Shown here in pieces: positions 1 through 64,000 of a stretch of 64,000 nt of DNA. The notes beneath the pieces were generated by a model. The model had not been told where the DNA came from and ran no database searches. It was given only the letters and a program-made list of their open reading frames with translations. The stretch lies in contig WGLW01000022.1 of assembly GCA_016125405.1 (NCBI GenBank), positions 62,001-126,000 of the forward strand. Direction: 5' to 3'. The stretch's first letter is position 1. Each line of letters starts with the position of its first letter. The stretch is from Alphaproteobacteria bacterium (GTDB lineage Bacteria > Pseudomonadota > Alphaproteobacteria > Caulobacterales > Hyphomonadaceae). The translations under genes were made by a program, and so were the position numbers.

Positions 1-51
1 CTCAAGGGTCTCGTCCTGTGCCGGGCCGGAAAGGGGGATGGGGTATGTCAT
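1..51 (-). CDS. N-terminal fragment of a CDS running off the window (MTYPIPLSGPAQDETLE...)
   Basis: Reverse-strand ATG at 51..49 with open frame to the window edge; divergent from the next gene. Confidence 0.35.
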   Translation of the reverse strand, partial: MTYPIPLSGPAQDETLE

Positions 52-194
52 GGCGCGCCTTTAGCCCGAATTCGGGGCATCGTCATCCTGGGTGCACGTG
101 GGGGGCATCTTCCCTTTGGGCAGAGCAGTTCGCCACTGGCGGCGAGAGTCCAGCCTGCTAGGCTGGCGGTCTTCCTCGCGGCGAGGGGCGTGTC

Positions 195-1448
195 GTGAAG
201 CGTATCATCATCTGTTTCGACGGGACTTGGCAGAAGCTGCGTCAGCCGACGCCGACCAATATTGCCTTGATCGCGCGCAGCATCGCCCACACGCACGTTG
301 AGCCGGACGGTAAAGCGATTTCCCAGATCGTGATTTACACCAAGGGTGTGGGCTCCAATACGGACGCCTTGGGTGAAATCGGGGTGATGGACGCCTTCAA
401 TGGCTGGCTGAACCGGGTTCTCGGCGGCGTGTTCGGCGATGGGCTCGAGGATTCCATTGTGGAAACTTATCTCCGGCTGGCCTTCAACTACGAGGCGGGC
501 GATGAAATCTATATCTTCGGGTTCAGCCGCGGCGCCTTCTGCGCGCGGAGTTTTGCCGGCCTGATCGGCAGCGCGGGCATCGTCAGCAGGCTCCATGCCG
601 AACGCGCGTGGGACGCCTTCCGTCTCTATCGGACCCGGCCTGGCGCCAACGCCACTCAGCTCGAGAAAGACGACTACGACCAGAGCCGTCGCGATTTTCG
701 CATGCGTTATGGCAAGGGCCGACGCGCGGATGACGGCACGCGTGTGAGAACCGACGAAGTCCCGCTGATTTCCTATCTCGGCATATTCGAAACGGTGGGG
801 CAGCGCGGGTTGCCCAGCGTTCTGGGGTCCTTTGCGCGCAAGCTGAACCGGCGGTTTGGTTTTCATGACATGGAAATCGGCGAGAACGTGCTGGCGGCCC
901 GCCACGCCGTGGCGATCGATGAATCGCGTCTTGGTTTCCCTCCAACGCTCTGGGAGGGCGTCGAGGAGGCCAATTCCCGGTCGCACTGCACGCCGGGTCG
1001 TCGCCACTATCAGCAGCGATGGTTTGTCGGCACGCATGGCGATGTCGGCGGCGGAGCGGGATCACCCTTGTCGGCGCCGCCGCTCAAATGGGTCGCTGAG
1101 GGGGCTGCGGAATGTGGCCTCAGGTTTTACGCCCGGCATGGGGATGATGAATCCCCGATGGACCAGGCGCTACGCCAGGCGGGTCTTGCCTTTGATGGCC
1201 GGATCACGCGGCCAGGTTTCTGGAACTCGCTCTCGCCGATGAATTATCCTATCTACACGCGGCGCATCTGGGTTTCCAGAAAACGGAAGGCGATGCCAAC
1301 TGCAGACTATGCGGCGAATGTGCTGGACCCGACCGTGGCCCGGCGCGCAGCGGCGAAGAAGCTGCGCTACAGGCCGCCGCCGCTGAAACCCTTCCGGACC
1401 ATTCTGTTGTCTCTGATCGAGCACGACGAACACCCACCGGCGGAATAA
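195..1448 (+). CDS. DUF2235-type alpha/beta hydrolase
   Basis: N-terminus MKRIIICFDGTWQ, internal IFGFSRGAFCAR (GxSxG-like) and WFVGTHGDVGGG motifs typical of DUF2235. Confidence 0.88.
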   Translation: MKRIIICFDGTWQKLRQPTPTNIALIARSIAHTHVEPDGKAISQIVIYTKGVGSNTDALGEIGVMDAFNGWLNRVLGGVFGDGLEDSIVETYLRLAFNYEAGDEIYIFGFSRGAFCARSFAGLIGSAGIVSRLHAERAWDAFRLYRTRPGANATQLEKDDYDQSRRDFRMRYGKGRRADDGTRVRTDEVPLISYLGIFETVGQRGLPSVLGSFARKLNRRFGFHDMEIGENVLAARHAVAIDESRLGFPPTLWEGVEEANSRSHCTPGRRHYQQRWFVGTHGDVGGGAGSPLSAPPLKWVAEGAAECGLRFYARHGDDESPMDQALRQAGLAFDGRITRPGFWNSLSPMNYPIYTRRIWVSRKRKAMPTADYAANVLDPTVARRAAAKKLRYRPPPLKPFRTILLSLIEHDEHPPAE

Positions 1449-1470
1449 GGCCTCGTTCCTCTGATGCTGC

Positions 1471-2478
1471 TCAATTCGCTCCCGGCGATTTGGGTTTCCC
1501 GGCCGCTTTGCGTGCATCCTCGATCCGCTGGGCCTTGAGAATGTTGGGAAGCGAATAATTGCCCTCGTGGCAGGCGTGCTCGAACATTCGCTGGTCGGTT
1601 CGATAGAGCGAGTACTCGGCGAGCCACGGCGCGGTGTAGGTCGAGGGATCGATCACGGTGTACTGGTAGAGCAACTCGTTTTCCGAAAGTCGCGTGTAAC
1701 GTTCAATCACCTTGCCGGTCGTCGGCACGATGAGATTCGAGAAGGCGCGAACTCGGTCCTTGGCGGGCAGGCGGACAGTTTCGATGACCAGCGTGTCGCC
1801 TTCCCAATGCGCGATTGAATCGCCAAGCGAGGACGTCAGCTCCGCTGGTTTGTGCGTCGACGTGAGCGGAATGATGCGGGCCTCGTCGCCATACTCCGTG
1901 TGAAGCACGATCGCGTCCCGCGTCTGGATGATCTGGCGGGGGTTGGCGCTCGTCGTATACATTCCGCTGATCGGAGGCAGCCCCAGGCTCGTGACGCAAC
2001 GTTCCCAGTTCGGTCGTTCCTCCGGATTGTCAGCCTGGTTGGATCCGTAACCGCGGGAGGATTCCTTTCGCGCGGCGTCAGTGTAGGGCAGCCGCCCATC
2101 GGCGGGCTCGACGACAGACCGCGTGCGCCGTTCGCCCCGGACGATCGGCAGGCCATCGGTGACTTGCATCAGCGCGGGCACTTCAGGGTCAAGCTGCTTG
2201 TCAAAGCCGCTGCTTACGCCCTTCGCAACCGCGGCCGCCATTGCCTTGGCAGCAGGCTCGGGCAGCGTCAGCGGAGCATTGGGCGACGCCTCCATCAGGA
2301 TGAGGAAATTCTGGGTCCAAATGCCCTCGAGATCTGGCTGCCCGGATGATGTTCGCGGCGCGGTGTAGGCTTCTGAAGTAACCGGTTGCGGCGCGAGGCC
2401 GGGCGTCTGGCCGGCGGCGAGAGGTGTTACGCAGAGGCAACCGGCGAAAAGGCCGGCTGCGCCCAAATCCGTTCTCAT
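1471..2478 (-). CDS. Exported protein of the PDLxGVW/ACHEGNY family (divergent paralogue)
   Basis: Signal peptide-like start MRTDLGAAGLFAGCLCVTPLAAG; motifs GQPDLEGIW, ERC, GDTLVIET, FEHACHEGNY shared with three other ORFs in this window. Confidence 0.75.
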   Translation of the reverse strand: MRTDLGAAGLFAGCLCVTPLAAGQTPGLAPQPVTSEAYTAPRTSSGQPDLEGIWTQNFLILMEASPNAPLTLPEPAAKAMAAAVAKGVSSGFDKQLDPEVPALMQVTDGLPIVRGERRTRSVVEPADGRLPYTDAARKESSRGYGSNQADNPEERPNWERCVTSLGLPPISGMYTTSANPRQIIQTRDAIVLHTEYGDEARIIPLTSTHKPAELTSSLGDSIAHWEGDTLVIETVRLPAKDRVRAFSNLIVPTTGKVIERYTRLSENELLYQYTVIDPSTYTAPWLAEYSLYRTDQRMFEHACHEGNYSLPNILKAQRIEDARKAAGKPKSPGAN

Positions 2479-2647
2479 GGGAACCCCATTTCCTCGAAAA
2501 CGACCCCGGGGAAGCATAGCACTCAAAGACCTGCAGCGCGACACAGTGAAGGTTCGCGGCGGGTCGTATGCCATCCCATAGAAACATCGAAACGCCACGG
2601 CGTCCCGCGCGTTCGCTTACAGTTACAGAACGCAGGGCTGGCACTCG

Positions 2648-3349
2648 ATGATTCCACAATGGTTGCACGATCTTTCGCTGATCTCGCTGGCTGTGGGGGC
2701 GATTGCGGCGGTCGTGCTGGCAATCGATGTCGCGCGGCATCCGCAGAAGATGTGGATCATGAATCTGGTCTGGCCGGTGAACGCGCTGTTCTCGCCGTTA
2801 GGCGTCGCGTGGCTCTACGCAAAATTCGGACGCAACATCCCGCAAGGCGACCATGCAAAAAGGTCTGCGCCTTTCGCCGTTCAGGTTGCGAAGGCGGCGG
2901 GACATTGCGGCAGCGGCTGCACGCTGGGCGACATCATTGCCGAAAGCCTCGCCGTCACGTTTCCGGGGATAGCAGTCTGGTTCGGGCTGGGTGCGTTGTT
3001 TGCCGAGCCGATGTTCGCGATCTGGATTCTGGACTTCATTTTCGCCTTCGCCATCGGCATCGCGTTTCAATACTTCACGATCCAGCCCATGCGGCATCTT
3101 GCGCCGCTGGATGGATTGAAACAGGCGCTCAAGGCGGACGTGCTCTCGCTGAGCGCGTGGCAGATCGGCATGTATGGATTCATGGCGATTGCGCAGTTCG
3201 CGCTGTTCCGGCCGCTCTTCGGCGTAAGCCTGAAGGCGGACATGCCGGAATTCTGGTTCATGATGCAGATCGCCATGAACGCCGGCTTCGCCACCAGCTA
3301 TCCAGTCAACTGGCTGCTGCTGAAAGCTGGCGTCAAGGAAGCGATGTAG
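2648..3349 (+). CDS. DUF4396-like multi-pass membrane protein
   Basis: Several hydrophobic helices; AGHCGSGCTLGD motif. Confidence 0.8.
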   Translation: MIPQWLHDLSLISLAVGAIAAVVLAIDVARHPQKMWIMNLVWPVNALFSPLGVAWLYAKFGRNIPQGDHAKRSAPFAVQVAKAAGHCGSGCTLGDIIAESLAVTFPGIAVWFGLGALFAEPMFAIWILDFIFAFAIGIAFQYFTIQPMRHLAPLDGLKQALKADVLSLSAWQIGMYGFMAIAQFALFRPLFGVSLKADMPEFWFMMQIAMNAGFATSYPVNWLLLKAGVKEAM

Positions 3350-3358
3350 GGCCGGAGC

Positions 3359-3988
3359 TTACCTGCCGGCGAGACGCAGGAAGCGCTCGCGCAATTCTTG
3401 ATCGGTCTTGAAGACGCCCGTGAACTGCGTGGTGATGGTCGACACGTTGGGATGATGCACGCCGCGCGTGGTCATGCATTCATGCTTGGCGTCGATCAGC
3501 ACCGCGACGCCATGCGGGTTCAGGCTCTCGTTGATCGCCCGGGCGATCTGCGAGGTCATGGTTTCCTGGGTCTGCAGGCGCTTGGCGTAGATTTCGACCA
3601 CGCGCGCCAGCTTCGAGATGCCCACGACCGACTCGGTCGGCATGTAGGCGACGCAGGCGGTGCCGAGGAACGGCGCCATGTGGTGTTCGCAATGCGATTC
3701 CACATCGATGTCGCGCAGCATCACGATGTCGTCGTAGCCTTTGACGTCTTCGAAGGTCCTGGAGAGGTAGGTCATCGGGTCTTCGCGGTAGCCGGAGAAC
3801 CATTCCTCGTAGGCGTCGACGACGCGCTGGGGCGTATCGATCAGGCCTTCGCGCTTGGGATCATCCCCTGCCCATGCGATCAGCGTGCGCACAGCGTCTT
3901 CCGCTTCGTCGCGTGAGGGGCGTTTGAACGGCTCGGATTCGGGCCCGGCCTTTGGTATCCGGGCATTGCCCTTGTTAACGGCGTCCAT
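3359..3988 (-). CDS. folE: GTP cyclohydrolase I
   Basis: Motifs [46 protein letters not shown]. Confidence 0.97.
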
Positions 3989-4206
3989 GCATTACCAGCG
4001 ACCCTGGGCCGCCCTTTCGACTCTGAGGGGCGGGGGTCGAGCCGGGGCCGCGGAGGAATTCCTCCCATGACCCGGACTTAACGCCCGCCCGCATTGATCC
4101 CCTCAGGGGCGCGTGAGACATAGGCGCCTCTTCGCGAAACGCCAATCACACTTTGCGAAAACGTTTATCGAATATTCCTAACGGAACGAAAAGACCAAGA
4201 CCTGCC

Positions 4207-5583
<1,377 letters not shown>

Positions 5584-5649
5584 CGCGCCAGGCGTTTGAC
5601 GGCGCGGGGCCGACGACGGATTATCGGGGGCATTTTGAGGGAATATGGC

Positions 5650-6093
5650 ATGAAACGGGCGATGGCGGCGGCGGCGATGCTTGTTCTGGCAGGCGCTTGC
5701 GCCAGTCAGTCGGGGCAGGCCTCGAGTGTCGGCGCCCGACCGCCCCAGGGGCCGGGACCCGGCGGAACGGATTTCGGCTACTGGAACCGCGACGCGGAAG
5801 GCGCCGTGGATGCATCCTTCCGGTCGTTCATTGCCCAAAGGTACAAGCCCGGCGACGAGAAAAAGGCGAGGGCCGATCTCGAAAAGGACGGCTTCACCTG
5901 CAAGGACGCAAGCCAGCGCGTAGAAGGGACCGCCGTTCCGGATCTCGAATGCACGCGCCTCTACAAGCTCTACGACGACGTGCACGCCTGGACGGTGGAG
6001 TTCTGGCCCAACGACCGGGAGCCGCGCGCCCAATATACCCGCACGCACATTCGAGACCGCCTGCAGACTTACGATGACAGCAAGCACCACTAG
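5650..6093 (+). CDS. Hypothetical lipoprotein
   Basis: MKRAMAAAAMLVLAGACASQ lipobox-like leader. Confidence 0.6.
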   Translation: MKRAMAAAAMLVLAGACASQSGQASSVGARPPQGPGPGGTDFGYWNRDAEGAVDASFRSFIAQRYKPGDEKKARADLEKDGFTCKDASQRVEGTAVPDLECTRLYKLYDDVHAWTVEFWPNDREPRAQYTRTHIRDRLQTYDDSKHH

Positions 6094-6670
6094 GCCGGCT
6101 TCGCACAATTTTGCGAACCTGCTGGCCAGCCTGATCGATCAGACCTCGGGAGACACCGTGACGCTGGGCGACCTGCTCGAGATTGTCGGGCGGCGTTCGT
6201 TCGGCCCTGTCATCCTGGTGCTTGGGCTTGTCGCGCTGTCACCGCTCTCCATCGTCCCGGGCATCACATGGGCGGTGGCCGCGGTGACCCTTATTTTCTC
6301 GGTGCAGATCCTGTTGGGGTTGAAACACATCTGGTTGCCGTCCGGCTTGCTCCGCCTGTCGGTGACGAGAGATCAGCTGAAGGCGGCCGTGCGGGCGGGC
6401 GCTCCGGCCGCCCACGTCGCAGACCGGCTGACGGCGCCGCGCCTCGTCTTTCTGACGCATCCTCCTTTTGTGGTGGTGACGGCTCTGGTTTGCGTTCTCG
6501 CGGCATTGGTGACCTTTCCGTTGGGGCTGGTCCCTCTTGGTCCCGTCCTGCCGGGAATTTCCATCGTCCTGCTGGGTGTCGGCATGACGGCTCGCGACGG
6601 ACTGTTTCTTGCACTGTCCTTGGTCGCCCTGATCGGGCCGGTCGTTTTGCTGGCTAGGTGGCTGTTGTGA
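6074..6670 (+). CDS. ExoD-family exopolysaccharide synthesis membrane protein
   Basis: Hydrophobic ORF with GDLLEIVGRRSFGPVILVLGLVALSPLSIVPG typical of ExoD. Confidence 0.85.
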   Translation: MTASTTRPASHNFANLLASLIDQTSGDTVTLGDLLEIVGRRSFGPVILVLGLVALSPLSIVPGITWAVAAVTLIFSVQILLGLKHIWLPSGLLRLSVTRDQLKAAVRAGAPAAHVADRLTAPRLVFLTHPPFVVVTALVCVLAALVTFPLGLVPLGPVLPGISIVLLGVGMTARDGLFLALSLVALIGPVVLLARWLL

Positions 6671-7536
6671 GCTATTCGCTGGAAGATGGAGAGCCTGCTG
6701 GCGCCGGCCTTGCGCGTGTCATAGCCGAACAGGTCGGGAAGCTGACGGCGGAGTGTGAAAAGGCTGCAGAAGATCCAGCCGCTTTCGTCCACAAGGCGAG
6801 GGTGCGCTGCAAACGGATCCGCGCAGCGCTGCGCCTTTTGCGGCCGGCCATCGGCCGCGCAACCTACGCGGAAGAAAACGGCTGGTGGCGGGATGCCGCC
6901 CGAGGGTTGTCCGAGCTGCGTGACCTCACGGCGCGCTCCGAGGCGCTGGCGGCTGTCGGGCCGGAAATCGAGGCGGAAATTGGCGCGGTCGTCTTTCGCC
7001 GGCTTCGCTGGCAGTTCGATCGCGAGCGCCGGATTCACGAAACGACTGCTGGCCAGGATGACCCGATCGGGGCGTTCTGCGCGGACCTCGCAGGGTATGA
7101 CCTTTCAAGGATCGAAGACGCCGACCACGAAGGCCACAAGGCGCTCGCCCAAGCGCTCGCCCGCACGTATGGCAAGGCGCGGGCGGCGATGTACGCCGCT
7201 TACGAGGGCGATGCGCCCGACCTGTTTCACGAGTGGCGCAAACAGACAAAATACCACGCCCTGCAGCTGCGGCTGGTGCGGCGCATCTATCCGGGGCTGC
7301 AGCCGAGTATTCAGGCGGCGCGCGATCTGGCCGAATTGCTCGGGGCCGTTCAGGACATCGAGGTTCTGGTCAGTGGACTTTCCCACGGTCGCGACGGCCA
7401 CATCATCACGGCGCTCGAGGTCCGTCGGCGCGCGATGCTGGAGGGCGCGCGAGTGGCTGGCGAAGCCCTGTTTCCGCTGAAGCCAAAAGCCTGGTCCAAG
7501 GCCCTTGACCGGCAGACGGCCGAAGCCGACCTGTAG
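6667..7536 (+). CDS. CHAD domain protein
   Basis: HKARVRCKRIRAALRLLRP and LFHEWRKQTKYHALQLRLV helical basic motifs of CHAD; GTGA overlap with the upstream exoD stop. Confidence 0.85.
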   Translation: MSYSLEDGEPAGAGLARVIAEQVGKLTAECEKAAEDPAAFVHKARVRCKRIRAALRLLRPAIGRATYAEENGWWRDAARGLSELRDLTARSEALAAVGPEIEAEIGAVVFRRLRWQFDRERRIHETTAGQDDPIGAFCADLAGYDLSRIEDADHEGHKALAQALARTYGKARAAMYAAYEGDAPDLFHEWRKQTKYHALQLRLVRRIYPGLQPSIQAARDLAELLGAVQDIEVLVSGLSHGRDGHIITALEVRRRAMLEGARVAGEALFPLKPKAWSKALDRQTAEADL

Positions 7537-7539
7537 GTC

Positions 7540-7977
7540 ATGTTCGGCGAGCTTTATCACAACCGGGTCCTCGAACTGGCGGCGGACATTCCCCACGCTG
7601 GCCGGCTGGACCATCCGCAGGGCAGCTCGCTCAAGGTGAGCCGGGTCTGCGGCTCGACGGTCAATGTCGATGTGGTTCTGGACGAAGACGGCCGCATCAC
7701 AGAGATCGCCGTCGATCCCAAGGCCTGTGCGCTCGGCCAGGCTGCAACATCCATCCTGGCGCGGGAAGCGATCGGCAAGTCGCTTCCGGAACTCAAGGCC
7801 GCGCGGGACGCCCTGCGCGCGATGCTGAAGGAGGGCGCGGAGCCGCCATCCTCAGGCGCGCCTTTCTGGGAGCTGCGCCATCTCGCGCCGGTTCGCGATT
7901 ACCCACCCCGGCACGCCTCGACCATGCTGGCCTTCGACGCTGTGGTGGAGGCCGTCGAACAGGCTCTCGCGGGCTAG
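7540..7977 (+). CDS. Iron-sulfur cluster assembly scaffold (IscU/NifU-like)
   Basis: VCGSTVNVDVVLDEDGRITEIAVDPKACALGQAATSILAREAIG. Confidence 0.85.
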   Translation: MFGELYHNRVLELAADIPHAGRLDHPQGSSLKVSRVCGSTVNVDVVLDEDGRITEIAVDPKACALGQAATSILAREAIGKSLPELKAARDALRAMLKEGAEPPSSGAPFWELRHLAPVRDYPPRHASTMLAFDAVVEAVEQALAG

Positions 7978-7995
7978 CGGGCGCAAGAAATATAC

Positions 7996-8008
7996 TTGAC
8001 TAAGTCAA
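7996..8008. promoter_or_regulatory. Palindromic candidate MarR-type operator TTGACT-a-AGTCAA
   Basis: Perfect 6-bp inverted repeat 12 bp upstream of the MarR-GNAT start codon. Confidence 0.5.
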
Positions 8009-8020
8009 CTATCCTGACGG

Positions 8021-9016
8021 ATGGTTTGCGCCATGCCAGCCGTCGCCGCATCCGCAATCGCCGCCGTTCGCCGCTTCAACCGTTTCTACACGCGGGAAGT
8101 TGGCCTCCTGCGCAAAACCTTTCTCGACACGCCCTGGACGCTGGGCGAAATGCGCATCCTGTTCGAGATCGCTCACGGCGATGCCCCGACCGCCAGCGAC
8201 ATCGCTGCGGCGCTTGAGCTGGACGCGGCCTATCTCAGCCGTCTTCTGAGAAAGTTCGAGTCAGGCGGTCTCATCTCGCGCACGCCGTCGAAGGTGGATG
8301 GCCGTCAGAGCCATCTGCGGCTGACGGCCAAGGGCCGCGCCGCCTTTGGTCCGGCGGACAAACGACAGGCTGACGAGGTTCAGGTGATGCTGGGGCGGTT
8401 GCCCGCAACCAACCAGCGGCGTCTCGTCTCCGCCATGGCGACCATCAGCGAACTGCTCGACAGGAACGAAAGCGCCGCCGCGCGCCGCGAAATCAGGTTG
8501 CGCCAGCCGAAGCCGGGCGATTTTGGCTGGATCATCTCCCGCCACGCCGAAGTCTATGGCGAGGAATACGGATGGGGTCCGCCGTTCGAGGGGCTTTGCG
8601 CCGGCATCGTCGCCGACTTCGTCAACGATTTCGATCCGGAAAAGGAGCGCTGCTGGATCGCCGAGGTGGACGGCGAACGGGCGGGAACGATCATGCTGGT
8701 CAAGGACGAGGAGGGCGGAGATCCCGACGGCGTTGCGCGCATCCGCCTGCTGCTGGTCGAACCCTCCGCCCGGGGACTTGGGCTGGGCGCCCGGCTGGTG
8801 GATGAATGCGTCCGGTTCGCGCGCGCAAAGGGCTATCGCCGCGTGACGCTCTGGACCCACTCGGTGCTGGTCGCGGCGCGCGCGGTATATGCGAAAGCGG
8901 GGTTCGTTAAGACAGGGGAAGAAGCGCACGACAGTTGGGGAAAGCCGGTCACCAGCGAGTTCTGGGACCTAGACCTTACGGCGACAGGGCGGCCATCAAC
9001 GCAAACGAAAGGATAA
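8021..9016 (+). CDS. MarR-type HTH / GNAT acetyltransferase fusion
   Basis: N-terminal wHTH (LDAAYLSRLLRKFESGGLISR) followed by GNAT core (LLVEPSARGLGLGARLVDECVRFARAKGYRRVTLWTHSVL). Confidence 0.92.
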   Translation: MVCAMPAVAASAIAAVRRFNRFYTREVGLLRKTFLDTPWTLGEMRILFEIAHGDAPTASDIAAALELDAAYLSRLLRKFESGGLISRTPSKVDGRQSHLRLTAKGRAAFGPADKRQADEVQVMLGRLPATNQRRLVSAMATISELLDRNESAAARREIRLRQPKPGDFGWIISRHAEVYGEEYGWGPPFEGLCAGIVADFVNDFDPEKERCWIAEVDGERAGTIMLVKDEEGGDPDGVARIRLLLVEPSARGLGLGARLVDECVRFARAKGYRRVTLWTHSVLVAARAVYAKAGFVKTGEEAHDSWGKPVTSEFWDLDLTATGRPSTQTKG

Positions 9017-9058
9017 TCCTGTCTTCATTGCCCGCTGCGCTGGTCGCGGAGGGTACGG

Positions 9059-10633
9059 GTGACGTCCGCATCGATTGCCGAAACAGGGTCGCCGGTCCGC
9101 AGCCCCGCTCAGGGAATGGAGCGTCGGCTGCTGGTCGTCGCCGGCGTTTTCACCATCGCCTACGCGGCCGTCCTGGTCATGCAATCGTCGCTGACCTCGT
9201 TCTACACGCTCGACGATCCCTACATTCATCTCGCACTGGCCGAGAACATCGCGCGCGGCCACTTCGGCGTGAATCCGAGCGAGGCCTCGAACCCGTCATC
9301 GTCCATTCTGTGGCCTTGGCTCATGGCGGCCTTCAAGCCGCTGGGACTCATGTTGTGGGCGCCGCTTCTGGTGAATATCGCGGCGTTCCTCGCGACGCTG
9401 AACGTCATCTTCGAATACACGGTTCGTACTCTGGCGCCGCAAGGCCGCGATCCATCCAACGCGCTCATCTTGGTTGGCCTCGCCGTATTCTCCTACAACC
9501 TTTTCGGCGTCGTCTTCACGGGCATGGAGCACAGCCTCCACACGCTGGTGAGCGTGCTGGCCATCACGCGGATTCTCGACAAACGCTATGACAGGCTGGC
9601 GCTCGTCGCCTGCGTTGCAAGTCCGTTGCTGCGGTTCGAGGGCGTGCTGGTTTTAGGCTTCTGCCTGGTCGCCGCCATCGTTGACCGCAAGTTCGTATTT
9701 GCCGCCGTGGCGTTTGCGCTCGCGGCTGCGGTGATCGGCGCCTACGAGGTCATGCTGGCCGGCCTCGGGCTTCCGGCGCTTCCCTCTTCGGTTCTCGCAA
9801 AGTCGCACATATCGGCGGGCGTGGTGGCGGGCGGCCATGGCGAACTGCGCAGCGTGCTGGCGAGTCTCTGGCGGAACCTGCACGCCCTCGACGCGCCGAT
9901 GTACGGGCTGTTCGCCGCAGTCCTGCTCTACGCCATCGCCGTTCGCCGTGGCCGCGACCGGCTCATTGCCGCGGGCATGTTCGGCATGCTTGCGGTGTTC
10001 CTGACAATCCACGCCAGAGACGCCTGGGCTCGGTATGATGTCTTCCTGTTTTGCATCGAGACGGTCGCCTGTATCCATCTGCTGCGGGATCCGCTGCAAC
10101 GGTTGCTGACCAGACGCGCGGCGACCTGGACGCTGGCCGGGACGCTGGTGGTGATGAATGCGGCGCTGGGACTTTTTGTGCTGGTGGCTTCACCCTTGGC
10201 GGCCGGCAATATCAACGCGCAGCAGCACCAGATGCACCGCTTCGTCACGGGATGCTGGAAAGGCCCGATCGCGGTCAACGATCTCGGCTGGACGAGCTTC
10301 CGGAACGACCAATACGTGCTCGACCTTGCCGGCCTCGGAAACGAGACGGCCCGCCGGGCCCGCCTTGCCGGCGGTTACGAGTGGATGGCGGCGATGGCCG
10401 CCTCGCACCACGTCGACGCCGCCGCGATCTACCCGGAATGGTTCGACGGCGTTCCGGAAAGCTGGGTCCATGTCGGCGACCTCCTGCTGACCGAGCCCAA
10501 GATCACGCCGGCCGAGGCCCGGGTCGCCTTCTATGCGACACGGCCCGCCGCCGCCGGCCGCGTCAGAACCTGCCTCGACTGGCTCGCCAGTGACCTGCCG
10601 GCCGGGGCCAGGATCGACCTGACGGCGCCGTGA
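9059..10633 (+). CDS. Polytopic membrane protein, possibly GT39/GT87-like glycosyltransferase
   Basis: Many TM segments; luminal FYTLDDPYIHLALAENIARGHFGVNP motif similar to mannosyltransferase-type proteins. Confidence 0.65.
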   Translation: MTSASIAETGSPVRSPAQGMERRLLVVAGVFTIAYAAVLVMQSSLTSFYTLDDPYIHLALAENIARGHFGVNPSEASNPSSSILWPWLMAAFKPLGLMLWAPLLVNIAAFLATLNVIFEYTVRTLAPQGRDPSNALILVGLAVFSYNLFGVVFTGMEHSLHTLVSVLAITRILDKRYDRLALVACVASPLLRFEGVLVLGFCLVAAIVDRKFVFAAVAFALAAAVIGAYEVMLAGLGLPALPSSVLAKSHISAGVVAGGHGELRSVLASLWRNLHALDAPMYGLFAAVLLYAIAVRRGRDRLIAAGMFGMLAVFLTIHARDAWARYDVFLFCIETVACIHLLRDPLQRLLTRRAATWTLAGTLVVMNAALGLFVLVASPLAAGNINAQQHQMHRFVTGCWKGPIAVNDLGWTSFRNDQYVLDLAGLGNETARRARLAGGYEWMAAMAASHHVDAAAIYPEWFDGVPESWVHVGDLLLTEPKITPAEARVAFYATRPAAAGRVRTCLDWLASDLPAGARIDLTAP

Positions 10634-10675
10634 CAGATGTTTGATCTCTCGAACCGTCGGGGCTATATGCCGCCC

Positions 10676-10996
10676 ATGGCCGAGGCCTCATCATACCGCC
10701 CGATCGCGGGCGCCCTGCTCAAGGGCTACAAGCTGACACTGTCCCCCGCCTTCATGGCGTGCGGGATTCAGTGCCGGCATGCGCCTTCGTGCTCGGAATA
10801 CGCTTGCGAGTGCGTGTCCCGCCATGGGGTCTGGGCCGGATCGTGGATGGCGCTGGCGCGGTTGTCGCGCTGCCGGCCTGGAGGATCGCACGGGTGGGAC
10901 CCGGCGCCGACCCTCACTAGCACCGGCGCGCGCTGGTACGCCCCCTGGCGCTATGGCGTCTGGACGGCGGACCGGTCCGGCGGCGCGCGCCCCTGA
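10676..10996 (+). CDS. yidD: Membrane protein insertion efficiency factor
   Basis: CRHAPSCSEYACECVSRHGVWAGSWMALARLSRCRPGGSHGWDPAP. Confidence 0.9.
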   Translation: MAEASSYRPIAGALLKGYKLTLSPAFMACGIQCRHAPSCSEYACECVSRHGVWAGSWMALARLSRCRPGGSHGWDPAPTLTSTGARWYAPWRYGVWTADRSGGARP

Positions 10997-11106
10997 ATTT
11001 CGGGCCTTAAATCCATTCAACCGCGGACAGCGGGTTGGCCGAACAACGGGTTCAACCTGCCGCCGAATTGGCATAAGTGTCCGCCGACACGACGAAAGAC
11101 AGATCC

Positions 11107-13038
11107 ATGATCAACGTATCGTTTCCCGACGGCTCGAAGCGCGAGTATCCGGACGGGTCGACGCCGCTCTCGATCGCCGAGAGCATTTCCAAATCCCTCG
11201 CCAAGCGGTCCATCGTGGCCAAGGTCAATGGCGAGTTGCGCGACATGAAACGCCCGCTCGACGGCGATTCCTCCCTTGCGCTGCTTTCGGAAAAGGACCC
11301 GGAAGGGCTGGAGTTGATCCGGCATGATGCCGCTCATGTTCTTGCACAGGCGGTGCAGGAGCTGTTCCCGGATACGCAGGTGACGATCGGTCCGGTGATC
11401 GAGGACGGCTTCTTCTACGACTTCGCGCGCAAGGAGCCCTTCTCGACGGAAGATTTCGAGAAGATCGAAGCGAAGATGCGCGAGATCGTCGAGAAGGACT
11501 ATCCCATCGAGCGCGAGGTCTGGGACCGCGACAACGCAATCGCGCACTTCAAGGCGATTGGGGAGCACTACAAGGCCGAGATCATCTCGGACCTTCCGAA
11601 GGGCGACACGATCACGGTCTATCGTCAGGGCCCGTGGGCGGACCTGTGCCGGGGGCCGCACTTGCCGTCTACGGGCAAGCTGCCCAAGGCGTTCAAGCTT
11701 ATGAAGCTGGCAGGCGCCTACTGGCGGGGCGACCACCGCAACGAGATGCTGCAGAGGATCTACGGCACGGCCTGGGCCAGCGAGGCGGATCTCGCCGCGC
11801 ACCTCAAGCGCATCGAGGAAGCTGAAAAGCGCGACCACCGGCGCCTCGGCCGCGAGCTGGACCTCTTCCACATGCAGGAAGAGGGCAAGGGCATGGTGTT
11901 CTGGCATCCCAAGGGTTGGGTCATCTGGCAGGCGGTCGAGTCCTATATGCGCCGCGTGCTGGGCAAGGCCGACTATGTCGAGGTGAAGACGCCGCAGGTG
12001 CTCGACCGGGTGTTCTGGGAGAAGTCCGGCCACTGGGAAAAGTATCGCGAGAACATGTTCGTCTGCGAAACGGCGGAAGAGGAAACGCTCTCGCTGAAGC
12101 CGATGAACTGTCCCGGACATGTGCAGATCTTCAAGTCCGGCCAGAAGAGCTATCGCGACCTGCCGCTTCGCATGGCCGAGTTCGGCTCCTGCCATCGCTA
12201 CGAGCCGTCTGGCGCGTTGCATGGCCTCATGCGCGTGCGCGGCTTCACGCAGGACGACGCGCACATCTTCTGCCGCGAGGATCAGATCGAGGACGAGACG
12301 GCCGCCTTCATCAAGCTGGCGCAAGGCATCCATGCCGACTTTGGGTTGGCGACGGACCACATCAATCTGGCGACGCGGCCCGAACTGCGGGCCGGCAGCG
12401 ATGAATTCTGGGACAAGGCGGAAGCCCAGATGATGAGCGCGGCCAGAAAGGCCGGCGTTGAACCCGTCATCGCCGAAGGCGACGGGGCCTTCTACGCGCC
12501 CAAGCTCGACTTCGTCATCAAGGACGCCATCGGCCGCGAGTGGACGATCGGCACGCTGCAGCTCGACTATGTTCTGCCTGACCGTCTGGACGCCGAGTAT
12601 GTCGGCGAGGACGGCGCCAAGCACCGGCCCGTCATGCTGCACCGTGCGATCCTGGGATCGCTCGAGCGCTTCATCGGCGTGCTGATCGAGCACTACGCCG
12701 GCGCCTTCCCGATGTGGCTTTCTCCGGTTCAGGTGGTTGTCGCCACGATCTCGGAGACGGCCGAGAACTATGCGCGAGAGGCCGCAGAAGAGCTGAGAGC
12801 GGCCGGCCTGCGCGTTGAACTCGACCTTCGCGGCGAGAAGATCAACTACAAGATCCGCGAGCATTCCCTGCAGAAGGTTCCCGTGATCGCCGTCGTCGGC
12901 GCCAAGGAAGCCGAAGAGCGCAAGCTGGCGCTGCGCCGCTTCGGCAGTCAGGCTCAGACGGTGGTGACGCTGGACGATGCGGTGCGCGACCTTTCGGCGG
13001 AGGCCTTGCCGCCGGATCTCAAACGCGCCGCCACCTGA
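11107..13038 (+). CDS. thrS: Threonyl-tRNA synthetase
   Basis: TGS domain start, [21 protein letters not shown], class II motifs and C-terminal anticodon-binding region. Confidence 0.98.
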
Positions 13039-13070
13039 GTGCGGACGGGAGGTCAGTCGCAGGACGCCTG

Positions 13071-14435
13071 ATGGACACGCTTGAGGACATTCGTGACCAG
13101 GCGCAGATTCTCGGTCTGCGCCTGCGTCTCGACCTCGTCGACCTGTCGGGCGTCGAGGCCTGGGCGGACGCAACCATCGTGGGAGATGGCCCGCTTCCGC
13201 CGGAACTGGTCGATCTTTGCCTGGCCCGGCGGCGAGGCCGCGATGTGGCGCTTGCCCGTCTGGCGGCGATTGCGAACGCGGAGCCCACGGCCAGCCAGAT
13301 CGTGAGTGCGCTCTCGATCGTGAATCCCGTCCGGCTGGGCGACGCCGAAGCCGAGAAGCTGGCGATTGCGCTGGAAACGGTCATCCCCGGCTCAAGGCAT
13401 TTCGATGCGCCAATCGCCCTCGAACCGGCGTTCGATTTTCCCTCGGACTTCTGGCGGGCCCGGGTCGGCGGCGGACAGACGGGGGAGGTCGCCGACGCCT
13501 TCCGGGCCTTACTTGCGGATCTGCAGGCGCAGGCCAGAAACGAACGCGCGCGCCTTGCCGGCCGGCACACCGTCTCCGCCATCGTCGTCAGCTACCACAC
13601 CGGTCCGGTGCTGATGGATTGCCTCGACGCGCTGGAGCTGGATCCGGAAATCGACGAGGTGGTTTTTGTCGACAACGGCAATCCGGCCGGCGCGCAGGCC
13701 GAGATCCGGCGGCGCCTCACCCGGTCGCTGAAACTCCGCGTCACCGGCGGGGGCGAGAACCGGGGCTTCGCGGCCGGCGTCAATCTCGGAGCAAAGGTTG
13801 CGGTCGGCGACCGGCTCCTGGTGCTGAACCCTGACGCCATCCTGCAGAGCGGTTCGGTTACCGCGCTTGAGGCCGCCCGCGCGCATGGCGCCGAGCCGAT
13901 GGTTGTCGGCGGCCGGATTTTCGGGCCCGACGGCGTGGAGCAGCGCGGCGGCCGCCGGCGTCGCCTCACGCTTGGCACAGCCGCCGGAACCTTCCTGGGC
14001 CTGTCGCGTCTTGCCCGCCTGCACCCGGCGATCATGAGCATCAACCGCAACGAGGAGCCTGCGCCGTCCGGCCCGGTTGCGATGGGCGCGGTCAGCGGCG
14101 CCCTGATGTACCTGTCGCGCGCCGGCTTCGACCGGCTGGGCGGGTTCGACGAGAACTATTTCCTGCACGTGGAGGACCTCGATCTCTGCCGCCGCGCGGA
14201 GGCGGATGGCGGCTCCGTGATCTACACCCCGCTTGCGTCGGCGCTGCACCACGGTGCGACCTCGGATGCGCCCTCGGTCACGATCGAGCGCCACAAAGCC
14301 GCCGGTCTCGCACGCTACTTCCGGAAGTTCTCGCGCTCGCCCGCGCAGCGGGCTTTTGCGGCGATCCTTGGACCTGCGATCACGACCGTCCTTGTGCTCC
14401 GGGCGAGGCTGGCGCCGCGGCGGTCGAAGACGTGA
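13071..14435 (+). CDS. Family 2 glycosyltransferase with about 165-aa N-terminal extension
   Basis: VSAIVVSYHTGPVLMDCLDALE, GENRGFAAGVNLGA, LNPDAIL, GGFDENYFLHVEDLDLCRR. Confidence 0.88.
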   Translation: MDTLEDIRDQAQILGLRLRLDLVDLSGVEAWADATIVGDGPLPPELVDLCLARRRGRDVALARLAAIANAEPTASQIVSALSIVNPVRLGDAEAEKLAIALETVIPGSRHFDAPIALEPAFDFPSDFWRARVGGGQTGEVADAFRALLADLQAQARNERARLAGRHTVSAIVVSYHTGPVLMDCLDALELDPEIDEVVFVDNGNPAGAQAEIRRRLTRSLKLRVTGGGENRGFAAGVNLGAKVAVGDRLLVLNPDAILQSGSVTALEAARAHGAEPMVVGGRIFGPDGVEQRGGRRRRLTLGTAAGTFLGLSRLARLHPAIMSINRNEEPAPSGPVAMGAVSGALMYLSRAGFDRLGGFDENYFLHVEDLDLCRRAEADGGSVIYTPLASALHHGATSDAPSVTIERHKAAGLARYFRKFSRSPAQRAFAAILGPAITTVLVLRARLAPRRSKT

Positions 14436-14457
14436 GGCAAGCGGCCGGACGGTCCGG

Positions 14458-16359
14458 CTATTTCACCAGCTCGGGCTCTTCCTGCTGCGGCCGCAGCTCT
14501 GGCGGCGGACCCGATGACGGACAGCCGGCCGGCTCCACCACGGCGGCGACCAGGGTCGACGGGTCGCCGTTGGAATAGTTCATCACATAGCGCCGGGCGA
14601 AGCGGATGCAGCGGTCAGCATCCGCAGCCGCCTTGATCAGCTGCTTCAGCGCCGTGCGGCCCTCCGGCTCGTTGATGTTGATCAGCCAGGCGGGGCGATT
14701 GTCCTCGCTGACCGGCGGCAGCACCGCCCGAGACTCGCCCGCCAGCAACACCTTGCCACCGAGTTCGAACACCATGCTTGGCTCATAGTACGCGATGGCC
14801 CGAACCAGCTTGGGCGCGCGGCCGGTGCAGCCGGATTTCCGCCAGGCCGCCGTTCCCTCGGGCAGGGCGCAGACCTCCTTCAGCGCGTCCATCGCCGCCT
14901 CCGTCGACAGCGTCCATGTCTGATTGGGCAGGATCGCCGCGCGATAAAAGACGCCCGTGATCAGCGAGCACGCGACGATGCCGCCCAGCATGGTCATCGG
15001 CATGCGTTCGATCGTGGCGTAGATCGTGCCGCCTGCGGCCAGCACGATCAGGATGGTTGGCCAGAGGCCGACGCCGGTCGCCCGCCAGTCCTGCGCCCAG
15101 GAGAAGTCCACGCGGTCGGAGAGCGCGTGACCAAAACGATGGGCCGCGTCGGAGCGGATCGCTTCCAGCACCCAGGGCGTCGGTAGCGCGGCCAGCACAA
15201 GGGCCATGGCGCCGAAGAGGAGGATCGAGAGCCATCGTCCCTCTTTCCAGGCGCCCGTCGAAAACCACCGGTCCGCCGCCGCGCCGCACATCAGCGCGAT
15301 CGCGGGATAGAGCGGCAGCGTGTAGTGGAACAGCTTGGTTGGCGCGAGTTCGAAGACGAGCCACGAGGGGACCAGCCAGCAGATCGCGAACCGCCAGGCG
15401 CCCGCCTCGCGATCGGCCCATGTCTTGGCGACGGCCGCCTTGGTTCCCGCCTTGGCTGCGGGCTTGCTTCCGCCGAAGAACCGGCTGACGGCCATCCAGA
15501 GGCCCGGGACCAGAAGCAGTGTGCCCGGCCAGAACAGCAGCGGCAGTCCGGCAAGATGCTGGCCGGGCAGCCCCTTGTGCCCTTCGGCGATGCCGACAAG
15601 CTTTTGACCCAGATCCACTTCCGCAGCTTCCCTGAGGAAGGCGCCGCTGGTCGCGATCTCCACCGCGATGAACCACGGGATCACCATGACGCAGAAAAGC
15701 GTGATGCCCGGCCAGAAGAGCAATGGTCTGGCCCACTCCAGCTTGCGCTCGAGCAGGAAGAGACACACGAGCGTCAGCGTCGCCACCATCGGCGCGATCG
15801 GTCCCTTCAGCAGCACGCCGGCGCCCAGGCAGAACCAGAACAGGAACCCTTTCCAGCGGCCTGGTCCCTGCCGCATCTGGGCCAGCGCGGCCATCATCAA
15901 GGCGATGAACCCGCATTGGGCTGCGTCCGTCTTGGCGATGTGCGCCTCGGAGGAGAGCAGGAGGCAGGAGCCCAGCACCACCGCAGCTATGAAACCCGCG
16001 CGCCGGTTGAACAGCGCCGTCCCCCCCCACAGCGTCGCCATCGCTGCCAGCATGGCGCCCAGCAATGAGGGAATCCGGTAGGCCGCGATGTCGCGGGCCG
16101 CCGCGCTCGACGTGAGCGCAACCGCCGCTGTCTGCAGCCAGTGAATGCCAACCGGCTTCTTGTTGCGCAGACCATTGTGGTAGCGGATCACCACATAGTC
16201 GCCGGTTTCCAGCATCTGGGCGCTGGCCTGGGCGAAGCGCGCTTCGTCGCGGTCCATGGTGGGCATGGCGAACTGGCCCGGAATGGCCAGAACGAACACC
16301 AGCAACGCGACCGCGGCGTAGGCCCAGCGGGTCTCGATAAACCTGTCGAAAAACGCCAT
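14458..16359 (-). CDS. Glycosyltransferase family 39 (ArnT/PMT-like)
   Basis: FAMPTMDRDEARFAQASAQMLETGDYVVIRYHNGLRNKKPVGIHWLQ plus many TM helices. Confidence 0.9.
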   Translation of the reverse strand: MAFFDRFIETRWAYAAVALLVFVLAIPGQFAMPTMDRDEARFAQASAQMLETGDYVVIRYHNGLRNKKPVGIHWLQTAAVALTSSAAARDIAAYRIPSLLGAMLAAMATLWGGTALFNRRAGFIAAVVLGSCLLLSSEAHIAKTDAAQCGFIALMMAALAQMRQGPGRWKGFLFWFCLGAGVLLKGPIAPMVATLTLVCLFLLERKLEWARPLLFWPGITLFCVMVIPWFIAVEIATSGAFLREAAEVDLGQKLVGIAEGHKGLPGQHLAGLPLLFWPGTLLLVPGLWMAVSRFFGGSKPAAKAGTKAAVAKTWADREAGAWRFAICWLVPSWLVFELAPTKLFHYTLPLYPAIALMCGAAADRWFSTGAWKEGRWLSILLFGAMALVLAALPTPWVLEAIRSDAAHRFGHALSDRVDFSWAQDWRATGVGLWPTILIVLAAGGTIYATIERMPMTMLGGIVACSLITGVFYRAAILPNQTWTLSTEAAMDALKEVCALPEGTAAWRKSGCTGRAPKLVRAIAYYEPSMVFELGGKVLLAGESRAVLPPVSEDNRPAWLININEPEGRTALKQLIKAAADADRCIRFARRYVMNYSNGDPSTLVAAVVEPAGCPSSGPPPELRPQQEEPELVK

Positions 16360-16574
16360 GCCGCGCGTGCATCCCCTCGGCCGATCGCCGATTCAACTGC
16401 TTCGGTCGCAAATCGCGCCGGACCATAACCGAGCCGGCTGCCCGCGTCGCGCGATTTGTTCCTTGCGCCGGCAACCGCTACGCGCCGCGGGAAGGGTGAC
16501 GGCGCCGGCCCCCTCGCAACGGACCGCCGGGGCGGTTATAGGGTGTGTAAAACAATGATCCGCGAGGCGATGGC

Positions 16575-17366
16575 GTGACGGACAGCGACACTCTCCCCCG
16601 GCCCGAGGCCGATGCGGCGGCGCAGCCCCGTGGGACGCAGGGAAAACCGGAATTCAGCGTCGTCGTGCCGGTGCATAACGAGGCGGACAATGTGGAGGCG
16701 CTGGCGGAGGAGATCGCCCGCCGGCTTTCCGGCCGCGCTTTCGAGATGATTTTCGTGGACGATTCATCCCAGGACGACACCCGGGCCCGACTTTCGAGCC
16801 TGAAGGCGCGTCTGCCGGAATTGCGCGTGATTGGCCACCGCAAGAACGCTGGCCAAAGCCGGGCCGTGCGCACCGGCGTCATCGCCGCACGCTCGAATGT
16901 CATCGCCACCCTGGACGGCGACGGACAGAACGATCCCAACGACCTGATCGGGCTGGTGGGGCAACTGAACCGCGCCGATGCGCCCGCAGGCCTCGCCCTC
17001 ATTCAGGGCCACCGCGAAAAACGGCGCGACAGCAGCTGGAGGCGCTTTGGCTCCCGCATGGCGAATTCGGTGCGTCGGTCCTTGCTCAAGGATAATATCG
17101 CAGACAGCGGCTGCGCCGCGCGCGCCTTCCGTCGCGACGCTTTTCTGGCCATTCCCTATTTCGACCACATGCACCGTTACCTGCCGGCGTTGATGATCGC
17201 CGAGGGCTATCTGGTCGAATCCCGTCCGGTGAATCATCGCCCGCGCCAGCACGGCCGGTCGAATTACACCAATTTCGGCAGGCTGGGTGATGCGGTTTCG
17301 GATCTGCGGGGCGTCATGTGGCTGCGGCGGCGCAGGCGCGCCCCGGGCGGCGTCGACGAGATCTAG
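16575..17366 (+). CDS. Family 2 glycosyltransferase (dolichyl-phosphate mannose synthase-like)
   Basis: FSVVVPVHNEADNVEALAEEIARRL, IFVDDSSQDDT, ATLDGDGQNDPND. Confidence 0.93.
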   Translation: MTDSDTLPRPEADAAAQPRGTQGKPEFSVVVPVHNEADNVEALAEEIARRLSGRAFEMIFVDDSSQDDTRARLSSLKARLPELRVIGHRKNAGQSRAVRTGVIAARSNVIATLDGDGQNDPNDLIGLVGQLNRADAPAGLALIQGHREKRRDSSWRRFGSRMANSVRRSLLKDNIADSGCAARAFRRDAFLAIPYFDHMHRYLPALMIAEGYLVESRPVNHRPRQHGRSNYTNFGRLGDAVSDLRGVMWLRRRRRAPGGVDEI

Positions 17367-17377
17367 GCGCCCAAGGC

Positions 17378-17400
17378 GCCCGGCATGGCCCAGGCCGGGC
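17378..17400 (+). terminator. Possible intrinsic terminator hairpin (GCCCGGC ... GCCGGGC)
   Basis: 7-bp perfect inverted repeat 12 bp after the GT2 stop; no strong T tract. Confidence 0.3.
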
Positions 17401-17507
17401 TTCCAATTCCCGGGAATCTTCGATACCGCTGAATCGCCTGACGGCGGGATCGAACCGCGCCGTCCACGGGTTTTGCGGGTCGTCAGCCGCCAGGAAGGGG
17501 TAGCGCC

Positions 17508-17957
17508 ATGCGCGTCATCTTCGGGATATTTCCGCTGCTGTTTATCCCGGTCATCATCTACAATCTGATGGCCTTCGGTTTCGGCGCCGGCCACGACGGG
17601 CAGACGATGGCTCAAACCCTCGCCAGTCCGATCTGGACCATTCCGATGGTGGCGCCCGGCTCGCAATGGCAGATTTCGTCCGGCGATCTTCTGGTGATCG
17701 TCTCGCTCGGATTTTTCTTCATCGAGATTCTGAAATCCACGTCGACCGGCGCCGCCACGATCGCCAATCATGGCGTGTCGATGCTGGTGTTCATCGTCGC
17801 CCTTGTGGAATTCCTGCTACTGAAAAACTTCTCGACGTCGGCCTATTTCATCCTGACCATGATGTGCCTGCTTGATGTGCTGGCCGGCGTCGTCGTCACG
17901 ATCATTTCGGCCCGGCGCGATTTCACGGTTGCCGAGGGACTGGGCGGGCACAACTAG
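17508..17957 (+). CDS. Conserved hypothetical membrane protein
   Basis: Four predicted TM segments; good start context. Confidence 0.75.
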   Translation: MRVIFGIFPLLFIPVIIYNLMAFGFGAGHDGQTMAQTLASPIWTIPMVAPGSQWQISSGDLLVIVSLGFFFIEILKSTSTGAATIANHGVSMLVFIVALVEFLLLKNFSTSAYFILTMMCLLDVLAGVVVTIISARRDFTVAEGLGGHN

Positions 17958-18011
17958 GGCGGAGCGGCGCGCCCGTCGCGTGCTGTCCGCCATGTATGTG
18001 AGTTCGACGCG

Positions 18012-18404
18012 ATGGGAATCTTTTTCGATCAGGAATGGTTCGACGACCGGCTGAAGGCGTCCGGCCTGACGCGCGCCGCGCTGGCGCACGCCGCCGGAAT
18101 GTCCGTCGACGAGGTCGATATGGTCTTCCGCGACCAGCGCGAGCTTGAGCAGATCGAAGTCCGGGCGTTCGCCCGCGTGCTGTCGGTGGACCCGGTGGAG
18201 ATCGCCAGCCGGTCCGGCGCTGCGGATCCTTCCGAGGCCGCCGGCACTATCAGCCTGGGCGAACAGATGCGCGGCGGCGCTGTTGCGCCGCGGCCTGATT
18301 TTGTGGTGACCCGCGAGGTGATCGCCGGCATCCACGAGCGCATGGACCGGCTCGAGCGCCTGCTCGAAGTGGTCATCGCCAAGGTCGACAAGTTGCAGCG
18401 ATAG
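18012..18404 (+). CDS. Small XRE-like helix-turn-helix protein
   Basis: LKASGLTRAALAHAAGMSVDEVDMVFRDQRELEQIEVRAFARVLSVDPVEIASR. Confidence 0.75.
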   Translation: MGIFFDQEWFDDRLKASGLTRAALAHAAGMSVDEVDMVFRDQRELEQIEVRAFARVLSVDPVEIASRSGAADPSEAAGTISLGEQMRGGAVAPRPDFVVTREVIAGIHERMDRLERLLEVVIAKVDKLQR

Positions 18405-18425
18405 GCTCGCCCAAGGGCGACACGG

Positions 18426-18701
18426 TCAGGCTGTTTCGGCCGTCCGTGGCCTCAGCGGCATGCGCGATTCCGGCTGGCCGTAGGCTCGGGCCACGGCCCG
18501 CGGCTCCGGCCGGCTGAACGGGCTTGATTGGCCAAGCAGATGGGCGGCGAAGGCGGGCGTGAGCCATGGCAGGGCGGGGTGGCGGGCCCGGCGGTCCTTG
18601 CCGCTGGCGCGCCGGCGCTCGGATTCGGCATGTCGGGCGCCCGTGGTCCGCCTGCGGCGATCCTCGGCCCGGAAGACAAAAGCTGGCGGCTCCACACGCA
18701 T
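18426..18701 (-). CDS. Possible small conserved protein downstream of phaR
   Basis: 91-aa reverse ORF filling an otherwise empty gap; C-terminal half LPWLTPAFAAHLLGQ...ARAYGQPE has protein-like composition. Confidence 0.4.
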   Translation of the reverse strand: MRVEPPAFVFRAEDRRRRTTGARHAESERRRASGKDRRARHPALPWLTPAFAAHLLGQSSPFSRPEPRAVARAYGQPESRMPLRPRTAETA

Positions 18702-18806
18702 GGGGAACCAACTGCAAATCCCGGGCCCGGTTCCGTTAGCAGGCGAACAGTCCAGACGATCAGGGTTAACGCGGCGCCGCCGCTGCGGGAGGCGGCGTGT
18801 GGCCGC

Positions 18807-19439
18807 TCAGGACTTGTCCTTGGGCGGGGCGGGGGGAGTCGCCAGCGAAGCGAGTTGCTTCTGCATCTCGGCCATCTGTTTCTGCAGCGCGCGGATCGTA
18901 TCCTCACCGCCAGCGGCGGGAGAGGGTTCGGGCTTGGCTGCCGGAGCGGCTTCCTCGGCGCGCGGCGGTTTGGGAACGAACGGCGTGAACAGCCGCATCG
19001 TCTCCTCGAACATCTCCATGTTCTTCCGCACCTGATCATCAAACGCCCGGGCCTTGTTTTCGTCGCCCATGGCCGTCGACATGTACTCCCGCCATTTCTC
19101 CTGTTGGGAGGTGAAGTTCTGCATCGAAAGCTCGAGGTAGGCGGGCAGCATCGACTGGAAACTGTCGCCGTAGAATTGAATGAGTTGTCGCAGGAAGCTG
19201 ACCGGCAGAACGCCGTCCTTGCGGTTTTCCTGTTCGAAAATGATCTGCGCGAGCACCGTCCGCGTGAGATCGACGCCCGTTTTGGCGTCCTGAACGATGA
19301 ACTCCTTGCCGTCGCGAACGAGCGTGGACAGATGTTCCAGCGTTACGTAGGCGCTGGTGGACGTGTCGTAGAGACGCCGGTTCGCATATTTCTTGATTAT
19401 GATTGGCTCGTCGGCGCCGTTGCCGTTGGCGTGGGTCAA
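18807..19439 (-). CDS. phaR: Polyhydroxyalkanoate synthesis repressor
   Basis: IIIKKYANRRLYDTSTSAYVTLEHLSTLVRDGKEFIVQDAKTGVDLTRTVLAQIIFEQE. Confidence 0.95.
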   Translation of the reverse strand: MTHANGNGADEPIIIKKYANRRLYDTSTSAYVTLEHLSTLVRDGKEFIVQDAKTGVDLTRTVLAQIIFEQENRKDGVLPVSFLRQLIQFYGDSFQSMLPAYLELSMQNFTSQQEKWREYMSTAMGDENKARAFDDQVRKNMEMFEETMRLFTPFVPKPPRAEEAAPAAKPEPSPAAGGEDTIRALQKQMAEMQKQLASLATPPAPPKDKS

Positions 19440-19511
19440 TCGTGTCTCCCGGCAGGCTTGCGGGTGGTCCCGTCCCCGAGGTTTCGTCCGCTGGTCCGCA
19501 CTAGATTAAAT

Positions 19512-19538
19512 CGTGTTCAGCCTGATCTGTAACACGAC
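19512..19538. promoter_or_regulatory. Inverted repeat TCGTGTT-N13-AACACGA in the divergent phaR/phaB intergenic region
   Basis: 7-bp perfect arms read from the sequence; lies between divergent starts. Confidence 0.35.
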
Positions 19539-19667
19539 ATTACGCAGCTGCACATGACCCGTGATGCACCGCAACTCCGATATTCGTGGCCAAGTCAATT
19601 GAGTCGTCCCCGCGGTAGGGTTAAGGCTTGAGGGTCTCATCACCAATTTGTGAAACAGGGGTAGGGT

Positions 19668-20393
19668 ATGTCGAGGGTGGCGCTGGTTACCGGCGGGACG
19701 CGTGGCATCGGCCGGTCGATAAGCGAACGCCTAGTGCGGGACGGTTACAAGGTAGCGGCGAACTACGCGGGCAATGAAGACGCCGCATCCAGATGCGCCT
19801 CGGACATTGGCGTCGCCTGTTTCAAATGGGACGTCGGCGATTACGACGCGTGCGTCGCCGGCGTTGCCGAAGTGACGAACGCTCTTGGACCAATTGACGT
19901 ATTGGTGAACAACGCCGGCATCACCCGTGACGCTACGCTGCATCGCATGACACGTGAGCAGTGGGACGATGTCATTCGGACCGATCTGACCTCGGCGTTC
20001 AATCTCTGCCGCCTCACGATCGAAAGCATGCGTGAGCGGAATTTTGGCCGAATCATCAACATTTCCTCGATCAACGGCCAAAAAGGCCAGATCGGGCAGG
20101 TGAACTATTCGGCCGCGAAAGCCGGACTGATCGGTTTCACCAAGGCGTTGGCGCTCGAAAACGCCCGGAAGGGCATCACCGTCAATGTTGTTTGCCCCGG
20201 CTACATCGACACAGAGATGGTCCAGGCCGTCCCTGAAAAGGTTCTGGAAGGCATTGTCGCTACAATACCCACAGGCCGGCTCGGCAAAGCCGAGGAAATT
20301 GCAGCCTGCGTCGCCTTTTTGGCCGGTCCGGACGCGGGCTTCATCACTGGGGCGACGCTGACGGCAAATGGCGGGCAGTACATTACAGGGTGA
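19668..20393 (+). CDS. phaB: Acetoacetyl-CoA reductase (SDR)
   Basis: VTGGTRGIGRSISERL, NNAGITRD, ISSINGQKGQIGQVNYSAAKAG, VCPGYIDTEMVQAVP. Confidence 0.95.
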   Translation: MSRVALVTGGTRGIGRSISERLVRDGYKVAANYAGNEDAASRCASDIGVACFKWDVGDYDACVAGVAEVTNALGPIDVLVNNAGITRDATLHRMTREQWDDVIRTDLTSAFNLCRLTIESMRERNFGRIINISSINGQKGQIGQVNYSAAKAGLIGFTKALALENARKGITVNVVCPGYIDTEMVQAVPEKVLEGIVATIPTGRLGKAEEIAACVAFLAGPDAGFITGATLTANGGQYITG

Positions 20394-20531
20394 TGCCGAA
20401 ATGTCTCAGCCGCAGCGGGGTTTGCGGCGGACTAGGCGGAGGATGTTGCCCCTGTCCCTGTATGGCCGCATCGTTGCCGACAGGGAGCGGGTTTCGAACA
20501 AAAAACCGCCCCAGTCCGCGTGCGTGGTGGC

Positions 20532-21293
20532 GGGATGGGTATGAACCGACTTCGGGTGCAAACGCGCGTCGTTGCGGCGGTTCTCGCCGTTGCGGCGGGA
20601 GTTCCGTTCGGCGCAAACGCGCAACAGCCACCACCTCCAACACTTTCGTTTTCCAATTCGCGCGCAACGTCCATTCCGCCCGCGGCGAAATACGAAGACA
20701 GCGTCTCGCAACGGAGTTTCGTTCTCGACCGCTCGGGCGACGAAACGCTGATGAAATTCGACGACAGCCCGGAGGTCTACGCCCTCAGGGCCACCACGGC
20801 GCAGCGCGGCGACGATTTCCTGCGCAACGACGCCGGGGAGCTGATGCTGCGCGTCACCGAACAGGGCAACGTCATCGCCTATGTCGGCGCCAAGACCGGA
20901 GCTCCGGCGGATATCGCGGGCGCGGCCGCCCCTCTCAACGCGCCGGCGATGTCCGGCTCGCTCACCCAGAGCGTCAAGGACGCCGCCGAAAGCCTCAGCA
21001 AGATCGCCGGGCATGACGTCACCATTTTCGGCGCCGGCGAGTTCGCCAGCGACGAGGAGTGGGCGGCCGATGCGCTGACCATGACTGTGCTGGGCGTGGA
21101 GCGCGCCAACGGCCTCGCGCACACGGCTGCGCAAGGTCTCAAGGCCGTGCGCCTCGATCGCGCAGGCGCTGCAACGGCGACCTACAAGGACGGCGAACTG
21201 GTGCTCGGCGTGAACCCGGATGCGGGCTATGCCGGCCGGCCGTCTTCAGAGGCGATCGCCAACGCCATCACAGCCAAGCGCGCCGGAACCTGA
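20532..21293 (+). CDS. DUF4908-like exported protein
   Basis: Signal peptide (MGMNRLRVQTRVVAAVLAVAAGVPFGANAQ) then MKFDDSPEVYALR...GDDFLRNDAGELMLRVTEQGNV. Confidence 0.75.
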   Translation, partial: GMGMNRLRVQTRVVAAVLAVAAGVPFGANAQQPPPPTLSFSNSRATSIPPAAKYEDSVSQRSFVLDRSGDETLMKFDDSPEVYALRATTAQRGDDFLRNDAGELMLRVTEQGNVIAYVGAKTGAPADIAGAAAPLNAPAMSGSLTQSVKDAAESLSKIAGHDVTIFGAGEFASDEEWAADALTMTVLGVERANGLAHTAAQGLKAVRLDRAGAATATYKDGELVLGVNPDAGYAGRPSSEAIANAITAKRAGT

Positions 21294-21319
21294 TCGGTCC
21301 ACCGGATTGTCCTGGCAGG

Positions 21320-21757
21320 TCAGCCAGCCGGCGCCCACCCTGGCGGCGCCATCTCGAACCCCGAAAAATCGAAGCCAGGCGAAACGGTGCAGCCGACCAG
21401 CGTCCATGCGCCGGTGGTGACGGCCGCCTGCCACACGCCGGGCGACACGATGACCTGCGGGCGCTCACCCGCCAGCACGTCTGGCCCAAGCCGGTGAGTC
21501 TCGCTCGTGCGGCCGTCCGAGAGCGACAGCTCAAGCGCATCGCCCGTGTAGAAATGCCAGACCTCGGTGGCGTCGATGCGATGCCAGTGAGAGCGCTCGC
21601 CGGCCGCCAGCAGGTAGTAGATCGCCGTACCGGCCGGCCGTTCGCCATCGGGTGCGGGCGTGCGATGCGTTTCGGCGTACAAGCCGCCCTCGGGATGTGG
21701 CTTGAGGTCGAGCGTGCGGATGATGTCTGCCGCACCGGGTTGGGCGAGGCGCGGCAT
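21320..21757 (-). CDS. Cupin (DUF985-type) protein
   Basis: LKPHPEGGLYAETHR, AIYYLLAAGERSHWHRIDATEVWHFYTGDALEL; start overlaps the gloB stop. Confidence 0.92.
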   Translation of the reverse strand: MPRLAQPGAADIIRTLDLKPHPEGGLYAETHRTPAPDGERPAGTAIYYLLAAGERSHWHRIDATEVWHFYTGDALELSLSDGRTSETHRLGPDVLAGERPQVIVSPGVWQAAVTTGAWTLVGCTVSPGFDFSGFEMAPPGWAPAG

Positions 21758-22524
21758 CAGAAATTGTTCTTGCGTTCGCGCACTTCGGCGAAGGTGGCGA
21801 CGGCGTCTCCGGGATGACCCATCGCCGCCTGCAGGCCCGGATCGTCGGCGCGCAGGAAGGGATTGGCCGGACGCTCCGCCGCCATCGTGGTCGGAACGGT
21901 CGGCATGCTCTTCGCGCGCTTCGCCGTCACCCCTTCCGCGTAGGCGCGCAGCGCGGCGTTTTCCGGATCGACGCTGAGCGCGAACGCGGCATTGGCGGCG
22001 GTGTATTCGTGCGCGCAGAAGATGGTCGTGTCGTCGGGCAGGGCGCGCAGCTTCTGCAGGCTGGTCCACATCTGGGCGGGTGTTCCTTCGAAGAGGCGGC
22101 CGCAGCCCAGGGCAAACAGCGTGTCGCCGACGAACGCCAAATGGCTTTCCGGCACATTGTAGACGATGTGACCGGATGTATGGCCCGGCGTCTCGATCAC
22201 CTGCGCACGGATCGAGCCGAGCTGGACCTCATCACCTTCGACGAGTTGGCGGTCGAGCGTTGGTATCCGGTCGGCTTCGCCCTTGGGGCCAACAATCGTG
22301 CAGCCGGTCACCGCCTTGATCGCGGCGTTTCCGCCGGCGTGATCGGGGTGCCAGTGCGTGTTCCAGATCTGGGTGATGCGCCAGCCCTTGCGCTCGGCCT
22401 CGGCCAGGATGCGATCGGCTTCGGGCGTGTCGATGCAGGCCGTCTCTCCGCTGTCCGGGTCATGCAGCAGGAAGCCGTAATTGTCCTTCAGGCAGGGAAA
22501 GACGTGAACGACGGGTCGGGCCAC
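21757..22524 (-). CDS. gloB: Hydroxyacylglutathione hydrolase (glyoxalase II)
   Basis: IWNTHWHPDHAGGNAAIK, ETPGHTSGHIVY, VFALGCGRLFEGT, HEYTAANAAFA; GTG start proposed. Confidence 0.95.
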   Translation of the reverse strand: MARPVVHVFPCLKDNYGFLLHDPDSGETACIDTPEADRILAEAERKGWRITQIWNTHWHPDHAGGNAAIKAVTGCTIVGPKGEADRIPTLDRQLVEGDEVQLGSIRAQVIETPGHTSGHIVYNVPESHLAFVGDTLFALGCGRLFEGTPAQMWTSLQKLRALPDDTTIFCAHEYTAANAAFALSVDPENAALRAYAEGVTAKRAKSMPTVPTTMAAERPANPFLRADDPGLQAAMGHPGDAVATFAEVRERKNNF

Positions 22525-22547
22525 TGACTTTACCTTTCCGGCTGTGC

Positions 22548-22567
22548 TTGGGCCTATATAGGCCCAA
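22548..22567. promoter_or_regulatory. Perfect 20-bp palindrome TTGGGCCTATATAGGCCCAA between divergent gloB and methyltransferase; candidate bidirectional promoter/operator
   Basis: Direct reading: the sequence equals its own reverse complement; contains TATATA (22555-22560); right end touches the ATG at 22567. Confidence 0.65.
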
Positions 22568-23325
22568 TGCGTTTTGACATCGACCGCCTGCAGGCCTTCT
22601 ACGCATCCCCCCTCGGGCGGATGGCGCAGGACATGATCGCCCGGCGCATCGCGACGCTGTGGCCGCACGCCGACAATCTGGACGTGCTGGGCTTTGGCCA
22701 TGCCGACGCCCTTCTGGACCCATTCCGCGCGGGGGCCCGCCGGGTGATCTCGGCCGCCCCGGATTCGCAGGGGCTGGTTCGATGGCCGGAAGAGGGGAAA
22801 TGCGCAGCAGCCCTGGTGGACGAGGAGCGGTTGCCGTTCCGGGACGCGCTGTTCGACCGCCTGATTGTTGTTCACGGCCTTGAGGAAGCCGAGGGCCCCC
22901 GCCGGTTGCTGCGCGAATTCTGGCGCATCGCGGCCCCGGAAGCCCGAATGTTGGTCATCGTGGCCCACCGCCGGGGGCTTTGGGCCCGCGCCGAGTCGAC
23001 CCCCTTCGGACACGGACAACCTTACACACGAGGTCAGCTCTACCGGTTGCTGGAGGAATGCATGTTCCAGCCGACGGCCTCCGCGCGCGCGCTGTTCGCG
23101 CCGCCGATCAACTGGGGTCTGATCACCTCGGCCGGCGACGCGTGGGAGCGAATCGGCCGCTTCGCCTGGGCCAGTTTCGGCGGAGTGCTCATGATCGAGG
23201 CAGTGAAACGGCTCTATGTCGAGCCGGGCGGAACCGCTGAACGCGCCCGAAGAGTGGTAAAAATACCTGCTAAATCAACAACTCCGCAAATAATGCGGGA
23301 ACCCGTTGACAAATTCCGGAGTTAG
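22567..23325 (+). CDS. SAM-dependent methyltransferase
   Basis: Type-11-like: ALVDEERLPFRDALFDRLIVVHGLEEAEGPRRLLREFWRIAAPEARMLVIV. Confidence 0.88.
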   Translation: MRFDIDRLQAFYASPLGRMAQDMIARRIATLWPHADNLDVLGFGHADALLDPFRAGARRVISAAPDSQGLVRWPEEGKCAAALVDEERLPFRDALFDRLIVVHGLEEAEGPRRLLREFWRIAAPEARMLVIVAHRRGLWARAESTPFGHGQPYTRGQLYRLLEECMFQPTASARALFAPPINWGLITSAGDAWERIGRFAWASFGGVLMIEAVKRLYVEPGGTAERARRVVKIPAKSTTPQIMREPVDKFRS

Positions 23326-23334
23326 GTGTTTAAG
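23306..23334 (+). promoter_or_regulatory. Candidate sigma70-like promoter TTGACA-N17-TTTAAG for the PII gene
   Basis: Consensus -35 with 17-bp spacing, about 94 bp upstream of the PII start and overlapping the preceding gene's end. Confidence 0.4.
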
Positions 23335-23427
23335 ATGTGTAAGTAAAGCAAGTTGATCATCCGGTCGCAAAGGCGCGTGTTTGCCCCAACGGCCACGAAC
23401 CGCGACCAGACAGAAGGAGCCCTAGTC

Positions 23428-23772
23428 ATGAAATACATCACCGCCGTCTTCAAACCGAGCCGCCTCGACGCCGTTCTCGACGCCGTGACCGCGGCTGGCG
23501 CTTCGGGCGTCACCGTCACCGAAGTTCGCGGCTACGGCCGCCAGCAAGGCAAGACGGAAGTCTATCGCGGCGCGGAATACGAAGTGCGCTTGCTGCCGAA
23601 AGTGCGCGTCGAGATCGCCATCAGCGACGTGCTGGTCGAAAAAGTGGTCGACGCCATCTCGCAGGCCGCCAACACCAGCAAGATCGGCGACGGCAAGATC
23701 TTCGTGATGGACCTCCAGTCGGTGCAACGCATCCGCACCGGCGAGAAGGACGAAGCTGCGCTGTCCAGCTGA
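23428..23772 (+). CDS. PII family nitrogen regulatory protein (GlnB/GlnK-like)
   Basis: MKYITAVFKPSRLDAVLDAV, VTEVRGYGRQQGKTEVYRGAEYEV, GDGKIFVMDLQSVQRIRTGE. Confidence 0.95.
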   Translation: MKYITAVFKPSRLDAVLDAVTAAGASGVTVTEVRGYGRQQGKTEVYRGAEYEVRLLPKVRVEIAISDVLVEKVVDAISQAANTSKIGDGKIFVMDLQSVQRIRTGEKDEAALSS

Positions 23773-23900
23773 TCGCTGGCTGCGACCCGACTGAACCCGG
23801 ACAGCCGCGCCTCAGTCGTCGGCGTCCGGGCCAGCGCGCCCCGGACTGATAACGGGACGTCTGGCGGCACGACCCCTGACCAGCCGAGCCAGACTAGCCT

Positions 23901-23928
23901 GACCGCCGGAGGGAAGCTCCCGGCGGTC
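23901..23928 (+). terminator. Hairpin GACCGCCGG ... CCGGCGGTC, possible terminator
   Basis: 9-bp perfect stem in the PII-to-MFS intergenic region; only a weak T-rich tail. Confidence 0.4.
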
Positions 23929-24012
23929 GGCCGCGTTTGATTTGCGGCATGGCAGTCGCCGTTCCGCGCGGGGTTACGGCCGACGCCCGGGGGCTGTAGG
24001 ACGGGTTTCGAC

Positions 24013-25452
24013 ATGCCCGCCGAAACGTTCCTGACCCGTACGCCTGCGCGGCTTGATCGCCTGCCATGGTCGCGCTTTCACACGCTCGTCGTCTTCGCGC
24101 TCGGCGTGACCTGGATATTCGACGGACTGGAAGTGACGCTGGTGGGGGCGCTGTCGCCCGCCATCGCCAGCCGGGATGCACTCTCGCTGTCGGACACAGA
24201 GGTCGGCCTGCTTGGCAGCGCCTATACGGCGGGGGCCGTGCTTGGCGCGCTGGTCTTCGGCAACCTCACGGATCGCTGGGGACGCAAGCGGCTGTTTTCG
24301 ATCACCGTGCTGGTCTATCTGGCCGGCACGCTGCTGAGCGGTCTGTCCTGGGATGTCTGGTCGCTGATGGCGTTCCGATTCATCACCGGTGCGGGCATCG
24401 GGGGCGAGTATGCGGCGGTCAATTCGACTATCCAGGAGCTGATCCCGGCCAGGCGGCGCGGCTTCGTGGACCTCGCCATCAACGGCAGCTTCTGGGTCGG
24501 CGCCGGGCTAGGCGCGGCCGGCGCCATCGTGGTGCTGGACCCCCACCTCGTTCGCCAGGATCTCGGCTGGCGTCTCGCCTTCATCATTGGCGGCGTTCTG
24601 GCGAGCGTGATCTTCCTGATCCGCCGCTTTCTTCCCGAAAGCCCGCGCTGGCTGATGACGCATGGCCGGCCCGAAGAGGCCGAGGCGATTGTCGAGCAGA
24701 TCGAAGCCGGCGTTGCGCGCCAGCATGGCGTGGCGCTTCCGGTCGAGACGCTTCCGGCCATCCGGTTGAAGATGCGCGGCCACACGCGAATGCTGGAAAT
24801 CGCCCGCACGCTGGTCCGCACCTATCCGCGCCGGACGGTGCTCGGCGTCACGCTGATGACGACGCAGGCCTTTTGCTACAACGCGATCTTCTTCACCTAC
24901 GCGCTGGTGCTGACCAAGTTCTACGGCGTCGCCAACGCTGATGTCGGCTGGTTCATGCTGCCTTTTGCGCTGGGCAATTTTCTCGGCCCGCTTCTTCTGG
25001 GGCATTTCTTCGACTCGATCGGCCGCAAGACGATGATTGCCATCACCTATGCGCTGGCCGGCGTGTTGCTGGCCGGCGGCGGCTGGCTGTTCGAGCGCGG
25101 CGTGCTCGACGCCACGGGCCAGACGATTGCGTGGACGATCATCTTCTTCTTCGCGTCGGCGGGGGCGAGCGCCGCCTATCTGACGGTCGGCGAGAGTTTC
25201 CCGCTCGAGACCAGGGCGATGACGATCGGCCTGTTCTATGCGTTCGGCACCGCAATTGGCGGCGTTGCCGGACCCGCCCTGTTCGGCGCGCTGATCGAGA
25301 GCGGCTCGCGGCCGCAAATCTTTGGCGGGTACGGTCTTGCCGGCGGGCTCATGGGTCTGGCGGCGATCGTCACGCTGTGGCTTGGCGTCAAGGCCGAACG
25401 GCGGCCGCTTGAAGAGGTGGCGCCGCCACTTTCGGCGGCGGACGATCCGTAA
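24013..25452 (+). CDS. MFS transporter (sugar/aromatic acid porter-like)
   Basis: 12-TM pattern; FGNLTDRWGRKRLF, ESPRWLMTHGRPEEAE, FDSIGRKTMI. Confidence 0.93.
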   Translation: MPAETFLTRTPARLDRLPWSRFHTLVVFALGVTWIFDGLEVTLVGALSPAIASRDALSLSDTEVGLLGSAYTAGAVLGALVFGNLTDRWGRKRLFSITVLVYLAGTLLSGLSWDVWSLMAFRFITGAGIGGEYAAVNSTIQELIPARRRGFVDLAINGSFWVGAGLGAAGAIVVLDPHLVRQDLGWRLAFIIGGVLASVIFLIRRFLPESPRWLMTHGRPEEAEAIVEQIEAGVARQHGVALPVETLPAIRLKMRGHTRMLEIARTLVRTYPRRTVLGVTLMTTQAFCYNAIFFTYALVLTKFYGVANADVGWFMLPFALGNFLGPLLLGHFFDSIGRKTMIAITYALAGVLLAGGGWLFERGVLDATGQTIAWTIIFFFASAGASAAYLTVGESFPLETRAMTIGLFYAFGTAIGGVAGPALFGALIESGSRPQIFGGYGLAGGLMGLAAIVTLWLGVKAERRPLEEVAPPLSAADDP

Positions 25453-25455
25453 GCG

Positions 25456-26088
25456 TCACTCGGTCGGCTGCGCGCCGCGCTCCAGCACAAAGACAAGCTC
25501 CTCGGCGGTCCAGTTGAGACGCGTCAGCGAGGCGGCGTCGGTCTTTTCTCCACCCACCGGCGCAATCGCGGTCACCTTGAGGCCGAGTTCGCCGACCAGT
25601 TCGGCCATGTCGCGCGCCGTGCATGGCCGCCGGGCGCCGTCCGACCACCAGGCCTTGCTTGAGCCGAGCGACGGAATCCGGCCGGAGGTGAGCAGCGAGG
25701 CCCGCACCCGCCAGTGACCGTAGTTGCGGAACGATACGATCACCCGGCGCGCAATCCGCGCCAGCTCGTCGAGCACGAATTTGGGCCGCGCCAGCTCCTG
25801 AATGGTCTTGGAAAGGATGGCGGCGTCGAATGCGTCGTCCGGATAGACGGGCAGGTCATCGTCGGCGTTGCCCTGCACAACGGCGAGGCCCTTGGCGACG
25901 CAGCGGTTCACGCCGGCCTGTTCGACTTCGAGGCCGCGCGTCTTTGCACGCCGCTCGGTTTGCAGCAGCTCCATCAGCTGGCCGTCGCCGCAGCCGACGT
26001 CGAGCACGAGATCGCCTGCCTCGATGAACTGGGCGATGGCGACGTGGTCGGCGCGCCGCATGCCTGAGGATCCCGGACCCGATTTCAT
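25456..26088 (-). CDS. metW: Methionine biosynthesis protein MetW
   Basis: [58 protein letters not shown]; 4-bp overlap with metX. Confidence 0.94.
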
Positions 26089-27254
26089 GCTCCGTCTCGC
26101 CGCTTCAGTCCGCGGGCCTCGGCCGCGGCGTCTATGAAACCGGTCATAGCTGCATCGAATTCCGGCTCGTCCAGAAGGAAGGCGTCATGCCCCTTATCGG
26201 TATCGATTGACAGATAGGACGTCTCGCAGCCGGCGGCGTTGAGCGCACGCACGAGGTTGCGGCTTTCTTCCGGCGTGTAGTGCCAGTCGGACGAGAAGGA
26301 GAAGACGCAGAACCGCGTCTTCAATCCGCGAAAGGCGTTGGCCAGCACGCCGCCATGCGCCGCCGCGAGATCGAAATAGTCCATCGCTCGCGTGATATAG
26401 AGATACGAGTTGGCGTCGAACCGGTCGACGAAGGTCTGCCCCTGGTGACGCAGATAGCTTTCGATCTGGAAATCGGCGTCGAAGCCGAAGCTCACGGACT
26501 GGCGATCCTGCAGCCGGCGGTCGAACTTGCGCTTGAGGGAGGCTTCCGAGACGTAGGTGATGTGCGCCGCCATGCGCGCCACCGCCAGCCCGCGGTCCGG
26601 GCGCACGCCACTGGCCAGATAGGCGCCTCCGCGCCAGTCCGGGTCCGCCATGATCGCCTGGCGTCCCACCTCGTAGAAGCCGATGTTCTGGGCCGACTGG
26701 CGCGCCGCCGAGGCGATGGGGATTGCCGCGAACACCCGGTCGCGCGCCTGCACCGTCCACTCCAGCGCCTGCATGCCGCCGATCGAGCCGCCGGCGACAA
26801 GGAAGACATCCTCAATCCCGAGGGCGTCGAGCAGGGCAATCTGGGCCTTCACCATGTCGCCGATGGTGACATGGGGGAATTCCGCGCCCCAGTATCGGCC
26901 GTCGGGGCGCTGGCTGGCCGGGCCCGTGGACCCCATGCAGCCGCCCAGAACGTTTGACGCGATGACGTGAAACCGGTTCGTGTCGATCGGTTTGCCGGGG
27001 CCGACCATGCCGGGCCACCAGGCCGGCCTGCCGGTGACCGGATTTGGGCTGGCCGCGAACTGGTCCAGCGTCAGGGCGTGGCACACCACGACCACATTGT
27101 CCCGCGCCGGCGAGAGTTCGCCCCATGTTTCATAGGCAATATCCACATGGTCCAGAACTTGCCCGCTTTCCAGCTGGAAAGGGCGGCCGGGGGTGGCGAC
27201 GGACAGGACTTTCAGCCCATCCGCGCCGCTGAGGGAGCGAGCGGGCGACGTCAT
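26085..27254 (-). CDS. metX: Homoserine O-acyltransferase
   Basis: [59 protein letters not shown]. Confidence 0.96.
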
Positions 27255-27389
27255 GGCGCGGACCTATAGCCCATGATGCGTCAGGATTGAAGCAACCCCG
27301 CGGGCCCTGGCGCCTCGCGGGTGAGATATGATTTTGCTCCGCGGCGGAATGCGGATTAGACTCGGCCTGCTGGGGAGCGGCGTAAACAC

Positions 27390-28184
27390 TTGGATGCCAT
27401 GGGCGCCGAAAACATACGAGCCGTAGGAGAAGCGGCGGACGACATCCTGATGGGCGCCATTGCCGAGCGCTGGCGGATCATGCTCCAGGAAGCGGCCATG
27501 GCCACCGGCGCGGATAGCGGGGTGGGCTTCAGCCCGGCGCGCGACGCTGCGGCCCTCCGCCGCCTGATCCGCTCACGCAACACCGGAGGCGTTCCGGCGG
27601 ACACGATCACCCGCATGTGGCGGGCCCTGTCTGGCGACATGATGGTCGCTCGCGGCCTCAAGGCGGTTTTCGTGGCCGAGAACGACGTGCCGTCGCTGCT
27701 GGGCGCGCGGGAGTATTTTGGCTCCGGCGCAAACATCCAGCCGGTGATGGAAATCCGTCATGCCCTGGAGCGGGCCGTGCAGACGCCCGGAACGCTCGCC
27801 TGCCTGCCATGGCCGGAACTCGCAGGCGCGGGCCAGTGGTGGCCTATGCTCAACGAAAACCGCCATCAGGACCTCGCCATCGTCGCCGGCTGGCCCGGAA
27901 TGCCCGGCTCGCCGGACAGTCCGCCTGCCGTCGCCGTGGTCGGACGGATGCCGATCGAACCCTCGGGCGAAGACGACATGCTGGCGACCTGCCATGACGA
28001 TCGCCGTCAGGCGGCCGACGTGCTGTCTGAGGCTGGCATCCAGGCGGAGGTCATGGCGCGCGCCCGGTCCCTGACGCTGATCCGGATGCGCGAGTTTGTT
28101 GCACCGGATGACCGCCGGCTTGCCGCGGCCCGTCAGGCGGGACTGGACGGACTGCGCATTGTCGGGGTACGGCCTCGGCCTTGA
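27390..28184 (+). CDS. Chorismate mutase-domain protein
   Basis: ALRRLIRSRNTGGVPADTITRMWRALSGDMM...; immediately upstream of hisC-tyrC. Confidence 0.75.
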   Translation: MDAMGAENIRAVGEAADDILMGAIAERWRIMLQEAAMATGADSGVGFSPARDAAALRRLIRSRNTGGVPADTITRMWRALSGDMMVARGLKAVFVAENDVPSLLGAREYFGSGANIQPVMEIRHALERAVQTPGTLACLPWPELAGAGQWWPMLNENRHQDLAIVAGWPGMPGSPDSPPAVAVVGRMPIEPSGEDDMLATCHDDRRQAADVLSEAGIQAEVMARARSLTLIRMREFVAPDDRRLAAARQAGLDGLRIVGVRPRP

Positions 28185-28202
28185 GGCAACCCGGACTTTG
28201 CG

Positions 28203-29300
28203 ATGAGCGACCGACCCCAACCTCTGCCGCAGCTTGCGAAGGTGCGGCCCTATGTTCCGGGCGAAGCGCCCAAGGCCGGGACGGGTCCGAGCTACAAGCT
28301 TGCCTCGAACGAGAACCCTCTGGGCGCCAGCCCGCGTGCGCTTGAGGTCTATCGCGAGCTGGCCGGAAAGGTGGAGATCTATCCCGACGGCGGCGCGCAC
28401 GCGCTGAAGGCGGCGATCGCCCGGCGCTTCGGGCTGGACCCGGCGCGCATCATTACGGGGGCAGGCTCGGACGAAATCTTCCTGATGCTGGCGCGCGCCT
28501 ACCTCGGGCCGGGCGATGAATCGATCTCGACCAAGCACGCCTTCGCCATCTTCTCCATGGTCGCCGAACAGCAGGGCGCGACGCCGGTGATTGTTCCGGA
28601 GAAGGATTTCACAGCGGATGTCGACGCTATCCTCGCGGCCGTGACGCCGCGGACCAAGTTTGTCTGGCTGGCCAATCCCAACAACCCGACCGGAACCTAT
28701 CTTCCCTATGACGAGGTGAAGCGCCTGCATGCCGGGCTGCCCGCCAATGTGATGCTGGTGCTGGACGGCGCCTATGCCGAGTTTGTCCGTCGCAACGACT
28801 ATGCGGCGGGCGTTGAACTCGTCTCGCAGAACGAGAATGTGGTGATGACGCGCACATTCTCGAAACTGCACGGCCTCGCCGGGCTTCGTCTCGGCTGGGG
28901 CTATGCGCCCGCCCATGTGATTGACGCGCTGGAGCGCGTTCGCATGCCCTTCAACGTCAACCTGATCGCGCAAGCCGTGGGTGTGGCGGCGCTGGAAGAC
29001 GAAGCCTTCATCCAGAGGTCTCTTTCTCACAACGAAACCGAGCTGCCCCGGTTGATCGCCGGGCTGCGCAAGCTCGGCCTCGAAGTGGGCGACAGCGTCG
29101 GAAATTTCTGCATCGCGAAGTTTCCGGCGACCAGGGGCCGGACCGCGGCGGACGCGCTGGCCTATCTCAAGGCGCGGGGCGTGACGGTTCGCGGGCTGGC
29201 CGGCTACGCCATGCCGGATCACCTGCGCATCTCCGTCGGCACGGTCGAGGGGAATAACGCCGTCCTCGCGGGCCTTGAAGATTTCATGGCCGGCAAATGA
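28203..29300 (+). CDS. hisC: Histidinol-phosphate aminotransferase
   Basis: YKLASNENPLGASPRALE, TRTFSKLHGLAGLRLGWGYAP (PLP lysine). Confidence 0.95.
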   Translation: MSDRPQPLPQLAKVRPYVPGEAPKAGTGPSYKLASNENPLGASPRALEVYRELAGKVEIYPDGGAHALKAAIARRFGLDPARIITGAGSDEIFLMLARAYLGPGDESISTKHAFAIFSMVAEQQGATPVIVPEKDFTADVDAILAAVTPRTKFVWLANPNNPTGTYLPYDEVKRLHAGLPANVMLVLDGAYAEFVRRNDYAAGVELVSQNENVVMTRTFSKLHGLAGLRLGWGYAPAHVIDALERVRMPFNVNLIAQAVGVAALEDEAFIQRSLSHNETELPRLIAGLRKLGLEVGDSVGNFCIAKFPATRGRTAADALAYLKARGVTVRGLAGYAMPDHLRISVGTVEGNNAVLAGLEDFMAGK

Positions 29301-30226
29301 CCAAGCCTGTCTTCGACACGATCGCCATTATCGGCGTCGGGCTGATCGGCTCGTCCGTCGCCCGCGCGGCGAAGGAAAAGGGCGGGGCGACGAACGTCGT
29401 TCTCTGGGACCAGAATTCCGCCACTCTCGGTCGCGCCGCCGAACTCGGCCTGGGAAAACCGGCGGCGTCGATGACGGCGGCCGTGGCTGACGCTGACGCC
29501 GTGTTCCACTGCATTCCGGTCGGCGCGATTGGCGCTGCGGCGGCGGCCTGCGCCGGCGCGATGAAGCCGGGCGCGATCCTTACGGATGTCGGCTCGGTCA
29601 AGGGCAATGTCGCCCGCGACCTGCGCGCCGCCGCGCCGCAAGGCGTTCACGTCATTCCGGGTCACCCGATCGCCGGCACGGAAAATTCGGGCCCTGATGC
29701 GGGTTTCGCTTCGCTGTTCGAAGGCCGCTGGTGCATCCTTACACCCGAAGCCGGCGGCGACGCGGACTACCTCGCGGCCGTCGACCGGCTGGCGGAATTC
29801 TGGCAGCGCCTGGGCTCTCGGGTAGAACGGATGGACGCCACCCGGCACGATCTCGTGCTGGCGATCACCAGCCACCTGCCGCACCTGATCGCCTACAACA
29901 TTGTCGCCACGGCCCATGACATGGAGTCGGTGACCGAAGGCGAGGTGGTGAAGTTCTCCGCGGCAGGCTTCCGTGATTTCACGCGCATCGCTGCATCGGA
30001 CCCGACCATGTGGCGCGACGTGTTCCTCAACAACCGCGAGGCGGTGATCGAGGCGCTCGGGCGGTTCGAGGATGACCTGACGGCGCTGCGAAAGGCCATC
30101 CGCAATGGCGACGGCGACATTCTGTTCGATCTCTTCACGCACGCGCGCGGCATTCGCCGGTCGATCATTGAGGCTGGCCAGGATACCGCCGCGCCGAACT
30201 TCGGCCGGGATACGAAAAAGACCTAG
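29297..30226 (+). CDS. tyrC: Prephenate/arogenate (cyclohexadienyl) dehydrogenase
   Basis: IAIIGVGLIGSSVARAAKEKG, HVIPGHPIAGTENSGPDAG; ATGA overlap with hisC. Confidence 0.93.
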   Translation: MTKPVFDTIAIIGVGLIGSSVARAAKEKGGATNVVLWDQNSATLGRAAELGLGKPAASMTAAVADADAVFHCIPVGAIGAAAAACAGAMKPGAILTDVGSVKGNVARDLRAAAPQGVHVIPGHPIAGTENSGPDAGFASLFEGRWCILTPEAGGDADYLAAVDRLAEFWQRLGSRVERMDATRHDLVLAITSHLPHLIAYNIVATAHDMESVTEGEVVKFSAAGFRDFTRIAASDPTMWRDVFLNNREAVIEALGRFEDDLTALRKAIRNGDGDILFDLFTHARGIRRSIIEAGQDTAAPNFGRDTKKT

Positions 30227-30996
30227 CCTGCGCCTTCCGTTCGTTCGGCGGCGTTCGCCGCGACGTCGCGACGGCTCTGGTGCGAGCGCCCCTCCGACAC
30301 CAACCGCGCCGTCGCCGGATCCAGCGCGCTTTTCAGCCGGCGGGTGAATTCGGCGCGGTCCAGTCCGGGCTCGATGACCGGCAGGCATTCGAACACAGCG
30401 ACGCCGGGACGCCGGATGAAGCCGGAGCCGCGCCAGCACAGCCCAGTGTTGAGTGCGACGGGCACGCAGGGCGCCTCGAGCTCGCGATACATGGCGAAGG
30501 CGCCGGGCTTCAGATCCGTCGGCGCGTCCACCAGCTGCCGCGTTCCCTCCGGGAAGATCACCACCGGCCGCCCAAGCTGGTTCTGAACCTTGGCCGCCGC
30601 CAGCATCAGCTTCATGGTCTTGAGGCCGCCGGAGCGGTCGATCGCAATCATCCGGGCGCGCGCGGCGTAGAGCCCGAACACCGGCATGCGCAGCAGTTCG
30701 CGCTTCAGCACGAAAGCCGGATCCCTGAGAAACAGGAATGGGGCGATCGTGTCGTAGGTGCTCTGGTGCTTCATCGCGATGACGCACGGGCCTTCGGGTA
30801 TGTTCTCAAGCCCGCGAAACTCTGTGCGGATTCCGCAAATCCAGTGCAACGCAAAGCGCTGCGTTGCGGCCCAGAAACGGATGGCGCCAACCGCTGCGCC
30901 GCGCGAAAGAAACGCAACCGGCAGCCAAGGCAGGCCGACCAGCGCCATCGAGACATAGAACCAGCCGGCGTAAATCAGCGAGCGAATGAAGGTCAT
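30223..30996 (-). CDS. 1-acyl-sn-glycerol-3-phosphate acyltransferase
   Basis: AMKHQSTYDT (HX4D-like), FPEGTRQLVDAP. Confidence 0.92.
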   Translation of the reverse strand: MTFIRSLIYAGWFYVSMALVGLPWLPVAFLSRGAAVGAIRFWAATQRFALHWICGIRTEFRGLENIPEGPCVIAMKHQSTYDTIAPFLFLRDPAFVLKRELLRMPVFGLYAARARMIAIDRSGGLKTMKLMLAAAKVQNQLGRPVVIFPEGTRQLVDAPTDLKPGAFAMYRELEAPCVPVALNTGLCWRGSGFIRRPGVAVFECLPVIEPGLDRAEFTRRLKSALDPATARLVSEGRSHQSRRDVAANAAERTEGAG

Positions 30997-31607
30997 CCTG
31001 AACGCCCATTCGGTGCGGGTTTCGGCTTGCCGCCGAGGCGCAGGCTGGCGACACGGTATTTCGCCCATTCCTCGAACAGACGACGCGCCGTGGCTCCATC
31101 CGAATACCATTTGCGCGGCGCGACTTTCGTCGAGCTGACGGCGTAGGGAACGAACGTCGCTTCCGGCATGGCGTGCCTGAGCTCCAGCATGGCGCGATCC
31201 ATATGATATTCGGACGTCACCACAACGATATCTTTCAGCTTGTGACGCCGGGCCCAGTCCGCCACCTCGAGGCCGTTGCCTTCGGTCGTGGCCGCCGCGC
31301 GGCCGAGCGTGACGCAACACAGGATCTCGGATTCAGTCACGCCGGCAATGCGCGCGATGTCGGCCGGCGTGGTGTCGACGTGAACGCCGGAAATCAGAAG
31401 CGGCACATGCAGCGCCTCGGCCAGTTTTACGCCCGCCACGATCCGCGCGTCGGAGGCGCCCGTCAGCGTCGTCACCGCTTGCGCCGACTTCGGAGCGCCC
31501 GCCGTAACCACCTTGTCAGCGCGCGCCACAAAGCGCGTGAAATCCCATGCGCCGGCGGCGAGCGCGACGAGCAGAACAGCAAGTATGCCCCTCACGACCC
31601 AACGCAC
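30993..31607 (-). CDS. YdcF/ElyC/SanA family protein
   Basis: LTGASDARIVAGVKLAEALHVPLLISGVHVDTT...VTSEYHMDRAMLELRHAMP. Confidence 0.88.
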   Translation of the reverse strand: MRWVVRGILAVLLVALAAGAWDFTRFVARADKVVTAGAPKSAQAVTTLTGASDARIVAGVKLAEALHVPLLISGVHVDTTPADIARIAGVTESEILCCVTLGRAAATTEGNGLEVADWARRHKLKDIVVVTSEYHMDRAMLELRHAMPEATFVPYAVSSTKVAPRKWYSDGATARRLFEEWAKYRVASLRLGGKPKPAPNGRSG

Positions 31608-31610
31608 GGT

Positions 31611-32477
31611 CTAAAGCATCTCCGAAAGCGATCTCAGCACGGTCACCCGCGCCGCCAGCATTGCCGCGATTCCCGCCACCAGTGGCGTCAGGCCGAGGAT
31701 CAATCCGTCGGCGAGGGAAAGCGACAATTGCGGCAATAGCCAGATCTTCTGGTCTGACTGCTTCACCACGAACAGAATGAACGCCGCCGCCGCGAATGCC
31801 AACAGGGCGCCGGATGTGCCCGCTTCCACCCCCAGCATCATGAATCGCCGCTCGAACAGGCTGGAGATGAACCCGTCCCGCGCGCCGGTTAGATGCAGAA
31901 CCTCGACAATGTCGCGGCGCGCCAGCAGGGCGGAGTGAGTCGCGAATGCGATCACGGCGATTGCGGTTGCGCCGAGCAGGGCGACGGCGGCGAGGGCCAC
32001 CAGACCCGCGGAATCCGTCGCCCGCGCAACGTCGGCCGAGAAGACGACATGATCATCGACCGTCGCGTCGATATCCGCCGCCTTCAGAGCCTTCGCCACG
32101 CTGTCGGCGACGCCGCTGGCGCCGGGCGCCGCTTCGGCGGCGATCAGGTGTGGCAGCGGCAGGTCGGCTGGCACGCCGCCCGCGCCGAGCCAGGGCTTCA
32201 ACAGGTCCTCGGCCTGCTCGCGCGACAATGCGTGCGCCTCCTGCATGCCTGGAACCGACGATACGATCATCGCGGCGCGGGCCGCCGCCGCATCGTCGCC
32301 GCGCACGCGCACGGTGATCTCGCCGGTCACGCGATCCGTCCACTTGTCCGCCGCCGCATAAGCGGAACGCGCGCACAGGCCGGCAAGCGCCGCCAGAAAA
32401 CAAAGTGCACTGACGACAAAGAAGAGCGCCGCCTCGCGCGCATCCTGTTTCGGAAGGAGCGGCGAAGACGAACTCAT
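31611..32477 (-). CDS. ftsX: Cell division protein FtsX
   Basis: FtsX permease architecture (EVLHLTGARDGFISSLFERRFMMLG); overlaps ftsE by 4 bp. Confidence 0.92.
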   Translation of the reverse strand: MSSSSPLLPKQDAREAALFFVVSALCFLAALAGLCARSAYAAADKWTDRVTGEITVRVRGDDAAAARAAMIVSSVPGMQEAHALSREQAEDLLKPWLGAGGVPADLPLPHLIAAEAAPGASGVADSVAKALKAADIDATVDDHVVFSADVARATDSAGLVALAAVALLGATAIAVIAFATHSALLARRDIVEVLHLTGARDGFISSLFERRFMMLGVEAGTSGALLAFAAAAFILFVVKQSDQKIWLLPQLSLSLADGLILGLTPLVAGIAAMLAARVTVLRSLSEML

Positions 32478-33211
32478 TGCGTTTCGCTCCCGGCGCCAGC
32501 TTCGGGCATCGCCATCGCCGGCTGGCGCACCACCATGCCGTCGGCCAGCCGCAAGACGTCGGCATTCGATTTTCGTACCATCGCCAGGTCATGGGTCGCG
32601 ATCAGCAAGGTGGTGTTGAGTCTCTTGTTGAGTTCGCGGAACAGCCGCATCAGGCGGTCTCCCATGTCATCGTCGACGCTGCCGGTCGGTTCGTCCGCGA
32701 TGATCAGGTCGGGCTTCACAACGACAGCGCGGGCGATTGCAACGCGCTGCTTCTCGCCGCCCGACAGTGTCGCCGGTTTGGCGTCCATCCGGTCGCCAAG
32801 GCCAACCCAGCGCAGAAGCTCCACCACATCGTCGCGATAGCGCCGCTCGTGGTCGCCGGCCACCCTGAGCGGAAGCGCAGCGTTCTCGTAGGCCGTCAGA
32901 TGATCGAGAAGACGGAATTCCTGGAACACGACCCCGATTCGCCGGCGCAGGTTCGCAAGGCCCGGCCGCTTCAGCCGGCCGGTGTCGACGCCAAACAGGG
33001 ACACCCGCCCGGCGGTCGGGCGCAGCGCCAGGTAGGCCAGCTTCAGCAGGGTCGACTTACCGGCCCCGGACGGCCCTGTCAGGAAGGTCATCGAGCCAGG
33101 CGCCAGACTCATGGAAACGTCTGAAAGTACATCAGTTTCTGGCCCGTAGGACAGGCTGATCCGGTCGAATCGAACCGCAGGCTCGTCCAGGCTGTCGTCG
33201 CGTTCGCGCAT
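32474..33211 (-). CDS. ftsE: Cell division ATP-binding protein FtsE
   Basis: Walker A GPSGAGKSTLLKLAYL, LSGGEKQRVAIARA, Walker B DLIIADEPTGSVD. Confidence 0.96.
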   Translation of the reverse strand: MRERDDSLDEPAVRFDRISLSYGPETDVLSDVSMSLAPGSMTFLTGPSGAGKSTLLKLAYLALRPTAGRVSLFGVDTGRLKRPGLANLRRRIGVVFQEFRLLDHLTAYENAALPLRVAGDHERRYRDDVVELLRWVGLGDRMDAKPATLSGGEKQRVAIARAVVVKPDLIIADEPTGSVDDDMGDRLMRLFRELNKRLNTTLLIATHDLAMVRKSNADVLRLADGMVVRQPAMAMPEAGAGSETQ

Positions 33212-33293
33212 CGGTTCCTGGCTATCAGGTTGACGTTTAGGAAATGTGCCCCGCTTGGACTATATTAACCCGGCTGGTGATTCCCATAGTCAG

Positions 33294-34259
33294 ATGATTT
33301 TGGTCTGCCCGTCCTGCGACACGCGCTACTTTGCCGAGGATTCCGCTGTCGGCAAGGAAGGCCGCCGTGTGCGCTGCGCCTCGTGCGGCCATTCCTGGTT
33401 CGCGCGGGTGCAGGAAGACGGCGACGTCGCCTCCGCGGACAGCACGGGCCTCACGCGCGAGCAGGTCGAGCGTTTGCGGCAGACGGCGGCTGCAAACTCC
33501 GCCTCGCGCTCCGGGCCTCACTCGGAATACCGCGCCCGCGAACACGCCAAGCGCAAGCGCAATCGTCTGATGGCGACAGGAATTGCCTGGGCGGTGGCCT
33601 TCGTGCTTTTTGTGTCGCTCGCGGGAACAGCCGTGGCCTTGCGCGGACTGGTGGTACAGGCCTGGCCGCAGAGCGCGTCGATCTACCGCGCCGTCGGCCT
33701 GAAAGTGAACCGCTTCGGACTCGAATTCGCGAACGTCACGGCCAAACGGTCCTTCGACGGCACCACGCCAGTGCTCACCGTCACGGGCAACGCGATCAAC
33801 AAGGGCAAGACGCGCCGCGCCTCACCGCTGGTGCGGGTCAGCCTGCGCGACGAGGCGGGCAAGGAAGTCCACGCATGGACCGATAGCCTTAGCGTGCCGT
33901 TCATCGGCCCCGGTGAATCGGTTCCTTTTAAAACCCGTATTGTCGCTCCGCCGCTGGAGACCTGGCGACTGGCCGTCACCTATTCAGACGCGTTAGGGTC
34001 CAGCCCGGAAGAATCGGGCGCGGCTGTCGGTCACGACGAGATCGGCGGAGACGCCGAGCGGCCGGCGAGGGCGGCCGCGGCGATGGCCGAAACCGGCGAG
34101 ACGGCGCCGCCCGTCGCCCACCCGCCGGCTGAGGCCGAGCCTTCCCCGCCATGGGGCGCAGGCGATGGGCCCGATGAGGCGCCCCCTCCCGCCCAGGCGG
34201 CCGCGACCGACCCGGTCCCCGCCCCAGCCACCGCCAAGGAGGAGGCCGCCCATCACTGA
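33294..34259 (+). CDS. Zinc-ribbon (MJ0042-type)/DUF3426-like membrane protein
   Basis: MILVCPSCDTRYFAEDSAVGKEGRRVRCASCGHSWFAR; central TM; C-terminal DUF3426-like region. Confidence 0.88.
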   Translation: MILVCPSCDTRYFAEDSAVGKEGRRVRCASCGHSWFARVQEDGDVASADSTGLTREQVERLRQTAAANSASRSGPHSEYRAREHAKRKRNRLMATGIAWAVAFVLFVSLAGTAVALRGLVVQAWPQSASIYRAVGLKVNRFGLEFANVTAKRSFDGTTPVLTVTGNAINKGKTRRASPLVRVSLRDEAGKEVHAWTDSLSVPFIGPGESVPFKTRIVAPPLETWRLAVTYSDALGSSPEESGAAVGHDEIGGDAERPARAAAAMAETGETAPPVAHPPAEAEPSPPWGAGDGPDEAPPPAQAAATDPVPAPATAKEEAAHH

Positions 34260-34788
34260 TGCGGCCTTCGATACTGTGCTGACGGCGGCCGGCATCGGGG
34301 AGCGGATCGACCGTCTGGCCGACCGCTTGGCGCCGCGCCTTCGCGAAGGGCCGTGGACGGCGATCGCCATCCTGTTGGGCGCAACGCCCTTTTCCTCAGA
34401 CCTGCTGCGCGCGCTGTCGATACGCGGCGTCGACGTCGGCTTCGACGCTCTCTGGCTGGAAAGCTATCGCGACGAACGGGCAAGTTCGGGCCGCATCGTG
34501 GTCCGCGCGGACATCTCGCGGCCGGTCACGGGCCGGGGCGTCCTGGTGCTCGATGATGTGTTCGATACCGGCCGCACAATTGCCTTCGCGCGGGCCCACC
34601 TGATGGCCAAGGGCGCGCGCGAGGTGCTGGCCTGCGTGTTCGCCCGCAAGCCGGAGGCCGTAAGCGAAGGGCTGGATGACTGGGCGTTTGACGCCCCGGA
34701 CCGTTATCTGGTCGGCTACGGCATGGACGACGCAGGGCAGTGGCGCTCATTGCCCTATCTCGGCGCGATCCGGACGACACTCGCTTAG
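34165..34788 (+). CDS. Phosphoribosyltransferase (hypoxanthine PRT-like)
   Basis: PRPP loop VLVLDDVFDTGRTIAFARAHL; true start is uncertain (homologous region begins near 34252-34276). Confidence 0.85.
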   Translation: MGPMRRPLPPRRPRPTRSPPQPPPRRRPPITDAAFDTVLTAAGIGERIDRLADRLAPRLREGPWTAIAILLGATPFSSDLLRALSIRGVDVGFDALWLESYRDERASSGRIVVRADISRPVTGRGVLVLDDVFDTGRTIAFARAHLMAKGAREVLACVFARKPEAVSEGLDDWAFDAPDRYLVGYGMDDAGQWRSLPYLGAIRTTLA

Positions 34789-34799
34789 AAGACCAGCGT

Positions 34800-37532
34800 C
34801 TAGAAGACGTTAAGCAGGCGGCGCAGGTATTCGAGTTCTTCCGGCTTCAGCGTGCGGTTGCCGGCGCGGCGACGGATCTCGTTGAGGATGTCTCGCGCCC
34901 GCTGGCGCTCCATCTCATCGGGAACCTTCACGTCATTGCCATACCCGGTCTCCCCGTCGCTCAGGCGGCCCAGCACGTCGCGTTTGTCGCGATCCTTGCG
35001 GGCGTCGGGATCCTGGTTGTCGGCGAGGCGGGCGAGTTCCGCTGAACGGTCCTGCAGGGCGGCCATCGCCTCTGACTGGGCCCGGCGAGCGGCCTCGAGA
35101 TCGCCGCGGCGCAGCGCATCCTCAGCGCGCTTCTGGGCTTCGATGGCGTTCATCAGCAGACGGCGGCTCTGCGCATTTTCCTGTCCGAAGCGGCCGTCGG
35201 CGTCGACGCCGGGCGGTCCGCCGCCGCCATTGGGGCTGTTGCGCTGGCCGTTGGGTCCCTCCTGCTGGCCGGGACCGGCTTGCTGGCCGGGCTTCTGTCC
35301 TTGCTGGCCGCCCTGGCCCTGCTGTCCGGGCTGCTGGCCCTGACCCTGTTGTTGCTGGCCTTGTTGGCCTTGTTGTCCCTGCTGACCTTGTTGCCCCTGT
35401 TGAGGCTGGCCGCCGCCGGACTGCATCTGCTGCTGGAGGCGTTCGCGCAACGAGCGCTGCTGGTCGGCGAGCTGCTGGTTGCGTTGCGGGCTGTTCTCCT
35501 GGCGTTGCGCCTGCGCCGTCTGGTCGTTGAGGTCGCGCTGGTCGTTGAGCGTGCGGTTGGTTTCCTGCAGCGCCTTGTTCAGGGCGCGGCTCAGCGGTCC
35601 CTGCTGTTGCTGTCCGCCGCTGCCGCCCTTGCTCATCTGCAGCTGCATGTTCTGCATCCGGTCGAGCATTTTCGACATGTCTGACAGGAGCTGCCGGGCT
35701 TGGTCGCGGGCGCCGGTTTCGGCGAGGTCGCGCAGCGCATCCATCATCCGCTGCATTTCGTCGTCATTGAGCGCCTTGCCGCCGCCCTGCGCCTGTTGCT
35801 GGTCGCCCTGCGTGACGCGGCCATTGCGTATGGCGTCCGCCATCTGCGCGGCGAGGTAGTTCTCGACGGCCTGCTGGTACATGTCCATCAGGCGCTTGAT
35901 GTCTTCCTCGCTGGCGCCATTGCGCAGCGCTTCTTCAAGCGCCCGCCGGGCCGCATCCAGCGCGGCCTTGGCGTCAGAGAGGCTGCCGTATTCTGCGCGC
36001 AGCGCGACATCCCACAGGATGCCTTCGGCTTCTTCCGCCTCTTCGGAATTGCGCGCCGCCTCAAGGATGCCTCGCGCGTGGCGCAGGCCCATGAACAAGA
36101 CGGGGTCCTCGAAATAGCTTTCCGGCTTGTAGGTGAGGGCGTCGATCATCAGCGCCGCCATCTTCACGCCCTCGGGCGCATAGCGCATGCGCGAGGCTTC
36201 CGGCGCCGCAAAGGCGTTGAGGCCATAGCCCTGAACCTTCGAATAGGCGTCGTCCTTGTCCGGCGGAGAGTATGGCCGCCACTCGCGAAGCAGAGTGGCG
36301 CGGATTTCCTGCGCCGACCGGGCGATGGGCTGCAGGAAGATTTTCTCGGGAAACTTGTAGGCGACTTCCGGGCTCTCGCCGATGTTGCCCGCGGCGTCGG
36401 TCGCGCGCAGCTTCACCATCACGTCCAGTCCGGCCCAGCGATGGCGCACCAGATCCTGGCTGAACGAGCCCGTCTCATCCTTGGGATTCAGCGACACGGT
36501 CTGAACCGGGATCGCCTGTTCGACCTTTTCCGCGCCTTCGGGCGGATTGGCCATGCGCGCAACCAGTTCGAGCTTGGTGACGCCGTAGTCGTCGCCAACC
36601 TTCCACTGGAACTCCGTGTGGTCGGCCTGTCCCAGCTTCGGCGGCGAAACGAACGAGACGGTCGGCGCCTTGTCGGGCTTGACCGTGAACGGGAAGTAGG
36701 CGCGCTCGCCCCAGAAGCGGACCGAGACGCGCATCGCGCGGTCGACCTTGATCTTGGTTTCGTAGGCGCCGTCGATGCCCGCACCCGGATGAAGTATGGC
36801 GTTGCGGCCTTGAAGCGGAATAACGCGGATGTTCGGACGTCCGGGCGAAATGACCCGCAGCGTGATCTCGGAGCCCTGCGCAACCTTTGCGGATTCTCCC
36901 GGCGTCATGACGAACGGTGCATCGCCTGTGTAGGCTGGCGGCGTCAGCCACGCCTCGACCTTGAGGCGGTTGGCGCCGAAGAGCGCGCCGATGTCGGGCG
37001 TCAGTCCGCGACCCAGCCGTTCCGGCGCGTGCGTGCCGGCAAGCGCAGCGACCGCGATAACGGCCACGGGCACGATCAGGCGCAGCCAGAACGGATCGGC
37101 GCGCCGCCAGCGGTCGCCAATGCTTGTCCTGCGCGCGCCGGCGACCAGCGCGGCCATGCGGTCGCGGTGCGCTGCCCAGAGTTTCCATGCGCTGTCGTCC
37201 GCCCGGGCCGGACGATCGGTCCAGACGCTGAGGGGGCGCCCCTCGATCGAGTCGTCGATCAGGTCGCGCGCGTCCTGGTCCTGCGGCGCGCGCCAGAGCT
37301 TGAAGACGAGCCATACGCCAATGACGACGCCGATGTAGAAGAGCAGGCCGGTGAGCGCCTGGTCCACCGGAGCGAGCCGTTCGCTCAGGCCGCTCATCCA
37401 GAAAATGGCGAAGGCCGCGAGCCAGAGGGCGAGGGGCCCGATGGCGCTGAGGATGGCCGGATAGGTCAGCGACCGCCGCGTCGTCGCGATGCGAGCGTCG
37501 AGCTGTTCCCTCAGACCGAAACCGTCAGCCAC
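34800..37532 (-). CDS. TIGR02302/DUF4175-like large membrane protein
   Basis: Two N-terminal TMs, long extracytoplasmic region, Q/G-rich tract; upstream of it lies lysA. Confidence 0.85.
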   Translation of the reverse strand: MADGFGLREQLDARIATTRRSLTYPAILSAIGPLALWLAAFAIFWMSGLSERLAPVDQALTGLLFYIGVVIGVWLVFKLWRAPQDQDARDLIDDSIEGRPLSVWTDRPARADDSAWKLWAAHRDRMAALVAGARRTSIGDRWRRADPFWLRLIVPVAVIAVAALAGTHAPERLGRGLTPDIGALFGANRLKVEAWLTPPAYTGDAPFVMTPGESAKVAQGSEITLRVISPGRPNIRVIPLQGRNAILHPGAGIDGAYETKIKVDRAMRVSVRFWGERAYFPFTVKPDKAPTVSFVSPPKLGQADHTEFQWKVGDDYGVTKLELVARMANPPEGAEKVEQAIPVQTVSLNPKDETGSFSQDLVRHRWAGLDVMVKLRATDAAGNIGESPEVAYKFPEKIFLQPIARSAQEIRATLLREWRPYSPPDKDDAYSKVQGYGLNAFAAPEASRMRYAPEGVKMAALMIDALTYKPESYFEDPVLFMGLRHARGILEAARNSEEAEEAEGILWDVALRAEYGSLSDAKAALDAARRALEEALRNGASEEDIKRLMDMYQQAVENYLAAQMADAIRNGRVTQGDQQQAQGGGKALNDDEMQRMMDALRDLAETGARDQARQLLSDMSKMLDRMQNMQLQMSKGGSGGQQQQGPLSRALNKALQETNRTLNDQRDLNDQTAQAQRQENSPQRNQQLADQQRSLRERLQQQMQSGGGQPQQGQQGQQGQQGQQGQQQQGQGQQPGQQGQGGQQGQKPGQQAGPGQQEGPNGQRNSPNGGGGPPGVDADGRFGQENAQSRRLLMNAIEAQKRAEDALRRGDLEAARRAQSEAMAALQDRSAELARLADNQDPDARKDRDKRDVLGRLSDGETGYGNDVKVPDEMERQRARDILNEIRRRAGNRTLKPEELEYLRRLLNVF
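35240..35480. repeat. Low-complexity CTG/TTG-rich tract encoding Gln/Gly repeats
   Basis: Encodes GQQGQQGQQGQQGQQQQGQGQQPGQQGQGGQQGQKPGQQ on the minus strand. Confidence 0.85.
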
Positions 37533-38796
37533 CAGAGATCCAATCCGGCGCCCCTTCCAGGGCGATCATGTCCTCGAACGACGGCCTGCGCCGTACGACA
37601 GCCCAAGCATCGCCCCGAACCAGCGCTTCGGCAACTAGAGGTCTCGTATTATACTGAGACGAGAGTGTGGCGCCGTAGGCTCCGGCAGTCATGAACGCCA
37701 CCAGATCGCCCGCTTTCATGGGCGGCATGGGCCGGTCCTTGGCGAACCGGTCCGTACTTTCACAGACCGGCCCGACCAGATCGACCGGCGCCAGAGGGGC
37801 GTCCGGGGCGGGCTCGCGCACCGGCAACACCTCGTGATGGGCGCTGTAGAGCGCCGGGCGGATCAGGTCGTTCATGCCGGAATCCAGGATGACAAATGTT
37901 CGCCCGTCGCGTTCCTTCACATACTCGACCCGGCTCATCATCACCCCGGCATTGCCGGCGATTAACCGTCCCGGTTCAAGAATAAGCTCGACACCGAGGT
38001 CGCCAAGCACCTCGCGCGCCTGGGCTGCATAAACCGCCGGGCTGTCCGGGTCGTCGCCGGGTTTGTAGGGCACGCCGAGGCCGCCGCCGAAATCCAGGCG
38101 CGAGATGGCGAAGCCCCGGGCGCGCAGGCCCCGGACGAGATTGGCCACCTTGGTCCAGGCCTCCTTGAACGGGGCCACGCGGAAGATCTGGCTGCCGATA
38201 TGGACCGCGATCCCGACGGGCTCGATCCCCGGCAGACTACGCGCCGCGTCGTAGGCCGCATCGGCCTCGTGCCAGGCGATGCCGAACTTGTGTTCAGCCG
38301 ACCCGGTGGAAATGTGAGCGTGGCCGCCTGCGTCGACGTGCGGGTTCACCCGGAAGGCGATCGGCGCGCGCTTTCCCATCTTCACCGCGATGCTGGAAAT
38401 GCGCTCCAGTTCCGGCAGGCTTTCGACGTTGAACTGGTGGATGCCGTGGGTAAGGCCAAGAGCGATCTCGTCCGCGCTCTTGCCTACGCCGGAAAAGACG
38501 ATGCGGCTTGCGGGCACGCCCGCCTTCATCGCCCGCAGCATTTCGCCGCCGGAAACCACGTCCGCGCCCGCGCCAAGCGAGGCAAGCGTGGCGATCACGC
38601 CAAGATTGCTGTTGGCCTTCACGGCGTAGGCGATGAGATGTCTCACGTCGGCGAAGGCGTCGGCCAGCACCTTGTAGTGACGGCGCAGGGTCGCGTCCGA
38701 ATAGACATAGGTCGGCGTTCCAAGCTCGGCCGCGATGGCTTCGAGCGACACGCCCTCGCAGTGGAGGACGCCGGAGCGGTAGGCGAAATGATGCAT
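37525..38796 (-). CDS. lysA: Diaminopimelate decarboxylase
   Basis: YVYSDATLRRHY, AYAVKANSNLGVIATLASLGAGADVVSGGE, LDFGGGLGVPY, GPVCESTDRFAKDR; start at MHHFAYRSG. Confidence 0.96.
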   Translation of the reverse strand: MHHFAYRSGVLHCEGVSLEAIAAELGTPTYVYSDATLRRHYKVLADAFADVRHLIAYAVKANSNLGVIATLASLGAGADVVSGGEMLRAMKAGVPASRIVFSGVGKSADEIALGLTHGIHQFNVESLPELERISSIAVKMGKRAPIAFRVNPHVDAGGHAHISTGSAEHKFGIAWHEADAAYDAARSLPGIEPVGIAVHIGSQIFRVAPFKEAWTKVANLVRGLRARGFAISRLDFGGGLGVPYKPGDDPDSPAVYAAQAREVLGDLGVELILEPGRLIAGNAGVMMSRVEYVKERDGRTFVILDSGMNDLIRPALYSAHHEVLPVREPAPDAPLAPVDLVGPVCESTDRFAKDRPMPPMKAGDLVAFMTAGAYGATLSSQYNTRPLVAEALVRGDAWAVVRRRPSFEDMIALEGAPDWISGG

Positions 38797-38819
38797 CGTG
38801 GGTGGGCCTGCTGGACAGC

Positions 38820-39080
38820 CTAGGGCGGTGTGGTGGTCGAAGTCGATGGATCGGGCGTTTCGGCGCTGGCGGCGCGCCGTGCGCGTTCTGCCTCCTCGTC
38901 GGCGCGCTTCTTCGCCTTTTCCGCCGCGGCCTTGTCTCGTTCCGCCTTCAGCGTGCGCGGGTCGTTCGGCCCCTCGTTCGGCGGATCGCCCCAGAGCGGC
39001 GGCGGCCGTTCCAAACGGCCCTGAAGTCCGCATGCCGACAGCGCCAGGGCGCAGGCGGCGAGAAGAAGCGTGCGTCTCAC
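38820..39080 (-). CDS. lptM: LptM-like small lipoprotein
   Basis: [34 protein letters not shown]; between argH and lysA. Confidence 0.85.
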
Positions 39081-40471
39081 GTCAGTTTCTCCTTCCAGGC
39101 GGCAACCTGTTCGCGGACGCGTTGCGGCGCGGTTCCCCCATAGCTTTGGCGGCTGGCAACCGAGGCTTCAACTGTCAGGACTGCAAAGACATCCTGGGTG
39201 ATGCGCGGTTCGATCGCCTGCAGCGCGGAGAGGGGAAGGCCGGGCAGGTCCTGGCCAGCTTGTTCGGCCGCTTTCACGGCCATGCCCGTCACATGGTGCG
39301 CATCGCGGAATGGCATGTTCAGCTCGCGCACCAGCCAGTCGGCCAGGTCGGTGGCAGTCGAAAAGCCCGATGCGGCGGCGGCGCGCATGCGCACCGGATC
39401 CGGCGCCATCGCCGTCACCATGCCGGTCATCGCCTGCAACGACAGGTCAAGCGCGTCGAACGCCTCGAACGTCGTCGCCTTGTCCTCCTGCATGTCCTTC
39501 GAATAGGCGAGCGGCAGCGCCTTCATCACGGTCAGGAGGCCAACCAGCGATCCCGTCGCGCGGCCGGTCTTGGCGCGCACGAGTTCGGCTGCATCCGGAT
39601 TGCGCTTCTGAGGCATGATCGACGAGCCGGTCGACCAGGCGTCCGATTGCTTCACGAAGCCGAATTGTGCGGACGACCAGATCACCATTTCCTCGGCCAG
39701 CCGCGAGAGGTGGCCGGCGCAGATCGCCACCGCAGAGAGGCTTTCGAGCGCGAAATCCCGATCGGAAACCGCATCGAGCGAATTCGCCATCGGACGGGCG
39801 AAGCCGAGGGCCTTTGCCGTCATGTCCCGGTCGATCGGAAAGCCGGTGCCCGCAAGCGCCGCGGCGCCGAGCGGGCTTTCGTCCATCCGCGCGATAGCGT
39901 CCCGGAACCGGCCGCGATCGCGGTCCAGCATTTCCACATAGGCCAGGAGGTGATGGCCGAAGGTTACGGGTTGGGCGGTCTGAAGGTGCGTGAAGCCGGG
40001 CATCACCGTTTCTGCGTGCGCTTCCGCCTGGCCGAGGAAGGCCCGCATCAGCGCCTCGATCTGGCCGATCCGGGCCGCACACGCGGATTTGACCCACAAC
40101 CTGAAATCGGTCGCCACCTGGTCGTTGCGCGAGCGCGCGGTGTGCAGCCGCCCGGCCGGGTCGCCGATTATTTCCTTCAGCCGCGCCTCGACATTCATGT
40201 GAATGTCTTCCAGTGCCTTGGAAAATTGCAGTTTTCCTGCGCGAATTTCGTCGAGAACCTGGGTCAGGCCGTCATCGATGGCTTTTGCGTCGGCCTTGGA
40301 GACAATTCCCGTTTTCGCGAGCATCGCGGCATGGGCCTTCGAGCCGGCGATGTCTTCCTCGGCCAGACGCTTGTCCACGTCGATCGAGGCGTTTATCGCC
40401 TGCATGACCTGATCGGGCTTGGCTGAGAACCGGCCGCCCCACATTTGTTGACCCTCGGGCCTTTTGGTCAT
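39077..40471 (-). CDS. argH: Argininosuccinate lyase
   Basis: [49 protein letters not shown]. Confidence 0.97.
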
Positions 40472-40507
40472 CGTGTTCCGAGCGCCTCGACAGCATGGAT
40501 CCAAATC

Positions 40508-41137
40508 ATGACGCGACTGCCGAAAACCCCTTTCGTTTCCGCCATAAGCGCCGCTGCGCTTCTCGCACTCTTCGCGGCAGGATGCCAGCGCGACGGCGGG
40601 GCGACGGCTGAAGCCGGCAAAGCGGCGCCGGGCGAAGCGGCTCCTGCCAGCCTCACGAGCTTCAAGACGGGCGATCTCTCCCAGTTGGATTTCGTGAAGA
40701 GCGTGCCGGTGCCGCCATCGTCCTTCATTGACGCGGACGGCAAGGAACACACGCTGGCGGAATACAAGGGCAAGGTGCTGGTGGTGAACATCTGGGGCGA
40801 ATGGTGCGCCCCGTGCGTCGAGGAAATGCCGACGCTGGCGAAACTGCAGAAGGCGTTTCCAAATGGCGACGTCGCTGTCGTCCCCGTGGCGTTCGGTTAT
40901 CCGGAAGACAAGGACAAGGCGATCGCCAAGCTGAAGACGCTCGCCGGCGACACGCTGCCTTTCTATTACGACAGCAGCTACAACGTTTCGTACGACCTCA
41001 AGACCGGGATTTTTCCGAGCACGGTGATCTTCAACAAGGACGGCAAGGAAGTCGCCCGGCTTGAAAAGAACGCCGACTGGTCGAGCGATCGCGCGATCGG
41101 ACTGATCAAGTCGATCCTCGCGGGCAAGACCAGCTGA
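40508..41137 (+). CDS. TlpA-like thioredoxin-fold lipoprotein
   Basis: [11 protein letters not shown] lipobox; [19 protein letters not shown] (CxxC). Confidence 0.92.
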
Positions 41138-41315
41138 GACTGCGACAAACGGTCTGCACACGAAGCAGGCTGGTCCGGTCACTTCAGCGCGAGATGGCGC
41201 GGGCGGAGGCGGCGGCTTGCTTGTGCGGCGCCGGCCAATTCGGCATCTATCAGCGACAAGGCGCGACAGCGATGTTCTGGCGCGCTCCAGGCGGGGACGC
41301 CGACAGGAGAGAGCA

Positions 41316-42434
41316 ATGACAAAACGAATGGGACTGGTTTCAGCTGCGGCGCTTGTGGCCGCCCTGATCGCCGCCCCGGCCATCGGACAGCGGCCTGCGC
41401 CCGCGCCATCGGGCCCGCCATCGGCCGAGGCCGTCAAGGACGCCGCCGCCGCCCTCGCGGCTCCGCGCACGGCGCCAGGCTATGTCGCGCCGCGCCTCAA
41501 GATCGGACAGCCGGACCTGCAGGGCGTCTGGACGAATGCGTCCAACACCAACCTGATGCGGCCGGCCAATTTCGACTCGCTGATCATGTCCGATGACGAG
41601 GCCGCCAAGGCGCGCGCCGACAACTCGTGGAACATTCGCCTCAAGACCGACGACAACCAGAAGCTATCCGATGGCCTCCTGACCGGCGACGACCTCAAGA
41701 AGGGTCGCGGCTACAACGCCTTCTGGATTGATCCCGGCAATAACTACGCCAACGTCAAAGGCACCTGGCGCACGTCTTGGATTGTCGAACCGGCGAACGG
41801 ACAGATCCCCTACAAGCCGGAAGCGCGCAAGGAAATCCGGGTGCGGCGCGGCAACGGCTATGACAATCCGGAAGAGCGCGGCGTCGGCGAGCGCTGCCTG
41901 CTGGGCTTTTTCTCGCCGGGCGGGCCGCCGCTCAACAATGGCGAGTACAACAACGACTATCAGATCACCCAGTCGCCCAACGCGGTGGTGATCGAAGCCG
42001 AAATGGCGCACGACGCGCGCATCATTCCGCTGTTCAAGACAGCGGCGGAGGCGAGGGCGCACCACAAGCCCCCGGCGATCAAACCCTACATGGGCGACTC
42101 GGTTGGCTGGTGGGATGGCGACTCTCTCATGGTCGAAACCATCGACATGAACCCCGAGGGTATGGGGTATGTGAAGCTGTCGCCGACGGGCAAGATCACC
42201 GAGCGCTTCACGCGCTATTCGGCCAAGCAGATCCTCTATGAATTCACCGTCGACGACCCGGCGACTTACACGCAGGTCTGGAAGGGCGAGATGTCGCTGA
42301 ACCCGAGTCCGGGCATCTACGAGTATGCCTGCCACGAGGGCAATTACGGCATGGTCGGCATTCTCAAGGGTGGCCGCGAGGCTGATCGCAAGGGCGTCGA
42401 CAACTCCCGCCCCGGCGACCGCGACGGCGGCTGA
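41316..42434 (+). CDS. Exported protein of the PDLxGVW/ACHEGNY family
   Basis: Signal peptide; [72 protein letters not shown]. Confidence 0.82.
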
Positions 42435-42471
42435 GCGGTTTAAAGCCTGGGGCATTTTCTGCGTTCGCAGA

Positions 42472-42509
42472 TCCGGCCGGTCCAGGTTCTGGGCCGGCCG
42501 GACGCTTTT
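42472..42509 (+). terminator. Intrinsic terminator downstream of the PDLxGVW gene
   Basis: Stem TCCGGCCGGTCC / GGGCCGGCCGGA (one G-U), 7-nt loop, followed by CGCTTTT. Confidence 0.75.
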
Positions 42510-42606
42510 GGAAGACGCCCTGGCCGGGACGACCTAAGAATCCTGCGGGCTTCAGGCGGCGAAGCGCCGCTATCGACAGTTCACATTTCAGGGTAAGGTG
42601 ATCCCC

Positions 42607-42620
42607 TTATACAGGTATAA
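42607..42620. promoter_or_regulatory. Palindrome TTATAC-AG-GTATAA upstream of the XRE regulator; candidate operator
   Basis: Perfect 6-bp inverted repeat, 18 bp before the ATG at 42639. Confidence 0.45.
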
Positions 42621-42638
42621 TTCCTGACAGGATCTGCG

Positions 42639-43481
42639 ATGCCCGCCACGGACGACAACCTGCTCGGCGTCTATCTCAGGGACAGGCGCACCCGGCTCGA
42701 TCCCGCGGCGTTCGGCCTGCCGCTGGCCCGCCGCCGAACGCCCGGCCTGCGTCGCGAGGAAGTGGCCCAGCGCGCCAATGTGAGCGCCACCTGGTACACC
42801 TGGCTTGAACAGGGCCGAGGCGGGGCGCCCTCCGCTGACGTGCTGGACCGGATTTCCCAGGCGCTGATGCTCGCGGAAGTCGAACGCGAACACCTCTATC
42901 TGCTTGCGCTCGGCCGTCCGCCCGAGGTGCGCTATCAGGCCAGTGAAACGGTCTCGGCGCAGCTCCAGCGCGTGCTCGACGCTTTCCCGTTGAGCCCCGC
43001 CTACGTCAAAACTTCCACCTGGGATGTGCTGGCCTGGAACAGCGCCGCCGCCGCCGTGCTGACGGACTACAGCACAATTCCGGCGGAACAGCGCAACATC
43101 CTCCGGGTCATCTTCTGCGAACCCCGCTTCCGCAGTGTGCAGACACATTGGGACCAGGTCGCCCGTTTCGCCGTGGCGGCGTTCCGGGCCGACGTCGCGC
43201 GGGCCGGGGCCGGCAAGACGGTGAAGGCGCTGGTCGATGAGCTGTCGCGGCTCAGTCCGGAATTCGAGGCCATCTGGCGCGCCAACGAGGTTCGCAGCAC
43301 CTATGGCGAGGTCGCCAAGACGCTGCGCCACCCGCTGGCGGGGCCGATCACGCTTGAATACTCGGCGTTTGCGGTCGAGGGGCGACCCGATCTGGACATG
43401 GTGGTCTACAATCCGGCGACGCCTGAGGATTTCGGTCGGGTGCGGTCGCTCCTGGCCGCCCTGGAAAAGGCTTCGATCTGA
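42639..43481 (+). CDS. XRE-family regulator with MmyB-like ligand-binding domain
   Basis: LGVYLRDRRTRLDPA...RRRTPGLRREEVAQRANVSATWYTWLEQGRGGAPSADVLDRIS; AWNSAAAAVLTDYS. Confidence 0.93.
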   Translation: MPATDDNLLGVYLRDRRTRLDPAAFGLPLARRRTPGLRREEVAQRANVSATWYTWLEQGRGGAPSADVLDRISQALMLAEVEREHLYLLALGRPPEVRYQASETVSAQLQRVLDAFPLSPAYVKTSTWDVLAWNSAAAAVLTDYSTIPAEQRNILRVIFCEPRFRSVQTHWDQVARFAVAAFRADVARAGAGKTVKALVDELSRLSPEFEAIWRANEVRSTYGEVAKTLRHPLAGPITLEYSAFAVEGRPDLDMVVYNPATPEDFGRVRSLLAALEKASI

Positions 43482-43612
43482 CAAGTGCTTGATCTGCAGC
43501 TGCGCGGCGCTCTGATCGCTTGTGTCAGGGCCCCGGTTTCGGTCACTATGGGTGGAAATGCGTCTGGCTGGCGTTTCGAGAAGATTGGCCGCGCAACAGG
43601 GAGAGACGATCT

Positions 43613-44818
43613 ATGACCCATTCCACGTCCGCCATGCGCCTGCGGCTCCTGTCCGCCGCCGCAATCGCCGTTGCGCTGGGCCTTTCCGCTGGAACGGCGG
43701 CCGCCCAGACCAGAGCGTCGACGCCTGGGTCGAATTCCTTCCTCGCCAAGATCCCCAAGCCCGGCGACGTCGACGTCACCGAGATGGAGCGGCGCTGGGG
43801 GGGCGTGGCCCATTCTGGCGTCACCGTTGCCGGTCCCGAAACTGATCAGGCCGCGATCAACGCGCCGACGGTTGAAGCGGGCTACAAGGTGCCGCGCCAT
43901 GCCGACGGCACGCCGGATCTCACGGGCGTCTGGTCCAACGCGTCCAACACCACGCTGCGCCGTCCCGGCAACGCGAAGAACCTGGTGATGACGGACGAGC
44001 AGGCGCTGAAGGCCCGCGAGGACAACCCGCAGAATATTCGCCAGGCGACGGATGATCGCCAGAAAACGTCGGATGGCCTGCTGACCGGCAAGGATCTCGC
44101 CGCCGGCCGCGGCTACAACTCGTTCTGGATCGATCCGGGCAACAACTACGCGCTGGTGAAAGGCACCTGGCGCACGTCGTGGATCGTCGATCCGCCGAAC
44201 GGCCAGATGCCCCTCAAGCCCGGCGCCATGCGCCCGCGGCGCGTCGGCACCGGCTATGACAACCCGGAAGAGCGCAACCTCAACGAGCGCTGCCTGATCC
44301 TCGGCACGTCGGGTCCGCCGATCGGCAACTATCTCTACAATAACAACACGCGGATCATGCAGTCGCCCAACGCCGTGGTGATCGAATCCGAGATGATTCA
44401 CGATGCGCGCATCATTCCGCTGGTGAAGACCGCCGCGGACGCCGCCGCAAAGCACCGCCCCGCTGCGCTGGACCAGTGGATGGGCGATTCGGTCGGCTGG
44501 TATGAAGGCGACACGCTGGTGGTCGAAACCACCAACATGATGCGCGGCGGCGGCAGCGCCCCGATGTCGCCGACCGGCAAGATCATCGAACGCTTCACCC
44601 GCTACAACGACAAGCAGGTGTTCTACGAGTTCGAGGTCAACGACCCGAACATGTACACCCAGGTGTGGAAGGGTCAGATGTCGCTGAACGCCAGCCCGGC
44701 GCTCTACGAATACGCCTGCCACGAGGGCAACTACGCGATGCACGGCATTCTTGCGGCGGGCCGCAAGAACGATCGCGAAGGCATCAAGAACGACAGCTCG
44801 ACGGACGGCACCGAGTAG
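43613..44818 (+). CDS. Exported protein of the PDLxGVW/ACHEGNY family
   Basis: Signal peptide; [72 protein letters not shown]. Confidence 0.82.
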   Translation: MTHSTSAMRLRLLSAAAIAVALGLSAGTAAAQTRASTPGSNSFLAKIPKPGDVDVTEMERRWGGVAHSGVTVAGPETDQAAINAPTVEAGYKVPRHADGTPDLTGVWSNASNTTLRRPGNAKNLVMTDEQALKAREDNPQNIRQATDDRQKTSDGLLTGKDLAAGRGYNSFWIDPGNNYALVKGTWRTSWIVDPPNGQMPLKPGAMRPRRVGTGYDNPEERNLNERCLILGTSGPPIGNYLYNNNTRIMQSPNAVVIESEMIHDARIIPLVKTAADAAAKHRPAALDQWMGDSVGWYEGDTLVVETTNMMRGGGSAPMSPTGKIIERFTRYNDKQVFYEFEVNDPNMYTQVWKGQMSLNASPALYEYACHEGNYAMHGILAAGRKNDREGIKNDSSTDGTE

Positions 44819-44852
44819 GGTCCGGTCCGATTGGCTCGAATGGCCCGGGGCG

Positions 44853-46316
44853 TCAGCCGTTCCGGGCCGCCGAGGCGAATCTCTGCAGCGCCGCTGAAGC
44901 CGCGTCGAAAGCCGTCATGCTCGGCTGGCGGCGCGGCATGCGGTTCCAGGCGTCGAGCGCGGCGATCTTGTAGGCTTCGGCCAGCGTCGGGTAGTTGAAC
45001 GTGTTCTCGACGAAGTAATCGAGCGTGCCGCCGAGGTTCAGCACCGCCTGGCCGATGTGGATCAGCTCCGTCGCGCCCTCGCCGACAATGTGGACGCCCA
45101 GGAGACGGCGCGTCTCCAGCGAGAAGATCATCTTCATGAAGCCCGAGTTGAGCCCCATTATGTGGCCGCGCGAAGTCTCGCGCAGGCGGGCGATGCCGCA
45201 TTCGTAGGGGATGCGCTTTTCGCGGGCCTGTTCTTCGGTCATGCCGATGGTGGACAGTTCGGGCACTGAATAGATGCCATAGGGAAAGAATTCCGGCGGC
45301 GCCTGCGCCGGCTCGCCAAAGGCCACACACGCGGCGATCCGGCCCTGTTCCATCGAGGTCGAGGCGAGGCTGGGAAAGCCGATGATGTCCCCGACCGCGT
45401 AGATATGCGGAACGGCCGTCTGGAAGGTCGCCTTGTCGACGGCGATGCGACCGCGTTCGTCTCCGGCGAGGCCGCAGACCTCGAGCCCCAGAGCATCGAC
45501 GGCGCCTTTGCGGCCCGCGGCGAACAGCACCATCTCGCTCCAGATCTGGCGGCCGTCTTCAAGCTCGATCAGACAGGCGTCGGCGCCCATGCGCTTCACC
45601 GACGCTACCTTGCTTTCGAAGCGCAGCGTCATGCCGCGGTCGCGCATGTCGTGGACGAACTCGTCGACCAGTTCCCGGTCGATGAAGGGCAATACGCGTG
45701 GCGCCGGATCGATCACCGTCACCTTCACATCCAGGGCGGAGAAGATTGTTGCGTATTCGATGCCAATCACGCTGCCGCCAATCACGCTGAGCGAACGGGG
45801 CAGGCGCTTGAGGTCAAGGATTTCGTCGGCGTCGAGGATGGCTTCGCCGTCGAACGGGATATGCGGCGGGCGATAGGGCGCGGTGCCGACGGCGAGAATG
45901 AACCGCTCGCCCGAGAAGTACCGCATGCCCTGGTCGGTTGCGACCTCGATCGTGTGCGGGTCCACGAAGCGCGCCGCGCCTGTCGCCCAGGCCACGTTGT
46001 TGCGGGCGAACTGGTGCTCCAGCACCTCGACCTCATGGTCGAGGGTGATCGACAATCGCTGGCGCAGGTCGTCGGCCGAGATGTCGCGCTTGGCCCGGTG
46101 GGCCCGGCCATAGAAACCGCGCTCGCGCCAGCCGGAGAGGTTGAGCACGGTCTCGCGCAGGGTTTTGGACGGTATGGTGCCGGTGTGGACGCAGACGCCG
46201 CCGACCCGGCGGCCCTTTTCCACGACCAGCACCGATTTTTTCAGCTTGGCGGCCTGCACAGCCGCCCGCCTGCCGGCCGGTCCCGAGCCGATGACGATAA
46301 GATCGTACTGAGACAT
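44853..46316 (-). CDS. sthA: Soluble pyridine nucleotide transhydrogenase
   Basis: IVIGSGPAGRRAAVQAAKLKKSVLVVEKG, SVIGGSVIGIEYATIFSALDVKVTVID, YAVGDIIGFPSLASTSMEQGRIA; redox-Cys region GGVCVHTGTIPSKTLRE lacks the second Cys, as in SthA. Confidence 0.93.
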   Translation of the reverse strand: MSQYDLIVIGSGPAGRRAAVQAAKLKKSVLVVEKGRRVGGVCVHTGTIPSKTLRETVLNLSGWRERGFYGRAHRAKRDISADDLRQRLSITLDHEVEVLEHQFARNNVAWATGAARFVDPHTIEVATDQGMRYFSGERFILAVGTAPYRPPHIPFDGEAILDADEILDLKRLPRSLSVIGGSVIGIEYATIFSALDVKVTVIDPAPRVLPFIDRELVDEFVHDMRDRGMTLRFESKVASVKRMGADACLIELEDGRQIWSEMVLFAAGRKGAVDALGLEVCGLAGDERGRIAVDKATFQTAVPHIYAVGDIIGFPSLASTSMEQGRIAACVAFGEPAQAPPEFFPYGIYSVPELSTIGMTEEQAREKRIPYECGIARLRETSRGHIMGLNSGFMKMIFSLETRRLLGVHIVGEGATELIHIGQAVLNLGGTLDYFVENTFNYPTLAEAYKIAALDAWNRMPRRQPSMTAFDAASAALQRFASAARNG

Positions 46317-46459
46317 AGGCCTCTCCAGGCCGTTCCCCCGCCTGGACAGCCGCTCCCGAAACCTGCCCGGGAGTCCCTCGACATATGGTTAACAATGACC
46401 CTGGATGCGCCATCCGGGCGGGTTGATGCGGGAAGGCGGCTGGGGCAGCATCCCCGCCC

Positions 46460-48193
46460 ATGGGGTCCATTGTTCGTCTTGCAGGCGCTTCGGCGGCCGC
46501 CTTGGTATTGTCCGCCTGTGCGGGCGCGCCATTCGGTCCGGGACCCTCCACGGCGTTCATCGGCGAAAGCGACACCGCCGCCGAATACGCTGATTTTCTG
46601 ACCGCCCGTTACGCTGGCTTGACGCAGGACCCGGCCGCCGCCGCCCATTACTACGGCCGCGCCTGGGAACGTTCGCCCGAGGATGGCGCCATGCTCGAGC
46701 GGGCGGTGTTCGCCACGCTGGTTGACGGTGATGTTCCCGCCGCCGCGCATCTGGCGGCCTCGGCGAAACCCGGCGTGATGGCTGCCTCTTCCTTCGCGCG
46801 GCTTACGCTGATCGCCGAGGATATTGCCGGCAAGCGCTATGGCCGGGCCCTGAAGCGTCTCGACGCCGGTAATCTTGGCGCGCTCAACGAGGACATCGCC
46901 CGCGGGCTGGCGGCGTGGCTGACGGCGAAACAGAATGTCGACAAGGGCGTCGCCCGTACTGATCTCGGCGCTGGCCATGACAGCCCGCTGGTGCAGCCGG
47001 ACTATCTCCGTGCGCTGATCCTTTCCTCGGCCGGGCGGGACGCGGATGCGCTCAAGGCGTTCGAGGCGGGTGGCGCCTCAGGGGGCGCCACGCCTCTGCT
47101 GGTGGCGGCGCATGTCCGGCTTGCGGCGGCGACCGGAGACAAGGCGGGGGCGCAGAAGATTCTGAACGCCGCCATGGACGCGAACGGCGCGGCGCCCGAA
47201 CTCGAACAGGCGTCCGACATGCTGGCGGGCCGCACGCCGCTGACCCCCGTTCGGCTGTCGACGCAGGAAGGCGCCGCCACGGCGATCCTCATGGCGTCGT
47301 CCGGATCGCTTGCGACCTCCAACCCCGAACTCGCCGCTGCGTGGCTGGCGCTGTCCCTGTACATCGATCCCGATCTCGATGCGGCCCGGATGAAGCTGGT
47401 CGAAGCGTTGCGCAGCGAAGACCGGCCGGATGATGCGATCGCGCGCCTGTGCGAGGTCAAGGCAGGCTCGCTCTATTTTGCAGAGGCGCGGATAGAAGAA
47501 GCCCGGCTGCAGCAATCGGCGGGCAGGGGCGATGCCGCGCTTGCCGCCGCGCAGGCGGCTGTCGCCGCGTCCCGCCAGCGCAACATCCTGCTTGGGGCGG
47601 CGGACATCTATCGGGCGGAAAACAGGAACGCCGACGCAGAGGCGATCTATACGGATGTCGTCAACGCCGACGCCGCGTCGCATCGCGAAGACTGGCGGCC
47701 GCTCTTTGCGCGCGCCGCCGTGCGCGAACAGCTTGGTCGCTGGCCGGAGGCTGAAGCCGATCTCAGGCTTGCGCTTTCCTATGCGCCGAACCAGCCGCAG
47801 GTGCTCAACTTCCTCGGCTATGCCTGGGTTGACCGCGGCGAGAACGTCGAAGAAGGATTCCGGCTCATCCAGCGCGCGCTGCGCGCCCAGCCGAACCAGG
47901 GCTATATCATCGACAGTCTGGGCTGGGCCCACTATCGCCGTGGCGAATATGGGGATGCCGTGACGGCGCTCGAAAAGGCAGTCGAACTTGAACCGGCCGA
48001 CTCGGTGATCACCGATCATCTTGGCGATGCGTACTGGCGCGCGGGCCGTCGCACCGAGGCCAGCTTCGAATGGAACCGCGCCCTGCAACTGAAACCGGAT
48101 GCGAAACAGACGGCGGAGCTTCGAGGCAAGCTGGCGCATGGTCTGCCGGAGCTCGCCCTGCGGGACGACCGCGACCGGAAGGCGAGCCAATGA
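46460..48193 (+). CDS. Tetratricopeptide-repeat lipoprotein
   Basis: LVLSACAGAPFG lipobox; C-terminal TPRs (LNFLGYAWVDRGENVEEGFRLIQRALRAQPNQGYIIDSLGWAHYRRGEYGDAVTALEKAVELEP). Confidence 0.92.
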   Translation: MGSIVRLAGASAAALVLSACAGAPFGPGPSTAFIGESDTAAEYADFLTARYAGLTQDPAAAAHYYGRAWERSPEDGAMLERAVFATLVDGDVPAAAHLAASAKPGVMAASSFARLTLIAEDIAGKRYGRALKRLDAGNLGALNEDIARGLAAWLTAKQNVDKGVARTDLGAGHDSPLVQPDYLRALILSSAGRDADALKAFEAGGASGGATPLLVAAHVRLAAATGDKAGAQKILNAAMDANGAAPELEQASDMLAGRTPLTPVRLSTQEGAATAILMASSGSLATSNPELAAAWLALSLYIDPDLDAARMKLVEALRSEDRPDDAIARLCEVKAGSLYFAEARIEEARLQQSAGRGDAALAAAQAAVAASRQRNILLGAADIYRAENRNADAEAIYTDVVNADAASHREDWRPLFARAAVREQLGRWPEAEADLRLALSYAPNQPQVLNFLGYAWVDRGENVEEGFRLIQRALRAQPNQGYIIDSLGWAHYRRGEYGDAVTALEKAVELEPADSVITDHLGDAYWRAGRRTEASFEWNRALQLKPDAKQTAELRGKLAHGLPELALRDDRDRKASQ

Positions 48194-49110
48194 TGGCGAT
48201 GCAGCGCGCCAATCTCGCGACGGCCTGGGCGCCTGCGAAGGTGAACCTCTACCTGCACGTGGGTTCGCCCGGACCCGGAGGCCTGCATCCGGTGGACAGT
48301 CTGGTTGTCTTCGCCGACACGCGCGCGGCGGATCGGGTTTCGGCCCGGATCGGTCCCCAGCTCGAGCTGAAGGTCGAGGGCCCCGCGTCGAAGGCGCTGA
48401 AGAGCGCGCCCAACAACCTCACACTAGCCGCCGCCATGGCGCTGCGGGACGCGTGCGCCCGCACGGGCCTCGGTGCGCGGCTGACCCTGCACAAGGAATT
48501 GCCCGTCGCGGCCGGTTTCGGCGGCGGATCGGCCGATGCGGCGGCCGCCCTTCATGTCCTGAACAGCATGTGGGGGATCGATTTTGGCGAGACCGCCCTC
48601 GAGAATCTCGGGTCCCAGCTAGGCTCGGACGTACCGGCCTGCGTGCGCAGCCGGCCGCTCCTGATGCGCGGCACCGGCGAGCGGCTGACGGACGTTGCAT
48701 CCCCCGAGCTGCCGGTCGTGCTGGTCAATCCCGGCGTTCCGCTTGAAACCCGCCGCGTCTTCGAGCGCTTCGACCAGCAAGGCGCCAATGTGGACTTTCA
48801 CGAGCGCCCGCCGCCGCCTGCCCACAACCTCCGGGAATTCGTGGCGGCGCTTGCCGCAGGCTACACAAATGACCTGCAGGCCCCCGCCGCCAGCCTCTGC
48901 CCCGATGTCGGGCGCACGCTCGATGCGATCCGCAGCCAGGGCGGATGCCTGCTGGCCCGGATGTCGGGCAGCGGACCGAGCTGTTTCGGCATTTTCGAAA
49001 GCGACGCCGCCGCGGAGCGCGCCGCAGCCGCCATATCCGAGCGCAAGCGGCGTTACTGGGTGCGGGCGACCGTGTTGCGCGGCGTTCCGCCGATCCCGGG
49101 CGACGACTAG
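48190..49110 (+). CDS. ispE: 4-diphosphocytidyl-2-C-methyl-D-erythritol kinase
   Basis: APAKVNLYLHVG, KELPVAAGFGGGSADAAAALHVLN (GHMP), ARMSGSGPSCFGIF. Confidence 0.95.
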   Translation: MMAMQRANLATAWAPAKVNLYLHVGSPGPGGLHPVDSLVVFADTRAADRVSARIGPQLELKVEGPASKALKSAPNNLTLAAAMALRDACARTGLGARLTLHKELPVAAGFGGGSADAAAALHVLNSMWGIDFGETALENLGSQLGSDVPACVRSRPLLMRGTGERLTDVASPELPVVLVNPGVPLETRRVFERFDQQGANVDFHERPPPPAHNLREFVAALAAGYTNDLQAPAASLCPDVGRTLDAIRSQGGCLLARMSGSGPSCFGIFESDAAAERAAAAISERKRRYWVRATVLRGVPPIPGDD

Positions 49111-49177
49111 GTCCTTCGATCTGGCGCAAATGCCCGCTCACATGTTCGCCCCCGCCGAAATGCGCTAGCAGCAGATC

Positions 49178-50215
49178 ATGCTCGAACCCCTCCTGTTGCT
49201 CATTTCGTTCCTGCTTGCCGCCGTGCCATCGATTGCGGCGTGCCGGGTAGTCATGGCGTTGAGGGTGCTCGACGGACCAACCGAACCGCGCAAGACGCAG
49301 GTCGTGGCGGTGCCGACGGCCGGAGGCGTCGGGTTTGGACTGGCGGCGATCTTCGCCGTGCAGTGGCTATCGGAATGGCGGCCGGACTTCGATGTCCTTG
49401 CGATCGAGGCGGGCGGCGTCGGCGCGCTGATGATCGGATTCTACGATGACCGCTTCCATCTCGCGGCCCTCGTGAAACTTGTCCTTCTGGTCGCCGTGTG
49501 CGCCGGTCTCACGGCGTTCGGCATCCGCGCCGACGCGATCGAACCCTGGCCAGGTGCGAATCTCGATCTCGGCGTTCTCGGCGGCGCTGCCGGATCCTTG
49601 CTGTGGCTGCTCGTGCTGGCCAACGCGGTCAATTTCATGGACGGCGCCAACGGCCTCTCGATGGGAATGGCGGCCATCGCCGCTGTCGGCCTGTGCATCT
49701 GCTCGGCGCTCGCCGGAGAATTCGGCCTCGCGCTGATGGCGGCGGCGCTGTCGGGGGCGCTGGCCGGTTTCCTGGTCTGGAACATTCCCGGCCGGCTGTT
49801 CGCCGGCGATGCAGGCGCCCTGTTCTCCGGCGTGACGCTTGGGGCGATTTCTCTGGCTTTGGTGAGCGCGCGGCCGGACTGGGTCTTGATCCCGGCGATC
49901 GCCATGCTGCCCTGGCTCACCGACGTTCTGTTGACGCTGATCTGGCGCGCGCGCCATCGCAAGCCGCTATTCTCGGCCCACCGCGACCACTCCTACCAGA
50001 TCGCCCTGAAGGCGGGCATGAAGCACTGGCAGGTCTCGCTGGTTCATGCCGTCTGGGCGCTCAACGCCGCTATTGTCGCCGTCGTTGCGTCGATGGTCGG
50101 AGGCTACATGCCGGTGATCGCCTTCCTGGCGCTGCTCGGCATCAGCATCTGGATTCATCAGCGGGTGAGGCGCGAAGGTGAACGCGCAGGCCTTGTCGGC
50201 GCGGATATCGCCTGA
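49178..50215 (+). CDS. MraY/WecA-family polyprenyl-phosphate glycosyl-1-phosphate transferase
   Basis: TAGGVGFG, GFYDDRFHL, NAVNFMDGANGLSMGM, FAGDAGALFSG, HRDHSYQIAL. Confidence 0.92.
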   Translation: MLEPLLLLISFLLAAVPSIAACRVVMALRVLDGPTEPRKTQVVAVPTAGGVGFGLAAIFAVQWLSEWRPDFDVLAIEAGGVGALMIGFYDDRFHLAALVKLVLLVAVCAGLTAFGIRADAIEPWPGANLDLGVLGGAAGSLLWLLVLANAVNFMDGANGLSMGMAAIAAVGLCICSALAGEFGLALMAAALSGALAGFLVWNIPGRLFAGDAGALFSGVTLGAISLALVSARPDWVLIPAIAMLPWLTDVLLTLIWRARHRKPLFSAHRDHSYQIALKAGMKHWQVSLVHAVWALNAAIVAVVASMVGGYMPVIAFLALLGISIWIHQRVRREGERAGLVGADIA

Positions 50216-50224
50216 GGCGGATCC

Positions 50225-51286
50225 CTAGAACGCGCGGTTGACGCAGTAGTCTGCGAGACCTGCTAACTCGTCGGAGAACGGACCCCGCGCCGCCTGCGCA
50301 AGCGCCGCCTGCGCAGCCGCGGCTTCGAGGCGCGCCGCCTCCAGCGTGCGGTCCGCGGCGCCGCTCGACCGGATGAGGTGGATCGCGTGCGCCAGATCCG
50401 CCTCATGCTGTTCGCGCTGCGGGCCCATCACGCGATCCCAGAACGCGCGGTCATGAGCAGTCGCCGCCTCGCGCGCGTAAAGCACGGGCAGGGTCTGCTT
50501 GCCTTCCCGGAAATCGTCGCCCACCGCCTTGCCGATCACGGATGTCAGACCGCCATAGTCGAGAAGGTCGTCGACCAGCTGGAAGGCGCGGCCCAGCCGC
50601 CGGCCATATTCGCCCATCGCTTCGGCGACGCGTTCGTCGTTGCAGGCGGTAAGCGCGCCGGCCTTCGCCGCGGCTTCGAACAGCGCCGCCGTCTTGGCTT
50701 CGACGATCGACATGTACTCGCCAACCGAAAGCTCCGCATTGTTCAGAGCCGCGAGCTGGTGAACTTCCCCTTCCGCGATCACGCACGAGGCGCGCGAGAG
50801 GATGTCGAGAATGCGCAGGTCGCGCGTCTCCACCATCAGCGTGAAGGCGCGCGCGAAGAGGAAGTCGCCGACCAGGATGGAGGCGGACGCTCCCCAGACA
50901 TTCTTGGCCGCCGCCTTGCCGCGCCGCAGGTCGCTGTCGTCGACCACATCGTCGTGCAGCAGGGTGGCGCTGTGGATGAACTCGACCGCCGCAGCGAGGC
51001 AGCAGACCGCTTCACCGCCCTTGCCGCCGACCGCGCGGGCCGAGGCCAGCGTCAGGATTGGGCGCAGGCGCTTGCCGCCAGCAGCGATCAGATAGCCTGA
51101 AAGGTCCGGAATTGTCGCAACCGGGCTGGCGGCCCGTTCAGCCAGCAGAGCCTCGACCTGCTCGAGATCGCGGCGCAGGAAGGCCGCGAGCCGGTCCATC
51201 GGGGCGCCGGTGCGGACTTCGGCCGGCTTTGCTTCAGCTTGGACGGCCAAATTGATCCCCTGGGTGCGGGCGCCAAACCGCTTCAC
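50225..51286 (-). CDS. Polyprenyl (octaprenyl-type) diphosphate synthase
   Basis: GGKRLRPILTLASA, LLHDDVVDDSDLRRGKAAAKNVWG, QLVDDLLDYGG, DDFREGKQTLPVLYA. Confidence 0.95.
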   Translation of the reverse strand: MKRFGARTQGINLAVQAEAKPAEVRTGAPMDRLAAFLRRDLEQVEALLAERAASPVATIPDLSGYLIAAGGKRLRPILTLASARAVGGKGGEAVCCLAAAVEFIHSATLLHDDVVDDSDLRRGKAAAKNVWGASASILVGDFLFARAFTLMVETRDLRILDILSRASCVIAEGEVHQLAALNNAELSVGEYMSIVEAKTAALFEAAAKAGALTACNDERVAEAMGEYGRRLGRAFQLVDDLLDYGGLTSVIGKAVGDDFREGKQTLPVLYAREAATAHDRAFWDRVMGPQREQHEADLAHAIHLIRSSGAADRTLEAARLEAAAAQAALAQAARGPFSDELAGLADYCVNRAF

Positions 51287-51302
51287 GCAGCGGACATTTC
51301 CT

Positions 51303-51332
51303 ATGATATTTGCCCGGTGAGAACATGGTCAA
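51303..51332 (-). promoter_or_regulatory. Candidate promoter for the polyprenyl synthase: TTGACC-N18-TATCAT
   Basis: Near-consensus hexamers on the reverse strand 17-46 bp upstream of the ORF start. Confidence 0.4.
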
Positions 51333-51383
51333 GAAATAGAAATGGGTGGGGCCGCGGGATGCGCGTCACGATGTCGCTACGCA

Positions 51384-51620
51384 ATGATTGAAGTCCTCAG
51401 GACCAATGATCCCGTCCAGCTGAGCTACGCCGTGGCGTTGCTCAAGGATGCGGGCTGTCATCCACAGGTGCTGGACCGGTTCATGTCGTCGATGGAAGGC
51501 AGCGTTTCGGCGATCCAGCGCCGCATCCTGGTGCCGGACGACGAGGGCGAAAGGGCAAAAAAAACCCTCGCCAACATCGATGATCCGCCGCCTGTCGAAG
51601 ACGGCGCGAGCGATCCGTGA
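51384..51620 (+). CDS. DUF2007-like small protein
   Basis: MIEVLRTNDPVQLSYAVALLKDAGCHPQVLDRFMSSMEGSVSAIQRRILVPDDEGERAKKTL. Confidence 0.88.
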   Translation: MIEVLRTNDPVQLSYAVALLKDAGCHPQVLDRFMSSMEGSVSAIQRRILVPDDEGERAKKTLANIDDPPPVEDGASDP

Positions 51621-52360
51621 CCGCGTCCACGGACATCACCCGCGACGCCTTCCTCAGCGGGACAGTGACGGTCGTGCAGCCGGCGCAGGGATATCGCGCC
51701 GGGCTGGATGCTGTCCTTCTGGCGGCCGCAATCGAGGCGGGCGCCGGCGAACGAATCGCCGAGGCGGGAACAGGGGCGGGCGCCGCCCTGCTGTGCGCGG
51801 CCAGGCGTCTTGCCGACGTCCGCCTTGCCGGCTTCGAACGCGATGCGGCGATGATTCCCCTCGTGCGGGAGGGAATTGCCCTCAACGGGTTTGCGGATCG
51901 CGCAGGCGTCGAGATCGCGGACGTCTCGAATCGAAACGCCGCCGCTGAAAATGCTTACGACCAGTCCTTCGCCAATCCGCCTTATTTCGAACCGGGCTCC
52001 GTGCGCGCGCCGTCGCCAGGACGTCAGTCCGCCTATCTCGCCGAGGCGCCGCTGAAAGACTGGGTGCTGTTCCTGCATTACATCACGCGGCCCGGCGGGC
52101 GGATCACGCTGATCCACCGCGCGGCCGCGCTGGCGGACTTGCTCGAACTTCTCAATTCCCGCACCGGCGAGATCGAGGTGCTTCCTGTTCGTCCCGCGCC
52201 GGGCGCGGCGGCGCATCGCGTGCTGGTGCGTGGCCGCAAGGGGCTGCGCCGGGGGCCGGTCCGGCTCTATGATGGTCTGGTGCTGCACGAGACGGTCGGC
52301 GGGCCGTCCACGCCGCGCGCCGCATCCGTGCTGGCCGGCGGCGCACTGGACTGGAGATAG
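51617..52360 (+). CDS. tRNA1(Val) (adenine-N6)-methyltransferase-like
   Basis: YRAGLDAVLLAAAIEAGAGERIAEAGTGAGAALLCAARRL; NPPYFEPGS catalytic motif; overlaps the DUF2007 stop. Confidence 0.9.
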   Translation: MTASTDITRDAFLSGTVTVVQPAQGYRAGLDAVLLAAAIEAGAGERIAEAGTGAGAALLCAARRLADVRLAGFERDAAMIPLVREGIALNGFADRAGVEIADVSNRNAAAENAYDQSFANPPYFEPGSVRAPSPGRQSAYLAEAPLKDWVLFLHYITRPGGRITLIHRAAALADLLELLNSRTGEIEVLPVRPAPGAAAHRVLVRGRKGLRRGPVRLYDGLVLHETVGGPSTPRAASVLAGGALDWR

Positions 52361-52365
52361 CCCCA

Positions 52366-52521
52366 ATGGGCGGGATCATCCTCGTCTTCATCGTGGCCCT
52401 GCTGGTGGTCATCCTGCTGACGCCGGCGATGAAGGCGCGCGCCCGCGCCCGCCGCGAAAGGCTGCGCCGCGACCGGCCAGACGCCGTGATCGAGCATCTC
52501 GAGGACCACCGACGGCGCTAG
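52366..52521 (+). CDS. 51-aa single-TM small protein
   Basis: MGGIILVFIVALLVVILLTPAMKARARARRERLRRDRPDAVIEHLEDHRRR; below the ORF-track length cutoff. Confidence 0.5.
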   Translation: MGGIILVFIVALLVVILLTPAMKARARARRERLRRDRPDAVIEHLEDHRRR

Positions 52522-52593
52522 ACGCCGCCCGGACTGGCGTTTTGTCCGGCATTTCCCTAAGCAGGGCCCGAAGAACCAGACCGGAACCCGCCC

Positions 52594-53517
52594 ATGGCCC
52601 GCGCCGCATCCCAGCAGAAGTCCGCACCGGCAGGCGAGACCTATCCGAAGCCGAAGAGCTTTCAGGACATCATCCTGACCCTCTCGAACTACTGGTCCTC
52701 GAAAGGTTGCGCGATCCTGCAGCCCTACGACATGGAAGTCGGCGCCGGCACGCTTCATCCGGCCACGACACTGCGTGCGCTGGGGCCGAAGCCCTGGTAC
52801 GCCGCCTATCCGCAGCCCTCGCGCCGTCCCAAGGACGGGCGCTATGGCGACAACCCCAACCGGCTGCAGCACTATTACCAGTATCAGGTGATCCTGAAGC
52901 CCAACCCGCCGGACATTCAGGACCTCTATCTCGAAAGTCTCTACCGCATCGGCATCGACCCGAAGGTGCACGACATCCGTTTCGTCGAGGACGACTGGGA
53001 AAACCCCACTGTCGGCGCCTGGGGCCTTGGCTGGGAAGTCTGGTGCGACGGCATGGAAGTTTCGCAGTTCACCTACTTCCAGCAGGTCGGCGGCCTCGAC
53101 GTGCGTCCGGTCTCCGGCGAACTCACCTATGGCCTTGAACGGCTGGCGATGTACGTCTTCGGCGTCGACCGCGTCTACGACCTGCCGTTCAACGATCCGC
53201 AGTCGCCCTATCCCTTGAAGTACGGCGACGTGTTCCTTGAGAACGAAAAGCAGCAGTCGGCCTACAACTTCGAATACGCCGACACCGAAATCCTGCAGCG
53301 CTGGTTCTCGGACTGCGAAACAGTCTGCAAGAAACTCCTGTCGCTCGAAAAGCCGCTGCCGCTGCCCGCCTACGAACAGGCGCTGAAAGCCAGCCACATC
53401 TTCAACCTGCTGGACGCCCGCGGCGTCATTTCTCCGACGGAGCGTCAGTCCTTCATCGCCCGCGTGCGCGATCTGGCGAAGGGCAGTGCGGAGGCGTGGG
53501 AGGCCAGCCAGCGATAG
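52594..53517 (+). CDS. glyQ: Glycyl-tRNA synthetase alpha subunit
   Basis: [64 protein letters not shown]. Confidence 0.98.
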
Positions 53518-53540
53518 GCGGCGGAAGCGGAGCGCATCTG

Positions 53541-54026
53541 ATGCGGACGGCCAGGCTTGCGTTCAGCCTGTTGCTTCTGGCGCTGGCAGCCTGTTCGCGC
53601 ACTCCCGTGGCGCAGACGCCCGAGCAAAGGTTCCAGCAGGATATGGCCGCGGCGACCGCCGAGGCGCGCGCGCATCTGGGCTATTTCTGGCGTCATGAAA
53701 GCGCGCCGGAGGACTCCGAATACGATTTCCGGCTGAAGGTTTCGCTCCCGCGGCGCGACGGCCAGCCCGGCGACGCGCAGGTCTGGGTTGAAGCGGTCGC
53801 GAAGGAAGGCGGCGCCTATTCCGGCCAGCTCGCCGCAGAAACGGCCGAGCTTCCCGGCGTCGAACGCGGCGAGACGGTGGACTTCACCGAGGCGCAGATC
53901 ATCGACTGGTCGTTCGTCAGCGCTGAAAGGCTCTATGGCCACTACACCACACGCGTCCTGCTTCCGCGCATGCCGCCCGAACGCGCCGATGCAATGCGCT
54001 CCATGCTGGCCGAAAATCCCGACTGA
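53541..54026 (+). CDS. DUF2314-like lipoprotein
   Basis: LLLALAACSRTP lipobox; VDFTEAQIIDWSFVSAERLYGHYTTRVLL. Confidence 0.75.
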   Translation: MRTARLAFSLLLLALAACSRTPVAQTPEQRFQQDMAAATAEARAHLGYFWRHESAPEDSEYDFRLKVSLPRRDGQPGDAQVWVEAVAKEGGAYSGQLAAETAELPGVERGETVDFTEAQIIDWSFVSAERLYGHYTTRVLLPRMPPERADAMRSMLAENPD

Positions 54027-54119
54027 CAGGGCCCCAGACTGACGGGGCCAAGGTCCGGCGGGCTAGGGCGGATCGCGCGCACATGTTAGGTCTGTCCCCT
54101 GCTGCTTGGGGAGACACAG

Positions 54120-54893
54120 ATGAAACGCCTGCTGGTTGCGTGCGCGATTCTTGCCATGTCCGCCGCTTGTTCGCCGACCCCGGCTGCGCCGGAAGAGCCG
54201 TTCGCGATACCGCTTCCGACCATTACCATCTATCATATTGAGGGCCGGCGTTCGGAACGGATCGTCTGGCTGATGGAGGAGCTGGGGCTGCCCTATACCC
54301 TGGAGTTCAAGCGCGGCGACATCGCCGGCTCCATGGCGGCGATCCGCGCCGTCAATCCCGGCATGCCCGTTGCGCCCACGGTGCTCTATGGCGATCAGGT
54401 GCTGACGGAATCGGGCGCCATCATTGAACTGATCCTCAACCGGCATGCGCCCGGCGAGCTGATGCCGCCGCTGGAAAGCCGCGATTATCCCGCCGCGCTG
54501 ATGTGGATGCATCACGCGGAAGGGTCGCTCGCCAGCCGCGCCATCGCCGATTACCGCGTCTGGATGATCCAGCCGCCCAAGGCGCGCTCCCCGCTGGTGG
54601 ACACCGAAGCCGAGGTGCAGTTCGCGGAGGATTTTCTCGGCAAGCATCCATGGTTCGGCGGCGCGGAATTCTCGGCGGCCGACATCATGATGGTGTTTCC
54701 GCTCAACTTCGCCATGGAGCTCAACATTGTCGACAAGGCGCAGTTCCCGAACATCGCCGAATGGAAGAAGCGGATCGAGGCGCGGCCCGCCTATCAGGCC
54801 ATGCTCGCCGCGGCCCGGCCCGACGGCATGATCGGATCGCTGCCGCCGCTTCCCCAGCATGCGCCATCCGGACAACGTGCGGATCCAACTTGA
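54120..54893 (+). CDS. Glutathione S-transferase-fold protein with export/lipoprotein-like leader
   Basis: MKRLLVACAILAMSAACSPTPAAPEEP leader then ITIYHIEGRRSERIVWLMEELGLPYTLEFKRGD...VLTESGAIIELILNRH. Confidence 0.9.
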   Translation: MKRLLVACAILAMSAACSPTPAAPEEPFAIPLPTITIYHIEGRRSERIVWLMEELGLPYTLEFKRGDIAGSMAAIRAVNPGMPVAPTVLYGDQVLTESGAIIELILNRHAPGELMPPLESRDYPAALMWMHHAEGSLASRAIADYRVWMIQPPKARSPLVDTEAEVQFAEDFLGKHPWFGGAEFSAADIMMVFPLNFAMELNIVDKAQFPNIAEWKKRIEARPAYQAMLAAARPDGMIGSLPPLPQHAPSGQRADPT

Positions 54894-54905
54894 GATTTTT
54901 CTGAT

Positions 54906-55283
54906 ATGTCCGAACCCATTCCCCGCATCGTCATTGCCGCCTACAGGCCGAAACCGGGCAAGGCCGCTCTGCTGCTGGCCGAAGTGCGCGACCATCACGC
55001 GCTGTTGCGGTCAGAGGGTCTCGCCACGGATCGCGCGCCGGTCATCATGCATGGCCGGGACGGAACGATTGTCGAGGTGTTCGAATGGGCCTCGCCAGCG
55101 GCGATCGAGGAGGCGCACGCCAATCCCCGCGTGAAGGCCATGTGGGACCGCTTCTTCGCGGTCTCCGAGGCTGTGCCGATCGCGCAGGTCGCCGAGGCCG
55201 CTTCGATGTTTGCGGAGTTCACGCCTGTCGAGTTTGACCACACGCGCCAGCCCGATGTCGCGCCGTCGCAGCGCGCCGAGTAG
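54906..55283 (+). CDS. Antibiotic biosynthesis monooxygenase-like (dimeric alpha-beta barrel) protein
   Basis: IVIAAYRPKPGKAALLLAEVRDHHALLRSEGLATDRAPVIMHGRDGTIVEVFEWAS. Confidence 0.65.
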   Translation: MSEPIPRIVIAAYRPKPGKAALLLAEVRDHHALLRSEGLATDRAPVIMHGRDGTIVEVFEWASPAAIEEAHANPRVKAMWDRFFAVSEAVPIAQVAEAASMFAEFTPVEFDHTRQPDVAPSQRAE

Positions 55284-55295
55284 GCTGGGGCCGAG

Positions 55296-56375
55296 TCAGG
55301 GCGTCCTTGCCGTCGGGCGATTGCCGATCGCACGGTGGTAGAGGTCGCGCACAAGGTTGCGCGATGGAATCTCGAAGAATCGATAACTCAGCAGGCTGGC
55401 GAGCATGGTTCCGGCAACCGCAACAATCAGGAAGAGCGCCGCTTCAGCATAGGTTGCGCCAAGCAGCAGTCCCAGCCCCGGGCCAGTAACGGCGAATACC
55501 AGCGGATGCAGCAGGTAGGCGGAATAACTGGCGTCGCCGAGCGCCTTCAGCGTGGGAATCTTCGCTGGCGGCAGCGAGAGATCCAGCGTTACGACGCCCA
55601 GCACGACCAGCGCGGCCGGAATCCCCCAGAGAAGCGGGCGGGTCCAGTTCGAAACCGGAAATCCCGTATCCGCGGATTCCGGCAGGAGGACCGTTGCAAG
55701 CAAGGCCGTTGCGCCGACCAGAATGAGCGTCCAGGCCGGCAGACGCTTGAGCATGGGTCCGACAACCGGCGAGCGCATGCCGGTGGCGATCAGGCAACCA
55801 TAGATGAAATCGTAGAGGATTGGCTGCGCGTAGAAAGTGAGCGGCGAGTTTTGCGGTGCAAGCAGACCGACAACAAATACCGCCGTCATGAGCGCCGATA
55901 GAACAAGCAGACGAAACCGGGCCGCCGCCAGCATCGAGATTGCGAACAGCAGGTAGAACAGCATCTCCCAGTTCAGCGTCCAGCCAAGAAAAAGGATTGG
56001 TTTCAGCTCTCCGAGGGCGTCCCGGTGAGGAACAAAGGCGAGGCTGGCGAGAATGCTGTGCAGATCGAATGACACGCCGGGCAGCAGCCAGGGCCTGATT
56101 GCGGCGAGCGTGAGCGCGGCAAAGGTCGCGGCCCAGTATAGCGGCACGATTCGGGCGATGCGGTTGACGATGAACGTCGGCGGCGTTTCGCGCGAGCCGG
56201 CGACATAGACCATGATGAAACCGCTTATGACGAAGAACAGTCCGACTCCGGCGGCCCCGACGGTCATACGCGGAATGCCAAGCTCTTCCGCGTGTAGCCC
56301 CTCGAAGCAGTGGAACAGCACAACCATGTAGGCTGCGACAGCTCTCAGCGCCTGCAGTCGGTTCAGCATCTGCAA
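55296..56375 (-). CDS. Acyltransferase family 3 (OafA/YrhL-like)
   Basis: LNRLQALRAVAAYMVVLFHCFEGLH, FFVISGFIMVYVAGSRETPPTFIVNRIARIVPLYW. Confidence 0.95.
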   Translation of the reverse strand: MQMLNRLQALRAVAAYMVVLFHCFEGLHAEELGIPRMTVGAAGVGLFFVISGFIMVYVAGSRETPPTFIVNRIARIVPLYWAATFAALTLAAIRPWLLPGVSFDLHSILASLAFVPHRDALGELKPILFLGWTLNWEMLFYLLFAISMLAAARFRLLVLSALMTAVFVVGLLAPQNSPLTFYAQPILYDFIYGCLIATGMRSPVVGPMLKRLPAWTLILVGATALLATVLLPESADTGFPVSNWTRPLLWGIPAALVVLGVVTLDLSLPPAKIPTLKALGDASYSAYLLHPLVFAVTGPGLGLLLGATYAEAALFLIVAVAGTMLASLLSYRFFEIPSRNLVRDLYHRAIGNRPTARTP

Positions 56376-56486
56376 TCCTCGGCCCAGCGCCGTCTCGCCG
56401 CCCCGCGACAGCCCTGCGAAGGATTGCAGTAAATGTGCCTTCAGGCCGGATTAACCGTAACTGGGCCGGAAGATTCTAGGCCCCGC

Positions 56487-56999
56487 TCAGCCCGCCGGCC
56501 GCAGGAAGTCGCGCTTGCCCAGCACGACGCCGTTATGGCGCAGGATGTCGTAGGCGGTCGCCGAATGGAAATAGAGGTTGGGCAGGATCATGCCGAGCAG
56601 GAACTGCCCGCAGGTGACGCTCATCTCCTGGCCCGGTCCGATCGGCACGGATATGGTTGTGTCGGTGCGCTTGTCGATCGCGGCTGAGTCCTGCGCCTGA
56701 CAGAAGGCGTTGGCCTTGGTGATGCGGTCCTGCAATTGCGCGAACGTGGTTTCGGTGTCCGGAAAGCTCGGCAGGTCTGCGCCCGCGAGCCGGGCCGATC
56801 CGCGGGTCACCTGATCGCAGGCGATCTGCACCTGCCGCGTCAGCGGAAACATGTCGGGATAGAGCCGGAAGCCGAGGAACACGTCCTCGGGAATCTTCAG
56901 GCTGGCCGCGTGGTCGGCGCCCTTCTTCAGAACACTCGAGAGAGCGCCAAGCGTCTGTGCGCTGGTGGATTTCAGAACGGTCGAGGTGGTGATGGGCAT
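56487..56999 (-). CDS. DUF1993-like protein
   Basis: EDVFLGFRLYPDMFPLTRQVQIACDQVTRGSARLAG...FYFHSATAYDILRHNGVVLGKRDFL-type sequence. Confidence 0.88.
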   Translation of the reverse strand: MPITTSTVLKSTSAQTLGALSSVLKKGADHAASLKIPEDVFLGFRLYPDMFPLTRQVQIACDQVTRGSARLAGADLPSFPDTETTFAQLQDRITKANAFCQAQDSAAIDKRTDTTISVPIGPGQEMSVTCGQFLLGMILPNLYFHSATAYDILRHNGVVLGKRDFLRPAG

Positions 57000-57111
57000 G
57001 GTGGAATCCCCGCATGCAACGGCAACAATGCGCTGGGTGATAGCGCGTCGAAACGGCCTCCGCACCAAGGATATTTTTGGCCGTGGGTGGTTGTATGCGC
57101 GTCCAGCGCCC

Positions 57112-58065
57112 CTATTTGGGGACGCCCGCGGCGCGGACCGGAACGCTGATGTTGCAGAGCCCGATGCGGCCCACGGGATGGTGGTAGAACGCGTCCTTCC
57201 GCCAGCGCCGCGAATTCACCAGCGTCGCGAAGCTGTCGCTGTCTGTCCGCATCACTTCCAGATTGGTGCGCTGCGCTTCCGGCACGTCGGCTGCGACCTT
57301 GATGTCGGCGAAATGCACATACTCCTGCGGCGTCTTGTAGAAGCCGATCTCGCCCGTGCCCCGGGGCAGGGACGACAGAAGCTCCATGCCCTGCACGACG
57401 CGCCCCAGCACGGTGATGTTGCGGTCCAGCATGCGCGGGCTCTGGCCGATGATGGCGTAAAGTTCCGTGCCGCCGCCTGAATCATCGTCGTTGTCGCGGC
57501 CAACTCCCACTGTGCCGTAGCAATGCGTCAGCCACATCGAGGTCGCGTCGCGCGCGGCGGCGAAGCCGTTCGAGAAACCAACCTCCGGCGCATAGGTGTC
57601 CGGGTCCGGCAACACGGTGAACGGAACATCCGGATCGCGCGGGCGCGTGAACTCGCCTTTCAGCGTGGCCTTGCCGACCTTCGGCGGACGCGGCGGATCG
57701 ATGCCCTGCGACCACTGGGCGACGTAGTTGTCCTGCACGCGCGTCACAGCGCCGTTGACGAAATACCCCTCGCGCGACAGCACCTTCACATTGGCCACGT
57801 GGTTGGGCGCGAACTGCGGCGCCATTTCGATCACCACACGTCCCACCGGAAAGTCCATGTAGAGCGTGGTTTCGGGGTCAAGCGCGCGCCATTCCTCAGG
57901 CTTCGACGCCGCGACGATATCGGCGACGGACGGCGTCAGCCCTTCAGGCGGTCCGGGGATCGCGGGTGCAGACGGCGCAGCGGCTGCGGTCTCGGGCGTG
58001 GGAGCAGGCCTGGAGCAGGCGGCGGCAAGAAGCGGCAGGGCCAGAAGGCCACAAACGACGCGCAT
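57112..58065 (-). CDS. Cyclophilin-type peptidyl-prolyl isomerase lipoprotein
   Basis: [14 protein letters not shown] lipobox; [43 protein letters not shown]. Confidence 0.87.
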
Positions 58066-58219
58066 GGATCATGCTCCCCTCGAACGTCGCCATGATGTCC
58101 GATGTCGCCGCGCGCGGCAAACCGCACGCGATGAGACGCCGTCCCTTGCCGGACGGCGTCTCGCCGATGCGCCGCAAGCGTGACCGGGGAGGAAGCGGTT
58201 ACGGCGCTCCGGAGCGTCT

Positions 58220-58567
58220 TCAGCCGCGATACTCGCCGTTCTGCCAGTAGGTGCGGCCGTTCGCGTGGTCCACGTAGTAGTACCGGTCCGCGCGGTTGTC
58301 GTAATGGAGGTCGGACCGGCTCGCGACCTGCTTGCCGCCGACGAAACAGCCGCCCTGTTCGCGGCATCCGGTGTAGGCGCCGATGCCGGCCCCGATGGCG
58401 CCGCCGATCAGCGCGCCCTGTACGTCGTTTTTCGCGACGGCCGCGCCAGCCGCCGCGCCGATAGCGCCGCCGATCGCTGCGTTGCGTTCAACTGGCGACG
58501 GGTTGGATGCGCACGCCGCCAGCGACAGGCTGGCGACAGCTGCGCAAAGGGGAATGCGGGGATTCAT
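58220..58567 (-). CDS. Glycine-zipper lipoprotein
   Basis: ASLSLAACASNP lipobox; AAIGGAIGAAAGAAVAKNDVQGALIGGAIGAGIGAYTG. Confidence 0.8.
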   Translation of the reverse strand: MNPRIPLCAAVASLSLAACASNPSPVERNAAIGGAIGAAAGAAVAKNDVQGALIGGAIGAGIGAYTGCREQGGCFVGGKQVASRSDLHYDNRADRYYYVDHANGRTYWQNGEYRG

Positions 58568-58663
58568 GAAAGGTCCTCGTGTTGCTGAATGATTTCAGTT
58601 CACCAACGATGCGCGTCAAAGGCGGTTCCGTTACGCGCCGTTTAAGGGCAGGCGGTTGACTCT

Positions 58664-58686
58664 CAGTTGCGAAACGTTCTCAACTG
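58664..58686. promoter_or_regulatory. Near-palindrome CAGTTGCGAAACGTTCTCAACTG upstream of the DUF6607-like gene
   Basis: 23-nt element with 9 of 11 position pairs complementary; follows TTGACT (58656-58661). Confidence 0.4.
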
Positions 58687-58714
58687 GGCAATCCCGACCG
58701 AATGGAGACCCGGA

Positions 58715-59725
58715 ATGCCCAGAGCAGCGATACAGACATTTCTGGCATGCGCTGCGCTTCTGGCTGTCTCGTCCTGCGCCACGCCGACTGCGGCAGTCGA
58801 TCAGGTTGGCTCTCCGACGCCGAACCTCCAGGCGCAATACGAGAGCGACCGGCGCGCCATCCTGTCGATGGCGGGCACGTTCGACGTGACCTTCGATTTC
58901 AGGGAAACCGTCGCGGTGGCGCCGGGCTACAAGCTCGCCCCCGAGAAGAAGACCGGCGGCGATGAAGTCGTCAGCGTCATCGCGGACACCGGCCGCTTCA
59001 TCAGCCTTCAGCACATCCTCGTTGTTGGCCCGGCCGACGACCCATCGGTGGTGAAGCACTGGCGGCAGGACTGGGTTTACGAGCCGGCGAAGGCGTTGCG
59101 CTTCAAGGGACGCCATACCTTCGCAATGGAGGCTGTGCCCGGGGAAGCGCGCAAGGGCGCCTGGTCGCAGACAGTCTATCAGGTCGACGACAGTCCACGC
59201 TATGGCGGCGTCGGCCGTTGGGTGCACGACAATGGCGTCTCCACCTGGACCTCGGATCTGTCCTGGCGTCCGCTGCCGCGGCGCGATGACGTCACGCGCC
59301 AGGACTATGATGTGGTGCAGGCGGTCAACCGCCACACCATCACGCCGTGGGGCTGGAGCCACGAGCAGGACAACTCCAAGCTGAGACTGACAGACGTCGG
59401 GCCTCAGGAGATTGTCCGCGAGGTGGGCGTCAACTCCTATCGCCGCTCCGCCACCGTCAACCGCAAGCCGGCGGATGACTACTGGGCGAAGACTGCCGCA
59501 CTCTGGTCAGACGTTCGCAAGGAATGGGCAAGGCTCGAAGCTGATGGCCGGCCGTTCACGGTCACCGACGATCCGCTGGGCACGGAGCTCTATTCACCCG
59601 TGCTCGATGTCGCCGACAATCTCGCGGATGGCGCCATCAGCGAGGAGGAGGCGCGAGATAAAATCGTCGCCATGATCCGCCAGCAGACCAGCGGCCCGGC
59701 GTCGGCTGCGATCGCCGCGAAATAG
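58715..59725 (+). CDS. DUF6607-like lipoprotein
   Basis: LLAVSSCATPT lipobox; ILSMAGTFDVTFDFRETVAVAPGYKL, LQHILVVG..VVKHWRQDWVYEP. Confidence 0.78.
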   Translation: MPRAAIQTFLACAALLAVSSCATPTAAVDQVGSPTPNLQAQYESDRRAILSMAGTFDVTFDFRETVAVAPGYKLAPEKKTGGDEVVSVIADTGRFISLQHILVVGPADDPSVVKHWRQDWVYEPAKALRFKGRHTFAMEAVPGEARKGAWSQTVYQVDDSPRYGGVGRWVHDNGVSTWTSDLSWRPLPRRDDVTRQDYDVVQAVNRHTITPWGWSHEQDNSKLRLTDVGPQEIVREVGVNSYRRSATVNRKPADDYWAKTAALWSDVRKEWARLEADGRPFTVTDDPLGTELYSPVLDVADNLADGAISEEEARDKIVAMIRQQTSGPASAAIAAK

Positions 59726-60142
59726 CTAGAACACCATCTCTACATTGCGGTCCGGCTGCGTGTAGCTGGTGAAGCGCAGCCATGACGGCCGGATGCGGAC
59801 ATAGGTGATGCCCGTCCATTTGAGACGTTCCGGTCCATCCGGAAACGCCTCGAAATAGACGCTGCGCACCCGCTCGAGATCCTCGCCTGTGGGTTCATCC
59901 GCGACGCCTTCATATTGCAACGTGCCGTCGTCGTCCCAGCCGATCACCGCCGAAACATTCGGGTCGCGGCGGATGTTGGCGATCTTGCGGGTGGTATCCA
60001 GCGTGTCGAACACCAGCTCCAGCGCCAGCGTGGCGGCGAAGCCTACGACAGCGGATTCCGGCGCGCCCGAGGATGCGTTGGTCGCGATCACGCCATGCCG
60101 GTTCTCCGTCAGGAAGGCATGTATGTCGGCGCGTGAGGTCAT
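59726..60142 (-). CDS. Pyridoxamine 5'-phosphate oxidase-family protein
   Basis: IHAFLTENRHGVIATNASSGAPESAVVGFAATLALELVFDTLDTTRKIANIRRDPNVSAVIGWDD. Confidence 0.88.
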   Translation of the reverse strand: MTSRADIHAFLTENRHGVIATNASSGAPESAVVGFAATLALELVFDTLDTTRKIANIRRDPNVSAVIGWDDDGTLQYEGVADEPTGEDLERVRSVYFEAFPDGPERLKWTGITYVRIRPSWLRFTSYTQPDRNVEMVF

Positions 60143-60288
60143 GACCGGAATCTAGACCGCCAGTCCCGTGTTTCCAACACTGCGGCCTCCGCATGCCGGG
60201 TTCAAAACTTGACTCCGTCATGCGGCGTGCCGTTGAACGAAAAGCGGGGCGCCTCTGCGCCTGGCGTCAATGGAGACAGGACGAGCGG

Positions 60289-60825
60289 ATGGTTCCGGGC
60301 CGATCATGCGATGGCTGCGTCGTCTGCTGTGTCGTCCCGCCGGTGAAGTCGCCCGAGTTCTCCAAGACCTCGGGCGTCGCCTGCCAGCATTGCGATACGG
60401 CGGCCGGTTGCGCCATCTACGCCACGCGGCCGAACGTCTGCCGCGAGTTCCTGTGCGGCTGGCGCTCGCTGCCATTCCTGGACGACCGCTGGAAGCCGGA
60501 GGCGTGCGGACTGCTTGTCCTGCCCGACAAAAACGACATCCCACTGGACTTCGAACGCCGTGTCGGTTTGGCGATCATCGCCTTCCGCGCGCGCGGCGAC
60601 CTCCAGCATAGGTTCGTCGTCGAGATGCTCGCCGGCCTCGTCGCGGGCAAGGCGCCGGTTTTCCTCTCCGTGCCGGGTCCGCCGGGGTTCGACTTCGCCA
60701 AGACGCTGCTCAATCCATTGCTGGATCAGGCGGTTGAAGCGCGAGACGGCCAGCGGATCGAGGCCGTCCTCACATCAACCTACGACCGTCTGGCCGGGGG
60801 AAGCTTCAGGCCACTGCCGGCCTGA
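60289..60825 (+). CDS. YkgJ-like cysteine-cluster protein
   Basis: CDGCVVCCVVPPVKSPEFSKTSGVACQHCDTAAGCAIYATRPNVCREFLCGW. Confidence 0.78.
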   Translation: MVPGRSCDGCVVCCVVPPVKSPEFSKTSGVACQHCDTAAGCAIYATRPNVCREFLCGWRSLPFLDDRWKPEACGLLVLPDKNDIPLDFERRVGLAIIAFRARGDLQHRFVVEMLAGLVAGKAPVFLSVPGPPGFDFAKTLLNPLLDQAVEARDGQRIEAVLTSTYDRLAGGSFRPLPA

Positions 60826-60847
60826 AGCCCGCCGTGGCCATTTGGCC

Positions 60848-61666
60848 TTAGAGCACGTCCAGCATCTGAGCGACCAGCGGATGGCGCACGACGTCCGAGG
60901 GCTTGAGCCGCACCACGCCGATATCTGCCCGCAACGCTTCCAGCTTGTCCGCCGCCGGCCCCAGGCCGGAGAGTTCGGGCAGCAGGTCGGATTGCGCCGG
61001 ATCGCCGGTGACGATCATCTTGGAATTGGAGCCAAGCCGCGTCAGCAGCATCTTGAGCTGCACGTAGGTGCAGTTCTGCGCCTCGTCGATCACCACAAAG
61101 GCGTTGTTCAGCGTGCGCCCGCGCATGAAGCCCACCGGCGCGATCTCGATCAGCCCGTCGGCCATCATCGCCTTGACCTGTTTCGGCGACATCCGGTCCG
61201 ACAGCGCATCGAAGAGCGGGCGGAGATAGGGCGCCAGCTTCTCTTCCATGTCGCCCGGCAGGAAGCCGAGATTCTCGCCCGCCTCCACCGCCGGCCGGCA
61301 GAGCACGATGCGGCCGATCTTGCCGGCGCGCAGCGCCTCGACCGCCTTGGCGATGGCGAGATAGGTCTTGCCGGTGCCGGCCGGTCCAAGCGCCAGCACC
61401 ATGTTGAAGCGGTCGATGGCGTCCATCAGCTCCGCCTGGCCTTCGGTGCGCGGATGCACGTTCTTCACATAGGCCTGCTCGCGCGGCGTCTCGCGGCGGG
61501 CGTCATGGGCATGTCCGTCATGGCTGCGCTTCTTGCGCCGCATCTGCCGGTCATCCTGATCCGCCGGATCCCAGCCTCCCTCGATGACGTTGAAACGCGG
61601 TCCCTGGTCGGCTTCGTGGCGCATGGATTCAGCGCGGACACGGCGGACTGCGGAACGCTTGGCCAT
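60848..61666 (-). CDS. PhoH-family ATPase
   Basis: MVLALGPAGTGKTYLAIAKAVEAL (Walker A), NAFVVIDEAQNCTYVQLKMLLTRLG (Walker B); start MAKRSAVRR with GAGGGAG upstream. Confidence 0.95.
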   Translation of the reverse strand: MAKRSAVRRVRAESMRHEADQGPRFNVIEGGWDPADQDDRQMRRKKRSHDGHAHDARRETPREQAYVKNVHPRTEGQAELMDAIDRFNMVLALGPAGTGKTYLAIAKAVEALRAGKIGRIVLCRPAVEAGENLGFLPGDMEEKLAPYLRPLFDALSDRMSPKQVKAMMADGLIEIAPVGFMRGRTLNNAFVVIDEAQNCTYVQLKMLLTRLGSNSKMIVTGDPAQSDLLPELSGLGPAADKLEALRADIGVVRLKPSDVVRHPLVAQMLDVL

Positions 61667-62114
61667 CAGGATACTCCCTCGGTTGCTGAGCACAGAGACG
61701 AAAACGCCGCAGGCCTTTGGGGCGCCGCGGCGGTGGAAAACTCGAAAGTGACGTGAGCTGGAGGCGGCGGCGGTCGCCTTTCGGCGAGTGCTGCTGGCGT
61801 GGAGGCGCGGACCGTATCCGGATCCTTCAACCTTTTCCCCGTTCCATCGAAAGGCAGCCCCCATCCGGACCGGCTTTCGAATCTTGCATTGCAACAAGTA
61901 GACTAGTTCGTGCTTAACGGAACCATAATTCCGCATCGCCGGACGAGCCTGAATAAATGAATGTTTCGCGACAATATGCCAAAAGACCGCGCACCGCCGC
62001 TGCATTGGGAGTCGTTTTCTTCGCACGGCGGTTTTGCGCGAGAGTTTGGTTGTTCGCGGAAGAATCAGGCCGCGGCGCAGGCGGCGATGCGGCGAGCGAA
62101 TCGGGAGAGTGACG

Positions 62115-62639
62115 ATGGCGATCTATGAGCTGGACGGCGTGAAGCCCGAAACCGAGGGCGATCACTGGATCGCTGAAACGGCCGTGGTGCTGGGCCGCGT
62201 CATCCTCAAGCGCAACGCCAGCATCTGGTTCGGCGCCATCCTGCGCGGCGACAATGACCCGATCACGATCGGCGAAAACTCCAACATCCAGGACGGCACG
62301 ATCATCCACACCGATGTGGGCATTCCCACCACGGTTGGCCGCAACTGCACCATCGGCCACCGCGTGATGCTGCATGGGTGCACCGTCGGCGACAATTCCC
62401 TGATCGGCATCGGCGCCATCCTCCTCAACGGCTCGACCATCGGGAAGAACTGCCTCATCGGCGCCGGCGCGCTGATCCCGGAAGGCAAGACCATCCCGGA
62501 CAATTCGCTGGTGATGGGCGCGCCGGGAAAGGTCGTCCGTGAAGTCACGACAGAGCACGCGCAGATGCTCACCGCATCCGCGCTGCACTATGTCGAGAAC
62601 TGGAAGCGCTACGCGAAGGGCTTCAGGCCGGTCGGGTAG
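62115..62639 (+). CDS. Gamma-carbonic anhydrase-family protein (left-handed beta-helix)
   Basis: Hexapeptide repeats; [66 protein letters not shown]. Confidence 0.95.
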
Positions 62640-62651
62640 GGGGCTTCTCCG

Positions 62652-63836
62652 TCAGCCGCCTTCGCCTTCCGATCCCAGCGCCGTGTCGCGCCCGGCGTTC
62701 ATGCCGCGCAGGATGCCGGGCATCGCATAGTTGCCCTCGTGACAGGCGTATTCGTACACCTGCTCCTTGGACTTGCGGAGCGTCATTTCGCCCTTCCACA
62801 CCTGGCTGTAGTTCACCGGATCGTCGACCTCGAACTGGTAGAAGATCTCCACCGGCGAGACGCGGCGGAAGCGCTCGATCACCTTGCCCTGGTCGCTCAG
62901 CGGAATGCGTCCGCGCGCCTGCAGCGGGTGCAGGTTGCGGGTTTCCACCACAAGCGTATCGCCGTCCCAGCGGCCCACCTCGTCGCCGAACCATGGCTTG
63001 ATGGCGTCCGGACGCGCCGCGATCTTGTGGCCCGGCTTTTCGAGCGAGACGATCCGCGCGTCGTGGTTCATCTCGATGTCGAGCATCACGTTGTCGGGCG
63101 TCTGCACGATCTGGATGTTGTTGTTGTACATCGCGCTCGACAGCGGCGGTCCACCCTGGTTGCCGAACGAGATCAGGCAGCGCTCGCCATAGCCGCGCGC
63201 CTCGGGTCCGGTGTTGGACATCTGCGCCTGGCGGTTGACGCGGAAGCGGACGTTCTCGCGGCCGTCCTTGCTGTAGGGAATCTGCCCGTTCGCCGGATCG
63301 GTGATGTAGGACGAGCGCCACTCGCCGTTGACCTTGGTGTATTCCGAACCCGGGTCGATCCAGAAACCGTTATAGCCGCGGTCGACGTTCTTGTCGGTAA
63401 ACACGCCGGCCTTCGGGTCCGTGCGTTTCTTCGCATCGTCGAGGTATTTGTTGTAGCCGGCCTTGTTGGTGATCTCGGCGATACGGCTGTCCGGAATCAC
63501 CAGCGTGTCGATGTTCACACCGGCGCGGCCCTGCACGCCGCGCGTCATGGTGGTCAGCGAGGCGCTGGACCACACGCCCTGAAGATCGGGGTGTCCATCC
63601 GGCGTGCGCGGCGGCTTGTAGTTCGGATCCCAGGCCGTGAGGTCCCTGAAGAACGGAAGCGGTGAGATGAACGAGGTTGCACCCTCGATCGGCTTCGGCC
63701 CGGAAACGGCTTCGTTCGGGTCCGCGAAGTTCACGCCCGATTGCGGTCCCAGCGCCTGCGCGCAGGCCGGCGCCGACATGATGCTCGCGGCCAGTCCGAG
63801 CGCCGCGATCGATACCCCGAGTTTATAGGCAGACAT
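62652..63836 (-). CDS. Exported protein of the PDLxGVW/ACHEGNY family
   Basis: Signal peptide ...[80 protein letters not shown]. Confidence 0.82.
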   Translation of the reverse strand: MSAYKLGVSIAALGLAASIMSAPACAQALGPQSGVNFADPNEAVSGPKPIEGATSFISPLPFFRDLTAWDPNYKPPRTPDGHPDLQGVWSSASLTTMTRGVQGRAGVNIDTLVIPDSRIAEITNKAGYNKYLDDAKKRTDPKAGVFTDKNVDRGYNGFWIDPGSEYTKVNGEWRSSYITDPANGQIPYSKDGRENVRFRVNRQAQMSNTGPEARGYGERCLISFGNQGGPPLSSAMYNNNIQIVQTPDNVMLDIEMNHDARIVSLEKPGHKIAARPDAIKPWFGDEVGRWDGDTLVVETRNLHPLQARGRIPLSDQGKVIERFRRVSPVEIFYQFEVDDPVNYSQVWKGEMTLRKSKEQVYEYACHEGNYAMPGILRGMNAGRDTALGSEGEGG

Positions 63837-64000
63837 GTTCCCTCCTTTGCCGGCGGCGACCTGTTTTCCGGTCGCTTCCCGGCCCGGCCGCAACATGCCT
63901 TGGCGGCAACGGTTTATGAAGAGGGATCGTTCGGCTGGAGCGGCCTGCTTCCCGCACGGCTTCGTGAATGCAAGCAGAGCCCCGCATCCCCGGCGAAGGC

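Follow-up and report, generated by a model that had tools for sequence, protein, structure and literature searches.

Four related genes for exported proteins lie in the 64,000-nucleotide stretch of Hyphomonadaceae DNA analysed here (the window), and two of them flank a gene for an MmyB-like regulator. The locus raises the question of what such proteins do in so many copies, and whether the regulator has any part in it. The four copies, members of what we call the CHEGN family, and the features around the flanked regulator gene are as follows.

1471..2478, minus strand: P0003, CHEGN-family copy of 335 aa, divergent and without the FWIDPG block
39077..40450, minus strand: argH, argininosuccinate lyase, divergent from tlpA; syntenic marker
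40508..41137, plus strand: TlpA-like thioredoxin, just upstream of P0001, in the syntenic argH/tlpA/family locus
41316..42434, plus strand: P0001, CHEGN-family copy of 372 aa, with a signal-like N-terminus followed by a GxW strand (G70/W72)
42472..42502, plus strand: 14-bp inverted repeat with 3-bp spacing, just 3' of P0001 and followed by a short run of T
42639..43481, plus strand: MmyB/MltR-like regulator (HTH_31 and MLTR_LBD), between P0001 and P0002
43613..44818, plus strand: P0002, CHEGN-family copy of 401 aa, 61% identical to P0001
62652..63836, minus strand: P0004, CHEGN-family copy of 394 aa, with an orthologue in genome G312

Each of the four reading frames was open from ATG to stop, with a ribosome-binding-like GGAGAG preceding the ATG of P0001, and the products could be aligned end to end, P0002, P0003 and P0004 being 61, 39 and 47% identical to P0001 over their full length. 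The motifs picked out by a sequence-only reading of this DNA kept the same order in our alignment. All four copies carried the family signature (PDLxGxW, ERC, E229, GD(S)xGxWEGDTLVVET, ERF and CHEGN; residues are numbered as in P0001 throughout) and every residue that is invariant in the family. In P0001, the alignment and predicted structure place a beta meander at residues 214-330, then the ACHEGNY motif and a C-terminal helix. That reading had also assigned signal peptides to all four proteins, and a crude hydropathy test indeed found a hydrophobic, signal-like N-terminal stretch in each, as it did a signal-like N-terminus in 93 of 107 family members; judged by these N-termini, CHEGN proteins are probably exported to the periplasm. 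Two of its remarks needed amendment. The FWIDPG block is missing from P0003 as described, but it is the family norm (consensus GYNxFWxDPG) and hence was lost from this copy. P0001 and P0002 resemble each other more than any other two copies in the window, but genome-wide another pair is closer, at 77% identity, and in the tree P0001 is equally near a copy on contig C48. Adjoining P0003 is a gene whose product has a Tle1-like phospholipase catalytic domain (window positions 195-1448, plus strand; PF09994, E 5e-70).

A profile built from the four sequences recovered all four and, scattered over many contigs of this genome, about 21 more, and in a search with a 76-member HMM the window copies scored between E 2e-89 and 5e-133. 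The proposed genome-wide expansion therefore holds, at about 25 copies (two-frame rows of one gene merged, and sibling-subfamily genes on contigs C9 and C12 excluded), and it extends to the whole genus: all 14 congeners returned 17-35 or more matches each. Elsewhere in Hyphomonadaceae, genera g156, g159 and g162 gave 3-5, 16 and 33 matches, and six other genera searched gave none. A scan of species genomes found at least 587 relatives, the best 80 of which include Hyphomonadaceae, Phenylobacterium, other Caulobacteraceae, Pseudomonadales, SAR86, Steroidobacter/Povalibacter and one Acidobacteria MAG. Evenly drawn samples contained the family in nine of 299 genomes of the phylum and one of 369 genomes of the class of genome G286, so that in other lineages the distribution is patchy. 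Because 72,556 plasmids yielded no family match and 2.9 million viral contigs only one, we regard the family as chromosomal, and carriage as mobile-element cargo was rejected.

No name could be attached to these proteins, in agreement with the sequence-only reading. Pfam gave no credible match for the four window copies or for 76 members (best E 0.05 among the 76), NCBIfam matched neither the four copies nor any of 110 members, no PDB sequence matched any member tested, and PHROGs held no convincing match. A structure search of a viral structure library returned nothing convincing, and literature searches for the family motif strings and for related expansions returned nothing relevant. The CHEGN family is thus unnamed and absent from all protein-family libraries searched. 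Some 25 genes in a genome of 3.9 Mb, in orthologous lineages kept across genera, therefore amount to a real annotation gap.

We used FastTree on 193 members, including 25 sequences from the window's genome (one of them the sibling-subfamily gene on C9), to ask how old the expansion is. For 18 of the 25, the reciprocal nearest relative lay in genome G311, G312 or G320 and was nearer than any paralogue on either side. Orthologues of P0002 were found in a lake MAG (L031) and, at a tree distance of 0.64, in the congener G311, and those of P0003 in G311, G312 and G320; single orthology calls are uncertain in this tree, notably that of P0001 (support 18). Paralogues were mostly 32-48% identical to one another. 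Since most copies are nearer to orthologues in other genomes than to their own paralogues, the expansion is old and its members distinct: most copies represent long-separate lineages retained in several species, alongside some duplications and losses of recent date. At C42:38913-39898 (L125:12884-13917) and C56:30864-31703 of the same genome, the family match spans two frames, and these are probably decaying copies.

The gene between P0001 and P0002 was correctly recognised as MmyB-like: it encodes an Xre-type HTH (PF13560, HTH_31, E 8e-13) and an MLTR ligand-binding domain (PF17765, E 2e-45), which place it among the MmyB/MltR-like regulators by Pfam score. Its position suggested a regulated module, in which the regulator would sense a fatty-acid-like signal and control both flanking copies. 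The shared strand of the three genes is consistent with such a module, as is precedent from its distant relative MltR, whose crystal structure includes a bound fatty acid, built as myristic acid, and from MltR-type regulators generally, whose putative target is often adjacent (PMC3406030). The association is not conserved, however. No orthologue of the regulator was found in 12 congeners and three other genera, the one match at E 1e-40 or better among these 15 related genomes being a 36% paralogue in G306. An argH gene divergent from tlpA and followed by one or more family genes is syntenic in the window, the lake MAG, Hyphomonas (L032), G311 (L136) and G312 (L154), with lysA beyond argH wherever the locus extends so far (neighbours outside the window were named by eye from translations). 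Two adjacent family genes stand there in L031, L032 and L136 and one in L154, and among the syntenic loci compared only the window has the regulator between the pair. The upstream regions of P0001 and P0002 share no operator-like repeat, and a strong hairpin follows P0001. That hairpin (42472..42502) is possibly a transcription terminator parting P0001 from the regulator, going by its sequence, though a terminator consensus scan placed it below consensus, with too few T. The coupling implied by the sequence-only reading was therefore not upheld, and we consider a regulated module quite improbable. Going by the comparison of loci, the regulator was probably inserted locally into an argH/tlpA-family locus whose synteny is older; it neighbours the CHEGN family without being conserved there, and its presence is no evidence of the family's function.

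To what fold, then, do these proteins belong? The AlphaFold model of P0002 (76-member alignment) had a confident barrel region, and the model of trimmed P0001 (110 members; pLDDT 90.4, pTM 0.88) agreed with it. In the P0001 model, a short GVW strand (70-73) is followed by helices and an insertion, short strands at 150-158, a meander of eight consecutive strands of 6-10 residues each between 214 and 330, the ACHEGN loop and a helix at 338-359. Calycins are antiparallel up-and-down beta-barrels of 8-10 strands that enclose a ligand pocket, and nearly all leading Foldseek matches were calycins: CRBP/FABP proteins came top against the PDB for both models, and streptavidin, UnaG and nitrophorin also matched the trimmed P0001 model. 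Foldseek probability was 0.9-1.0 for most calycin-type matches, but none passed E 0.001 (best E 1.4e-3, with a target-normalised TM of 0.53 at most). The models thus point to a calycin-like up-and-down beta meander and to putative calycin membership, below firm significance.

The likeness to known calycins has clear bounds. In the structure alignments with CRBP/FABP proteins, a meander of about 120 residues was matched at roughly 10-15% identity (E above 0.001, TM 0.53 or less), and sequence similarity was not detected. Intracellular lipid-binding proteins are cytosolic, of about 130 residues, lack a signal peptide and are recognised by a profile match, a description that does not apply to the CHEGN family, whose members look exported, are 330-400 aa long, have no Pfam match and add to the meander an N-terminal insertion and a C-terminal helix as well as a cysteine pair. 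Nitrophorins and streptavidin extend the likeness to lipocalins and avidin. GxW in the first barrel strand is a lipocalin signature, and CHEGN proteins carry a GxW (G70 in 100% of members, W72 in 97%) in a short, predicted N-terminal strand that may correspond to it; a three-residue motif is weak evidence, though, and unlike in lipocalins/avidin an insertion of about 80 residues parts this strand from the remainder, with no lipocalin Pfam match.

Across 110 members, down to about 30% identity to P0001, the residues R193, C194, E229, G260, E296, C339, H340, E341 and N343 were invariant, as were G70 and G162, and 65 of the 110 had no cysteines beyond the invariant pair. Strands 7 and 8 showed a conserved face (E296, F298 and R300; Y308, F310 and V312) and a mostly variable opposite one. 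Topology of the model would bring the E229 loop, the R193-C194 segment that precedes the first long strand and the E336-C339-H340-E341-N343 loop that follows the last one together at one end of the meander. With a polar site common to all paralogues and variation elsewhere, the pattern favours a single chemistry or a shared head group over freely varying pockets.

Our preferred reading, which we hold tentatively and at less than even confidence, is that CHEGN proteins are extracytoplasmic calycin-like binders, maybe enzymes, of small lipophilic molecules. Each would be an exported, probably periplasmic, single-domain protein composed of a signal peptide, a GxW strand, a variable insertion, a barrel of the calycin kind and a closing C-terminal helix. 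The invariant cysteines of ERC and ACHEGN may be linked by a disulfide, anchoring the C-terminal loop to the segment that precedes the barrel, and, with E229, E296, H340, E341, N343 and R193, could make up one charged site at the barrel end and interior. Each paralogue might have its own small lipophilic molecule in the periplasm to bind and perhaps to act on, with a common polar group held by the shared site and specificity provided by the N-terminal segment and the loops; on this view the expansion would mirror the multitude of hydrophobic nutrients or signals with which these bacteria deal. Favouring this are the signal-like N-termini, the copy number, the old and distinct paralogues, the two agreeing models with their calycin-type matches, the cysteine pair, the conserved strand face and the acyl-CoA-type genes found near some copies. 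The earlier suggestion, that the copies are perhaps exported binding proteins or enzymes each specific for a substrate or condition, agrees with the old, orthologue-conserved paralogues and the modelled barrel. The binder reading is weakened by conservation of the presumed barrel interior, whereas binders of different ligands would most simply show variation there, by Foldseek matches short of the E 0.001 criterion, and by neighbourhoods in which no gene type was clearly enriched.

Alternatively, the proteins could be extracytoplasmic enzymes on a calycin-like barrel, with the invariant E/E/H/E/N/R set as an active site for one chemistry (hydrolysis, isomerisation or hydration, for example) on paralogue-specific substrates. 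Nine residues that stay invariant even where identity to P0001 falls to about 30% would suit a catalytic site, as would the alternation of E296 and R300 with aromatic or hydrophobic residues on the conserved strand face. However, neither Pfam nor NCBIfam showed similarity to any enzyme family, no conserved operon partner names a pathway, and the same residues could be structural or hold a common head group, so we regard this alternative as somewhat unlikely. In its broadest form, which seems to us doubtful, the proteins would be a new superfamily of extracytoplasmic calycin-like enzymes, each genome having dozens of paralogues with substrates of their own and one invariant E/E/H/E/N active site; in oligotrophic Alpha- and Gammaproteobacteria and Acidobacteria they would perform a so far overlooked periplasmic step with which the use of many hydrophobic natural compounds begins. 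Cell-envelope structural or stress proteins, duplicated and kept for dosage with no dedicated ligand, could account for copies that mostly stand alone beside varied housekeeping genes and for those that look disrupted (such as the two-frame copy at C42:38913-39898), as in birth-and-death evolution; interchangeable dosage copies, in contrast, would not be expected to persist as orthologous lineages across genera or to have diverged to 32-48% identity in most pairs, which makes this explanation unlikely. Surface or secreted cell-contact factors (for competition, adhesion, or phage or predator interaction) diversified by conflict would likewise be exported, divergent, numerous and patchily distributed, yet the core is conserved rather than hypervariable, the orthologues are old and vertical, plasmids gave no match and viral contigs one, and toxin, immunity or secretion genes were not seen as recurrent neighbours; we find such a role highly improbable. 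If the calycin reading is true, many environmental bacteria would gain a large periplasmic set of carriers or enzymes for lipophilic molecules, and the invariant CHEGN/E/R site opens the idea to direct test by mutation and ligand binding.

Copies were mostly solitary among varied genes. Acyl-CoA ligase, acyl-CoA dehydrogenase, thiolase and CoA-transferase genes (named by eye) lay near some copies in several lineages, a recurrence due in part to a single syntenic block shared by several loci of Pseudomonadales and other Gammaproteobacteria. When near and far genes of the same loci were compared, no neighbour type survived correction for 18 tests, and TonB receptors were not enriched near copies. 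A PQQ dehydrogenase partner was considered since 10 of 106 copy clusters lay near one where 2.4 were expected (P about 1.5e-4, five related genomes, post hoc), but it was not upheld in 80 independent loci, where the frequency did not fall with distance (9 of 539 genes at positions 1-4 versus 4 of 260 further off). A DUF6152 partner was also set aside; it was near in six loci, mostly beside the sibling subfamily described below (Fisher P 0.026, uncorrected for the 18 tests). On contig C23 of the window's genome, a tandem pair of copies (L123:12171-15521) stands between HxlR-type and MarR-type regulator genes.

The family HMM also matched a sibling subfamily, 'PDLxGVW ... CVEF' (E 2e-24 for the example at C9:55069-56280, L133:6147-7934), likewise without a Pfam family. 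It has the same core motifs as the CHEGN family and two cysteines at the same places, but no CHEGN motif, and H340 and N343 are not kept. A remote relative of 190 aa at C12:1718-2032 (L134:1559-2131) comprises the barrel part only, with both cysteines, and its called ORF is without a signal-like start. In several lineages (also L038, L033, L059 and L097), a DUF6152 (PF19649) gene comes next after the sibling gene (PDLNGVW ... KCVEF), in the same orientation, and from their arrangement the two look like an operon. In a Ponticaulis MAG (L104:5775-13085), a DUF6152 gene comes after a run of about six consecutive family copies.
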